This document shows, piece after piece, positions 1 to 64,000 of a stretch of DNA of 64,000 nt (the first letter of the stretch is position 1; every line of letters starts with the position of its first letter). A program made the position numbers and the translations under genes. The notes under the pieces are model-generated. The model had not been told where the DNA came from and made no database searches. It worked only from the letters and a program-made list of their open reading frames with translations. Source of the DNA: Mesaphorura yosii (lineage: Eukaryota > Arthropoda > Collembola > Poduromorpha > Tullbergiidae); contig WIXG01000314.1 in the NCBI GenBank assembly GCA_009869945.1, positions 28,994 to 92,993 of the forward strand. Reading direction: 5' to 3'.

Positions 1-116
1 AAAGGGGAATTTACCGTGTGCAATAAAAGTGAAGATTGAGGTAAAGATGCGATAAAATGACAAGACGACGCTGGCTGATACCCTATCGCGTCTTCAATGA
101 TCTCAGCCTCGTGGCC

Positions 117-124
117 TATAAAAG
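117..124 (+). promoter_or_regulatory. TATA box of first RR-1 cuticle gene
   Basis: TATAAAAG lies 93 bases before the ATG at 210. An initiator-like TCACAT at 150-155 puts a start site about 35 bases downstream. The other RR-1 genes here show nearly the same spacing. Confidence 0.8.
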
Positions 125-209
125 GAACATGCTGATTGCCTTCACTTTATCACATCAGTTTGCAAAGTCTTCGTTTTAACAAGTTTGCACAAATTTCATC
201 ATCTTCAAC

Positions 210-810
210 ATGAAGATCGTAAGTGGATTCTTCCTGTACCGTGTCCGTTACGTTCTAACCTGCACTGTGCTATTTTTCAGATCATTCTTCTCGCCATCGT
301 CGGGCTGGTCGCTGGTCAAGGCCGCCCACGAACTGCCCAAGGTGCTGACTATCGTGATATCCAAATTCTCCGCCAGGAGTCCGAGAACAATGGCGACGGA
401 ACCTACAGTTTCAGCTACGAGACCAGCGACGGAACACAAGCTTCCCAGAAAGGGTACTTGAAACCACCACCAGCAGGCTCCGAGGACCCCATTCAGGTCC
501 AGGAAGGTTACTTCCAGTACGTGAGCCCCGAAGGCGAGCAATTTAAGTTGGATTATCTGGCCGATGAGAACGGATTTCAGCCTCAGGGTTAGTTTTTCGC
601 AAAGCATTTCAAGAAATTAATCAGAGACGTACGGGAGAATGATTCCTGCCCGTGTTTGCATTTACAGCTGCTCACCTCCCAACCTCACCTCCAATTCCAG
701 AGGAAATCGCAAGAATGCTCCAGATCGTGTACAAGAATGCTGGAGACCAACGCGCTGCAGCAGCTGCCCCACAGCCACAACGTCAGCGACCACGCCCACG
801 ATTCCAATAA
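210..810 (+). CDS. RR-1 cuticle protein (152 aa)
   Basis: This is a secreted chitin-binding protein of the flexible cuticle. Exons are 210-218, 281-587 and 668-810; the introns are 62 and 80 bp with GTAAGT and GTTAGT donors, and phase is kept. The 9-base first coding exon encodes only Met-Lys-Ile. A hydrophobic signal peptide (IILLAIVGLVAG) follows at once. The Rebers-Riddiford RR-1 consensus runs from about residue 35 to 100: GDGTYSFSYETSDGT, then KGYLKPPPAGSEDP, the aromatic YFQYVSPEGEQF and finally ADENGFQP. The tail has HLPTSPPIPEEI followed by an Ala/Gln/Arg-rich end. The start is fixed by the TATA box and by the same MK-first-exon layout in its paralogues. Role and family are established knowledge; stage and tissue cannot be read from the sequence. 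Confidence 0.93.
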
Positions 811-1775
811 GCTCCTCCACTCTTCTTTGTCCAATTCCCACTCGTCATCGTGATTCCTGATATCCTTTTCTAAGCCCTCATTCCTCAGCACATATCACTG
901 TCATCTAACTTCATTTCATTTTCTTGTCCTATTCTATCTTTTCTACTCTCCTGCCTCCTTCTTGTTCTGTTTCCTGTTGCTGTCCTTTCCTTCTTAGAAC
1001 TATTTAACAACTTTGTATTTTTAATTTTGTACGCTAGCTAAAGTCAGTGAATGCGATCGTTTGTAGTAAACAAAAAGACTTCTTTTCTATACTTCCTTAT
1101 TGCAAAAAATGCCGGCAGCTGACTAACTAACGGGGTTATTTCCGTTCGATTTATGAATAGGAATCTCGGACCATATATTTACACATATTCAGCTACAACA
1201 ATGAAGTCATTAAAATGATTTTGGAGTAATCAATTAGATTTTTAAGTGCCTCAATAGCGTAATAGAGAGACCACAACGCCGACATCGTTATTAGACCAAT
1301 TGAGTTGTGGGTCACGTCACACGCCATTTGTATAGTATGTTTCGTACACAAATAAGTCATTACGAAAGCAAGTTTAAACATAAGATCGTTTGCAAGTCGG
1401 GGTCTTCGTGCCGACCTCAGACTTCGTCCTGAGGTCCGCACTTTTCGTACTATCGGACGTTGGACAGTGGAGACCTAAACCGAATAGAGCCTCGTCTTAC
1501 CAGGTGACAACGCGAGGTGGTCGCAGTTTTTAGTTTCGATTTTGATGCCTTTTGATGATGTACTTCATCGAACGTCACTTGCTCATTTCGAAAAATATGA
1601 CAGCCCTTTCCTATAAGTTTTGCTAGTTTGAGGTCACATGATTCTGATTAGAAGGGAGAAGTTGATAGAAATATCTTGAGTTTATTAATTCGAGCAATTC
1701 TATAATAATTTTAGGATGTCCTATATTCTTCACATTCGTCTTTAGGGCTCATAAATTCTATCACTTCGAAGACTT
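811..1775. other. Intergenic, tail-to-tail between two cuticle genes
   Basis: These 965 bases hold the 3' ends of two convergent cuticle genes. Just after 810 there is a C/T-rich stretch. I see no AATAAA close to the stop of the first gene. No ORF here resembles a known family. Confidence 0.5.
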
Positions 1776-2341
1776 TTAGAACCTTTCGAATCTTGGTTGC
1801 TGGCGCTGGAAGGAAGACTGTGACTGGAATGATTGGCGCTGATTTGAAGTAGAAGCGGCTCTCTGAATTTGTTCTCCAGCATTCTTGTAGATGAGTTCCA
1901 GCATTTTGGCGATGGCCTCTGGGATTGGTGGCGAGGTTGGCAGATGCTCACCCTTAGGCTGAAATCCGTTCTCATCTGAGACGTACTCTAATTTGTACTG
2001 CTCGCCTTCGGGGCTCACGTACTGGAAGAATCCTTCGGCAACCTGGACTGGATCCTCAGAGCCTGCCGGTGGCGGCTTCAAGTATCCTTTCTGAGCTGCA
2101 GATGTGCCGTCGCTCGTCTCGTAGGCGTAGCTGTAAGTTCCGTCACCATTGTTCTCGGTCTCGTAACGCAGGATTTGGATGTCGTCAGAGCGAAGTTTAG
2201 CCCGTTGTTGCTGGCCAGCGGCGCAGGCGATAAGGGCGGCCAAAACGATGATGACCTGCAGGAACAAATGAAAAATGGTCAAATCCCTCCTAAGACGAAA
2301 TTCGATCTGTCCACCCAACTAAGCTCACTTACGAGTTTCAT
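1776..2341 (-). CDS. RR-1 cuticle protein (162 aa), lacks second intron
   Basis: Exons on the minus strand are 2341-2333 (Met-Lys-Leu) and 2255-1776, with a 77 bp intron bounded by GTAAGT and CTGCAG. The signal peptide is VIIVLAALIACAAG. The RR-1 domain carries GDGTYSYAYETSDGTSA, KGYLKPPPAGSEDP, FFQYVSPEGEQYKLEY and DENGFQP. The C-terminus has HLPTSPPIPEAI and ends in a Gln/Ser-rich segment with FERF. It is a clear paralogue of the genes on both sides. Both of those have an intron directly after the FQPQ codons; here the reading frame runs straight through that point. This is therefore either intron loss here or intron gain in the others. Confidence 0.93.
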
Positions 2342-2433
2342 GCTGACTTCTGTGAGACGAATCTGATTTGGGGCTAGGCAATATCCAGAAATGTCACTAT
2401 CACGACTGATAATGGCCAAGACGTTCGGCGACG

Positions 2434-2441
2434 CTTTTATA
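2434..2441 (-). promoter_or_regulatory. TATA box of minus-strand RR-1 gene
   Basis: Read on the minus strand this is TATAAAAG. A TCAGTC initiator at 2404-2409 lies about 34 bases downstream, and the ATG is at 2341. Confidence 0.8.
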
Positions 2442-3756
2442 CCACTTTGATCCGTGCCAATGCCCTGTTACTCTGTCCGACAAATGCATTACGCATTTGG
2501 GTTATTTTCGTCCTGAAAGTCTTCACCACACGACTTGACCAGCGTAAGCTTTCATTACAAGTACAATTAAAAATTAAGTATGTTGTGATTGTGATTACAT
2601 TAATCAGCAAGCCGTCAAAGCAAAGACGATTACTGCATTTACAGTCAGTAACTGCAAGGAATGCAGTTTATGAATTTGTCACTGCTTGGCTCGAATGACT
2701 ATTGATAAGGTGCCAATTTGAATCAGATGAGGCACGTCAAGTTCATCAGGTGCCAATTACAATCACGCTGCGTTCTTGACAGCTGGATCTACCTGACGGC
2801 ATGTCAATGCGAATCAATCAGAAGGTATGTTCGTTTCGATTATTTTGCATCCTAATTTTTGATCAGCTCAAATCAATTCGATGGTTCCAACCCATTCCAC
2901 CAAGAAATCGCGCGGATACCGGATCTAAACACCTGTAAATCCAGCTGCGCATGACTTTGAAAATTCAAATTCTGGAACGACTTTGTGTGCTCCCAGTTTT
3001 GGGCTCTCCAATTTCCAATTTGAGCTGGAGTCCGAGTCAGACAGCCGTTGAAGCCGATACGACCTTGAAATCAATTCAAATGGGCGAATGGACGAAGTAC
3101 AAAATGGTGCACAGCAGAAAACAAGCCTACAATTAATTAATCATGCACATGTACAGCAAATAGAAAGTCAAAACTTGTATTTTGATGTTAACGTAGTAAA
3201 CGAACTGCACTTGACTATGTAAAATAGTGTAAAAAGGTTAGAATCAGAGAACACAAGAATTGGGAATATGTGACCGACATGGCCAAAGTGCACAGGTTCA
3301 CAATGGCTCATAAAATTCAAGTTGGCAGTTGCATGCGTGTGGCATGTGGCACGGGATTGAAAAGGTGTTTATTAACTTTCGCAAACCTCGACAGACGAAT
3401 TTACGTAACCACGAACCGCTTCATCTTCTTCATTGGCGTTGGATTGGCAATCGCGTCGCATCTTCTATTATCATGCCCAAGATGAAGATGAGCATCATGA
3501 ATTAATTGTGCGTTCGGACAGTGCAACTTTTTAAAATCTGTTCAAAGTGGACAAGACGGTGGATTGAATGGTAGGTTGATTTGGCGTTGGTGGTGGTTGG
3601 CCCCTCACTGTCTCAATTGTATTCATACGTTTACGTGCATCATCTGCTCGTCGCCAAGCTGATGATGCTGACATAATCTTGATAAGATGGGCATAATCTA
3701 TAAACTTACTTTCGTGAGTCCATCCACCGTTACAGAGGCGTAATTGGAGCGATGTG
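2442..3756. other. Divergent intergenic region between two cuticle genes
   Basis: About 1.3 kb between two outward-pointing TATA promoters. I see no coding exon. Short ORFs (61-83 codons) show no family motif. Shared enhancers for the two cuticle genes are plausible but cannot be shown here. Confidence 0.4.
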
Positions 3757-3764
3757 TATAAAAA
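3757..3764 (+). promoter_or_regulatory. TATA box of third RR-1 gene
   Basis: TATAAAAA is followed at 3789-3793 by the arthropod initiator TCAGT, giving a spacing of 34 bases. The ATG is at 3841. Confidence 0.82.
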
Positions 3765-3840
3765 GGTCCTTGGCAAGCAGGGATTTCATCAGTACTCGGT
3801 TCGGACAAGAACAGTCATCACCAGTCGTCAGCAATTCGTC

Positions 3841-4462
3841 ATGAAGATTGTAAGTTCCATTCTGCTCTTATTATTGCACACGTTCTGAGACTTAACTGAG
3901 ATAGCTCCATGTTCCTTGCAGATTATCCTCCTTTCAATCATCGGCCTTGCTGCTGCTCAGCAGAGACTGCAAGGAGGCGCTCGCTCTTCCGGCAATCCTG
4001 CTGAAGCCCAAATCCTCCGATTCGAGTCCGAAAATCCTGGTGATGGCACCTACAGCTACTTGTACGAGACGAGCGACGGAACGTCAGCGGCAGAGAAGGG
4101 ATACTTGAAGCCACCACCGGCAGGTTCTGAGGATCCAATCCAGGTGGCTGAGGGATACTTTCAATTCTACAGCCCCGAAGGTGAACAATTTAAGGTTGAC
4201 TATCTGGCCGATGAGAACGGATTTCAGCCTCAGGGTTAGTTCTTCCAAGAAATGATTCCAAAATAGAGCAAGAGAATAGTTCTAAGTCCTCTTTACATTT
4301 ACAGCCGCTCATCTTCCGACTGCCCCACCAATCCCACCAGAGATCCTGAAATCGTTGGAGATTAATTACAAAAATGCTGCCGACCAAGTCAACAGAGCCT
4401 CAGCGTCCAACCAATTTGCGCAGAGACAGCCATTCCGCCAACAACCCAACCGAAGATTCTAA
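3841..4462 (+). CDS. RR-1 cuticle protein (159 aa)
   Basis: Exons are 3841-3849 (Met-Lys-Ile), 3922-4234 and 4305-4462, with introns of 72 and 70 bp. The signal peptide IILLSIIGLAAA is followed by a mature protein with the RR-1 block GDGTYSYLYETSDGTSA, KGYLKPPPAGSEDP, YFQFYSPEGEQF and ADENGFQP. The tail has HLPTAPPIPPEIL and a Gln/Asn/Arg-rich end. Intron positions match the gene at 210 exactly (after codon 3 and after FQPQ, phase 1), so the two are tandem duplicates. It is a structural protein of the procuticle by family. Confidence 0.94.
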
Positions 4463-4746
4463 ATGAGCGGCGAATTTAATGCTTATTTATTTTTCTCCAC
4501 TTCTCTCTCCTGTTGCTGAATTCGCCGCCTGTGTCTGTGCCTATCTTCTTTCTGATGTGTTCTAGTCTTATCTAATCTCGCGTCCTTTCGACTTCGCGTC
4601 TTCTCTTCTTCGTTGTTTATGATCGCTCCATTTCCCATTTCTGAGATTTCTGTGATATTTTTCATTTTCCCTTTTTCTATATAGCTTTGTCTTGCATTTA
4701 AAATTTCATTCTTGCTTTTATATAATTAGAAATTGCTCAACTTGCA

Positions 4747-4752
4747 AATAAA
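4747..4752 (+). promoter_or_regulatory. Polyadenylation signal of third RR-1 gene
   Basis: AATAAA lies 285 bases past the stop codon at 4462, in a C/T-rich then A/T-rich 3' UTR. Confidence 0.65.
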
Positions 4753-4759
4753 ACCGTGA

Positions 4760-5398
4760 TTTTAAACGAATAAGTCTATAATTAATAATTCTCATTTTCG
4801 TTAAATGGAAGTCACCTAATTTCACGATGTTCATGGGCGCATTCAGTCCAAAAAGTGAATGGGAGCTCATCCCTTCACATAATTACAGTAATTGAGGAGC
4901 CTCCTCGTCTCGATCCATTCGATAAGTTGCGTGACGGTCGTCTTCATATTCATCATGATTTGTTTGTTATTGTTTCCATTATACCTGTTCATTATACGAA
5001 TCTTGCAATTATTTGGATGAATGGTTTCGATTTCAGCATGACATGGCGAGATGGCCACCACTGCACCACGAGACAAGGCAAGGCAAGGCAATACGAATCA
5101 TGAATCATGACGGCTGTTGCATCATCTCAATCTGGTTCATCTTCATCTGTCTGCCTTTACTCAGTTTTATGCCCCAAGAATGCTGCGCGGACGACAAGAA
5201 CATGGAAGTGAATTGTTTTAATTTAATCGACAAGAAATTCATTACGAGTTGGCAATAAAAGCCAGCAGACCCAGAAAAGAACAATGAATAGTTAATGCGC
5301 ACGGACGCACTGCACGCGCGTACGAGTTCGCAAAATTTGTCAATCGCAATTCGTAACATAAAAGTCGTGAGTCTACGCTTGAAACTGATTTAACTAAT
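4760..5398. other. Intergenic between cuticle gene and calpain
   Basis: No supported gene. A short (AAGGC)3 repeat lies near 5075-5090. An ATG at 5100 opens a 52-codon ORF with a hydrophobic start and three Cys in the rest. It has no nearby TATA box and I do not call it. Confidence 0.4.
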
Positions 5399-5404
5399 TT
5401 TATT
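5399..5404 (-). promoter_or_regulatory. Polyadenylation signal of calpain gene
   Basis: Reads AATAAA on the minus strand, about 215 bases beyond the calpain stop codon at 5621-5619. Confidence 0.55.
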
Positions 5405-5618
5405 TACAGGAAAGAAAAACGGTGAACGACGAAACGAAATGTGCATATTTCCTTATTACGCCCTCCCTCAATTAATTCAATTGACTAACTGCTTCTCGAT
5501 ACTTGGTGCACTATATCATAAAATGTTATTGAACATTTGTGACTCGATATCAATAACTTCATCGAATAAGGCGAATCGAACAGTAATGGTAAATGAATCT
5601 AAATGAATCTCCTCGTCA

Positions 5619-8600
5619 TTAAAACGAGGTGGCATAGTGCATCCACCGTTCGTATCCCATTGTGACCGAATTGTCACCGTCCAATTGATGTTGCTTGAAC
5701 AATCCTGCATCATGGACAACGATATATAAGTTCCGAAAAGAATAGTTCTAATTTATTGCACTTGCTATTTAAATGCGTGAACTTACGTTTGGCCACGTCC
5801 AATTTCGCTACGGCCAACAAAAACGAATCGACGTTGATGCCTCGCCAGTGCGCGTATCTTCCGTACAGTGACTGTAGAGACTGTACAGGCATGTACTGAC
5901 CGAGCCCGTACAGCACCAGACGAGTAAACTCAAAGTAGTTCAAGTAGCCATTGTGGTCGGTGTCGTTGTCCACGTACAATTTCTGTTACGACGTTACAAG
6001 AAACGAAAATCATGCGTAATTTCCATCCTGCTGAACGCTGAAGAATCAGAATTGTTTTGTGACTTACTGTCCAGAGCGTGACTTTCGGATACAAGTCACA
6101 GCATTCTTTGTAATCCAGTTTGCCATCAGAGTCGTAGTCACTGACGGCAAGAACTGCTCGAATAGTCTCGTCACTGAATCCATGAAAGTTCGGCACTGAG
6201 AATAAGAAATGCATTTCAAGAACTATCTACCATACTACTTATCACGTCTTTACATTTCTTAAAAGCTTCATTAAGAAGCTGCTTCAATTCAACCAGATCA
6301 ACAAGCTTATCCTCTCCAGCCACTCGTTTGAATATTTTCTCTCCTTCCGTTTCCGGTTCTGGTTTCGGCGGCTGTGGAGTTGGCGCTGGCGTAGGCGTTG
6401 GCTCAGGTGCGGGCTTTGGCTCAGGTGCGGGCTTTGGCTCAGGCGCCGGCTTTGGCTCAGGCGCGGGAACCGGAGTGGGCTCTGGTGGTGTAGGCGGAGC
6501 CGGAGGAGCTGGTGGTGTGGGCTTGTCAATCTCGACGCTTGGTAGTCCCTTGTCCGATGTGACTCCTTCCGGGCCGAGTTGGAATTTGTAATCATATGGA
6601 GCCAACGTATCCTTAGTGCTAGGAGAATGAGTTGAGGGGAAAGTTAGCATGGTTCTTGGCCCAGCTAGGCGAGGGCGAAGTGAATCGGGGGCAACTTACA
6701 AGTTTCCTTCACTCAGCATTCGGAGGAGGAAATTTCCTTCTCGGTTTGCATGTTGTGTGCATGGAATAATCAAGTATGCACCAGTAGGTAAGTTAAACAC
6801 GAAGTTGACATCTCGAAAGAATTGTGCACCAGTATCCACTTGTTCGAAGCTGGAAAATAGGATGCATCTCCGAACTTTCAGTTTCTCTTGGCCTCCATGC
6901 GAATGCTTACCTGAACGTTGTGTGTCCAATGTCGATGAGATTGCCATTTTTAAAGTCCTCCAACGCGTATGGCGGCGTGAGCGGTACACCCGGTTGAATC
7001 TGTTCGAGTCGCCAAAATAGAGTTAACTCAAAAGACTCCAGACTCCTATTTACTTACCTGGTAGATCTTGTATCCGAACCCAGGCAGCTTGAGTTTCTTC
7101 TCGACGTAGTCTTTGTGGAGCAGCGACACAATCAGCAAGCAATCGTCCGGTCCTGCCTCTTCTCTGTCGAGCGCCTTCTTGAGACGCACCACGTACTGTG
7201 GGTTCTTCGGAATAGCTTCCAGTGTGTCGCATCCTGCAGACGTCTCACCAACCCACTTCCCATCATACTTGTGGTATTCGACCGGCAGCGCACCATAATC
7301 AATCTTATCCTTCACCAAATCATTGTACCAGTGGCACAGGTCGATCAAGAAAAAGAACTTTGTTGATGTGGCGTCGACAAAGTTCATCCAGAATTGACCA
7401 TCGGGTTTCTGGACAAGCAGGCGGTCGCGGTCAGCCTGCGAGACTTTGTTCCAGATGGGCGAGCTGTGAGGAATTGAAAAACAAGGGATTGGAAGCATTC
7501 AGCTAATTCCACAAGGTTAAATAATCGTTTACTCGTCACTCCATTCGCCATTCCATTCTTGCGCATTTCCCCACGGATTCCGAAGTCTGATCAATTGAAC
7601 CGTTTTGCCATCCAGTTTAACAGTGTCCACTCCAACCAGGGCGTATGCATGGCCTTTGACCAATCCATTCCTTTGCTCGATCGACGCCTTTGAGATTCAC
7701 GTAGAAAAATATTAACAGGTGCGATTTGCAACTGATACGATGTAGTTTACGTCAAATATAGTGCTGAAGCCCATGAAGTTGCCTTGTTTCTGATTCTCAT
7801 GCAGGGTTTGAAATAAGTTTCCAGGCGGTCGCTGCAGGTCAATCATTTCAGAGACTCCGCCAGTGAAGTCCTCCAGACCATAAGAAACCCAGCCACCTTC
7901 GATACCAAAGTAAGATTGGTGCAACCTGCAAAGATTTTTCGAAATTATTACCAAGACCTTTGATTGCTTAATTCGTAGTTGGCGTGCAATTCCATTTCCT
8001 ACTTTGCATACGCCTTCTCCAGCAGGTTGGGCCAGATTTCATAATCAGTTATTGTGCAAAAGGCTGGCTCCAAGAATCCGAAGCCAAACTAAAAAATTAC
8101 ATTACATGACGTGGCTTTAACTGAGCCCTGAAGAATATATCTTATACCCGATCCCAGTAAGGAAGTCGATCATCGACAACAATGTCCACGAAGATTCCTT
8201 TGTGCCAAAATCTGTAAGATACAAAAATTCATTCCATTCGTTCTGTCAATCAATGTTGTAATTTGAATTTCTCAAACACCAGAGAAGTTTTACCTGAAAT
8301 GGTAGATTCCAAGCTCAATATCGGTAAGATTATCTTCTGGAATCAAAAACGTAACCAAATCTTTCTGTGTTATGATCAGCGACAGCGACGAGAGATACCA
8401 GCAATCGCCTGAGTAGAAAAGTAAGTGAGTCAGTGATGACGAAACGATGAAACACATTAGCGAGCTCAACTAACCAAGCCCGCCTTGATTAATGTCGGAC
8501 TTCGAGTATGAAGCTCCATCCTCCGTGTTAACGTGCGTGAATTGTATTTTAGTTCCCGCTGGGGCCATCTCCTGGAATGGAAATATGAAGGCGGTGCACT

Positions 8601-8976
8601 GGCAGCCATGATTGTTAGAAGCTTCAGAATTGTCTAAACCTTACACTTGGTCTCTTCCAGTGAAACGTCCCATCCCACTTCGGGAACTGCGATCTCGTGG
8701 TTAAGAGCTCCACATTCCCAATCAAGTTACGCCTCTTGTCGTCAGGATCGAATTCTGGATCATTGAATGGAGTCCCTGCCTTTTTACACGCGGCCTTCAG
8801 TGCAGCATAGTCCTGGTATTCGTTCTCCTTCAGCGTCCAGACCCTGACGTAATCTCGACATTCTCCAATCTGCTCAAACGAATTCAATATTTCAGTCTCA
8901 AAAAGAATGAATACCTTCCTCCTCAACAAATGGAGCATACACGATAGACTTCCCGCTGACGATACTTGTATGGCAT
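5619..8976 (-). CDS. Classical calpain with Pro-rich linker and penta-EF-hand domain (about 796 aa)
   Basis: This is a Ca2+-activated intracellular cysteine protease. Fifteen coding exons read on the minus strand: 8976-8941, 8869-8645, 8571-8475, 8408-8294, 8211-8148, 8088-8003, 7925-7751, 7687-7533, 7463-7058, 6999-6911, 6849-6700, 6618-6236, 6195-6068, 5982-5787 and 5704-5619. All junctions keep phase. The protease core (about residues 40-365) has all three catalytic residues: Cys122 in [11 protein letters not shown], His279 in GHAYAL and Asn303 in RNPWGN. Domain III follows (to about 530), ending [10 protein letters not shown]. Then comes a Pro/Ala/Glu/Lys linker (about 566-621) and a penta-EF-hand region with good loops [10 protein letters not shown] and [12 protein letters not shown] and a weak last hand. 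The start at MPYKYR is inferred from a 12-codon exon. The exon 12 donor could be 6236 or 6239, a one-codon difference. It resembles arthropod CalpA/CalpB. Confidence 0.9.
6390..6475 (-). repeat. 18-bp tandem repeat encoding the calpain PAPEPK linker
   Basis: About four copies of an 18-base unit encode Pro-Ala-Pro-Glu-Pro-Lys on the minus strand. The copies differ by single synonymous changes. The array lies wholly inside calpain exon 12. Confidence 0.8.
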
Positions 8977-11900
8977 GTTGAAAAGTGCTGCGGGCGTTGA
9001 CAAACTGTCCTGAGCCTCCAGCAGTATTCTGGCATTCTTTATAAGGCATTGTCTTTTTGTTGCCACGCAAAACTAAATACTTTCAAAGGGGAACCAGTTG
9101 AGGCCAATTATCTTCATTTATGAGAAACCACATAAAACTCATTTAATCGAATTCCTGGTAAGATGGACTCATCAGCGTGCTTTGACACATTTTAAAAATA
9201 GGTTTGGTTGCAGATAACCGACCAATTGAAGCTGAAGCGTAGATTTAATTGTGGGTGATTAATTACTTTCCTGGAGCTAGATTTAAATGAGCGGGGAACT
9301 CGCAATCGGAAAACCACACTCGAAATCAGTTCTCCTCGACATTGAGTTTGGATCGAACTCCGCCTCTGAAGAATTGACCTTCAACTCTTTATTTTCCTGC
9401 GGGTCATCATTTTATCGAAAGAGCAAAGTCTAAGGCACGCCGTTGAAACGACGTCTCCAATGCTGCGAGCAATTCGTTTCAACAGCAGACTCAAATTGAT
9501 TAATCTGTTTCGCGCATTTACAAAACTGACAGGCAGGCGAGAAAGTTGAAACGCGAGAGAATAAAAAATTGTAATGGCATGCTTTCAGCTTTCAGCATCA
9601 TGATTAGGAATTTGGCGTCTTTCCAGAATTTGGGATCCGGAGTACAAATTTCAGCCCGACTTTTATTGTAACGCTTAATTCCCGTAGAATTCTCAGCTTT
9701 CCTGTAATGCTGTCTGACGTCACGCGCCACAATTTCCAAGCTCCGAGTTGTAGCGTAGAAATTGCCTTTGCCCTTTCCATGCACTGCACGAAATGATATT
9801 GGTTTTCTGCTGCAGCATCTTCATCATGTGCAGTGCGTTTAATGGTATTAAGTACGCGTGCACTTCGTCTGGACTTTTACTACTACAAACGACTGGCGTC
9901 TGGTTCCAAGTTTCCACGAGTTCCAGTCTGGTCGGAGTTCCAACTCAGTTCTGAATCTGTTTCCATGTAATTGCGTGCAAGAGAAAGCCGACACAGATTG
10001 GATACAAACAAGAGCCAAGACGAAAGACCTCGAGACGATGGTTGAGACTCGAGACAGCAGCTGCAAGACGTAGGAACAAGTAACGTTGTGGCTGGGTACG
10101 GTAAACGAGTCAGCCGTCTCAACCAGCCTCGGATTCGGTTCCTGGCTGCTGCAGACCGAGTTCGAAGTACAAAGTACACGTTGTTGGAGAGGTTGAGGCA
10201 AGTTCCCGTTCCCAGTGCATTTGAATCCTTCAAACTGCACTGACTGGTTTTTCTTTCCGCTTTTCATCTTCTTAACTGAACTTCTCTAGTCTAATTGCTG
10301 AAGGCTACGCTGACCGCGACCGGCTGAGATCTTGCCAGACTTCCTTGTACACGAGTGGTGGCCACTGGGCTAACAACATTTCGAATTCAGGTAAGCCATA
10401 CTTTCTATCAGTAACAGATACAGAACTTAATTATGCTGATCATGATTAACGGCACTTGCATTGATTGGCAGGCGCCACAGTCAAGAAACCTCAACCTGAC
10501 CGGCCTTTCCTCATTCGCTTTCGCCTGTTACGATTAACAACTTGATTTCTCCTCGCCGCTCGGTCTCAGCTTTAACTTAATCGGTGCTGTGCTAAACGTT
10601 TAAACGGCTCTAGTCATTTGTCTTTAATCGGCGAGAACGTGCAGCTCAAGCTTTAACAGTATACTCAACAAAAGCGTGTGATATAAGTGGAATACCGAAT
10701 TCACTCAAAATACTCCCAGTCAAGTGAGTCAAGTCATCATCGTCACGTTCGGTCACTAATTAACCACTGGTAAGTGTCCTTTTCTTAATCTCCAAGCATT
10801 AAGCATCTGGAAGTTCCATATGATCTGGGATTCGTTAAGACTAAGTTAAGTTTATAAAAGTAAGATTTCGAGCAGTGTTGAAAAGGTCAAGACTCGATCG
10901 AGTGCGTTTGAAGTCAAGTGCCGTTGATATTATTACATAATCCGAGTACAGCATTTAACCATAACCGAAGCTGGGCTCTTTACTGGTATAGCTTTGGTGT
11001 TCACACTAGTTAAATGTTCTCACGAATGACAGGTCGAGACTCTAACCTTGATTGTGCGCAAGGAGCCAACTTAGACTAGACGTAAATGTACATACTTTGT
11101 CTAGTCGACCGCGGCCCACGGCCAGTTTATTGACAAGTTAGCACTAGCGTAATGAAGTATGAAATAATTTGCACATTCGTTGATGGCTTCATTAATGCAA
11201 TATGCCAGTGAGGGCTCTCATTTGTTACCATTCCAGTTCCATTGCTGTCCTTATGTAATTGAGATCGTACGAGCTATTGCGTTCACTAGACTCGCCGCAA
11301 AGGTGCTAGTGATTATGAAAAATATCGTACGATGTTGACGCAAAGGTAAACCGGCAAATCAAAAATCAAAGTCGGGTCAATTGCAACTCAACTCGATGTT
11401 ACACTGGCACTGCTAACATTCTTCTTCAGAGTCGCAACTCTCTTTGGCCTGTATTTAACGCAACAGCTCCATGCGTCGTGTCTGTTATGATAAATGATCA
11501 TGGACCAGTTTAACATTTTGTATCCCAACAAATGGCAATACGAACGTCAGGTATCTCTCGCCTCATTCACCATGCGCACTACACGTGAACATGTGAATTA
11601 TTTTAGTATTCATGTTCGTGTCATTCGTCTGTGGAGCAGGGTAGTATTAAAGCCGGAGACAGAGACAAGAGTTGACAGTGGTTTTCTAATTATAAACTCG
11701 GGTATGGGCACGAACTAAGCTCATGCTTCAGACTCTGTGGCATAAAACCTCACACTAATTCATTTCTATTATGACCGAGGCTTTTGTTTCCAACCGCAAA
11801 TTGAGTTCCAAATGGGTCGATTAGGTGTTGCTAATGAAGTAATGATCATTAACAAGAATGGCATTTGGCATTTGACATTATTAGAGGTCCCAGTTGGGCA

Positions 11901-14900
11901 ATCATTATATGCGGCTTGGTTGCACCTGCTAAAATTCGGCTCCTTCCAACCGCTCTCCGTGCACGTACAGCTTAGAGCCAGGCCCGGGCCGAGTAAGGCG
12001 ATACCTGTAATAATATTATTGTAACCACCTCAGGACCGTAGACAAACACGGCAGGGCTCGAGCGCACGAGAAATTATTGATCTCACCAGCCACAGCCGCC
12101 AGGCCATGAAGCAGCGGACCGCCAAGCACAAGCACACGCATTCAATGTCTCCCGTTTCCGATTCGTCTTGACAAATGGCTATAAATAACTATGACCTTTG
12201 CCTACTCCACTTTACTTCCAGTGCCACAACCACGGCACTCAACTGCCTGCTCCTGCCTGTCAGACTTAAATCTCAATTTGCTCCATTTCATTGGAAGTAA
12301 GAGGAATTCATAGAAAGACAATCCGATTGTTATGTAAATACAAATGCTTCCAGTATCGGCAAATGGCGAAGGCAAATAGCTTGGCAAAAAGTTTTCTGTA
12401 ACTTAATGCGTAATGCCAGTGTCCATCAAATGGACGGCTCAAGTCACTCAAGTGTGTCTGGGAATTCTGGCAACTGGCACCGGCACGACAGAATCATAAA
12501 ACATCGATTTCTAGAATCTGAAAATGAAGTTTTGTCGATCCTGGCACTACTCGAGCGTTCATTCAGCCTTGGCTTAAATCGGCAATTGCTGGCACGTCGC
12601 AAGAATGTGATTAGTATTGAGCATGGCTCGAATTGCTCCATTTATCCGTTCCATTTTCCGTTTGCTGATACTGCAGCAACTTGCATTGCATCTTTATGTC
12701 ATCACGTGCATTCATCATGCAATGCATACTGCACATTGTCGGCAGAATGCTGCGATACCAGAACAGGGCATAAACGAATGCACCGCCACCGCAATATGCA
12801 ACACATTAACATAATTCATGGCTCATGAGTTTAATCATCGACATCCTTTCCATCTGCATAGCATTTACATTGCACAACATGCGAGATGTAAATATTTAAG
12901 CTCTTTGCCGTCATATCATGTGTATGCGGGGACGAGTGAAATGAGCTTTAGACTCTTCGCTTTTATTGCATGGTCATGATCACACCATTTCTACCAGGCC
13001 CATGAAGACTGAACACCTGAGCGCCTGACTACAGCAGTTAATTAACTCTGTGCCGTATGAAACCAGTTCTCGCATTGGGCCTGTAAGTTGAAGGTTACAC
13101 GAATGCACAAACAGCGACAGGACAGTGAAAATGTGCCAATTGTTTGCAAAACTTGAGGCGAGCCTGCCTTGAGACGCGCGGCTCGGATCAGACTCAGCTT
13201 TATGGCTTGCCTCATCAAATATTTGCCAAATGCCTGAGCTGAATACATAAGAAGCGACTGGTGATGAAATTAGATTAACTCAATTGCGAAATTGCCAATT
13301 CGATTACGACTTCCGAGCCTTACAATAATGTGTAAGAATAGAAATGGAAGTTGTGCAAAAGTCAGAATCAGTATTTTTAGCTTTGGCTCCTCTTCCACTT
13401 CCACTGCGACTGTGCGTCATTACCCGACGACGCGAGTACGCTCGTTAGCCGTGATTTCATATTTCACATGTATGAGCTTATGATCCGGGACGCGATTAGA
13501 GCCGCAAGCGGAGATGTACAAATGGAAGTACAAATACTAAAAGTGTTCTGAAACTGAAGCATCATGCGCGCGGCGTGGCGCGTAAGGCCCTCGAGCACGA
13601 GTTCGAGCCACACGCGCTCGCTAAAGCCAAGACTCTGAGTTACACGTGGACTTACATTTATACATTGTTAAGATGTTGCATTACACAGACAAAGCGTGCA
13701 GACTGAGACGGGCGACGGGATTCAGACTTGACTTCAGACGCATTTTATGGCTTTGTGACGTGTCCCGACTGCTGAAAGGGGAATGAGATTGCGAACTGAG
13801 AATTCGAGTCCTTTGTCCTCTCTATGCAAAATGCAAAGTTCAGCAAATATTGAATGGGATTCCTTCCTGCGGATGTTGAACTGCGAATTTCAGTGCAAAT
13901 TCCACTTTTACAAGGCCACAAGCATCTCACGCCGTGGCTGTGTGGCCGTGGACATGGACTCCACTCGATTCAACCATTCAACGCGGCTTCGACTTATTTG
14001 TGGACAAAAATTACTCAAGTGCTGAGTCGTACATATTTGGCCCGTGAAAAATGTCTTATGCTTTATGGCTCTGGGAGATACTTTCATGCTCAGGGACATT
14101 CTAGCCTAGCAATTTTAGCATGCCTCGGATGGGATTCCGTCTTTTCATCGTCTTGTGGGTCATAATTTCAATATTTTAAAGCGGACGTCACATCACCGCC
14201 AAGGCGGCTCTATGGAAACCTGTCAAAACAAAGTCAGCCATTGTCAGCAAATACATTCCCCAATTAAAATTGCAAAGGGAATTTGCCAATACTCTCATGC
14301 TTGAAAAAATGTGCTTGGGTTCTGGAATTCAGGCATACTTTCTTATGGGTTTGGTGCCGGGCCCGGGATATCAAATCTTCGTTTCTTCTCTGTCTCTGCT
14401 ATCTCTCATTAATCTTCCGTTGCTGCTGCTGCTGAACTAATCTTACTAACTCAAACTAGCCAGTAACAAGAAAGTCGTCTAACTTCTAACAATAACGTTT
14501 CAATTACGTGCTGTGGCTGCTGCTGCTGCGATTCCTGTACTAGTGCTAACCTAAGTTGTGACAACTGTGACTGTGGCACAATCGAATGGTAACCATCACG
14601 GACGAAAACGACTACTACTACGACAAACAAGTTCAGGTAAATCCAAATTTCAATACTACTTGTCCATTCCCTCTTGTTTCACGTTCGTTTCGTTTCCGTT
14701 TTGTCATTGCGATATTGCGACGTTTTGCAGCATGATTTGTTCAGTTTTGTTGCATGAACACGAATTTTTGCATGAAGTTTGGGACTTTTCGTAACATCGT
14801 AACGAGCTACTAAAATTACTGAATAACGGACTAATAACTAATTAAGGGCACTTGATTCAGCCGCTGGGATTTACGAGTGTACAATTAACTAATGGAATGC

Positions 14901-15514
14901 CGTGTTGTAAGAGTCAAGTGCTCAATTTCTATTTCCAAATGGTTGCCATTTGCGAATTGCCAATGCCACATTAGATTGGAGGCTTTTGTACACGTGATGA
15001 GCAGCCTAGCCGGCGTGGCATGACATTCCAAACCTGTCTCAATTCATTTGGCTGGTCGGTCGGTCGATTGACACTCATAAAAACTGAAATTCCAACACAG
15101 ATGTAGACATAAAAAGTTGTTTAATAAAGCTGCCGGCTCAGCCAAGCACTAGCGTTAGTATATGTAAATGTGAGCCAGGCTGTGCTATACGTATCATTCA
15201 GCACTTCAACATCGGTCTCAAACCGCACGCACTTAATCAGTGCTAGCTGGAGCAACGCTTCCCTTCCACAATTTGTCTCCATTTGACAGTTGGATTTCAG
15301 TTAGCCACGTCGTCGTCGCACTTGCTTGCAGGCAGGCAGACACTTTGTCTCACATTTGCGTTTTGCGTTCCCGACAATAGCGTTCAGGCTGTAGGTTCCA
15401 AATTCCGCAAATTTTTCATACTTCTTGATTTTGCTGTACATTCTGTTCAGTTCTTAATATTCAATTTGTTTTATTTTCATTTGCTTGTGTTAAATCAGTG
15501 TGTTTCCTTTTCCA
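8977..15514. other. 6.5 kb region without convincing coding exons
   Basis: This holds the calpain upstream region and the upstream or first-intron region of the desaturase at 15522. ORFs up to 140 codons show no family motif or splice support. Possible 5' non-coding exons end at good plus-strand donors: TTCAG|GTAAGC at 10391, CTG|GTAAGT at 10770 (with TATAAG at 10682 upstream) and TTCAG|GTAAAT at 14637. The desaturase has an acceptor just before its ATG, so at least one 5' exon must lie in this stretch. CTG triplet runs occur near 14410 and 14515. Confidence 0.4.
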
Positions 15515-15521
15515 GAACAAA

Positions 15522-16947
15522 ATGCCACCGATTCCAACTGAAAGCGCCGAAATCGTGCTTCGCAAGTCGGCCACCGTCACTCGGCGTGTTGAGCGTCAGG
15601 AAACTGATGCTCCTGCAAACAACAACAATCACAGCATTACGAGCGTCAAAAGCAAGCGAATTCCAAAGGTGATTCCACACAATGATCTCAGCGCTGTCGA
15701 CACCGAGGAGTTTAAGCAAGACTACGAAGCTAGTTTTAAGCCACCAACTTTTACCATTAAGGAGTTGAGGGATTGTATCCCACCGCATCTCTTTGAGAAG
15801 AATGTGCTCAAGTCATCAGCGTATGTTTTAATCAACTTGGCAATCGTCGCGGCGCTATTCTACGCTGCTACTTTTATCCAATACTTTCCGAAATCTGTGG
15901 CCTTCTTACTCTGGGCTGGATGGTGGTGGCTGCAAGGAGTGGCGATGACCGGTAAGCTGAAATACTTAAAATAAGCCAATCGCCAATGATGAGTTTGCTG
16001 ATGATCTTATCTGGCTTCAGGAGTTTGGGTTCTGGCTCACGAATGTGGACATCAAGCATTCTCCGACTCCAAGACTATCAACAACACCGTTGGCTTCATT
16101 CTCCACACTGCGCTTCTGGTGCCGTACCATCCGTGGCGCATTACCCACGCCCAACATCATGCCTCTACTGCTCACATCGGGCAAGACCAAGTCTTTGTCC
16201 CGAAACGACGCGCAGAAGTGCGTCCGTCTGAAAAGAAGCACTCGGCATGGGAAGAAGCGTGGGAGACAAGTCCCATTTATGCCTTCATCACCGTCATGAC
16301 GTATCTGCTCTTTGGATGGCCTGCTTATCTCTTTGCTCACAAATCAGGACAGCGATACGCACAACAAGCAAATCATTTCAATCCGTCCGCGCCGATTTTC
16401 GAGAAACGGCACTACTTTCAAGTCCTGGCGTCAGACGCTGGTCTTCTGGTCATGCTTGGATTACTGGGCTACTTTTCGTACGCCACCTCATTCTGGACTG
16501 TGATGAAATACTATGGAATTCCATACTTGTGGGTCAATGCTTGGTTGGTGACCATCACTCTGCTTCAGCACACTGACGTCTACTTGCCCCATTACTCTGC
16601 AAACTCATGGAATTTCGTGCGTGGTGCTCTTACGACTGTTGACCGTGATTACGGGTGGTTTCTGAATCATGGTAAAATCAATACTTTGCCAGTAAATTGT
16701 ACAGCCTTAAATATTTTGTTTTCACCATTTAGCTCTCCATCACATTCAAGACAGTCACGTGGCGCATCACCTCTTCTCTCAGATGCCACACTACAATGCA
16801 ATCAAAGCAACTCCGTATCTGAAGGAGAAACTTGGAGACTGTTACCTGTATGACAGAACGCCGGTTTGGAAGTCGCTGCTTCGGGTGGCGAAGAACTGTG
16901 TATTTGTGGAGGACAATGGTGATGTGCTCTTCTACAGGAACAAATAG
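15522..16947 (+). CDS. FAD2-like membrane fatty-acid desaturase, copy 1 (431 aa)
   Basis: By family this is a di-iron acyl desaturase of the ER membrane, of the methyl-end (Delta12/omega) type rather than the Delta9 acyl-CoA type. Exons are 15522-15951, 16021-16671 and 16733-16947; introns are 69 and 61 bp, both phase 1. The three His boxes are HECGH (150-154), HAQHH (186-190) and HVAHH (369-373). The context ([27 protein letters not shown]) is very close to plant and fungal FAD2. Hydrophobic spans lie at about 100-140 and 235-310. The ATG sits seven bases after a CCTTTTCCAG acceptor, so a 5' UTR exon lies upstream. It is paralogous to the gene at 22719 with different intron positions. Double-bond position cannot be read from sequence. 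Confidence 0.9.
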
Positions 16948-19008
16948 TGAACTCACAACTTAGCTTAGCCGCAGTAACAGCGTAGCCTACAGCAGCCATA
17001 GTCATAGTGTAAAAACTAAGTTTACTTTTGTATAATCATAAGTGTTTCATCACGCATTTAAGATAAGTCAGCAACAGCAGTATACACACAAATTGCGACT
17101 CAGACGCCAGACCAATCCTAGCAATCTAGTTCAGAAAACACGAATACGTACACACGCGTGAAGTCTGATTGAATCTAAATTGAGTGTAAAAAGTTACCAG
17201 AGAATGAACGTGCGATTGTTCATTGAAACCTCTGAGAGCTGAAAGACCACCACCCAAGGCCTTCCTAAACACATGTGATGTGATGCATGCACGTGGAAAA
17301 TGCATTAATTGTTACTCATTAAATCATACAATGCATATGAAGAATTCGTGAAACCTGAAACTACAAAACAAATAAAAATTCAAGAATTTCTTATGAAATT
17401 GTCCGTCCTGCGCGATTGTTACGTGAATTTCAGATGACAAGTTAGAGATTAAGGAAACTTCGAAGGAAATTGAAGGTTTTTCTTGCCACTGGCACTGCTA
17501 ATTGACAGTTGCCAAATGCATCCCGTAATTATAAGCGGGTTGAGCCTGAATGTAGTTTAAGGACAACCACCGCATACATGTAAACGTGTTCATTTATTCA
17601 TTTCATGACGCACGCAACGTGCAAATGCGAATCAAACAAGTGCGAGAGCCTGTCAAGTGTGATGTGAAATATGGAGCTTTGTTATTTGGTCTAATCTTCA
17701 ACTCGGCCAGACGCTAGCAGCCAGCATTCTTATCATGCACATGCCGCTATTTAACTTATTCATGCGAACCGAAAAGCAATCATCTTAATTATCTTAATTG
17801 TGATCTTGAAGCGGGTCGTCTTCAATAAGCAACCAGCAACCGTGAACATGCAAAGTTACAGTTGCGTACAGTATTTTGTATTTTGCTGTGTTAAGGAGTC
17901 AGTCGTGTCTTCCGTCTCACTTTGACCACATACATTTTATCTGGGTATTTAGGGCACAAAGCTAAAATTGTAGATCGTGCAAGGTCTTGAGATAATTAAG
18001 CATTCAGGTTTTTTATTGCGTTCGGTTCCCGTTCCCTTCTCTTTCCAGCCCGCATCAAATATTTACGCGACTTGCACGCATGGAGACGAACAAGACATTT
18101 CCCGTACTGTGTCGGTTTTATTCCTGGAGTATTAAAAGCAATTTATTGAAATTCCAAAACAAATATCACGACTGGGTAAGTATCAAGTTGCTCATGCACT
18201 AATTTAGTCCACCCATTTATGGATTTTAGCCAGCAATACTCCGCCAGCCAGGAACTTAATGACAGACTCGCGGTCGCGGTCTGGAATTATTTATCTTAAG
18301 AAAAGTACCGGCAAGCGTGACGCGACTGTCACCGGTTTGTGGCTGTGGCCCGGCATTTATTGATCTAGAATTGAAACCTCCCGTTATACCTTTTTATTGT
18401 TTTATTTCTGTCTGGCCTGCACACATACACGGCAAAGGGAAGGACAACTTTAATTTGTCTTATAGTCTTTGGGGACGTGGACATTTGTGAGTGGCTACCC
18501 GCTACAGACTCTTTGATTAGTTTTCTTTCTTTCTTTCTACCTTACCGGCTCCGACTCCTTGCCATTTTCCTGCCTGCCTCCCTGTCTTGTCCCCGATAAC
18601 TATTTTACAGCCAGGCAAAGTTTCCAATTTTATTGCACGCTCGTTGCAAATCGAGAATTCGCGAATTGGCGAGGGCAAGTATTGATCTTTAGTCCAGACT
18701 GGACGGAAGGTTTCCGTTTCAGTTGAGCGAAGGTGCTTTGAAAAAGGTGTCTCAAATTCCCACACGCTTGTGCTTTTGCGGCATTTCCGTCCTGCCGTGT
18801 CTGTGATAAGCCGGTGCTACGCGTACCTAATCATAAGATGACAACTTGTCTAGTCTCAGACATAATTTCGAGTCCAGTCTGCCCGGATTTGCAAGCAGGA
18901 ATTGCCGAAAAGGTATTTACAGTCGTAATTATTTCAATAATCAATTTAGAATCCTGTTATTTCAAAGTAGCATACATAGCATTTGGGTGGAATGGTCGAA
19001 TTACTTAA
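16948..19008. other. 3' UTR of desaturase copy 1 and intergenic DNA
   Basis: AATAAA at 17371-17376 is a candidate polyadenylation signal for the desaturase, 424 bases after its stop. Beyond that I see nothing coding. A short TTTC microsatellite lies at 18523-18538. Confidence 0.45.
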
Positions 19009-19014
19009 TTTATT
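19009..19014 (-). promoter_or_regulatory. Polyadenylation signal of eIF5B
   Basis: Reads AATAAA on the minus strand, about 130 bases beyond the eIF5B stop. Confidence 0.5.
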
Positions 19015-19141
19015 TCTACTTCAAGTGTACTAATAACATATGGTTCTGTTCGTAAAGTACACGCAGTGAGGTGAAAGTGAAAGATTAGGAAGTTGATATT
19101 TTAGAAAGAGGAGAAAATGGTATATCACATTTCCACTCGTA

Positions 19142-21913
19142 TCACAAAATATGAAGCGTCTTTTTAAGTTCTACAATCAAATGCCAGTCGGCCTTCTCCA
19201 AATCGTCTCGGAAGTACTCCTTACATACGTCAATTGACTCGCGTGAAATCTGTGAGATCAGCATGTCAGTATCCTGAAAATGGCGACCCAACGCTTTCGG
19301 AGACTCCCCAGGCGCCGGTTCGATTTTGATGCAAATTTCTTGGCCCTTGCGGGCGCAGTCGACGGCTTTGTGCTTGGATTCGATGCTCCCAACGCGGCCG
19401 ATGTCCAGAACTTGGCTGCCGTCCCCAGAGTTGCAGTTGACCACGCAAAGCGGGGTTCCAACGTGAAGCGAGCCGGCCTCCACGTTGACACCGATGATGA
19501 TCGGGTCACGAGTCTTGAAGATGTACTCAGGCAGTATCTTGAGTTTGCACGGATAGACGACCAAGTGCTTGTATTCATTCCGTTGCTTCAGCTTCAGTTC
19601 CTCGCAGTAGGCAGTGAATTGGTCGAAAAGATGGTAGATAATGTCGGCGTGAAAGATCCGGACTCCGAAGTTGTCGGCCATCTCTTGCGCGTCCTTTTCG
19701 ATCTTTACGTCGAAGGCCAAGATAGCGGCGTATTTGCTTTCGTGTTCCAGCATGATTGAGGCTTTCATTACATCTTTGCGCACGACGGGGCCGATCTTGA
19801 CTCCGGCGAACGGGATTTTTGATGTGCTGAGGAACTCAAGGAGAGCCTCCAGGGAGCCCAGTGTGGAGGCTTGGACGTAAACTCCTCGTTCTTGCAGCCG
19901 AATCGAATGCAGAGCGGACTTCAATTCCTTTGCGACTTCCTCCTTGCATATTTCTACCTCGTCAGCATAATGAGCAACCAGGATGTTAAACCCCGCGATT
20001 GCCTTTTCCAAATCCTTAGCCGCCAGCTTGACCCCAATCGCACCGTTGATTTGTTTGTACTCAATGTATGGGTTCTTGACTCGCATTTCTTTCATCGGAT
20101 GCGGTGTGAGAAGAGAGCGAATCTGGGTCACGATTGGTCCGTCAGTGCCAGCCAACACCAAAGTTTGTCCTTCCGCCAACATCCCGTTCAGCAGGACCAC
20201 ATCGATTGTTGTACCAAGCCCGGGGATCTGCTTCACCTCCAAAACGGTCGCCAGAAGCTCCTTGGAGTACATGAGCCGTTTCGCAAGCATCGTTTGCGAA
20301 AGTTCCACGATCAAAGCGATCAGGTTCCACATGCCTTCGCCCGCAACGGCGCTTGTTGGCACCATCGTCACGAACGTCTTCGGATCTGGATTCTTGCCAT
20401 GCAGTGCAACGTTCAGTCCTTGCAGTGCAAATTGAGCAATAATTTCATTCGTCTTCTTCTCGAACTGTGCCAGGGTTGATTCTCTTTGACTCTTCACAAC
20501 TTCACAAATATCTCTTGTTGCACCACCAGTCGAATTCCATTCGTAAATGCGATCGATCTTGTTCAAGGCCACGATGAATGGAGTTTTCCTGTTTTTTAGC
20601 AAATTGATTGACTCGATTGTTTGTTGCTCCAATCCATGCATTATGTCGACTACAAGAATTGCAATATCACAGAGTGAGGATCCACGAGATCGCAAATTGC
20701 CGAATGACTCATGGCCAGGAGTGTCGATCAGGAGCAAACCAGGCAGTTTCACATCGAGAGTCGCAAATCCTTTTACAAAGCTCGCTTGTTCCTTAATGAC
20801 TTCAATTGGCACGTTAGTGGCACCGATTTGTTGCGTGATACCTCCAGCTTCACCATCCTGAACGTGAGTTCTTCGAAGTTTGTCCAAAATCTTCGTCTTC
20901 CCGGTGTCCACATGGCCAAGGACACAAACAACGGGCGCTCGAAGCTGATCCGCTGACCTCTCTTTTTCGTTTTCTTCTCGACGAAGTTGGATTCGGCTCA
21001 GAGCTCGCTCTCTCTTTGATTCTCCTTGCTCAAACTCATCGGTGCTGCACGTGCTGCTCACTGAGATTGAATTTCTTGCCCTGATGCCACCAAGTGTTCC
21101 ATTGACAGATCGGCCGGAGGTACCACTTGAGTTTCGACGCTTCTTCGTCTGGAAGGCAACTCCGTTCCACTGCCCCATAATTGGCTCTTTTTTTATTTGG
21201 TCCCAAGTAGTAACGACTTCGTCCTTGATTTCTTCGTTCTTCCCACTGACTTCACAATCCCCAGCTCCGGTCTTCAACTGGGACGTTGAGTCGGCTTCCG
21301 CTGCCTGGTTTCCCTCCATCGAGTTGCTACTGGATTCGCTGGAATCAGGCGGGTTATTAGCTTCACTCGCACTATTCTTCTTTGTGCGAACTCGGGTCCC
21401 CAATCTCGGTGGCTTCCTTTCGCCAACATTGACAGTTTCGGTTGGCAATGTCGCACCTTGAATCTTCATTGCCTGCAGCATTTCTTCCGTTCGCTGTTTA
21501 GCAAGTGTCAACTTTTCCTTTTGCTTCTGCGTCAAGAATTTACCCTCGGCTTTCAGTCTTTCCTTCTTCTCTTTCTCCTTCAGCTTCTTTCGCTCCTTTT
21601 TCTCTTGCTCTAATCGTAGCTTCTCCAATTTCGCCGTCTCAGCCTCCTCCAGACGCTTCAGCTTCTCATCCTCCTCTTTTAACTGCCTCTCCTCTTCTGC
21701 TTTAACTTTCTGAATTGCTTCTTGAAGGGCAGCAATTCTCTTCTTGCTTGGTCCTTTGCGAGGGTCTTTCTTCTTGTCGGCTGCACCTTTGTGTCCATCT
21801 TTATTGCCAGAAGCCTTATCGGGTTTTTTCTTGTTCTTTGTCTTTGGAACCGTTGTTATCGTCCCAGAATTTGTTTCCAGTTGGACAGTTCCGTTCTCCT
21901 CGGCTACTTCCAT
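19142..21913 (-). CDS. eIF5B: Translation initiation factor eIF5B, intronless (923 aa)
   Basis: This is a cytosolic GTPase that joins the 60S subunit to the initiation complex. One uninterrupted reading frame runs from ATG at 21913. Residues 1-180 are a Lys/Glu-rich coiled region, shorter than in vertebrate eIF5B (about 1,220 aa in total). Ser-rich linkers follow. GTPase motifs are intact: G1 GHVDTGKT (333-340), then GGITQQIGAT, G3 DTPGHESF and G4 NKIDRIYEW. The C-terminal domain carries PGESPKALGRHF and ends in an acidic, Trp-containing helix (EKADWHLIVELKK). A GTAAGT donor at 22027 (minus) suggests a 5' UTR intron. The absence of any coding intron is odd beside intron-rich neighbours and raises the possibility of a retrocopy, though nothing looks decayed. 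Confidence 0.95.
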   Translation of the reverse strand: MEVAEENGTVQLETNSGTITTVPKTKNKKKPDKASGNKDGHKGAADKKKDPRKGPSKKRIAALQEAIQKVKAEEERQLKEEDEKLKRLEEAETAKLEKLRLEQEKKERKKLKEKEKKERLKAEGKFLTQKQKEKLTLAKQRTEEMLQAMKIQGATLPTETVNVGERKPPRLGTRVRTKKNSASEANNPPDSSESSSNSMEGNQAAEADSTSQLKTGAGDCEVSGKNEEIKDEVVTTWDQIKKEPIMGQWNGVAFQTKKRRNSSGTSGRSVNGTLGGIRARNSISVSSTCSTDEFEQGESKRERALSRIQLRREENEKERSADQLRAPVVCVLGHVDTGKTKILDKLRRTHVQDGEAGGITQQIGATNVPIEVIKEQASFVKGFATLDVKLPGLLLIDTPGHESFGNLRSRGSSLCDIAILVVDIMHGLEQQTIESINLLKNRKTPFIVALNKIDRIYEWNSTGGATRDICEVVKSQRESTLAQFEKKTNEIIAQFALQGLNVALHGKNPDPKTFVTMVPTSAVAGEGMWNLIALIVELSQTMLAKRLMYSKELLATVLEVKQIPGLGTTIDVVLLNGMLAEGQTLVLAGTDGPIVTQIRSLLTPHPMKEMRVKNPYIEYKQINGAIGVKLAAKDLEKAIAGFNILVAHYADEVEICKEEVAKELKSALHSIRLQERGVYVQASTLGSLEALLEFLSTSKIPFAGVKIGPVVRKDVMKASIMLEHESKYAAILAFDVKIEKDAQEMADNFGVRIFHADIIYHLFDQFTAYCEELKLKQRNEYKHLVVYPCKLKILPEYIFKTRDPIIIGVNVEAGSLHVGTPLCVVNCNSGDGSQVLDIGRVGSIESKHKAVDCARKGQEICIKIEPAPGESPKALGRHFQDTDMLISQISRESIDVCKEYFRDDLEKADWHLIVELKKTLHIL

Positions 21914-22718
21914 TGATCAGTTGTTAGCTTAGTTGTTTCTTTCCTTCACGATCAAAGCACGCCGAGTTAGTGGATGAAATAAGGTTTTTGGCTTTGGCTT
22001 GTCTATGGATTATGAATATGAACTTACAGATAGAGTTCACGCCACGAAACCCCACAAACCAAACCACTCGCTGCCTGCACTTCCACTCCAGCACTCCAGG
22101 GTATGTGTTATACAACGAACTGGCGTAATTTCATATCAGGCAAGCTGGTCGCAGACCTACCCAGAATAATTCGTGATTTAATTCGATTGGATAGGCAATG
22201 CTCGTATATTTTTGCTTCCGTTTCCACTTCACTTCCGCTCACCTTTGACGCTCCAGGCTCCAGGTTGCGCCTTCTTAGGCTGATGCTGATTACAATTTGC
22301 TGAAAGTTTCAGCAGATCATTCTTGTCGGGAAATAACGTGCTGTACTTAAGCTTTATGATTTATGAACTGTGCTTTCACTCGCAAACGTAGGAAAAGTTA
22401 ACAACACACAGTTAGTCACAATACGTTAATACCATTGATTCGTCAACGTTCACAGGTACTGCTTGATTGATTCAGCCATACGATCCGAATACGACGGATT
22501 ATAAAGGTACGATTTGGTTACGAATTACGAATGGCTGTTACGTAAATAAATACATGCCGACAAAAAATGAAAACAACATTACGACCACAAGACCACATGC
22601 ACAGCTCTTTCACACATGCGCTCGAACTCTGCTGCGTAAATGTCGAATGCGTCCGTCCTTGAAAGCCTCTTTGTTCCATTGGCTAATTTCCGGATCCCTT
22701 TTGTTATTGCAGAGCGAT
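21914..22718. other. Divergent promoter region between eIF5B and desaturase copy 2
   Basis: About 800 bases between two head-to-head genes. There is a minus-strand donor at 22027 and a plus-strand acceptor (TTATTGCAG) at 22712, six bases before the desaturase ATG. Both genes therefore probably have 5' UTR introns here. I see no TATA box for either. Confidence 0.45.
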
Positions 22719-24167
22719 ATGGCCCCAACCCCGACGGAAATCACGGAGGAAGTCAAGGTCACACTCCGTCCAAGTGCCGCTGCGGCCCTTAATGGCAGTC
22801 CCAATGGCCTGAAAACCAGAGCCAGCACCACAACGGTCAATGGAACGAAACCTGTTGCAGGGAGAAAGAGCCGGCCCCCCCTGAACGACGTGCAAAAAGT
22901 GATCCAGAAGGTTGAATACCTCGAGGAGTACGAAAAGATCTACGAACCACCAGAATTCTCGATTAAAGAGCTCCGGAATGCTGTGCCGGCGCACTTGTTC
23001 GAGAAAAGTCTCTTCAAATCCAGCATGTACACGATTGTCAATCTTGTTGCGATTGCGGCGATGTTCTATGCGGCGACCTTCATCGACTACTTGCCATTCA
23101 GCCTGAGAATCATTGCCTGGCCGGTGTATTGGTGGTTCCAAGGTAATTTGTACTCTTCACATTATATTTTACGAATCATAGCATATAATGCTTAAAGTCT
23201 TTTCCGTCCAGGCGTGGGTGGAGTGGGAATTTGGATCCTGGCTCATGAATGCGGGCATCAATCCTTCTCGGACTCGAAGACAATCAACAACACGGCTGGA
23301 TTCTTTCTTCACACGCTCGTGCTGGTACCGTACCACTCCTGGCGGATCTCACATTCCCAGCATCACGCATCCACCGCTAACATGAATGGGGATCAAGCTT
23401 ACGTGCCACGAACTAGATCTGAATATAAGACATGGGGAGATCCGCCCAGTGCATGGGCAGAGGCGATTGAGTCCACTCCGATCTTCGCGTTTGTGACAAT
23501 AGTTGGCATGCTCTTGTTTGGATGGCCGGCGTACTTCTTCGTAAGCATTGCTAAATTAAAGTGCATTGACGCACAGCCGTTTAATCATTTAATGCCTTGA
23601 CCTTGTTTACAGACCAACATGTCTGGCCAAAGCTATCCTGGTCGATGGACGACCCATTTCCACCCATCTTCTCCCATCTTTCAGGAACGGCACAGATACC
23701 AGGTGCTTGCCTCGGACCTCGGCATACTCTGCTGGCTGGGACTGCTCTTCTGGTGGGGACAAGAGACCTCTTTCTGGACAGTGACCAAGTACTACGGGAT
23801 CCCGTACTTGATTGTGAACGCCTGGCTCGTCATCATAACGTTTCTGCAGCACACTGACGTGTACTTGCCCCACTACTCGGATAAGTCCTGGAACTTCGTG
23901 CGTGGAGCCTTGGCCACCGTGGACCGGGATTACGGGTGGTTTCTGAATCATGCCTTTCATCACATTCATGACAGCCACGTAGCTCACCATCTCTTCTCCC
24001 AAATGCCATTCTACAACGCGATCAAGGCGACGCCGTATCTGAAGGCATACCTGGGCGAGTACTACTTCTATGACCAGACTCCGGTCTGGAAGGCCATGTG
24101 GAGAGCAGTGCGGAGGTGTCGGTACGTCGAGAATGAGGGCGACGTACTTTTCTACCACCAGAAGTAA
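22719..24167 (+). CDS. FAD2-like membrane fatty-acid desaturase, copy 2 (435 aa)
   Basis: Same family and likely role as copy 1. Exons are 22719-23142, 23212-23540 and 23613-24167; the introns are 69 bp (phase 1) and 72 bp (phase 0). His boxes are HECGH (153-157), HSQHH (189-193) and HVAHH (373-377). Shared blocks include [29 protein letters not shown] and [12 protein letters not shown]. The first intron matches copy 1 in position and phase. The second (after WPAYFF) is absent from copy 1, and copy 1's second intron (after FLNH) is absent here. The N-terminal 65 residues differ and are Thr/Ala/Pro-rich. Third codon positions are GC-rich, which also creates a long antisense ORF. Confidence 0.92.
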
Positions 24168-26740
24168 CGAACGACTCCATGGTGACCGAGTTTGTAACTT
24201 GTGACGAACATTTCTCCGTAACCTTTATTCACTATTTGATATGGTCTCAATTTAACGTCTTACTAAATGGCATTTGATGTGACTAATGCATGTACACAGA
24301 ACGCTGACTCCAAAATCCGAAAACAAATTCGCAAACCTTAAGGCAATAATTAACGAACACATCAATTTCGAGAAAGCAATACAGTCACAATTACAAGGTG
24401 GTGAAAAGTCATAATTAGCTAAGTAAAGTAAGTAATGTAATCTAGCAATTAGTTAACAAGATTCGTAATCTTATCCTTCTAAAACTAAATGCTAATGAGT
24501 TATGCACATGGAAAACAAATACTCAACGGATCCAAGATCTGTAGACTGTGAAGGAGCTTGTGAGTCGCGACGAGCGAGCAAGGCGACGGGTGACGATAGT
24601 TTGCTAGTTATTCCAATCAAACGAAGGTAATTTAGTTAAATAAAATGGACCGCGCTTGGGAACATTTGGTGACTGTACTGACATTTGTTCATGCAACAGC
24701 AATCGGCGATGGCAACTTGTAACATTTGGGCTCATTCTTAAGAAAGACGTTTTATGAATTTAATTCTTGTTAGTGTAAATTAAGGCTCTCTAACACAACA
24801 ATTATTCAAAGTGCTAAGAAATATTACGTAGTTCTACGTACGTCATAGGTGAAAGAGACGTAATTCTGAAACATATCTTCTTCACTCTCTTTTTAGCAGC
24901 CTTGGTCTAGCCATTAGAATTTAAATCTCACATGCGTCTCTCTCGTGTATTCTGCACCGCACACTGCACTGTGACATTGCGAAATCAGTGCACAAAAACC
25001 ACGGTAGTACTAAAAGTGAAGTAACAAGTAGTTTTATCTTTTGCTACTTATAATCAGCTAATTGGTAAATTGGTTACGAAAGCACATCTTTGTATGTCTA
25101 ATCTCGATCTTAAAAGACTGCTGTATTAATTGAGTTTGGACATGACGACAGTGAGTACAAGTACGCGATAACGATAATTCCGTTGTTGTTACTGCTAAGA
25201 AACTGATGACCACTCAGCAACGTCGATGCGCGCAAGAACAAGAAAGAATCTTTCATCTCCACGCATTCACAAATGAAAACAAGAATATGTCTCTAACTTA
25301 GTTAAGGTCTTAATTTACTTGTTAGAATTGCAATTTGCGCTCCGATTCCTTAATCTCAACCAGGAACAAGTAGCTGACAACTGAACATCGCCGATCAAGA
25401 AGTATTACTTTAATTGCTTCCTGAACTTTAAGTATTTTGTCCTAGTATAATTTGTTTATGTTGCGGGCAACATAGAACTTGGCATAAAATTAACAAGCAT
25501 AATTTTATTTAGCTTTAATGAGTCAAACTTTAGTTGTTCTATTTTCGTTTATGGGCTATTCTCGTGTCCTTGTCATGTTTTGTGATGATGGTTTTTATTC
25601 CTTAATTATGCACATACGAAAGGCAAGATGGGATTAGCATTCCCGATCTGTGCAACTGTGCATCGGTAACTGTGATCGTGATTATCATAAGTCGTTATCA
25701 CGTCTAATTTAATTCCGCTTCGGGCAGGCATGTAGACAGGATTGCAGTTTTGCTAAGAAGGCATTATCGTATTAACTTTATTCTTGATCGAATAAAAACA
25801 GTACAGTATTTTTGTTGCTCCCTGACAAGCGAGCGAACTCTGTTCTCATTAATGCTCACCTTTCTCACACGTATGAGTACTTCTTTTCATGTGCATACAA
25901 CTATCAAAATCCAAGCTGTAATATGTTTGCAGATTACAAATATATCCTAACTTTCTGACGTATTTCGTTTTTACGCAAAAATTTGGAATTATAAAGTGGC
26001 TTTGCAAGTCGCCTGGACTTTGACAACTTTGTCAACTGTTTATGGGCTCACTACTTTATTAGCGTTGGCGCGCTTGAGTCATAACTTCTCGGATTTAGCC
26101 ATTCCATTTTTGCAATTCTGTTATGCAATCTAACTACATACTTGGAGGAAGTCCCCCAATTAAATGAATGGATGTCCTCTATTCATGAACTCAATTACGG
26201 GGCTGCATTTCACGTGCCACTAATGTACGTATTTTATGGCATCCGTTCGAATCGGAATCGCAAAGTCAAATCGCACGCGCAGGGCAGTAATTGTATTATT
26301 GTATTGTCGCAGATGCATCAGCCTGCAGGCTTCCTCCCGACGGCTTCCGCCGCAGCTTGATTTTTCGCATAATGCATATCTGTAAATGGCCGAGCCACTC
26401 TGTTTCTGAAACACTGTTTTAAGTTCTGAGCTTGCGTTTAGACAGTCAAAAGTGGGGCAAAAGGAAAGACGCTGTAAAAAATCACATGAAAAATTGCTTC
26501 ACATCGTCTCGACTTGCGTCGAGCTACAATGCAATGCACTATGATAATTGCATCGAAATTTTAACGTTGTGTAAGTTTTTTGATGATTACTGAATGCAAG
26601 CATTCATTGATCATCCGATGCTCACATAAAATGTACTGCTCAGTGCTCAGTTCTTATCAGAGTTTCAACTGGTTCAGTGCTCCACTTTGTTCCCGTGCAT
26701 ACAAACTAAGGCTCGGGACTCGAGATAGAGTCTGACAATA
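24168..26740. other. 3' UTR of desaturase copy 2 and 2 kb of intergenic DNA
   Basis: AATAAA at 24639-24644 is the candidate end of the desaturase transcript. From there to the next gene I see only A/T-rich DNA with short ORFs that match nothing I know. Confidence 0.45.
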
Positions 26741-27900
26741 ATGGCCACCAGGGCGGAAGCCGCCGCCCTCCTGGAGTTCCTCCAGACCATGTTCTTGTAC
26801 TACATGGAGATCTCAGCCATTTTCATCTACGTTTGGACTGAAAAACTGTACCGCTTCTTCGTCCCAAGACCACTCAAATCACTAGCGAACGAAGTGATTC
26901 TGGTGAGTTGTTGCTACTAATGGCATGAAAGTTGATTGGACGTGTCTGCAACTTGATTCTGAATCAGATTACTGGCACCGGAAACGGAATCGGGAAGCAG
27001 ATCGCGCTGCAACTCGCCGACACTGCGCCAACTGCCAAATTCGTTTGTTGGGACGTGGAGACCAATGCCAACGAACAGACTATTGCTGAACTGAAGCAGA
27101 AGAACGTTGCTGCATACGGGTACACAGTGGACGTGTCCGACCGGGAACAAATAGCACGCACGGCAGAGCAGATTAGAACCGAGGTTGGCGACGTCACGGT
27201 GCTCGTGAACAACGCTGGAATCGCACCGGCCGGTACGTTCCTTTACCAGAAGCCGGAAGTCATCGAGAAAATCATAAAAATCAACGCCTTAGCAAGTTTC
27301 TGGACGATCAAGGAATTTCTGCCGACAATGATCAAGAGGAATCACGGCCACGTCGTCACCATCGCTTCCATTTCGTCGTACCTGCCCATGCGGGAGCTGG
27401 TCGCGTACTCCAGCTCAAAGTGTTGCCTGAACGGATTCATTGAAGCACTCAAGGCTGAAATCCGGTTCCTGCCCTCGCGGCCGTACAACGTCCACTTCAC
27501 GACCGTGTACCCGATCATTGTCACAACTCGGCTATTTAATCAGGTCGTTCTGAAGCCTCGCTGGGAGGGAATGGTGCCTGTCATATCGCCTGAGTACGTG
27601 GCCGAGAAAACGATTGAAGGATTCCGGCAGAATTATGAGCACCTCTTCTTGCCGCCAAGCGCTCAGATTCTCGCCATTTGCAGGTACAATCATTATGAGT
27701 CCTCAATTAATTACTGAATTCACTCCTAAACTGACCTTTTGATTCATAGAACTTTATTTCCGACGGAGATTTTGAGGAAGTTTGAGGAAGACATCCTGAC
27801 GTGCGGAATCACATATTTGCAAGGCCATGGGACTGGAATGGATATGAACGCAAACGGCAGTACTGTTCTCAGCAATGGTAATGGAGTTGGCCCGAAATAG
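26741..27900 (+). CDS. Short-chain dehydrogenase, SDR16C-like, copy A (342 aa)
   Basis: This is an NAD(P)-dependent oxidoreductase; SDR16C members act on retinol, steroids or lipid-droplet substrates. Exons are 26741-26902, 26968-27683 and 27750-27900 (introns 65 and 66 bp, phases 0 and 2). Residues 12-40 form an N-terminal membrane anchor (LQTMFLYYMEISAIFIYVW). The Rossmann motif is TGTGNGIG (56-63), followed by acidic D83 in CWDVE, then NNAG (135-138). The catalytic Ser188, Tyr201 and Lys205 are all present (YSSSK). The tail after the last intron is short and ends in an Asn/Gly-rich segment. Its tandem neighbour at 29082 is a paralogue. The substrate is not predictable. Confidence 0.9.
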
Positions 27901-29081
27901 TATCAAGAATCGATCATTAACCAAATTTTGATTCATTTTACTAATTTTACAAGAATTAAAAACGAATTGAGCTTTTCATAGCATGGCTTTTTATGATAAG
28001 AGGGAAATTTTAATTTATTCATTCTGCGGAATATTATTTATGTTATTTATGTCTTGCTCAATAAAAATTCCAGTTAAAAATCCAAGCAGCAGTTCGAGTT
28101 CTCCATTGTTGATATGCTTGTCTGAAGGCTGACTTAATAACCTCAGTTTGCATAATCCAAGCAGAGCATTACTGAAAAGAGAACCGGCATCCGTTTCAGA
28201 TGCAGCAACAGACGGGACAATTTTCCACTTTCTCTCCAGGTCGTGCTGTTAAACTGATTTCAATCGCGAAAGAATATAGTAATTAATTCAACACAAATAC
28301 TAAAGATTACAACTGGGATGAACTACGCTATACAAGCCCTCACTCCAAACTCGACGATAAGCGCTTAATCTGTATTTTCACAACTGTATTTTTAGCTGCT
28401 ACAAAAATTGAAATTGACGTTCGAATTCTTTGACTGCTATTGCTGTTCCATGCTTACTCTCAAATTGCAAATTTATTCCATTGCATTATTATCTATGCTT
28501 GCTGAACTTTAACTCTTCAATTAAGTCATCGAGCTCAATCTCGCTCTCCCAATTCAAATGCAAGAGAAGCATCTGCAAGAGTCTCCATAAAGGATTCTGA
28601 GAGCGTTCTCAGTGTCCCAAGGTTTGATCATAAATGCACACACGGTTACCAGCTCGGTGAACCATGGAAACCACCATTATCAAGAGCAAGACTTCGAAAC
28701 GCGTACAGCGGGGCAGCAATAAAACTGGTTTTTGTTCTTGTACATTGCGTGAACTTCTTGTACATGGCTGCTGTGTGAAGTCGAGTTCACGATCCGTAAC
28801 CTGTGCTTGTGCTCTCGAGCAGCCACATGATACTCATGTAGCATCGTAATCAAATCATCGCATCCGTATTAAACCCATTGCCCATCATTATTCGCATTCA
28901 AATTCAAAGCGTCAAGGCCATGTTTGACATTTCCCATCGTCAACGTCGTCGATTCAAATTCGAACGCTCATTGCAGAGTCGATGAAGAAGCTGCGGGCGT
29001 GATAGTTGTTAGCATGCTCCGGTGCCTGTGAATACTCTGCCAGTGATATTAAGTTAAGTCACAGCTGCGGCTGCAGGCAAC
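27901..29081. other. 3' end of SDR copy A and spacer to copy B
   Basis: AATAAA at 28060-28065 likely ends copy A. The remaining 1 kb has no coding exon that I can support. Confidence 0.45.
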
Positions 29082-30311
29082 ATGAATTTGCTCTCGGTTC
29101 CGAAGCAACTGGTGGAGATCGTCTTCGAATTGATTTCCCTGCTGGTTTACATTGTGTACCTGTATAGTGCCAAATTATTCCGGGTCTTTGTGTCCCGGCC
29201 TCTCAAATCATTGGATGGAGAGATCATTCTGGTAAGCAACCAATCATCTCTCCCGTGTAAAATTGCTGAGCACTGCCTGTAATTATGTTTCTTGTGTAGA
29301 TTACGGGCACCGGGAATGGAATTGGGCGGCAGCTGGCCCTACAGCTTGCTGACGCAGCTCCGAAGGCCAAATTCGTATGCTGGGACGTGGAGGTCAAATC
29401 GAACGAAGAAACAGTGGCAGATATGAAACGGAAAAATGTAGAGGCTCACGCTTATCAAGTGGATATCTCGGACAGAGAGGCAGTGTCACAGATGGCACGA
29501 AAGGTTAAGATTAACAGAAAATGACCTGTGATCTGTGATCTCATGAGCAATGGTTAATTATGGCTTGCGTCATTTCTTGTCAGGTCCGGAATGACGTGGG
29601 CGATGTTACTGTCGTCATCAACAACGCCGGCATTTGTCCTACCGGACCCTTTCTGCTCCAAAAACCTGAGTCGATTGAGAAAACCTTCGAAGTCAATCTG
29701 TTCGCTCATTTCTGGATTCTGTCCGAGGTCCTACCGCAGATGATCCGAAATAATCACGGGCACATTGTGACCACTGCCTCGCTTTCGTCCGCCCTCCCTT
29801 GCCGTGACATTGCATGTTACTCTGCCTCCAAGCACGCTGTCCATGGATTCGTAGATGCACTCAAGCGTGAACTGCGCGTTCACCCTGCCAAGCCCAGGAA
29901 CATTCATTTCACGACTGTGTATCCCGTCGTGGTCCAGACTCGGATTTCTGACCCAGTCGTAATGCGGCCTCGATTCCCAATCATATTTCCGCCCCACATG
30001 ACAGCCGAGTACGTGGCGAAGAAGGCGATTCAAGGGTTAAGGCAGAATTACGAGTACATATACGTGCCACCGTCTTCGCAGCTTTTGGCACTTGCCAGGT
30101 AAACAATTCACAGCCTGTAATTATTGTTTTGAACCGAGTCTCACAGATTATTTTGTGTTCCAGTTGCCTGCTTCCCTTCGAAATTCAGCAAAAGGTTGAG
30201 GACGGCCTGTTTGGCTGTGAGCTCGAGCACTTGCTCCTGGACCAGAACGAAGTGAAAGAGTATCGCAGCATCAGCAGCAGAAATGACGCTCAAAACGGGA
30301 AGTCTCACTAA
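29082..30311 (+). CDS. Short-chain dehydrogenase, SDR16C-like, copy B (338 aa)
   Basis: Exons are 29082-29231, 29300-29503, 29584-30098 and 30164-30311, all in phase. An N-terminal hydrophobic anchor (LVEIVFELISLLVYIVYLY) precedes TGTGNGIG (52-59), CWDVE, NNAG (131-134) and the catalytic Ser184, Tyr197, Lys201 (YSASK). It shares RPLKSL, FVCWDVE, HFTTVYP and EYVA-K-I-G-RQNYE with copy A, and the anchor exon ends at the same codon. It has one extra phase 0 intron (29504-29583) that copy A lacks, so the pair has diverged since duplication. The C-terminal exon differs in sequence and is Glu/Leu-rich. AATAAA lies at 30441-30446. Confidence 0.9.
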
Positions 30312-30446
30312 AACAAATTGCTCAAATTCAAAATCAATTCAGAGCTTTATCCGACCTTCCATGGAATCAGCCCTCCTGGCACATGTTATACCAAAATACC
30401 AACATAGTCAACTGACAATGCAATCATATCAAGTACTTTCAATAAA

Positions 30447-31971
30447 CTCGTGTTGACCATACACCAGTAATATCTGAAACTTTTAACAAACTTTTGTGGA
30501 AATCTTCTATTTGCAAAATTATTAATTGACTTTAGCTTCAGAAACCGTGATCAACGTGCAGGGGCTTATTCACCGTTGAAGCTTTCAAGGTAGCGAGTTG
30601 GTAATCAGTAAGATATCAGTTTACAAGGAATGTATTCTTGAATATATTCCTCACGAATTGTCGATCCTCAACCGGTTTTGCTGCCCTGTATTGTTGAGGA
30701 AGTTTTCCGTTTTATTCCAGTGCATTATTCACTGGAGCATAGTTTGCATCGCATTCGCGTGGATAAAACCCAAAACAACATTGGCCCCTGATTCATTGAT
30801 TACTGATTAGGTATAGTTTGTGGTACACAAAACAACATCAATCAGTACGGGATGGAAGATGATACATGGGTTACGCGTTTCTGACACTCGTCGACTGGTT
30901 CAGTGCGTTGTTTGCATAATAAATTAGACATGTATGACATCGCCGCGCCGCGAACACAGCGTATCATCGAATGACGAATACGAGTGAACAACTACTCATA
31001 AACACATCCTCCCAGGTTAGCATCTGTAAGAAAGGTGATTATTTAATTGAAGAAGTGAGTGCCAATGTCATGCGTCAGGATTTATGGCATTTTTTGTCCC
31101 AAATTCAATTTTATATCATTTTTCATATCAGGCATTCGCCATAATCGCAATGATAAAGGATAATTGGGGAAAATGTTGGCTCTTTTGATAATTATAATTG
31201 GCGTGCCCTTGTCTGCCGGCCGCGACGCGTCGAGCCGCCCCAAACCCGTTTACTGATTGGTGATTATTCTTGCCTACTCACTGGCAATGTTGACAAATCC
31301 TGCCCAACTGTCGGGCAGAAAACTGTAGTAATTATGGTGCTATCATTAGACGTCTAATATTAACATGTTAATTTTGAGTAGTCGAGCTGTCGTTTTGGGC
31401 CGTGAACATGAAGCCATGATCATCTCACATATTACATAAAGTAAAGTACCATGCTGCCTTCAAGAAGATGTAATGCAATCATGTCAAATGTAAAACAATG
31501 CGACCAATTGCGAATTTGCATTGTCAGGGCTAATCGCTTTTTTATCTGACTTCTTCCATCGTCACTGTCGTCTTCAGTCTCGTCGTCAGCCAAAAATCGC
31601 GAATGTAAATGCAAATTGCAGTAATTAAGCGAGGCAGGCGAAGCTGAGTTTATTTCGCCGTCGTTTATTTACACACGCTTAATAGGGTCAACTAGTGGGA
31701 GCAGACAGTAGACTAGCATCAGAAGATGATCGACAATTATAAGAACGACAATGAGCAGTGAAGCTTCTTTACATAACTCACACATACCTGTAATTGGAGA
31801 CCCGTATTGGCAATAGGATTATTCTTGAGCATGATATAATGTAATTACGCGATGCGAGTAATTGTTGCGCGGCCGATTATATAACCACTTTGCCGCAACG
31901 CAGCAATATTCCTTTCACTGATGACGATAGCGAAGACGAGCCCTGCCAGCAACAGTTGATACTGGCGATCC
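30447..31971. other. Intergenic, no gene seen
   Basis: About 1.5 kb with no ORF that carries a family motif or splice support. The right-hand 200 bases form the upstream region of the next TATA-driven cuticle gene. Confidence 0.4.
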
Positions 31972-31979
31972 TATAAAAG
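31972..31979 (+). promoter_or_regulatory. TATA box of fourth RR-1 gene
   Basis: TATAAAAG is followed by TCAGT at 32004-32008, 34 bases from TATA to the initiator A. The ATG is at 32066. Confidence 0.82.
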
Positions 31980-32065
31980 ATTATGTCAGCCATTGGACCA
32001 CCATCAGTAGCCAATCTTACTTGTCGCGAACGAGTCTTTCGCACACTTTGCAAATCTTCGACAAC

Positions 32066-32532
32066 ATGAAAGTTGTAAGTGTCTCGTGCCCATGTGACTC
32101 ACGTTTTCTGAAGCTCAAACTCGGTCTGACATGTCTTGTTCTTGCAGGCAATTGTCCTCGCCCTCTTGGTGGCCGCTGCCGTCGCAGCCCCACAACAACG
32201 CGCCTCAAGGGACAACGATGTCCAGATCGTTGAGCTGAGAAGTGATAACCCAGGAGATGGAAATTACGACTTCAAGTACGGAATCTTGGCATCTTAGGCT
32301 TTACTTTTGTGCTCTTTGGCTCATCTGTATTTAATTGTACAGCTACAAGTTGAGCGACGGAACATCCCGTGACGAGCATGGAGAACTCCGCAAGATTGGT
32401 GACGAATTTGGACAGGCCGTCCGTGGAACCATCACTTGGACCTCCCCCGAAGGCGAAACATTCAAATTGGAGTATATCGCAGATGAGAACGGATTTCAGC
32501 CTATTGGTGCTCATCTCCCAAAGCGCGCATAA
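32066..32532 (+). CDS. Short RR-1 cuticle protein (108 aa)
   Basis: Exons are 32066-32074 (Met-Lys-Val), 32148-32275 and 32343-32532; introns are 73 and 67 bp. The signal peptide AIVLALLVAAAVAA precedes a short mature chain. The RR-1 block reads GDGNYDFNYKLSDGTSRDE, then RGTITWTSPEGETFKLEY and ADENGFQPIGAHLPK. It lacks the KPPPAGSEDP stretch and the long C-terminal tail of the cluster at 0-5 kb, so it is a more distant member. The second intron interrupts the domain before Tyr-Lys-Leu-Ser, a position not used by the others. AATAAA is at 32592-32597. Confidence 0.93.
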
Positions 32533-32591
32533 CCCATCATGACCTATATCTCTGTCCCAATTCCAAAATTATAAAAATCGAAACCAATTTG

Positions 32592-32597
32592 TAATAA
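32592..32597 (+). promoter_or_regulatory. Polyadenylation signal of fourth RR-1 gene
   Basis: AATAAA lies 60 bases after the stop codon. Confidence 0.75.
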
Positions 32598-35500
32598 AAG
32601 ATTTCCGACTGTTATATTTCCAAACGCTTGTCAATTGCATCATCATGCTGTCGAATGCCGTTTTCTATTTTCATTTACTAGCACTTCAAGCGCTTTTCTT
32701 CTCAAGTTACCTGAGTGAGTGTCGATGACATATGATGGGTTTAAAGTCTGGTCGTATCGTTGTGGCCAGTACCTTTAACATGCTTGACGTCAATTCCTAA
32801 GTGCCGAGGTTGCGGAGGTTCAGGTCGAGATAAAATGTTTACGAGAAATGACAAGGCTATCCGTAAATCTATTTCATACTTTTGTATGACAAGCGAGACG
32901 ATGACGGGCGTAGGCCAACGTGAGTGCACGCCAGCCAATCGTGAACGTCTGGGCCTTGAATTCGACGATTGATTCCAAGAAAACATATACCATCATTTCA
33001 TTTCCATCATCGCACCACATTATGCAATCTCAAGCTTCTCGAAAGCTCAAGTGTAATGCGATTACTGACCCATAAACGAATGTCACGGTGTCATTCCGAT
33101 AGATGTTGCACTTTTGGACCCAAGACCATACAAATTGCGTCAGCCAACAGTCAAGTCAATTCAGAATCCAGACATCTTGGCCTCGAAAACGAAAACAGTG
33201 TTTCGTTGCGGCATGGAGGAGGGGTTTTGCGTACTTGCGCGGGTGGCTCCGTTTCGGTCCTCTGATTAATCCGTAACCCGCAGAGATTTACTCGAAGATA
33301 AGCAGGTGCAGGTGTTCGAATTTAGTGTGGACTTCGGAATCAGCGCAAATCCCGAAATGCGACAACGCGTCACGCTCACGCTGCATCGTGTAAACATGTA
33401 AAATGTGAAAAGATGTTCGCGATCTTGTTGACAAACAAATGTAAACCAGTTTCATCTTGGCGGCTCGTGTATGATGAATGCTTTGCCATCAGCGCCATCA
33501 AGGACAGCCGCGCTGTCAACTTTATTTACGATTCCAAATTATCAGTTATTTATGGACACAGCATGATGAAATCGCCTTTAAATATTTCTCAGCCGTGCAA
33601 ATGACGAACGAAAAAACAAAGAATTGCTTTATTTGACCTGGAGTTTGAGTCCTGAACTTGTTGGCCTGCCTGGTCGAACTTTGTTTTCACCTCCACCGGT
33701 TACTGCCATTACCAAGATAAATTATGAACTCTATGCATTGTACGACAGTTTCAGTTTTAAAAATCTAGTTTTGAATCCTGGTACTATATCAGATCACAAG
33801 TTCATCCACCTCCTACTGTAGTTTTTAAATAAATCTTGTGACCTAACTATATAGCAGCCTCGGCTTCGTCACTCCGTCTTCTGCGTGTCATTTGACAAAA
33901 GGATTCGAAAGACATGCCGGCAGCTCGTGCCTCCAACATGTACCGAATAGAAATTATTGACAACCCATCCTGAAACACTTTGTATATACTTAGTGTCAGT
34001 TTACGCTGGAATCAATTAGAGTCTTGTGACTGTGACCTGAGTGACGTGGTGCCGTCTTTTTAATGGTGTGATTTATGCTTCCTGTTGTGATTTGACTCAT
34101 TTTCTCGTTGACAGTGTCTCTGAACAAAGCATGAGCGACTAAGTTTGATTAGCATTTTTCGATTGGTTCAAGGCGAGAGCACTCAAACTCATTTAACTTG
34201 TTTTGTCGCATGAGTCGCATCTTTCATACATCTCTCATTAACACTCCACAACCCCGTTGGATGCTTGTGAGCTGATAATGAATCAGAGCAAAACAATTAC
34301 ATTACGACTACGCTGAGCTCGTACTAAGACTTGAGTGAGAATCATAATTGTGGGTTGCTCTTTCAGCTCTCTAAACTGCACATATTGCGAACGAATGAAA
34401 GAATGTGAGAACAGAATGACAACAGGCGTTCCATTTTTGCTTACGACGCGGTTCTTTCGTGTACCGTCGTTCTCCAGAATAACTTTTTCCTCAATACACT
34501 TTGCCACAATTTTTTTCTCAAAAATACTTCTTGCCACAATCTCTCATTACGAAGTAAGTAATTCGATCATAATAATAAATAATTACCAAGTTCATATAAT
34601 TTTTTAAACAGTCTTTGCCAATTTTAATTGTGGTAACTAGTACATTATGGAATTTGGTCATTCTGTAAATATGATTGCAACAAAAGACGTTCTGGAGAAA
34701 AGTTTTGTGGCAAAAGGCGTAAGACCGGTTCTTTTCCATACAATCACAAGAACAAGTCAAAGTCAACACGTAATTCGCCAGTCGTCAGTTTTAAACAAAA
34801 GAATATACAAATTGGCGATTTTATATTTTCGTAGAATATCTTCTCACGTCTCACAATGTCATCATTTTCACAATCTCTTGCACTTGCCTTTGTACTTGTT
34901 TTGGATTTGCAACCTTCACGCTTGGTCTTCACTTTATTTTGACATTTTTGCCATGAAATCCAGTCACTGACATGGCGTGGCATGAAATCGGACTTTGAGA
35001 CCTCATCCTATCAAATTATATGTCTTGCACATATTTTGGGGGCATGCACGGCGTGGATGCAAATGCAGATTTGTTTGTCTTTTTGCCAAATTACTGTTCT
35101 GCCAAGTCAAATGGATCAGATAAAAGCAGCAGGACGCGGCTGTAGGTTGTTTCCAAGAAATGCAGCTGTGATGATGCCACAGTTTGATGGCTGGGATCCA
35201 TTCTGTCTCTTCTGATCAGACCACTGAACAGTTGAGTTGTCTGCACCTGCCGTTTCTGCGTGTCTATCATTACTTGGAAATATTTATGAATTTATTTATA
35301 GAATTTCATTGGATTTTCCATGATGTCACCCACCTTTTGATGCGAGTTTCATGTATTTTTCAAAGCTTTACTGTCATTTTTTCGATACCGAGCACAAAAT
35401 GCCACTGATTCGATTTCAATTTGACTTTAAGGCTGTCGTTTATTACAAACAGGTACCATATTGGCTTGCACAATATGTGTGTGGTCAGTAAACAACCGTA

Positions 35501-37340
35501 TTAGTATGCATCTGAACAATTTGTTGCAAGTTGAATCATTTCACAGAAACCAAAATGAAATGAATAACCCACAACAAAATCGAATCCGCAATGCATGTCA
35601 GAAGTAGCAATTTAATTCTGGCATTGCCACAATGGACTTATTGTTAAAAATGAGAAATGGAACGAAGGACCGATGAGAATATTTTGATGACAGACACAAA
35701 ACATGCTGCATCAAATATCTATTATACAATTAGCTTTATACCATTAGTATAGATTCGTGCTGACAGAAATGCGACCCGTGTCATTTCCTAAGAAGCTTTC
35801 GTTGCGAATTTCTCCCCGCTCGCTCGTTTCCTTTCCTATTTCGCTGAATGGATGTTTCCGATTTCGATTTATGTGAGATTGAATTCGGAAATGAACGTGA
35901 ACCTGAGAAAAGAATCCAGACGCAAAATTCTCAGTAAATCAACCAAGTCCAAAGTCGATGACGATGACGACGGTTCAAGTTGATAAATCCTCTTATTACT
36001 CATGAATGCCTTTCGCTGTTTCGACTTCTCGGAATCATCTTATTTTTTCGTGCCTGGCACAATGCAGTATGTGTGTGAAGGTTATGGTAATGGTTGTCTC
36101 ATTCGTGTGGCTATTTTTACGTATAGACTGAAATCGTGTCAACCGTGCTGCGGGATTTCAGTTCATGGCTTCCATTTACTATTCACTTTACAATGCCGAT
36201 GCCCGTCTGGCGTCTGACGAGCTCCCGCTCTGCTGCGTAGCCAGATACTAATTAGTGCGATGGCTGCTTGTAAAAGTCTGTCGTTATCTGCGCTTCCTGA
36301 GTTCTGGACCATTAATAAACGTCTATTATTCATCTATCCCTCTGTCTCACGCGTCGTCTGTCTGAGAGTCTAACCACGGCTCATTGCCAGCCAACAACAC
36401 GCACGTCGTTTTTGTGGTTTACTTTCCGATTTACGATAATCTCAGTTCTGTCCATCAGGACAATTGCCCCCACACTTAAATACTGAATGCTGGGTATTGA
36501 CTTTGTACTGTACAGAAGCTGTTCATGGTTTCATTAGCCGCAGAGTTGAAAAAGAGTCATAAAAACGCCGTGGTTACATGGCAATAATGTAAGAGAACTG
36601 GCAGAGACGAAGTTGAGCCACGACACGCCGTGAAAGCATGCACAAAACTCATGCCGTGTGCTTTGGCTGTGGCTATGCTATTTCGTATGCCTGGAACGAG
36701 CAACCGTTGGGAAACCGAATACGTGCCATGAACCGAAATCGAAAATGGCTCTTGCACGTCGTATCTGGAGCATGGGTACAGAGTTCCTGCACCGTCCATT
36801 CAGTTTAGTAGGCTAGTATGGCATCGCATGACATCATCATAAGACCAGTTCCTTGCTTGCTAGAACCCGCCGCCTGGCTTTGTGTCGTGACCCACCGAAC
36901 AGTACCGGAAACTTTGCACACTCGCAACTTATTCGCACATCGTCTTTTCGCTATTCACCATTAGTTTGCATTGCATTGTCCTCATGCTAAATGGAAATGG
37001 GTTTCGGTTGTACCAAAGCCAAGCCAAGCCATGCATGCATGCGCCATGCCGAGCCGAGTCTTGTGATCACGATTTGGGAGTTATAAATACACGCTTTCCT
37101 TTGCCATTTGCCATGCATTTTCTTATTCGTCGCCTTCTAGAAGCAACTGGTAAAAACGTAGTACTCGTGCAGGACGGCAACGGAAGGCTTAACAGCCTTT
37201 GTAGTTTGCATTACGAAAAGCAAACCTCACATTTCGTTTTCGTCTTCCTTTTCGGTTTTGAAACTCGTGACGAGTGCACGTAGCTTACAAGCCATTTCTT
37301 CTTCGTCTTACTTCTTGAGTTTTATCTTTCTCTCTGTCTA
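32598..37340. other. 4.7 kb region with no recognised gene
   Basis: Only short ORFs without family motifs. I see no tandem repeats, transposon ends or tRNA. It may be regulatory for the next transcript. Confidence 0.4.
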
Positions 37341-38089
37341 GCTCTCTGAATTTGGCAAATCCTATAGAGTTTCAAGGTTTCTCGGAGTCTGTCTGGGTAT
37401 TGGCACCGGCTAATCACCAGAGCGCAGTTGAACAATTACTTAAAGCGTTTGCTAACAACGAATTTCTGGATTCTGGTCCTGATTTTAATTTCAATTGCTG
37501 TTGTAGTGAGATCTCTGCTCTCATCACGACGCACCCAACGACCAACCATGGTAAGTGGACTGCCGCGTAGCTGATGGTAAGCAAACACGCATTGTTACGT
37601 AGTTAACTATCATTTCCCGATTCGCAGGTGAAATTACTCCAGCACGAAGTTAAACTGAAGACTCAAAACTGCGCTGTTCTTGGGTTGACCAAACTCAACA
37701 ACAACAAGACCCAAATCATCTTATCTTCCTAATCCCCCGAACCGTCTGTGTACTATCTTCGCTGCCATACACAAGTCCCAGTGTTTTCGCTGCCCTCGAC
37801 GACCATCTTCGACAACATAGTACACATCATTCCCCAAATTACAGCCACGGTTCAAGATTCAAGACTTACTCATCGCCTTCGCAATTTCACATCAGTTACC
37901 TGCTCTACTCTCCGCACAAAGCATCAAAGATATATTTTGCATTTGGACACAGTTAGACAAGAATAGTGAACAGGAACAGAACAGAAGCCGGGTTTCTTTC
38001 AGTTCTTTTGCACATTACTCTATATTTATATTCGACAAGCTTGGTCAATTTTTCTACTTTTGAAATCGATACTTATACTACTCTATGAG
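37341..38089 (+). ncRNA. Possible non-coding 5' exons (spliced leader region of downstream gene or lncRNA)
   Basis: A strong donor (ATG|GTAAGT) at 37551 pairs with a good acceptor (CCCGATTCGCAG) ending at 37627. The resulting 77 bp intron contains a branch-like GTTAACTATC. A second strong donor, GAG|GTAAGT, is at 38090. The implied exon 37628-38089 has no long ORF; splicing at 37551 would join an ATG to only 34 further codons. No family resemblance. The phosphate transporter begins 1.8 kb downstream on the same strand, so these may be its 5' UTR exons. The left end is unknown. Confidence 0.35.
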
Positions 38090-38091
38090 GT

Positions 38092-39915
38092 AAGTGTCCA
38101 CATTCAATTGCTCTGTACTATTATTGAAGGAAATGCCACAATACATGCAACGCTCAGCAGGTGAGGTTGTGACGCATGGTCACGGAATTCGAGTTAAACG
38201 AATGAACGTCGGCGTTAGAAGCTGTTAACTTGACACATGTTCGTATCACTGACGCTAGCAGCTTGCAATTGCAGTGGCTGAACGCAGCATCAAAGAACAA
38301 ACAGTCGGTGGTTGCTGGCTCAAAGACCAGCAGGCCACGGCAGGTCAGGATTAGCTTGCGTGGTCAGTCGACGTTAACAGACGAACATCCACGAATCTTA
38401 TGATAGGTTACAAATGAGACCGTGGCCTGACAGTGCCTATCAAAGACTCATCATCCCGTGGTCAATCATACATTGTAACGTTTAGCTGATACGCTAATCA
38501 CTTGGAAGCCTTGTGCAAAGAGCTCTTGGGCTCGATGGGTCGTGTGCACTGAATGACAATGCGACAAATACACAGTTAACAGAGGACGAGTGAACGCAGA
38601 TTAACGTAAATGACACGTACGCGTCAACTTGTAAACAAATGTTTAGCTGACGGATGCCATTGCAGACACTGTCAAAATGATAACTACTCTTCTGGTCCTT
38701 GCTCTTATTCTGACTTCTGTGACTTTGACCTCACATACACAATTTTGCCCTTGTAATGGATGGTGTATACATGGTAGAATGCATGGTACAAAATGCTTGA
38801 CCGGGATTTCCAGCTGTCTCAATTTCCCCAGCTGAGTGATCATGATCGCGGAATGCTAATGTCAATCTAACCCTTAATGCGCATACTTTGTTGAGTGGCA
38901 AGTACCAAATCAGCTTACACTTGTACGCTAATCCCCAGTTTAGAGATAGCCGCTTAAATCCTGGAAAAGATTGTTCTATTTTTCATTTAAAAAAATTAAA
39001 ACCAACGGACAAAAACAAGATCATTAAATGTAAAACTGTTTTTGTCCTCTGCTAATGATTAATTCGCACAGGGCAGAGATAGGAAGAGGAAAAGGGTATT
39101 ACACTAAATTGGCGGAATGAAGTAAATGACTTCATGGCGGTGTTACGCAATTTGCTACATCTTCTACGCCTCTTCACTATTGGCTTATCTTGCATTGCTA
39201 CTGACTGCGTTTCGAAATGAATGGCAATGACAAGTAGAGATTTAGGATATTCATTTCCAGGAAAACTACGCAATCGCTAGCAGCAGCCAATCAGAATTTT
39301 ATGTCTCTTGCTAATCAACGTGGTCTGCGTGGTGTCAAAGGGAATGTCACGAGTGTCAATTGAGGCTGAAAACATTACCATTAACATTACAATGCGTGCA
39401 CTGTCATCGTAGCTGGAAGAGATCATAGTCCAAGTCATCACCCATCACGTACGTACGGACGTAATCGCTAATCACTTTAGATTTTAAATTAAAATGATAT
39501 GCGCCGGCAAACAACGAGTCTGCAGTCGTACTCAGGAAAAGAACTCGAAAGTGTCTCTGTCCAAAAGAGTGTTGACTCGATAAGTTAAGTCGTGAAGCAG
39601 TTGACAGTTGATTTGAATCACAATTACAACACTTGTCATTAGTATTTCACGTTCGACGATTCCACAGTTAACACCACAATTTAACGCACTTGTAGGCAGG
39701 ATTAGCGATTAACCTGAAAGCAGCGATAATGATAAAGGCAAAAGCTCAATTAAGCTCCCAGGGTTCTTGTTCGTTCTTTCTCGTGTCGTAGCCAAGAGCG
39801 AAAGGTGAACCTACGGCAAAACCCGTGAGCTTCGCTGCTGATTGCTGTGACCCGAGCGCGAGGTGCGACACTTGTCCTTAGTCCGTGACCCGTGAGTCAA
39901 TCAGTTTCCGGAAAA
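38092..39915. other. Upstream region of phosphate transporter
   Basis: About 1.8 kb with no coding exon that I can support; it is either an intron after the donor at 38090 or the promoter of the transporter. Confidence 0.35.
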
Positions 39916-42900
39916 ATGGAGTCCACTACGCTAGACATCCTGAGTTCTACGTTAGGCTGCACCGACTGCTTGCCCGACACCTCCACGGTAGTTTGGGTGC
40001 TCGTGGTCGGCTTTGTGATCGCATTTGTCCTGAGTTTTGGGATCGGTGCGAATGACGTTGCAAACTGCTTCGGCACTTCCGTCGGCTCGGGCGTGATTTC
40101 ACTGAGAAATGCGTGCATTGTGGCAACTTTCATGGAATTGGCCGGTGCCATTGCGATTGGTGAGTAATTTCGCGCAACTCTTACGTTTTCACAGGACATG
40201 TCAGAACTGCGTTAGTCGCGCTAAACGATCTCGTTTAACAACAATGGGGAAGATTACATAAACCTCCGCGTACGAATCTACACCAATCAACGCAAATCCA
40301 ACGACCCAACTTGATAACATCGATCCTGCAACATTAACATCAGAATGGAAGACGTTTCGACCACGCTGGCCTCCGTGGCAGCAGCCGTGGAACTCAACTG
40401 CCAGGAAGCGATGGGACTTCTCATCGCCGCCTTCTTCGTCTCGTTTCTCCTGGCTTTCGGAATCGGGGCGAATGACGTGGCCAACTCTTTCGGAACATCA
40501 GTCGGCTCCAAAGTGCTCACTCTGACCGGAGCATGCTTCCTCGCAACGATTATGGAGATCAGTGGAGCCGTGCTTTTAGGTCCGCAATGCAAAACCGTAC
40601 CATAAACTGTACATTGATTGATGACGCTGTTTCTATAATCAAGAGCCGCATCAAATTCCCAACTTTTGGAAGCGTCTCAACTTTTTTTTTCGTCTTTTCA
40701 CATTTCGTTGAATTCTTCGAGAAACGCCAAACTGCTCTGCTTGTTTGAGCTTGCATCACCAAATAAAATAATTAACCTTCCTTGCCTCTTGTCTGTTTAA
40801 AGGTCACAAAGTCTCGGATACGATCAGGAAAGGAATTGTCGACCTGAATGAGTATCAAGAAACGCCGAAAGAGTACATGTTGGGAAATCTGGCTGCACTT
40901 GGTAAGTGAGTTATGAGATTGGACCCAGTTCATGCTTGCCTATCGGAACATGCCTCTTGTAACAACATTTTTCACGTTGAACACCATGTAGGCGGATCAG
41001 CAATTTGGCTTCTCGCAGCAACATTTCTCAAGATGCCAATCTCTGGAACTCACAGCATCGTAGGCTCCGTACTTGGCTTCTCACTTGTGGCACGTGGACT
41101 ACATGGAATTAATTGGGCAACGCTTGGCAAAATTGGTGAGTTTTCGGCCATGACTCGAAAATGAGTCCGAGTCACCTTGAATCGAACAAAGTGCACCGTA
41201 ACAGAATGATTGTTTTGCTTGTGCAGTTGGATCGTGGTTCATTTCACCTGTTCTCTCTGGCCTCGTGTCTGGTGCAATTTTCCACCTCATCAGACGGTTC
41301 ATTTTGCGCAAATCGGATCCAATTGGTCCAGGACTCATTTCATTGCCAATCTTCTACGGACTCACGATTTTTATAAACACCATTTCAATTATGCTGGATG
41401 GTCCAGAAGGTAAATCTGACGAGCCTTTAATTAATTGTATGCTAATAAGAAATCGTTTTAATTTCATTTGCTCTTTTCAGCACTTAAGATTTCGATCGAA
41501 TCCCTTCCACAGTGGACGGAAGTGTTATTCGGATTCCTCGTATCGATGGTCATTGCAATCCTCGTCGCCATTCTGATTGCCATCTTCTTTGTACCAAGAC
41601 TTCGCAGAGCAATTCGTGGTAAGTTCTCGGCTCTTACGAATCCCTGAGTTTTGCTTTGTCATTTCGCATTGCGATTTCGCGATTTTTTTCTTATTCATTT
41701 GCTTGATTTTTATTTCACTTGCATTTTCTTTATTTGCCCCCTTTGACAGAGCTTATTGCAAACTCTCCAAAGGACGATAGCACCCTTGATTCAAAGCTGA
41801 GTAGTGATGAGTGCATCACGGACTCATCCAAAGCTAGTAGCATTTACACAATTGGATTGACCAGTAGCAATAGCATTACTAACAATTTTAGTGTAGATAA
41901 CAAAGGTTGGTATTTCTTATCATTTTATCTTTCCGTTGCGTTGTCTGTCTGTCGCTTTTGTCGCTAGACACACTCAAGAGCTTTGTCTCCTCATGCACTT
42001 GTTTTCAGTTTTTGGCTTAATGTCAAAAATGTTTTTAACGTGGATTTGTATGTTCTGAAATTGTGCATTATCTGTCCACCGCCGAGTCTGCTCGCATTCC
42101 TCTCGATCGCTAATTGATTTTTGTGACACGAGGACGTTATGATCACACGCAGCCATTACATTGTGACTTTTATTTTTGTGCCCTACAGAAATGTTGGGTT
42201 CAACCGCTCATGACGCCTCGCCGCTGCCAGCCACCACCGTGGTCCTGAACAACATCAATGACCTCCTCAACTACAATAATGAACTCAACCACAACAACAC
42301 GCACCTCGTGAAGAAGTATTTGCAGGAACCAGAAACCATTCCAATGGATGGCATTACACCAAACGGCTCTGGTGTTCCGCTCATCATCGAGACGGACTGC
42401 AAACAGCCAAACGGACATGGCCCAATCGCCTACGACTATGAGTTCGAGGGTGGAATCACATTCGGTCCACACTTGCCATCAAGCTCAGGCTCAGACATGA
42501 GTGCCGATGAATGTGATGATCGTCCCGGCGTCGGCAAACTCTTTTCATTCTTGCAAATTATGACAGCTGCCTTTGGTTCATTTGCTCACGGAGGAAATGG
42601 TATGACTTTGAAAACAAACGACCTTTTGCTTTTTTTTGTTCGTTTTGTCGAGTAATTCGACAACTTGAAGAACGGTGTGTATGATATCAAAAGTCATAAA
42701 TGGTTCTGAATCCAGCTTCTTGGGAACCATTGTTGCACGAAAATTTCACATTAACAACGAAGTTAGTGAAACCGGCATGAAATTAATCAGTAAAATGTGT
42801 AAAAACTGTTCAGCGTAACACTTATATTGCTACGCTGTTACGTCATGTTCGCTGTTCACCGTAACTCACCATACCAATTTATTATATTTTATATAATTTA

Positions 42901-43424
42901 TCTTTATATTCACTAACGCAGACGTCTCGAACGCCATCGGTCCACTGATCGCGCTGTACTTGGTGTACAAGGAGGGAAGAATCGAGTCTGAGGCTGCCAC
43001 GCCAATCTGGTTGCTGATTTTTGGAGGTGTCGGCATTTCGATTGGTCTCTGGGTCTGGGGCAGAAGAGTGATTAAGACAATGGGAGAGGACTTGACTAAA
43101 ATTACACCATCAAGGTAATATTCGATCCTATCCGTCTTTCTGTATAGTTCAGTCTGACTGCAACTTTCCAATTTGTGTAGTGGCTTCACAATTGAGATTG
43201 GTTCTGCGATGACTGTGCTGATCGCGTCAAAGATCGGAATTCCAGTTAGCACCACACACTGCAAAGTTGGATCAGTCGTTTTCGTTGGTTGGCTGAGATC
43301 AAGTACTGGAGGAGTGGATTGGGCTCTGTTTAGGAACATCATTTTCGCATGGGTTGTCACGCTGCCAATCTCAGCTGGACTATCGGCGCTGCTGATGTGG
43401 ATTCTGCGTTCCTTTGCACTATAG
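39916..43424 (+). CDS. PiT-type sodium-dependent phosphate transporter (603 aa)
   Basis: This is a multipass plasma-membrane Na+/Pi symporter of the SLC20 family. Exons using the first start are 39916-40159, 40803-40901, 40992-41135, 41227-41409, 41481-41618, 41750-41905, 42189-42599, 42922-43114 and 43181-43424. All are in phase, almost all phase 1. The duplicated family signature appears twice: [15 protein letters not shown] near the N-terminus, and [14 protein letters not shown] split by the last-but-one intron. Other family blocks are [22 protein letters not shown] and [11 protein letters not shown]. The central hydrophilic loop is encoded by exons at 41750 and 42189 and is Ser/Asn-rich. 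The length is slightly under that of human PiT1/2 (about 650-680 aa). A rival first exon lies at 40345. AATAAA is at 43849. Confidence 0.93.
40345..40579 (+). CDS. Alternative first coding exon of the phosphate transporter (TM1-TM2 duplicate)
   Basis: An ATG at 40345 opens 78 codons that duplicate the N-terminal transporter exon: [15 protein letters not shown], then [18 protein letters not shown]. It ends in phase 1, as the exon at 39916 does, so it can join 40803 in frame and would give a 600 aa protein. It cannot follow the first exon in the same reading frame, so the two would be mutually exclusive. The donor is GTCCGC, which is weak. Reading on without splicing ends at TAA (40603). It may be a low-use alternative promoter exon or a decaying duplicate. 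Confidence 0.6.
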
Positions 43425-44334
43425 TTTCACTGTACATCTTCAGAACGAATTGTCTTTGAGATTACATTAATTTACTCCTTGTTCAGTTTTCTTTTACACT
43501 AATAATACAGTTAGTGTGTATGAAGTATACATTTTACGATGTAGAATATGAGTCTGAATATTTTGTTTTCTTTTATCTCTTTTGTTAATTCTCGCGATCA
43601 TGCTCTTGGGTGACATCCTTCGTCAAACAATGCAAGATGAACAGATTAGAGCAGATTTGCCAATTTTTCTTTTGTTTTGTAATTTTTGCGCGTCGTGTGT
43701 CGTGCTTGAACGCATGTCTCTGTATAGAATCCAGAAATACTGCAACTGCAGATAATTCTTTATCTATATTCTCTGTACTGAGTCTCCAACATTTGCAAAG
43801 ATGACCAACAACTGAAACGAAAAATGAGCTCCAGGAGAGTTGTTTGATAATAAAAGCGCAAGAGGAAGAAGTGAACCAACTTCTCACTTGAACTTGTGTT
43901 TGTTCTTCACGGTGGCAATTACTTTCAAAAGACATCGGGAACTAAGTCAATTTATTGACACACTGAAGGCCTCTGACCTTTGGACAATCGAATAGTGTGA
44001 CCCCATTATAAGTTGGAAGTGCTTCGAAGCACTCAGCATGTTTCCACCGCTCGTGGAAGACGAGAATGTGTCTCACCCTCTGGATCGACCGGCCTTCTCT
44101 TTGTCGCTTGCATTGTAATCTGCAAGATTTGAAATGCAGGGGCCTGTCGAAATAATGAATGACGAAGGCTAAACGCTGAAGCTCTAAACTGGCTTCAATC
44201 GGCAACGACTGGAAGTTATGAAATTGTGTAGCATTGTTGTGTTTCATTCTTAGTATATATGAGTCAGCAACCAATCCTAAATCAGAATCAGGCGAACGAG
44301 TTCTCATCTTCAAAGCTTTCCTTTATTTCCATAA
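43425..44334. other. 3' UTR of transporter and convergent spacer
   Basis: Contains AATAAA (plus) at 43849-43854. A minus-strand ORF of 123 codons at 43942-44313 has no motif and is not called. Confidence 0.4.
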
Positions 44335-44533
44335 TTTATTCTGAGTTTAAAACTACTACAATCAATCACTAGTCACAATAATTCAACTTTGCTTTAAGGT
44401 CAACAACACACTGACGGGTTCTAGAGCACCAATCGAAAGCAAACAAGACTACGTGGGAAGTTCAGGCCACGTAGCCGCCGGGATTCTCCTTTACACGTCC
44501 CTTCCTTACTAGCTTGTTTCCAGCACCTGCTCC

Positions 44534-45322
44534 CTAATGCCCATTCTCCACCGCTGCCTTGCCATTGTCCAAACCACCCACGTCCTCGAGCTCTTCTCCA
44601 TCGCCGTCGCCGCCTGTGAAACTCAGGTTGATCTGTTCATTATTTCCACGACCTCGATTTGCTGCGAGAACCTTGCATGCATATGCGCATAAGCCCAGCA
44701 GCAGAAGAGCCATCACCGAAGGTCCGCAAATCGAGAAGTTTGCGGCAGGCTCATAATTCGCGGGTGGCTCCACAGTGTAGTGCGACAGAACTGCCAGCAC
44801 TGCGATTCCGTACGAAACTATCAGCAAGGCTCTGCGGGGAAACGCGTGACCCTGGAAAATTGCCCTCAGCACAGCCTGAATTCCAAACAAACCAAAGGAG
44901 TTCCCAATCAAGTTCAGGAGCGACCCGAATTCCATCTCCGTGATCAAGTAGCGCTGGTAAAATAATTTCGCCTCGTAGTAGTAGACGGGACGAATTGCGT
45001 GGTCCAGGAAGTGGAAGTTGTACAAACAGTTGGTGATGAGGAACACGCTCATGATGCAGTACCCCAAATGTACACGTTCGAGGTCGGAGCCTTGCCTGTT
45101 ACGGCGGGGGCTCCACATTTCTCGGGTGAGGACGCGAGTGTACCAGAGCACCTTGGCCATTACACAGACGCAAATGCAAGCGATGATGGTCAAGATCAGA
45201 ATTCGAGATGTCGTGAGCTCGGTGATGCCCTCATCAATGACTACTGTGACCCCGTAGGTCGAAAGGCCATATTGCACCATTTTCACGGGTTGCCGACTAA
45301 CGGGCGCAGGCAATTGTTCCAT
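44534..45322 (-). CDS. Unrecognised multipass membrane protein (262 aa), single exon
   Basis: I do not recognise the family. The ATG at 45322 follows an in-frame TAA in the upstream sequence, so the start looks real. About five hydrophobic segments are visible: ILILTIIACICVCVMAKVLW, then LGYCIMSVFLITNCLY, LLNLIGNSFGLFGIQAV, LLIVSYGIAVLAVLS and VMALLLLGLCAYACKV. Between segments two and three is an aromatic loop (PVYYYEAKLFYQRYL). The C-terminus after about 215 is hydrophilic and acidic with Gly/Asp/Glu repeats. Minus-strand AATAAA signals lie at 44335-44340 and 44322-44327. There is no coding intron. GC content is higher than in the flanks. Confidence 0.7.
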   Translation of the reverse strand: MEQLPAPVSRQPVKMVQYGLSTYGVTVVIDEGITELTTSRILILTIIACICVCVMAKVLWYTRVLTREMWSPRRNRQGSDLERVHLGYCIMSVFLITNCLYNFHFLDHAIRPVYYYEAKLFYQRYLITEMEFGSLLNLIGNSFGLFGIQAVLRAIFQGHAFPRRALLIVSYGIAVLAVLSHYTVEPPANYEPAANFSICGPSVMALLLLGLCAYACKVLAANRGRGNNEQINLSFTGGDGDGEELEDVGGLDNGKAAVENGH

Positions 45323-46299
45323 TTAGGTCCGCGTCTGAAAGTTATCTGAACTGTCGGGAGCTTAACTTAACGATTGGCTTGCCCGGGCCCATTAGGAGTT
45401 TGACCAATTACGGTGATGGGTTCTACACTAGAGCGAGAGTGATAAAGTGCACTGAAAACATCAAAGTAATAAATTTTTTCTTGTTTTTGCGCTTTTTAGA
45501 GCAGCAAGAAAAAGTTTATTACTTTGGACAACATCATTAACCTATTTAAGTAGAGTGTCTCTTAATAGAGCTGTTGTTCGATGAAGATCGTGAATTGTTT
45601 GCTTTTAATTTCCTCCCGGGAATGCCGGGAATATTCGCAACTCGTAGGTATAAAAATACCTTTAATTGATTGCAACTCAAGTATCAGCTCAAGACATGAG
45701 ACGTGAACGGGCAATTGATTGATTAAGCAATTGAGTAAGGCAATTAGTGAATTATTGAGTCCAATCAAAATCGATCCGTGAAACTGACGGCATATTTGGG
45801 GAGGAAGAAGCCAGTAGATATTTTAGGAAGTCAGCATCATACCACGAGATAAAGGCAGGCTCGTTGGTCAGTGCGTTGGATAACTCCGAAGTCTCCAGAA
45901 CTCTTTAGATTATTGAATTTCGAAGACAATGATGAATGCTATTTGCTTAATTATATGAGTTTGGGGACACTATTTAAGCTCAGTATCGCACGCGACCGAT
46001 CATAATTGCTAATTTTCATTCTCATGGAGGACCGAACTGCTGCTGCTGCTTTTGCACTCTGCATCGATCTCACGTTCCTTGTATCTCGCCGAGAAAAGTC
46101 CCAACCTGGATCCAGGCTCGATAATACTTTGCCATGTTTGTTTCTGTCCACGTATCTTTGTTAAAGGCGGAATTGGGTCTCGCCTCTCATTCTCCTCGCA
46201 GTCCTCCTTTGCGTCTTTCTCCTCATCGTCACGCCGTGAACGTAATTGCTTCTGTCCTTGCTGCTTTTGACTTCGGTAACTCATCACAATCCACATGAA
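45323..46299. other. Intergenic, no supported gene
   Basis: About 1 kb. A charged minus-strand ORF directly follows the stop of the next gene (46009-46296) but shows no motif or splice link; I treat it as chance. Confidence 0.35.
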
Positions 46300-47113
46300 C
46301 TAGGAGCGCTGGACCATGGACAAGAAATAGATGGTCAGAGCTTTCAAAGCAAAGGCGACGCCGATCTCCTTCAGCGTGATTGTCCTGCCGAAGGTAGTGA
46401 GGTAGAACAGATGAAGCTCAGAGGACCCGGGCTCGGTCCTTGTAATCCTATAGTCCTTGGATCTCGTATTTGCATTGCACATCGCGTTACGCCAGATGGG
46501 CGTCAGAATCAATTGCAGCAATTGGAGCAGGATGATGAGAGAGTACAAACTGGTCCAAAACACTTAGGGTACGGGAATTTGTCGGCCATGTTCTTGATCC
46601 ATTTTCCCTGCGTGTTCTTTACACGAAAGAGAAGTGTGAGTTCAGCAACGATGCAGAACAAATGACAGACGTTCGTCAACCCTGAAAACCGCGACAGGCA
46701 ATTTCAGGTATCTGACGTATTATGGTTTCCAATTTCGCGTTGGAATTTACAAGCAATGATCGTCAGAGCTTCTCCTAGTCTCTTAATTGCCCCAACTTCA
46801 TTGACTACGCTCCGTCCATTGCTCACTTGTGCTACTTGAATGTCATCAGCAATGAATGACAGGAGATTTAACTGAAACTTGAAGTATTGCCTCCATTAAT
46901 GCAAGCGCGTCACATCACGGTTAACTGCCATCGTACTGCAAATCCTGCTAATGCTACCGCCACAATCATAAGGCTGAACTTCGCCTTCGACCCACAACAA
47001 CAGCAACAAGGATTGATTTCGCCAAAACAAGAGTCACGCTCACGGTCGCGGTCGCTGGAATCGGAGTTGATTCTGGAAACTGACAGATGGCTTGACTCTT
47101 TTCTCGGAGTCAT
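46300..47113 (-). CDS. Short multipass membrane protein, possible gustatory-receptor-like C-terminus (205 aa model)
   Basis: A four-exon model keeps phase throughout: 47113-46937, 46871-46751, 46681-46625 and 46562-46300, with introns of 65, 69 and 62 bp. Hydrophobic spans are FSLMIVAVALAGFA, a long double span through NVCHLFCIVAELTLLF and FWTSLYSLIILLQLLQLIL, and a final one ending ALTIYFLSMVQ. The last span has Tyr-x5-Gln, as in the TYxxxxxQF motif that ends insect and Daphnia gustatory receptors, preceded by a FxL-like helix. The N-terminus has a run of five Cys after an Arg/Asp/Ser-rich stretch. Gustatory receptors are about 350-450 aa, so this would be N-terminally short, or more exons lie upstream. 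Family assignment is tentative; the donor GTGTAA of exon 3 is weak. Confidence 0.4.
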
Positions 47114-47334
47114 TTGAGATGATGGAGTTTCGGTAGGCGCATCGACATTGCTATTGCCGTAATTACATTGCCGTAAAAATTGCACACTTCCTCAATACAT
47201 GACATCAAGCTTGGTTAACGTGGGCTTTAATTTCCAACTTGACCTCCTACCTGATCAGGAGTAAATGCCTATTTGTGGTTTCTCGAAGAAATGCAAACGA
47301 AATGACGCGAATTGACTTGATAATTTTGACCACG

Positions 47335-47340
47335 TTTATT
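47335..47340 (-). promoter_or_regulatory. Polyadenylation signal of small secreted peptide gene
   Basis: AATAAA on the minus strand, 120 bases beyond the stop codon at 47460. Confidence 0.55.
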
Positions 47341-47459
47341 GATTTCAATGAGGTAAAATTCAGATTTGAGGATTGCAGGTGTGCCCATGGAACTTCATCG
47401 TGACAACTTCTTTGAAAGTGATAGGGTTAACGACTTCGTCGTTGCCAAAAATCAAGAAT

Positions 47460-47717
47460 TCACCGAGCACAACCGATCGGTCTCCCTGTCTCCTCGTCGC
47501 AAAAGCAAACTGAAAGAGCCGGAGAATCGATGAACCGTTTGACGTAATTAAACCCGTATTTCTAGTGCTTACACGGATCGTCAGGGCACGAAGTGTATCC
47601 TGGGTTAACTTCTCCATTCGGGCCTGGCTTATACTGCGCGTCCACTTGCATCAAAACGACCGTCGCCAAAAATAACATCGCCTCCACGACGAAGAAGAGT
47701 GCAGCGTATGGCTTCAT
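47460..47717 (-). CDS. Small secreted Cys-containing peptide (64 aa)
   Basis: Two exons, 47717-47573 and 47509-47460, are joined by a 63 bp intron (GTAAGC donor, CTCTTTCAG acceptor, phase 1). Residues 1-27 are a strong signal peptide (ALFFVVEAMLFLATVVLMQVDA). The mature part of about 37 residues is QYKPGPNGEVNPGY followed by a four-Cys end with pattern C-x5-C-x-C-x9-C. Unspliced, the frame stops at once after DPCKH; splicing adds two further Cys. A TATA box 80 bases upstream supports a real gene. I do not recognise the peptide; antimicrobial, protease-inhibitor or cuticle roles are all possible. Confidence 0.6.
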
Positions 47718-47793
47718 GATTATCAGTGACTGCTTGAATTTACCAGGAACGAGCGAACTGCTCTCAATGCATGCCGTTCGAATTGGCCAGGAT

Positions 47794-47801
47794 GCTTTAT
47801 A
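47794..47801 (-). promoter_or_regulatory. TATA box of small secreted peptide gene
   Basis: Reads TATAAAGC on the minus strand, about 80 bases before the ATG at 47717. Confidence 0.6.
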
Positions 47802-47849
47802 TGGAACGAGACGAGGATACATGATTGGAAATGTTTACGCCACAATTGA

Positions 47850-48682
47850 TTAAGAGATCATTAGTCCAACTGCAGTTGCATCGCAATTAATTAGAAGAAC
47901 AATTTGTGGTTTTAGAATGAGGAATTAGGAAAGAAGTACGTTCACGCTAATTTTTATAAATTTACATATTGTGGGCAATAATTAATTGAATTTATAATTT
48001 TGCTGCAGCAGTGATCAGACTGTGCAGCCAATAATATAACAAAATTAACTGCTTTCTGCTTCACCTAAAGGCAGGAAATCTTGAAACAAAGAATGGCTTC
48101 GCCCCGTCGCGTCGCGTTGAGAGTTTCGACCGCTTGAATGTATCCAGTTGCTACGAGACTCAGTGGGAACACCAGAAACAGGTGATGTGCATCACGAATG
48201 CAATGTAATAATGATGACGCGTTGATGCGCTCCTTGTCTTACTTTGTAATTGGACAAATTTTTAAATGGCAGGACTCCTCGCCTGTCGATACCAAGTCGG
48301 TCCTGCGTCGTGTCTAAATTGATCAATACATGACGAATATGAATCACCAATTTTAATCAATATCCACATCTAGTCAAACTGCACGACGAAGCCAGGGTTT
48401 AATTAATTACCTAGCAAAAAGTGCAACAACACAAGATTCTTGCTAAAGAAATAAAGTGCTTGAAGTGATTTTACGTAAAGACAAGACAACTAAACGTAAG
48501 TTCGCCTCCTTGAGTTTGCCTAAAATTGGGGTTCTAATTACGAAACGATGTCACCTGTTAAATGCGTTTTGTATTCATCAACATAGAAGCTGAATCTGAA
48601 TGCTGGATTTTATACACCTGAAGTGAATACTGGCTGAGGATACTTTACCTGGTCCGAAATCCAAATCATCAGATAACAAATA
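47850..48682. other. Divergent spacer between peptide gene and kinesin
   Basis: About 830 bases of A/T-rich DNA with no coding exon that I can support. It must contain the kinesin promoter; no TATA box is evident. Confidence 0.4.
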
Positions 48683-51036
48683 ATGTTTATGGGAGGGCGG
48701 AAAGGAACGGCAGTGACTCCTCGAAGAAGATCTTTCACTCGTCCAAAAGTAGTTGTAACTAAGAAAAGATTTTCTATTGGAAAAGCAAATGCCGTCGTCA
48801 ACCCTCGGAATGCTACTTCCGTCACGACACCCGGACGGCGTATTTTTCCAGTACCTGCAATGCATTTGGGCGGCGAAGTGGATACAGCAACCCAAAGGGG
48901 CAATATTAAGGTGGTTGTCAGAGTAAGACCGGCAAACGCGAGAGAAATTGGGCCAAGCCGAAGACTGATTGTTCAAGCTGTGGACTCCCGCATCGTGCTT
49001 TTTGACCCTCTCATCGACAATAATGATTTTTACTTCCACGGAATAAGGCAGAATGGTCGCGACTTCCTGAAGAAACCAAACAAAGATAAAAAATTCGTAT
49101 TTGATCATGTGTATGGGCCAGAAAGTACGAACGGTGAAATATTCGAAGAGACAATTAAGCCGACCATCGACACCATCATTGCCGGGTTCAACTGTAGTGT
49201 CTTTGCCTACGGCGCGACAGGTTCCGGAAAAACATTCACAATGGTTGGCTGCAATCATTTGGAGGAGCCTGGCCTTCAGTATCTTATGGTAATGGAGCTT
49301 TACAAACGACTACAAGAAATGCAGCAGGAATACGAATCAGAAATCATGATCTCGTACCTCGAAGTTTACAACGAGCAAGCGAAGGACTTGCTCCAACCTT
49401 CTGACAAACCACTGAATTTATTGGAAGATGCGCAAGGAGTCGTCATACCTCATTTGAGTCACCACAAGCCAAGAGACGCAGATCATATTCTCCAACTTCT
49501 TCACAGTGGCAACGATCGCCGGTCGCAGCATCCAACTGACCACAACCACGAGTCGTCCCGCTCACATGCAGTTTTTCAAGTTTTCGTCAGACTGCGTCGA
49601 AGATACAGGGACTTAACCAACATGTTCAAGGCATCCAAGTTGGTGATGGTCGACCTAGCTGGCTCCGAGCGCGGTACAGCGACTGGGTACAAAGGTGCTC
49701 GTTTCCGTGAGGGCGCAAGTATCAATAAGTCGTTGTTGGCGCTGGGAAACTGCATCAATGCCCTTGCTGATGGGAAGAAACACATTCCATACCGTGACTC
49801 TAAGCTGACAAGAATTTTGAAAGACGCCCTTGGTGGAAATTGTAAGACAGTGATGATCGCCAACGTGTCGCCATCTGAGCTTGCCTATGAAGATTCGTTC
49901 AATACGCTCCAGTATGCTGACCGAGCTAAACGAATTAAGTTCAACGTGAGTGAGTTCGAGTTGATGCATTCTATTATTGGTGCAATTAAATAACATCTGC
50001 TTTCTCGTCACAGGTTAAAAAGAACACATTGACATTCAACGCCCGAGCTGCGCAGTACACAACAATTGTCAACGAAATGTCAAATCAAATCGCCTTCCTC
50101 GAACAGAAACTGCAAGAGGCTGAAATGTGCCGCTGTCATGCTCCAAAGGTCGATGCTGCAACTGACACTGACGGATTTTCGAATCGTTCGACACCCAACA
50201 CTAGCCTCCCTGGGAACACGACATACCGAATTGGACCGTATGGCGACGCCAGCTCCAGTCCTTTAATGTCGACAAAAACAATGCACGGGTATTCTTCGAT
50301 CAAAGTCATGAAACTTGAGTCGTACAAAAAATTTGCACGGTTGCTCGAAGAGAAGACATCTCTGGAACGTCGATCGAATGGACTCATGATTCAGCTCCGA
50401 GACGTTGAGTTGAAGCTTAAGCAGAGAGAAGTTCGTATCAACGGAGCCACGCCGTTCGTAACCAACGAAGAAGCCCGGAGGGGAATGGGGCGAATGAAGA
50501 AGCAATACGAAGCACTTGCAAAGAAGAAGCATGAGTACGACTTTCAACTGAGAGGCATTGGCGCCCAGCTGGCCGCCGTGAAGAAAGGGCTTATGGAGAC
50601 TGAGAACGACTTTTGCGGAAGTGGAACTGACGACGTGGTCCAAATAACTCGGCAGGAATTCACTCAGCTCAAAAGATTGCAGGCTGAGAAGTCCATCCAA
50701 TCGCCAAATATTCACGCACAGTTTCAAGGCAGCCTGAACGGAATATTTGATGAATTTATCAAGACGGAGAATTTGCTTCAACGTGGCATGGCATTGCTGA
50801 AACCCGCCCATCTGACCATGAAGCATGTTGGTCATACAACAATGCAGAATGAGCGGGACTACGAGGAGCTCATGGCCGAGTTTTTCTGCAACCGCATTCA
50901 GTTTGCCGTGGGAGAGGATGGCGACCCGAGCGCATCCGTTACATTGTCGCCATACTGGCAGAGCGTCAACGGAGGTTCAGATGCTGCGCGTGGGGACGGA
51001 GAAGAGAATGTCAGCTCATCCACTGGAGATTTCTGA
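48683..51036 (+). CDS. Kinesin-8 family motor (761 aa)
   Basis: Kinesin-8 motors (Kip3/KIF18/Klp67A) walk to microtubule plus ends and limit spindle length. Exons are 48683-49945 and 50014-51036, with a 68 bp phase 0 intron just after the motor. A TAA three codons upstream, in frame, fixes the start. A basic N-terminal extension of about 73 residues precedes the motor (74-421). The P-loop is GATGSGKT (177-184), switch I NHESSRSH and switch II DLAGSER. The kinesin-8 hallmark RRSQHPTD is present. The neck begins VKKNTLTFN and leads to coiled coil (about 430-620), then a non-coil tail. It is shorter than human KIF18A (about 900 aa). AATAAA is at 51193-51198. Confidence 0.92.
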
Positions 51037-51198
51037 ACAGATTCAAATCAGCTTATTGTCATTAGCAGTGCTCTGCCGCCTTGAAACTGAAATTTTATGC
51101 GTTCGAAAAAATGCGTTACTGAGTCCAATTTTAGTTTTTAAGTTCTGTCATTCCTGATTTTTACCATTTTACATTTTTTATTTGCGTAATGAAATAAA

Positions 51199-52826
51199 AT
51201 GCAGTTATTCTGTACTTTCGAATGTGAACATGTCCAAAGTTTTCACGAGATTCTTCGAAGTTGAATTTGCAGTTTATTCGTTAACATGTCCTTTTCCTTC
51301 TAGCTTTTGCATACAAACAGTGGCTAACCACCAGACACATGATTGGGCGTATTCCTTTCATAATTAATTGGCTACAGAACTTGAACTTGAAGAACCGTAA
51401 AATTGGCATCACCACAAGTACAAATTGAACCATCATTTAATTATCTATTAATTAGCGTGTGTTTGGTGCGCACATTGTCAATACACTATTTGTAATCAGT
51501 TAATTGCATCTTCACCGCCCATCCTTTCCGCCTTGCTCTGTTCCAGCATTTGGCTTTTGTATTCGTTGTGTGTGTTTCATGGACCGAGACGTTAACGGTC
51601 TTCGACACGATACGCGAGACACTGGTAAACTGATACCTGCTGATATTTTGGTAACTTGAGTTCCTCACCTACGGTATTGCATGACTGTAAATCAACATAG
51701 CAAAGACTCACCTAATATTTGATATTCCTTATTCAGGACATAAACTTAAAAGATCAATTGGCGACGAGTGCCTGCCCTTTGAATAGATGCAAAACTTATG
51801 AGACTAAAAATGTAATTTACTAAACAGCAGTAAACCATTTACCAATTTAAACTAATGGAGAGTTGGAGCTGTAGACCGTTAATTAAGCAGTATTGACCGT
51901 TTTTTGGCCCTTGTACTTTAATGTCGTCGTACTCAAAAATCGAAAAAACTTCTTTAATTACTGATATTTAAATATGAGCACTACACGCCCAAGGGTTAGT
52001 GAACACAATAAACTGTAAAACTGCGAATGAGTAATGAATTGATAATAAAAATCAGCCAGTGAGTATTTAACTTGGCCGCACAAGATTAAGATCACTGTGT
52101 AAAATTCCCTTTCAACTGAATACTTTTATGACCGCTACCTCGTATTTTGTGTAGGTACTAGTCGTGCTGGCGAGGCACGTAAACCACGTTAACATCTTTG
52201 TTCTTTATTACCAGTGCATTGGCAGCCTTCAACTTCTGAGCGCAACAAACCGTGTAAAAAGCAAGACCGCAATTAAGCAGCATACAATACAAAGAAGGTT
52301 CGCTGGCCCATTATTGACAAGAGCAGCGCAGCTCACTTCTCGAAGTCTTTGGTTTGGGCGCTGGCCGCTCGTTCAAGATGACCGGATATGGAATTGTTTC
52401 TTCTCGCCGAGATAAGCGTCGCGGCTGCTCGTCGTCCGAAATCTTGATGCCCTTCGTTCTTTCCGCTGATTTTTGGCGATATTCATGTCCTCTTCCTACT
52501 TGGTCGATGATTCTGCTATTCAAATCTCAAAATTTCGATTTCGAAATTGGTCAGTCGATAAACTGTGCATCGTGAAGCAACAACTTGCTTTATTGGTCGA
52601 AGGTTATGCATCGGGCTGGCGTTTAACGTGTAACTGCATTGTTTTGCTAAATCTGAAGTGCAAGTGGTTCAAATGTTTTCCATGAGCCGAATCTAGGATT
52701 TGTAACTTTCTCACGGTAAGCCACACCACTGAAACGCCTGTCCAACCTGACTGTTAATTTGAATTGAAAGAGAAGAAATTTTACGAGTTTCATAGGGTTT
52801 GAACTCTTTCTTTGTCCATTAACTAG
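51199..52826. other. Intergenic, no supported gene
   Basis: About 1.6 kb with only short motif-free ORFs. The last few hundred bases must hold the promoter or 5' UTR of the cuticle gene at 52827. Confidence 0.4.
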
Positions 52827-55804
52827 ATGATCTTCAGCTCTAAGTCCCGGAGATGGAGATTTCACCTCTTGATTGTCTCCGTCTTCGTATTGCAAGAATC
52901 TCTCCCAGCATTCGCCACCGCGACCCCTGCTAAGTCAGAAGCTGCTGAAGCCGATGCAGATTCCATTGCAAGTGCCACTTCCACCTTCGAAAAGACATCA
53001 GCCGCTTCGCCTGCTTCAACTTCCACGTCCAGCTCCAGTTCGCCAGCAAAACCTCGAAAGACTCGACATCAGAATTTCTACAACTACCGCACAGACGACG
53101 ATCGCTCGTACGCGTATTTTGAGGGTGACACGGCTGGCAACTACGTTTCCGACTTTGGCCTGCGGACCAACCGCCCCAGCGCGCGAGTCAGCAATCCCTT
53201 TGAGATTTTTGGATCTGGTCGAAGCGGTGGATCGAGTACAAGTGATGGGAGTCGAAGTCGAAGCAGGTACGACGAAGTCGACGACGACTACTTGTTTATG
53301 GACAACGGTGGTGAAGGTACTCTTGACGACGGAGTTGGAGGAGTCGCAGACGATTATGACGACTACCAAGATCAACAGCAGTATCTAGACGACCCGCCAG
53401 CCGAAGGAAGAAGATACGACGGTCGAAGAACTCGAATCCGCATTCGTCCGTCCGTCAGCAGCAGCAGCGGTGGTGCAGGCTGGTCGGGAAACACGCACCT
53501 GACCACGTCCCGCGGTCCCAACGACGCGTCCTACTCATTTGGGTACAGTGCTCTCGATCACTCTAGATATGAATATTCCGATCCATTTGGCAATGTGATT
53601 GGCTATTACTCGTACATTGATGATGATGGACTTTTACGTCATGTTAGCTACACGGCTGGAGCTGGTACTGGATTTGTTGTTAATCAGAATAGAGTCTCGC
53701 ACTACCCACACCGAATTCGACCTGCCATCCCCACGTCGCCGTTGCCACCACCGCGCGGCAGTGGCGTGAAGGTCACGGTCGGCGGAAGTGGAAGTAGCTG
53801 GGCGGGCGAAGAGGAAGAAGACATTTATCATTCTTACGGTCATCGAATTCCTCAACAAGGCGTTTGGCAGCCCCCAAGAAGAAGAAAGCCAAGTTATGTG
53901 GTCAAGATCAGGCGGCCCGTGAAGCCAGAGTCTCCAGGTACCAATCTAACTCATTGAGAAAGTTTGAATCTCTTTCGTCTGCGCTATCCAGAACCGGATC
54001 CTCTTTTCTCTTTCTCTTCCTCTTTCTACAAACAATATTTAAGTTTAATTGTCCGGTTCTCCTCCTTCTCACTTTCCTGTTCGAACTTACGACATTCAAA
54101 TCTCTCGTGAAGTTTTTATGTATTATTATATTCCCATGTCTCCAGCATGGATTTACTATCGCCCGCCTAATCCAGGTCGGCCCACACCTGGAAACAGAAG
54201 ACGACCGAACCCGTCCAGAAGACCCACCACACCCACAAAAGTGTACCCAGATGAAGATTTGGGAGGTGGTGGCGGTGGATGGTCCGAGTCAGACTTGTCA
54301 GAATCGCCGTACCCGAAAGACGCGTCCTACCACTTTGCATACGATGCTGGCGACCACAACCGGAATGAATACTCGGACCCGTGGGGCAATGTGAGAGGCT
54401 CGTACTCGTACATCGACCCAAGTGGAATTCGGCGTACGGTCCATTATTCTGCGGGCTCTGTATCGGGATTCAAGATCCTCAGTGCATCACCGTCCCAAAT
54501 TGTACAACGCGTGTATCCGGGCCCAATTTCCAAGATTCGACCCAAGCCGTCAGCTTTCGTGTACCATTTGCATCCCGACAGCGGTAAGTAACTACACAAT
54601 TACTCAATTTTCTTCGTGAGTTCTCTCTACTTGAGCTCATGCATGGCATGGCTCTCTTGTTTCAGGTTGGAAGCCATGGGAAGCCTCCGAAACGAGCATC
54701 ATCGGGCAGCAACGACCTCGTGCAAGACCGCTAAAGACAAATCACAACAACGTCGCAACCTCGTATCAGTATCAGAGTTTTGGGAAAGCCGATGACATTT
54801 CCTCAGAAGACTCCAACGTGAACGTGAATACCGAGCATAGCAATACGCGAAAGCCTGTGACCAGTTCAATTACAAACGACGACGGTCAAGGACAAGAAAA
54901 GGTCGTCAGACACCGTGGCAGGCAAGGGTCTCGCCACAGAACCAGCCAGCTGCAGCAGTACCACCGCCAAGTTCCGGTGAAGGACGACACGGAACAGATT
55001 TACGAACAAGAGTATGGCACGGGTGACGATCAGTACGGCGATGACGAGTACCAAATCGTGGCCGATACAAAGTACGAGCCACTCAAGACGAACACAAACA
55101 CGGAGAACGGGAAGATCATGATCCAGAGCTACAAAGGAGGGTATGGCGACAAGAATCCATTGCTTGTCATGTCCGAGAGCTCTGCACGTCCACGCGAGAG
55201 CTCCAGCAGCATGAAGGACGGGAAGCAGGTCGAGCAGGAGACCACGACCAGTCGCCCAATCAGTGTGGCTCGAATGATGTCCATGCGCATGTCAAAATCC
55301 CGCAAGATGATGAAAATGATGAAGAACAAGAGCAGCATGGCCATGGTGAAAAGCATTAACGAGGCGAGTGCCAACATGCGGCGTCGTAACAGCAAAATGA
55401 ACCAGCAGTCTGAAGCTTCAGCGTCCTCGCCCTCGTCCACGTCCGCGGGTTCATCCAGAATGATGCACGTGAACAACATGAACAACGTGAGAATGAATCT
55501 GGACAGCCACCATAGCAGTTCTAGCGTGTCCCAAAGTCAGAGTTACCCGCATGACGACGAGGACGAGGTGCAGGTTCAGTCGCCACCACTGTCGCGACAA
55601 ATGTCCGTTATGATTCCTGACCGAAGACTCGCGCACTATCCAAAGAGCACCAGTGGGCAATACAGCAACGGCGGTGGGAACGGGATTGGCGACGACATGG
55701 TGCAAAGTTACAACGGGCGAATGATGCTGCTCGTTCCGATGCCTATGCAGATGCAGATGCGAGGAAACACGAGACCTCAGATGCATTTTCCACTACTTTA
55801 TTAG
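52827..55804 (+). CDS. Large secreted cuticle-like protein with two RR-type domains and Met-rich tail (895 aa)
   Basis: Probably a structural extracellular protein of cuticle. Exons are 52827-53937, 54146-54583 and 54666-55804; both introns are phase 1. A signal peptide (FHLLIVSVFVLQESLPAFA) is followed by a Ser/Ala/Thr-rich segment and an Asp-rich low-complexity part. Two RR-2-like chitin-binding repeats follow, at about 233-290 (DASYSFGYSALDHSRYEYSD) and 429-485 (DASYHFAYDAGDHNRNEYSD). Each continues with GNV-G-YSYID--G--R-V-Y-AG---GF. The first is in exon 1 and the second fills exon 2, so exon shuffling or duplication is likely. The third exon encodes about 380 hydrophilic residues with Met-rich clusters (from about 720). 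RR proteins are usually 100-300 aa, so the length is unusual. The two-domain join rests on clean splice sites and phase. Confidence 0.8.
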
Positions 55805-56006
55805 TTAACGTACGCTTTATTAATTAACCAATGTTCTTGTCTTTCTGTCAATTATCAAGCTAAGCTAATTAACGGGTAAAACGGTGATGGGCAATAAAAT
55901 GAGCTAAAGAATCAAATCCATTCAGTACCATTAACATAATTTGATTTTAATAATACACCTCTTGGTTGATTATCAGTTCACTTGTGCATCAGATTGGTTG
56001 ATCAGA

Positions 56007-56813
56007 CTAATACCGATTCCTGTTATTGTTGTTGTAGTTGTTGTAGTTTGGTCTAGACGTAGTAGCATACGATGATCCAGCAGTGTTTGAGGATCGCACC
56101 GGGTTTGGAATGGCGGGCAAGTGCGCTCCAGTTGGCTGGTATCCGTTCTCATCGCTGACGTAGGTCACTTGATATAATTGACCATCAGGTCCGTAATACT
56201 GGTACGAGCCTTCCTGGACGAATATTTCGTTGTCAGTGCCTCGGTTCTTGACATATCCGCGCTGCTCAGTCTTGGTCCCGTCAGAGTTCTCAAAGGCGTA
56301 CGAGTAGCTGCCATCTTGGTTGTCTTCGAACACGCTTCGGAGGATGGTGATCTCGCTGGTTTTCGTCTGAGTCTTCATCTGAGTGGAGGGTGCGTAGTTG
56401 CTAACTTGATTGGTGGGAGCATATGCGCTGCCCTGGTTGTTGTAGTTGTTGCTGCTAGAAGAACTTGAGAAGGAGCTGCCCCCGTAATTTCCACCGCTGC
56501 TGCTGCTGGAACTACCACCATAGCTTCCAGTGCCACTGCTGCTGCTGCTGGAGCTGCCTTGGTAGCGTCCGTCACGGGTGGATGGAGGCAGTGGGTGAGT
56601 GAGTGGAACGGCTGGAGCTCGAGGCACGTTTTGTGCCCCGGCAAAGGCACCACCGACGGCAGGAGGACCACGAACTTGTGGAGGGATGGCGACGGCACTG
56701 GCCAGTGCGATGGTCAACAAGATCAAAACCTGAGTGATTAAGGGTCAATTAATCTCGACTTTAATTGCTTGAAACCCATAGTCGCCGTGTCGATCTGAAC
56801 TTACTTGCTTCAT
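56007..56813 (-). CDS. Gly/Ser-rich RR-1 cuticle protein (243 aa)
   Basis: Exons on the minus strand are 56813-56805 (Met-Lys-Gln) and 56729-56007, with a 75 bp intron. The signal peptide is VLILLTIALASAVA. A Pro-rich stretch and a low-complexity Ser/Gly block (SSSSSSGTGSYGGSSS and similar, residues about 55-100) precede the RR-1 domain. The domain (about 130-205) reads DGSYSYAFENSDGTKTEQRGYV, then YQYYGPDGQLYQVTYVSDENGYQPTGAHLP. The C-terminus is Asn/Tyr-rich. It shares the Met-Lys-X first exon with the other RR-1 genes. The Gly/Ser block may confer elasticity, which is an inference. Confidence 0.93.
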
Positions 56814-56904
56814 CTTGGATTGTTTGCCTTGTCTACTTGTCCACAGCTCCTTATCAGTTACCAGCTCGGGAGTCGAAATGACACTATCTACCCCTGGCCC
56901 CTTC

Positions 56905-56912
56905 CTTTTATA
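56905..56912 (-). promoter_or_regulatory. TATA box of Gly/Ser-rich RR-1 gene
   Basis: Reads TATAAAAG on the minus strand. An initiator-like TCATTT lies about 33 bases downstream and the ATG is at 56813. Confidence 0.78.
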
Positions 56913-59059
56913 CCTTCTGCAGGCAGGCAACGCTGAAGACGACGCCAACCTTGACGCAGCAGCAGCAAAATTTGTTAATTTACAACCCTTTGCACTAACT
57001 AAACATGTTTCGCTGTCAAATCAAGAACAAGAACGCTGCAGGTAAAAAATGGTCAATGCAAAATCAACACATTTCGATGTACGAGCCCGTAATACAATAC
57101 GCAAGGCCTAACTCACACGTAAGATATCATCTTCATGTCACACGTCCACGTCGTCTCGTCTGCATCTGCATATTCATTTACATTAAGGTTAGTAAACTAC
57201 TTGCAAAAATTAATTGTTGCATTAAAGCAAGCAGGCCAGAACAAAAAGGCTCACTGATAATAATTTTAACCACTGCATTGTTGGCTGCTGTGCCTGCGTG
57301 CCTCCTACCTAATCAATGATCGTATTAAAGCTGATTAAGGTAAGTAATTGCAAGTTACAGAATTTGCGAAAGAGAAACAAGCACCTTTTTTGCACAAGAG
57401 ACGCACGCGATTTGAGAATTTCTGACAGTGACGTGCTTCTTTTGACCATATTTGCCACTAAATCGCATTTTCGTGACTATTTTCCCACTGAAACGTGCGA
57501 TTGATTTCTCCAGTGTGTAATTATCGGATATAATCCTCGTATTAATTGCCAATTGCGCCCGTGTATTGTTGAAATCTAGTTAAATTCGCTCTTGGTGGTC
57601 TGACTCGCCGATTCTTCGGCCGTGACCCGATGGAGGAAAATTGGCATGCAAAAACAATGCAAATGCCAATTATGAATCATCATAATTCATCTTTTCACAA
57701 TTCTGGAAAAACCAGTCTTTACGCTGATCCTGCGGTGCTGCTGCAAAAGTCCGGCCGGATTTCAGCGGCGAAGATGATCAAGACATTTATCATCAAGCGC
57801 GATCCGCGGTGGCAATGAAATGACTGAGTCAATGAATGATTTTGCCAGATGTCCATCATAAAATTTATACACTCGTCATGCCTCATGCTGTGATCAAATC
57901 ATCGGTCACTGCAGGTGGTTGGTAGGTTACCCAATGTCCAGAAGCCGGACAGCCCAAAATGACAAGTTCGCGGACCGGTTCGTGTAATTAATTACTCATA
58001 TTCGCAAACCCGCGACTTGCGGCTTTTGAAGTCAGTACCCGTGCATAAAGTTTATTGCCCACGATTGCATTTTGCCATGTACACGGTCAAAATATTTTGG
58101 CAGGTGCGATTTTCCAGAAAATCACAAATTCATTTCTCAAAATTCGCACGTACATGCAAATTTTCGTGCATGTGAGTTCATCGTCTCATTTTGCACATGC
58201 AAATGCACTGCCTTCAAGCCAAGCGCTCATACCACATATCAATTCGCTAATTCGCATAATTGACGAGTCACTGTCGGTCATTATCATATTAAATGACGTG
58301 TACTTGTAACTCGTGCAGTATACGCAACAAAACAAGAAATATGATTCGTTGAATTGACAAGATCAAGCACGCAATGCGAGGCGAGCCATCGAAATTAATT
58401 AAATCATTTCATTTCTTGTTATTGCCGTGGTTGATCTTGCCAGCCGCCCGTGATAATTAAATCGTTTTCATTTTGGATGGACGCTGATTCTGATTTTGAC
58501 ACTGATCACTTTGGTAGACGGTTCGCGTTTGTTTGGCTTGGCATTTGGCACACTGTCAAATGTCAAAATTGTGAAGAATTCAATGACGAGCACGTACTTC
58601 GTTTTATGGCAGCACGAACCCTGAACACTTGCCCATCTTCAATTTCCACTTACGACCACGCAAGTAATAAAAGTAAGATGAATCCATTTCGACAGCGAAT
58701 CACCTTCTTAATTCTTAGCTTCTTCTCTTCCCTTTGGAATCAAAATCATAATCAAAACTGGAATTGACCATTTTCATTAATCGTAATAAGGCATTTACGT
58801 TAAAAAGTTAAAATGTTTGCATGGTCAACGGGGCGATTAATTGCCAACCGTGCTCAAGTGATCGCATTGAGTTAACTGTCGCTTTAGTTTACTTTAGCGA
58901 TCATCACTCTTGAAGGCAGAGAGCAAGCAACTTGTCATGATGCGATTTATGAACACACTCACGATTAAAGGCTAAACGAAAGAAAGAAGATCGTTGCGAT
59001 TTGAATGACTCATTGTTGGCTCGTGGTCGGAGAATTGGATCCTCATTTCATAATGTGGT
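56913..59059. other. 2.1 kb region without a recognised gene
   Basis: A/T-rich with many copies of TTTTGCA-like words. The longest ORF (105 codons at 58450) has no motif. I see no transposon or RNA gene. Confidence 0.4.
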
Positions 59060-59065
59060 TTTATT
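59060..59065 (-). promoter_or_regulatory. Polyadenylation signal of the membrane protein gene
   Basis: AATAAA on the minus strand, about 130 bases past the stop codon at 59192. Confidence 0.5.
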
Positions 59066-59191
59066 CAATTACGCAACCAAAACTTTCACACTCACAAGTT
59101 ATCAATTTGCTGTTATGCTTCTATACTAACCAGAAGGAAGGCGCAGAGATTAATGAGGACTACGTTTAGAAGTGAAAAACTAATGTAAATA

Positions 59192-60455
59192 TTAAATTCC
59201 ATCTCGCTTCGCCATCTTCTCCAGCTCGCCCCACTTGACCTCCGCAAGCTTTGCCATTCTCTCATCCCGCAACTCCTGAAGCAAAGTCTTCTTGGCGCAC
59301 TGAATTTCTTGTGGGCCCATCTCAAACGGCTTGGCATTCTTTCCGTCTGGGAGCAGTGGGCTGTCCTTCATCTGGAAATTCCACAACTCCAGGTCCGTGT
59401 CCGACTTCTCTTCCGCATCCTCGTCGCTGGAATTGTTCAATCCAACATTTGACAGGTGAATACTCTGACGACGACTTTTGGCAGCTCGATTGAAGATCGT
59501 TCGGGTATTTTGTCGCTGCGCCTTGCGTTGCTCTTCGGTAAGTCCTCCTGCGTCTTCTGCATCCTCGTTCGCCGATACCACGCTCTTATAGTCTCTTTCG
59601 ACATCAAAATCTGAATTGCTGGAGTCTACAAACTGAGGCTGTTTGTACGCAGCGGCTTTCAATTCTTGACCTTTAGCAGCAGCAACCTTCACGGCTTCTT
59701 CAAGCTTCTTGTCAGCAAATAGCTCTTCGGCATCATTGTCATTTCGAAAGTATTTCGGAATTCGGAAATGGTGAACCGCCAGCTGCTCCGGCTTGATTCG
59801 TTTAATGTGTTGGATCTTCGACCTGTAGAAGATCAAAATGAACAGTCGTCCAAGCTTTCGGTATGCGATGGAAAGACAAAATTTCCAAATGAAATCTCCA
59901 ATATGAAAGAGACAACACCCGATGATTGGAATTGCAATGAGGTAAATTATGCTGGTCGCTGCATACAGCAGAAAGAGTATCAGCGGTATGAACGGAAGTT
60001 TCTTGTACGCGGGCGATTCTGTAGCAACTTTCTCCAGAACCAAGACCGCTTTGTCAGGAATCAATTCTTCATTCGCGAAGGAGAATTTGTGTAGAAGGTC
60101 AGACCACAGTGAAACCAATTCGGAGCTGGCTGCCTCATCCGGCTGGATAAAATCGCTTGTCTTGCATTGGCGTTCGACGGGGAAGATCAAGTACTTGGAG
60201 TAGTGCTCTTTGTCAGCAAAGTCGTAGACGCTGATCCTAGAATAAAACAGGAAGACGTCACTGAGCTGACCTGTTAATTAAACTAAGGAAGTCAGGATTA
60301 CAAGGTCACACTTACAGTTCCTTCATTCGAATTTTGCTCCGTCCATCTTTTGTCACCTCATGATCGATGGCACTTTCACCGATGAAGAAATTCAGTGCAA
60401 TAATGGCGACGACCAGAACTGGCCGCAAGACTCGTTTGGTTCGTCCAATGTTCAT
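59192..60455 (-). CDS. Unrecognised secretory-pathway membrane protein (394 aa)
   Basis: Exons are 60455-60316 and 60236-59192, joined by a 79 bp phase 2 intron (GTAAGT, TTCTAG). Residues 9-28 form a signal peptide or anchor (VLRPVLVVAIIALNFFIGES). A hydrophilic part of about 90 residues follows, then a strongly hydrophobic double span (FIPLILFLLYAATSIIYLIA, IPIIGCCLFHIGDF) and a further amphipathic stretch (LGRLFILIFY). The remaining 190 residues are charged, with acidic Ser/Asp clusters and a final helical Lys/Glu segment. The layout suggests an ER or Golgi protein with a cytosolic tail. I do not recognise the family and infer no function. Confidence 0.75.
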
Positions 60456-61141
60456 TTTACAATTAACTAATGAACGACAAAAATCGGGAACTGAACTTTC
60501 TAAAGTTACGAAATGAAGCCGCAGAAGGACCACTTAGCAGAACTTACCATAAAGAGAAATCGCAAGAGAAAGAAAATTCCTTTTTTCTTACGCGATATGG
60601 ACACCGTTTCTTTTATAATGTTTTGCCTACTAAATGTGGCCAAAAAAGTATTAGTTTCGTTCTTCACGACCCAAACAAGTAATAAATGCAGTATTTCGCG
60701 AAATGCAATAAAGCCGAAGTTATCGTAGCAGGTGGAAACATTAATTTATTCAAGAAAATAATAAAGCATTCTCAAAAAATCAAAAGCGATAGGTTGTGGT
60801 CTTTCGATCGAGGTGAACTTCTATAAAAAAAAAGTATTATATTTTTGCTATCCTTCTTCACAACCCCTTGTGATTATAGCCGTCTATTCATAATTTTAGA
60901 CTCACAATCCCTCCCTTGGGTAAAAGACACATGTAGACAAACTTGTAACATCTTCTCGTACTTATTCGGCATATGCTACATTATTCTACAGATAAGGAAG
61001 TCATCAAGCGCGTTCTTATCAACACAGAAGCGACAGATCCAGCCCTTCTTTCCCTCTGAACGATCGGCATTTAAAAATTAATAAAATTACCTAAACGAAT
61101 GTACACTACATTACACTCCAATTTTAAATGAGCTATTTCAA

Positions 61142-61749
61142 CTATTTCTCTTGCACAAGTGGGACTTCTTCCTTTTTTAGTCTTTCGATAATTAGCTCCG
61201 CAATCGCTCGCTGCGTGCGCCTTTCTAGCTTCTCCAATTTGCCAGCCACGTCCCTCTTTAGATCCCAGTCTGGCTTTCTAGGTGCGAGGTTCGTCAGGTC
61301 CTGAAATCAAAATCAAGAACATTTTAAATATAATGCGAGTTGAATGGTATTGTAAAAACCCAGTGTAACTTACCACATCATCCAGCAGGGACTGGACCTT
61401 TCCCTGCTCGAGCGTATCACTGATTTGGGGTTCAATGGAGATTGGAGTGGCGGAGGCTGGGGCTACTTCCTGGAGTGCGGGCGTCTGCGGGTTGTACGAA
61501 CGGAAATGCGGGCTAAGGAACAGAACAAACTCATTAGTATAGTATCAAAGTCATTTAGTGAATAGAAACTACAAATTAATAGACTAACCTCGGTAACTCA
61601 GCTCCTTTCACCCTGGCACTCTTCACCCCATCACTCGGTTCCTGCACTTGCAGTTTGTTCCGGAGGGCCAGGAGTCTTTCTTTCCTCTTCCGTGCCTCGT
61701 CTTCAAGCTGGCCGACGACCGGAGTTTCCTGATCGTTTGTGGTGGACAT
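61142..61749 (-). CDS. CCDC12: CCDC12 (Cwf18-like) spliceosome-associated protein (152 aa)
   Basis: A nuclear protein known from spliceosome complexes (Cwf18 in fission yeast). Exons are 61749-61589, 61512-61374 and 61300-61142; introns are 76 and 73 bp, all in phase. The N-terminus is a charged helix (LEDEARKRKERLLALRNKL). The middle has the SYNPQTP stretch. The diagnostic C-terminal block is DLTNLAPRKPDWDLKRDVAG followed by KLEKLERRTQRAIAELI, almost identical to the human protein. The length (152) is close to the human 166. The ATG is the first in the frame after in-frame stops. Confidence 0.95.
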
Positions 61750-62139
61750 TACTGAATATTTCGGGAGATGTTTCCCAAATGACGAGTAATAGGGTCTGCT
61801 AAATTATGAAATTGTTAGTTAACAACTGATTTCAGAATTGGCTGACACTTGTTTCAATTGTCCAACTGATCAAATCTCCAGTCACGGTGTCATGAAGTAA
61901 ACGCTAATTCAAATGGAAAATCTCCCTCATTTACGTGTGGTCTTTGTCTATTCTATTCTTCTTGTTGCTCAGGAGTAGCAAAGCTGCCAGCCGGTGAGAA
62001 GTTTGAAATTGCAACATCTTTTCCTAAATGTTTTATAGGTTAGTGAATTCTGGGTCAAGAGTTTATGCGTCGAAGAAGCTGGTCGTAATTGGTAATTTCC
62101 CAAGTTTTTTGACGCTTGAAATCTAAGACTCACTCCAAA

Positions 62140-62794
62140 ATGCCACAAGGAGATGGCGGGCGTTCTCCATCTCCGCGTTCAGGTCCATCATGGTCATCGG
62201 CTCGACTCGCACCGAGGTTGTATTGCATTTCCATTGATTTATTGTCATTTTAAACTCTTTTCGCCTCACATTGTTCCATCCGCCCGCGCCCACCACCACC
62301 TCCCAACAAACCGTGGGGCCTGGTGAAGCAGGTAGCACGACTGCTGGTGGAGTGGCAGCCGTAAGTGAGACTTACAGATTCCCTTTCGCTGTTTGTCTTG
62401 AAATATGTTCGTAGAAATGACTCATACTTATGGCGATGGCAGGGTTCCCTCATCGCAGGCGCAACCATGGGCCCGCGAGTCGTTGTGGTCGACCAGCAGC
62501 AGTAACAACAGGTGACTAAACCAAGCGCCCTACGTTCGCTAAATTAACATTTGACGCTTTCAGTAAGAGGATCCATGCGGACGGCAAGTGAAGGACCTTC
62601 TCGACTGTATTCAAATGATTCAGCAGACTGGCGAACAGATCTCCGCCTGTGAAGGATTCAGGCTGAAATTGAAGGATTGCAGGCAACAGTATGGTGAATT
62701 GCTATGTCCTGAGACTCCTTGTGAGACCCATTTCCTAATTTTCAGTTGCTGTCATTTTACAGGGGATCCGTACTCTGGAAGAGGTCAAGGCTAG
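62140..62794 (+). pseudogene. CHCHD2/10-like gene with two in-frame TAA codons and a damaged acceptor
   Basis: Exons by phase are 62140-62216, 62270-62360, 62443-62511, 62564-62693 and 62763-62794. CHCHD2/10 proteins are mitochondrial intermembrane-space twin Cx9C proteins. The last two exons encode a perfect CHCH domain: Cys-x9-Cys (CGRQVKDLLDC) and Cys-x9-Cys (CEGFRLKLKDC). Exon 1 gives an Arg/Ser/Pro leader starting MPQGDGGRSPSPRS. Exons 2-3 give TTAGGVAA|GSLIAGATMG, like the family's Gly/Ala helix. In that frame TAA occurs at 62503-62505 and 62564-62566, inside a Gln run (Gln-Gln-Gln-TAA-Gln-Gln-TAA-Glu-Asp). The acceptor before 62270 ends CTCAC rather than CTCAG. AATAAA is at 62873. It is either a duplicated pseudogene or a gene whose true splicing I have missed. 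Confidence 0.65.
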
Positions 62795-62872
62795 CGCACG
62801 ATTCTGAACCCGGTCGACTGTGTCAAGCTGATTGAAAATACTTCACATTACAATTAATAATTGCCCTAACAC

Positions 62873-62878
62873 AATAAA
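62873..62878 (+). promoter_or_regulatory. Polyadenylation signal of CHCHD2/10-like gene
   Basis: AATAAA lies 79 bases after the TAG of the last exon. Confidence 0.6.
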
Positions 62879-62894
62879 ATAGCCCATAGTACTA

Positions 62895-63490
62895 GAATAA
62901 GAACTTTGAAAAGTGGTACACTTGTCTACAGCTTACTTGCGATTTTTCTGTTATTAAACTCGTTGTGCTGACCTGTGTGAACAATTGTTAACAATTACAT
63001 TCAAGGATCAGCGTCAAAGCGCTTGTTCAATGCTGGTAATTTGGATGTTCTGTTAATAACTTCACAATTTGACTCTGTACACGCCTCAGAGCCAACCCTT
63101 TATGGTTTGGGCATATAGCTCACGTTTACATTTGAAGTAATGCGTCTCAGGACACGACTCCGGCACACCCTTACTTTAGCACATAAGCCTCATCAAATTC
63201 AAAATGCCTGCTTCACAAGCTACGCTTTTCATGAATACCAAAGCAGAACTACTAAATACTTCCATGCTAATGGCTCCACGCGGCACTTAACAACAATATT
63301 AAAGCTTATGCCCCGCTCCTCAAGTAGCCGATTTTTTTTATGCGCGAAAGGGAACTCAAAAGTGGTACCGCCCTTTACCATTTAAATCTGATTCTTGCTA
63401 AGCAACGGCAGTGAAAATCCTGAAGCCAAACGGCGGTGTTAGGCCACGAAAACAGGAGCATTTTGAGAATTTTCATTGAATAGAGAACAT
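62895..63490. other. Convergent spacer
   Basis: About 600 bases with no coding exon. It lies between the CHCHD2/10-like gene on the plus strand and the partial gene on the minus strand. Confidence 0.4.
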
Positions 63491-63540
63491 GTGATTTTAT
63501 TATTAATAGATTATTAAAATTCTGCCTGCCAATTATCTTA

Positions 63541-63827
63541 ATAAAACAAATCAGAAGGTGCGACCTGCATCCACTTAAGGTCAGGATTGTCGGTCCACCA
63601 CAAGTAGAAAGGTCGAAGCATGCGACGAATTCGCAAACATACCGGAAGTAGAAGTCCGGAGGTGCAGTTCGCCACTGGTGGAGTTCGATTCCTGTGCGGT
63701 GGATGTGCATATCTTGCAGGGAGAAGTCATAGTACTGATTCATCGGAATACAGAATTCCAGTTTCGAAAGCTGATAGTCGATTTGGTTGACAGCAAGCAC
63801 AGCAAAATCGCGAAACCGCTGGTGGAT
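63541..63827 (-). CDS. Unidentified gene, terminal part at right window edge
   Basis: A minus-strand exon 63827-63643 has an acceptor (TTTAATAG) and a good donor (CCG|GTATGT). It reads openly, with segments such as QRFRDFAVLAVNQIDYQL and HRTGIELHQWRTAPPDF. A following tail in another frame (WMQVAPSDLFY, stop near 63541) could be the last exon, reached by a donor at TAT|GTTTGC and an acceptor at CTTAAG. AATAAA on the minus strand is at 63496-63501, which suits an end here. A minus-strand AATAAA at about 63950 may end another gene further right. I do not recognise the protein, and the exact join is uncertain. Confidence 0.35.
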
Positions 63828-64000
63828 CTATTAAAGATTTGCTTAGATATATCTAGATGTTAACCGTTGTGAGGTGGAATCGCCACGCTCAAATTGTGTG
63901 ATGTTGAGAATGACAACGACGAACGAAACTGAACTCAAAAGGACTAGAGTTTATTAGCGGACTCTACGGCTCAAAATTGTGAGGCAAAGGGAGACAGAAT

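What the first reader, a model, noticed from the sequence alone, without database searches (positions are those of the whole stretch)
62443..62693. CHCHD2/10-like gene: intact twin Cx9C domain behind two TAA codons in one reading frame
The only frame and phase that links the Gly/Ala-rich helix to the CHCH domain puts TAA at 62503 and 62564. Both lie within a run of CAG/CAA codons, so each is one C-to-T change from CAA. The acceptor of exon 2 also looks one base off (CTCAC instead of CTCAG). Yet the CHCH cysteines, introns and polyadenylation signal are preserved. This suggests a young duplicated pseudogene, an assembly or allele problem, or transcript-level rescue such as alternative splicing.
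Basis: partly seen in the sequence, partly recalled or inferred. Interest (0 to 1): 0.7.

Follow-up and report, generated by a model that had tools for sequence, protein, structure and literature searches.

The report
Broken old duplicate of CHCHD2/10
This looks like the worn-out second copy of a common mitochondrial gene in a small animal genome that keeps an intact version elsewhere; it is an ordinary pseudogene, notable only because its last domain is still well preserved.

Summary
A CHCHD2/10-like gene lies at 62140-62878 on the + strand. It has a complete twin Cx9C domain (cysteines at 62576, 62606, 62648, 62678) and TAA in its frame at 62503 and 62564. The expected acceptor of intron 1 reads CTCAC. 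The window copy is not young. Against C99 its CHCH exon agrees at only 7 of 38 third codon positions, but at 23 of 38 second positions and at all four cysteines, so it probably diverged long ago as a working protein and broke later. The second TAA need not be coding: it sits directly behind the TTTCAG acceptor. No path using only C/T-AG acceptors links the ATG at 62140 to the domain, although shuffled sequence often allows one. The neighbouring CCDC12/cwf18 gene is undamaged, so local sequencing error is unlikely. Verdict: an old, diverged, now inactivated duplicate. Transcript-level rescue is possible only through weak sites.

The parts
62140..62216 (+). exon 1, ATG to a weak phase-2 donor GAG|GTTGTA; MPQGDGGRSPSPRSGPSWSSARLAP plus two bases
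   Evidence: donor 4 of 9 consensus matches; same phase as exon 1 of the intact C99 gene; the sequence match to C99 exon 1 alone is weak
62217..62335 (+). intron 1 region: expected acceptor reads CTCAC (62265-62269); no AG before 62328
62317..62337 (+). GLVKQVA, first half of the conserved helix
   Evidence: best of 127,960 six-frame positions for C99 GLLKQMA
62337..62360 (+). TTAGGVAA, second half of the helix, in a different frame; the intron that lies between these halves in C99 is absent
   Evidence: best of 127,954 positions for C99 ATAGGVAV; C99 exon map
62361..62442 (+). intron, GTAAGT...GGCAG, phase 0 in the helix frame
62443..62511 (+). exon with GSLIAGATMGPRVVVVDQQQ, then TAA, then QQ; 69 bases
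62503..62505 (+). TAA inside the poly-glutamine tract
   Evidence: C99 has a poly-glutamine tract and a donor at the matching place
62512..62563 (+). intron, CAG|GTGACT...TTTCAG
62564..62566 (+). TAA directly behind the TTTCAG acceptor, in the CHCH frame; outside the coding exon if a weak acceptor just downstream is used
62567..62693 (+). CHCH exon, twin Cx9C, cysteines at 62576, 62606, 62648, 62678; modelled as a helical hairpin
62763..62794 (+). possible last exon, DPYSGRGQG and TAG; without splicing the CHCH frame also runs to this TAG
62873..62878 (+). AATAAA polyadenylation signal

Best explanation
The locus is a unique, anciently diverged duplicate of the animal CHCHD2/CHCHD10 (yeast Mix17) gene that has lost its function. 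After duplication it evolved under protein-level constraint: the four cysteines and the frame of the CHCH exon were kept, introns stayed at corresponding places, and the loop between the two Cx9C motifs came to be four residues longer than in the intact gene. Later it took several inactivating changes: no usable acceptor for intron 1, a one-base frame step between the helix halves where an intron is absent, a TAA in the poly-glutamine tract, and a TAA behind the last strong acceptor. Transcripts, if made, should end translation at or before 62503 and be degraded. Shown: the breaks, the intact gene on C99, the large divergence. Inferred: loss of function, decay of transcripts and the order of events.
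For: Intact 140-residue CHCHD2/10 gene elsewhere in the assembly (Pfam CHCH 28.5 bits against a cut-off of 27.2). Helix halves in two frames. Acceptor absent. Two TAA. No path with C/T-AG acceptors from ATG 62140 to the four cysteines, while 126, 113 and 56 of 200 shuffles have one at donor cut-offs 4, 5 and 6. Identity 16, 23 and 7 of 38 at codon positions 1, 2 and 3, permutation p 0.00045. Neighbouring gene intact. No second copy of the gene's DNA found.
Against: The CHCH exon is undamaged and its third-position GC (0.55) equals that of five long ORFs of the window, so the loss is recent or the domain still matters. If any AG acceptor is allowed, continuous paths exist (124 at donor cut-off 5 with up to four introns). 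Exon 1 joined to 62336 bypasses both the missing acceptor and the frame step. No RNA data and no sequence of a related species were available. The constraint argument rests on 38 codons and two sequences, with the gap placed so as to maximise identical residues. The family placement of the window copy on its own is modest: Pfam CHCH below its cut-off, best PDB matches Mia40 at E 0.41, missed by the Pfam-family search of the genome and by the human-like query.
Confidence: 0.83

Rival explanations
1. The locus is still expressed as a short CHCH protein: exon 1 is joined to 62336, the 69-base exon that holds the first TAA is skipped, and a weak acceptor just behind the second TAA (62570) is used. 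The product would lack most of the helix.
For: Such a path gives one open frame through all four cysteines to TAG; the skipped exon is 69 bases, so the frame is kept; the CHCH exon is intact.
Against: It needs unusual choices: a donor at 62217 with 4 of 9 consensus matches, an acceptor at 62336 with 3 of 12 pyrimidines before it, an exon skip, and an acceptor 6 bases behind the TTTCAG one. Paths with any AG acceptor also arise in 137, 118 and 80 of 200 shuffles, so their existence is no evidence.
Confidence: 0.07
2. Sequencing or assembly errors, or a null allele that was assembled, make an intact gene look broken.
For: The gene lies 1.1 to 1.9 kb from the end of contig C314, which stops in a dispersed repeat.
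Against: Breaks of different kinds within about 300 bases (62265-62566), while the adjoining CCDC12/cwf18 gene is intact and a kinesin motor domain in the window matches end to end; no second, allelic copy was found in the assembly.
Confidence: 0.06
3. The stops are read through or recoded, so that a full-length diverged CHCHD2/10 paralogue is made.
For: The first TAA stands inside a glutamine tract.
Against: Does not deal with the frame step or the missing acceptor. The C99 gene ends in TGA and CCDC12 in TAG; two of the five ORFs used as training data end in TAA, which is weak evidence that TAA is an ordinary stop.
Confidence: 0.02

Closest known systems
CHCHD2 (MNRR1) / CHCHD10 / yeast Mix17
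   Same: Layout: basic N-terminus, hydrophobic Gly/Ala helix, poly-glutamine linker, twin Cx9C; a phase-2 intron after exon 1 and an intron behind the poly-glutamine tract, as in the intact C99 gene
   Different: 13 instead of 9 residues between the Cx9C motifs; helix apparently four residues shorter; one intron absent; phase of the intron behind poly-glutamine differs (0 here, 1 in C99); reading frame broken
CHCHD2 pseudogenes of mammals (e.g. human CHCHD2P9; known here from a paper title only)
   Same: A dead copy of the same gene family
   Different: This one keeps introns, so it is not a processed (retrotransposed) copy; that the mammalian ones are processed is recalled, not looked up
Diverged lineage-specific CHCHD2 duplicates such as Drosophila CG31007/CG31008 (recalled; one search listed one paper, unread, whose title is on another gene)
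   Same: An extra, fast-diverged copy beside a canonical gene
   Different: Those are, as I recall, expressed genes; this one is broken

Membership tests
CHCHD2/CHCHD10/Mix17 | twin Cx9C coiled-coil-helix domain at the C-terminus | tested here: met
   C-x9-C twice; two-helix model, mean pLDDT 94.3 from the single sequence. But Pfam CHCH is below its cut-off (18.3 of 27.2 bits)
CHCHD2/CHCHD10/Mix17 | nine residues between the two Cx9C motifs, as in C99 and the recalled human proteins | tested here: not met
   13 residues
CHCHD2/CHCHD10/Mix17 | conserved hydrophobic Gly/Ala helix (in C99 PGLLKQMAATAGGVAVGSAVGH) | tested here: inconclusive
   GLVKQVA and TTAGGVAA recognisable but in different frames; the part matching GHVVGHTLMG did not stand out
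CHCHD2/CHCHD10/Mix17 | one continuous coding sequence | tested here: not met
   TAA, frame step and missing acceptor
duplicated (unprocessed) pseudogene | introns kept, at places shared with an intact copy in the same genome | tested here: met
   intron after exon 1 (phase 2 in both) and intron behind poly-glutamine (phase 0 here, 1 in C99); the intron before GSLI matches the one before GHVV in C99 only if four residues are taken as lost; one intron of C99 is absent
duplicated (unprocessed) pseudogene | no functional product | not testable with these tools
   no RNA or protein data

The most novel reading that the evidence does not exclude
The copy is not dead: alternative splicing through weak sites makes a small twin-Cx9C protein without the membrane helix, a new kind of CHCHD2/10-derived intermembrane-space peptide, whose intact four-cysteine domain is still under selection.
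Probability: 0.07. Interest if true: 0.45.

Novelty: new member of a known kind. Interest (0 to 1): 0.12.

Why it matters
It matters little beyond annotation. A gene caller could report the CHCH exon as a functional CHCHD2/10 gene, while the intact gene of this species is the one on C99. If the short-protein reading were true, it would show a CHCHD2/10 copy being cut down to its disulfide domain.

Tried and rejected
Search of the genome with an alignment was not accepted; single proteins, which the tool does accept, were used instead. Pfam and PDB searches with the CHCH piece gave only weak matches (Pfam CHCH 18.3 of 27.2 bits, Cmc1 13.6 of 22; PDB best Mia40, E 0.41), so family placement rests on the recalled CHCHD2/10 profile, the fly-like query (40% identity over the domain) and the likeness to the intact C99 gene. 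The Pfam CHCH family search of the genome gave three places, on C8, C30 and C99, and missed the window copy; C8 and C30 look to me like COX19 and CHCHD1 (recalled, not tested). A contaminant origin of C99 was considered because the CHCH exon of its gene has low third-position GC (0.23, against 0.55 for the window's CHCH exon and ORFs). It was judged unlikely because the six C99 stretches measured (the 3.1-kb locus L003, two flanks and three more samples, GC 0.40-0.44) fall inside the range of 17 samples from other contigs (0.395-0.53); composition alone does not prove the same organism. Segmental duplication with neighbours was not seen: of the ORFs of at least 50 residues in 19.8 kb around the C99 gene, one matched the window at E 1e-3 or better, at 54340-54462, in an ORF that looks like a cuticle protein (not tested) and is not near the gene; the C99 CHCH exon itself straddled the two fetched pieces and so was not a fair query there. 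A variant genetic code was not pursued, since it would not explain the frame step. Rfam found nothing in the window at gathering thresholds. Alternative starts upstream of 62140 were not enumerated, but any transcript that holds 62564-62566 in the CHCH frame meets the TAA, and no ATG, CTG, GTG or TTG lies in frame between it and the first cysteine. The splice scores are simple consensus counts, not trained on this organism. The organism was not identified; insect-type cuticle, desaturase and kinesin genes in the window and a 93-Mb assembly suggest an arthropod or a close relative.

Full report
The window is the last 64,000 bases of a 92,993-base contig (C314) in a 93-Mb, 1,127-contig assembly. 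Insect-type cuticle protein, fatty acid desaturase, kinesin and initiation-factor genes mark it as an animal nuclear genome, probably an arthropod or a close relative (the taxon is inference). The contig ends in a dispersed repeat: bases from about 63707 on match several other contigs, the gene itself does not.

What is there. From ATG 62140 an exon ends in phase 2 at 62216. Behind it come two stretches that match the conserved Gly/Ala helix of CHCHD2/10, a GTAAGT intron, a 69-base exon with a short hydrophobic stretch and poly-glutamine, a GTGACT...TTTCAG intron, and an exon with two exact Cx9C motifs 13 residues apart; AATAAA stands at 62873. The CHCH exon scores 23.0 bits (E 1.3e-5) against a profile made from four recalled CHCHD2/10 sequences, the only match over the inclusion threshold in the six frames of the window. 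AlphaFold2 on the 43-residue stretch alone gives a helical hairpin with mean pLDDT 94.3; no fold search could be run. Pfam's CHCH model stays below its cut-off at 18.3 of 27.2 bits, and the best PDB sequence match is Mia40 at E 0.41.

The intact gene. A fly-like CHCHD2 query finds an exon on contig C99 (70% identity over 37 residues, E 3.6e-13) and, far weaker, the window copy (40%, E 0.005, with one TAA inside). A human-like query finds C99 only. The C99 gene can be spliced by GT-AG sites into five exons (53, 91, 39, 115 and 125 bases; phases 2, 0, 0, 1) that encode 140 residues without interruption (my model, no RNA evidence), with Pfam CHCH above its cut-off (28.5 of 27.2 bits). No third CHCHD2/10 copy was found; the tool scores only the best candidates, and the Pfam-family search missed the window copy itself, so a distant copy could be missed. 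C99 has the base composition of the rest of the assembly.

The breaks. Taking segments of the C99 protein as queries against all six frames of the window, GLLKQMA is best matched at 62317 (GLVKQVA, 26 against 20 for the runner-up) and ATAGGVAV at 62337 (TTAGGVAA, 29 against 21). These two are neighbours in the protein but lie in different frames here, and the intron that separates them in C99 is absent. Second, the expected acceptor of intron 1 reads CTCAC and no AG occurs before 62328. Third, TAA at 62503 stands in the poly-glutamine tract, which C99 has at the same place: the longest DNA match between the two genes, 25 bases at E 0.076, is this tract with its donor. Fourth, TAA at 62564 stands directly behind the TTTCAG acceptor; relative to C99, where the exon begins inside the aspartate codon two codons before the first cysteine, it may be extra or intronic sequence, so it is a conditional stop.

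Can splicing avoid this? I searched for paths from ATG 62140 to the four cysteines with up to four introns. With C/T-AG acceptors there is none, at donor cut-offs of 4, 5 or 6 of 9 consensus matches, although 126, 113 and 56 of 200 dinucleotide shuffles have one. With any AG acceptor the real sequence has paths, as have 137, 118 and 80 of 200 shuffles; 124 such paths were counted at donor cut-off 5. So ordinary rescue is excluded for this ATG within these limits, and the loose paths carry no evidential weight. The neatest loose path (exon 1 to 62336, skip of the 69-base exon, acceptor at 62570) is kept as a rival.

How old? Over 38 comparable codons of the CHCH exon, the window copy and C99 agree at 16, 23 and 7 of positions 1, 2 and 3 (permutation p 0.00045); 14 residues are identical, only 5 with the same codon. 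The four-codon gap was placed to maximise identical residues, which favours positions 1 and 2 somewhat. Whole-gene DNA comparison finds, besides the 25-base poly-glutamine match, only pieces of 10 to 14 bases. Synonymous change thus looks saturated, while all four cysteines and the open frame remain. A copy that had drifted freely since duplication should not look like this; a copy that worked for long and broke later should. This is inference from one pair of short sequences, and the constraint on C99 contributes to it.

Error or allele? The adjacent divergent gene on the minus strand (61142-61749), a CCDC12/cwf18 homologue, splices into an intact protein of 152 residues (Pfam cwf18 120.1 bits), and the 701-base gene was found once in the assembly. 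Several independent errors confined to this gene are unlikely, though only reads can exclude it.

Known background. [quoted passage not shown] A search for CHCHD2, CHCHD10 and pseudogene returned nine papers, one with the pseudogene CHCHD2P9 in its title (listing only). A diverged and later lost duplicate is an ordinary event. I file the finding as a new member of a known kind, with low interest.

Noticed in passing
61142-61749, minus strand: Intact three-exon CCDC12/cwf18 splicing-factor homologue, divergent from the CHCHD2/10-like copy, start codons about 390 bases apart
   Followed up: yes
63707-64000: The contig ends in a dispersed repeat with 75-100% matches on several other contigs, which probably explains the contig end
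   Followed up: partly
15429-16853 and 22467-24167: Two ORF groups that read like similar fatty acid desaturases (only 16005-16700 was tested), on either side of an eIF5B-like ORF (19142-21916, minus strand)
   Followed up: no
L003 (contig C99): The CHCH exon of the intact CHCHD2/10 gene has low third-position GC (0.23) compared with 0.55 for five long ORFs of the window and for the CHCH exon of the broken copy
   Followed up: partly
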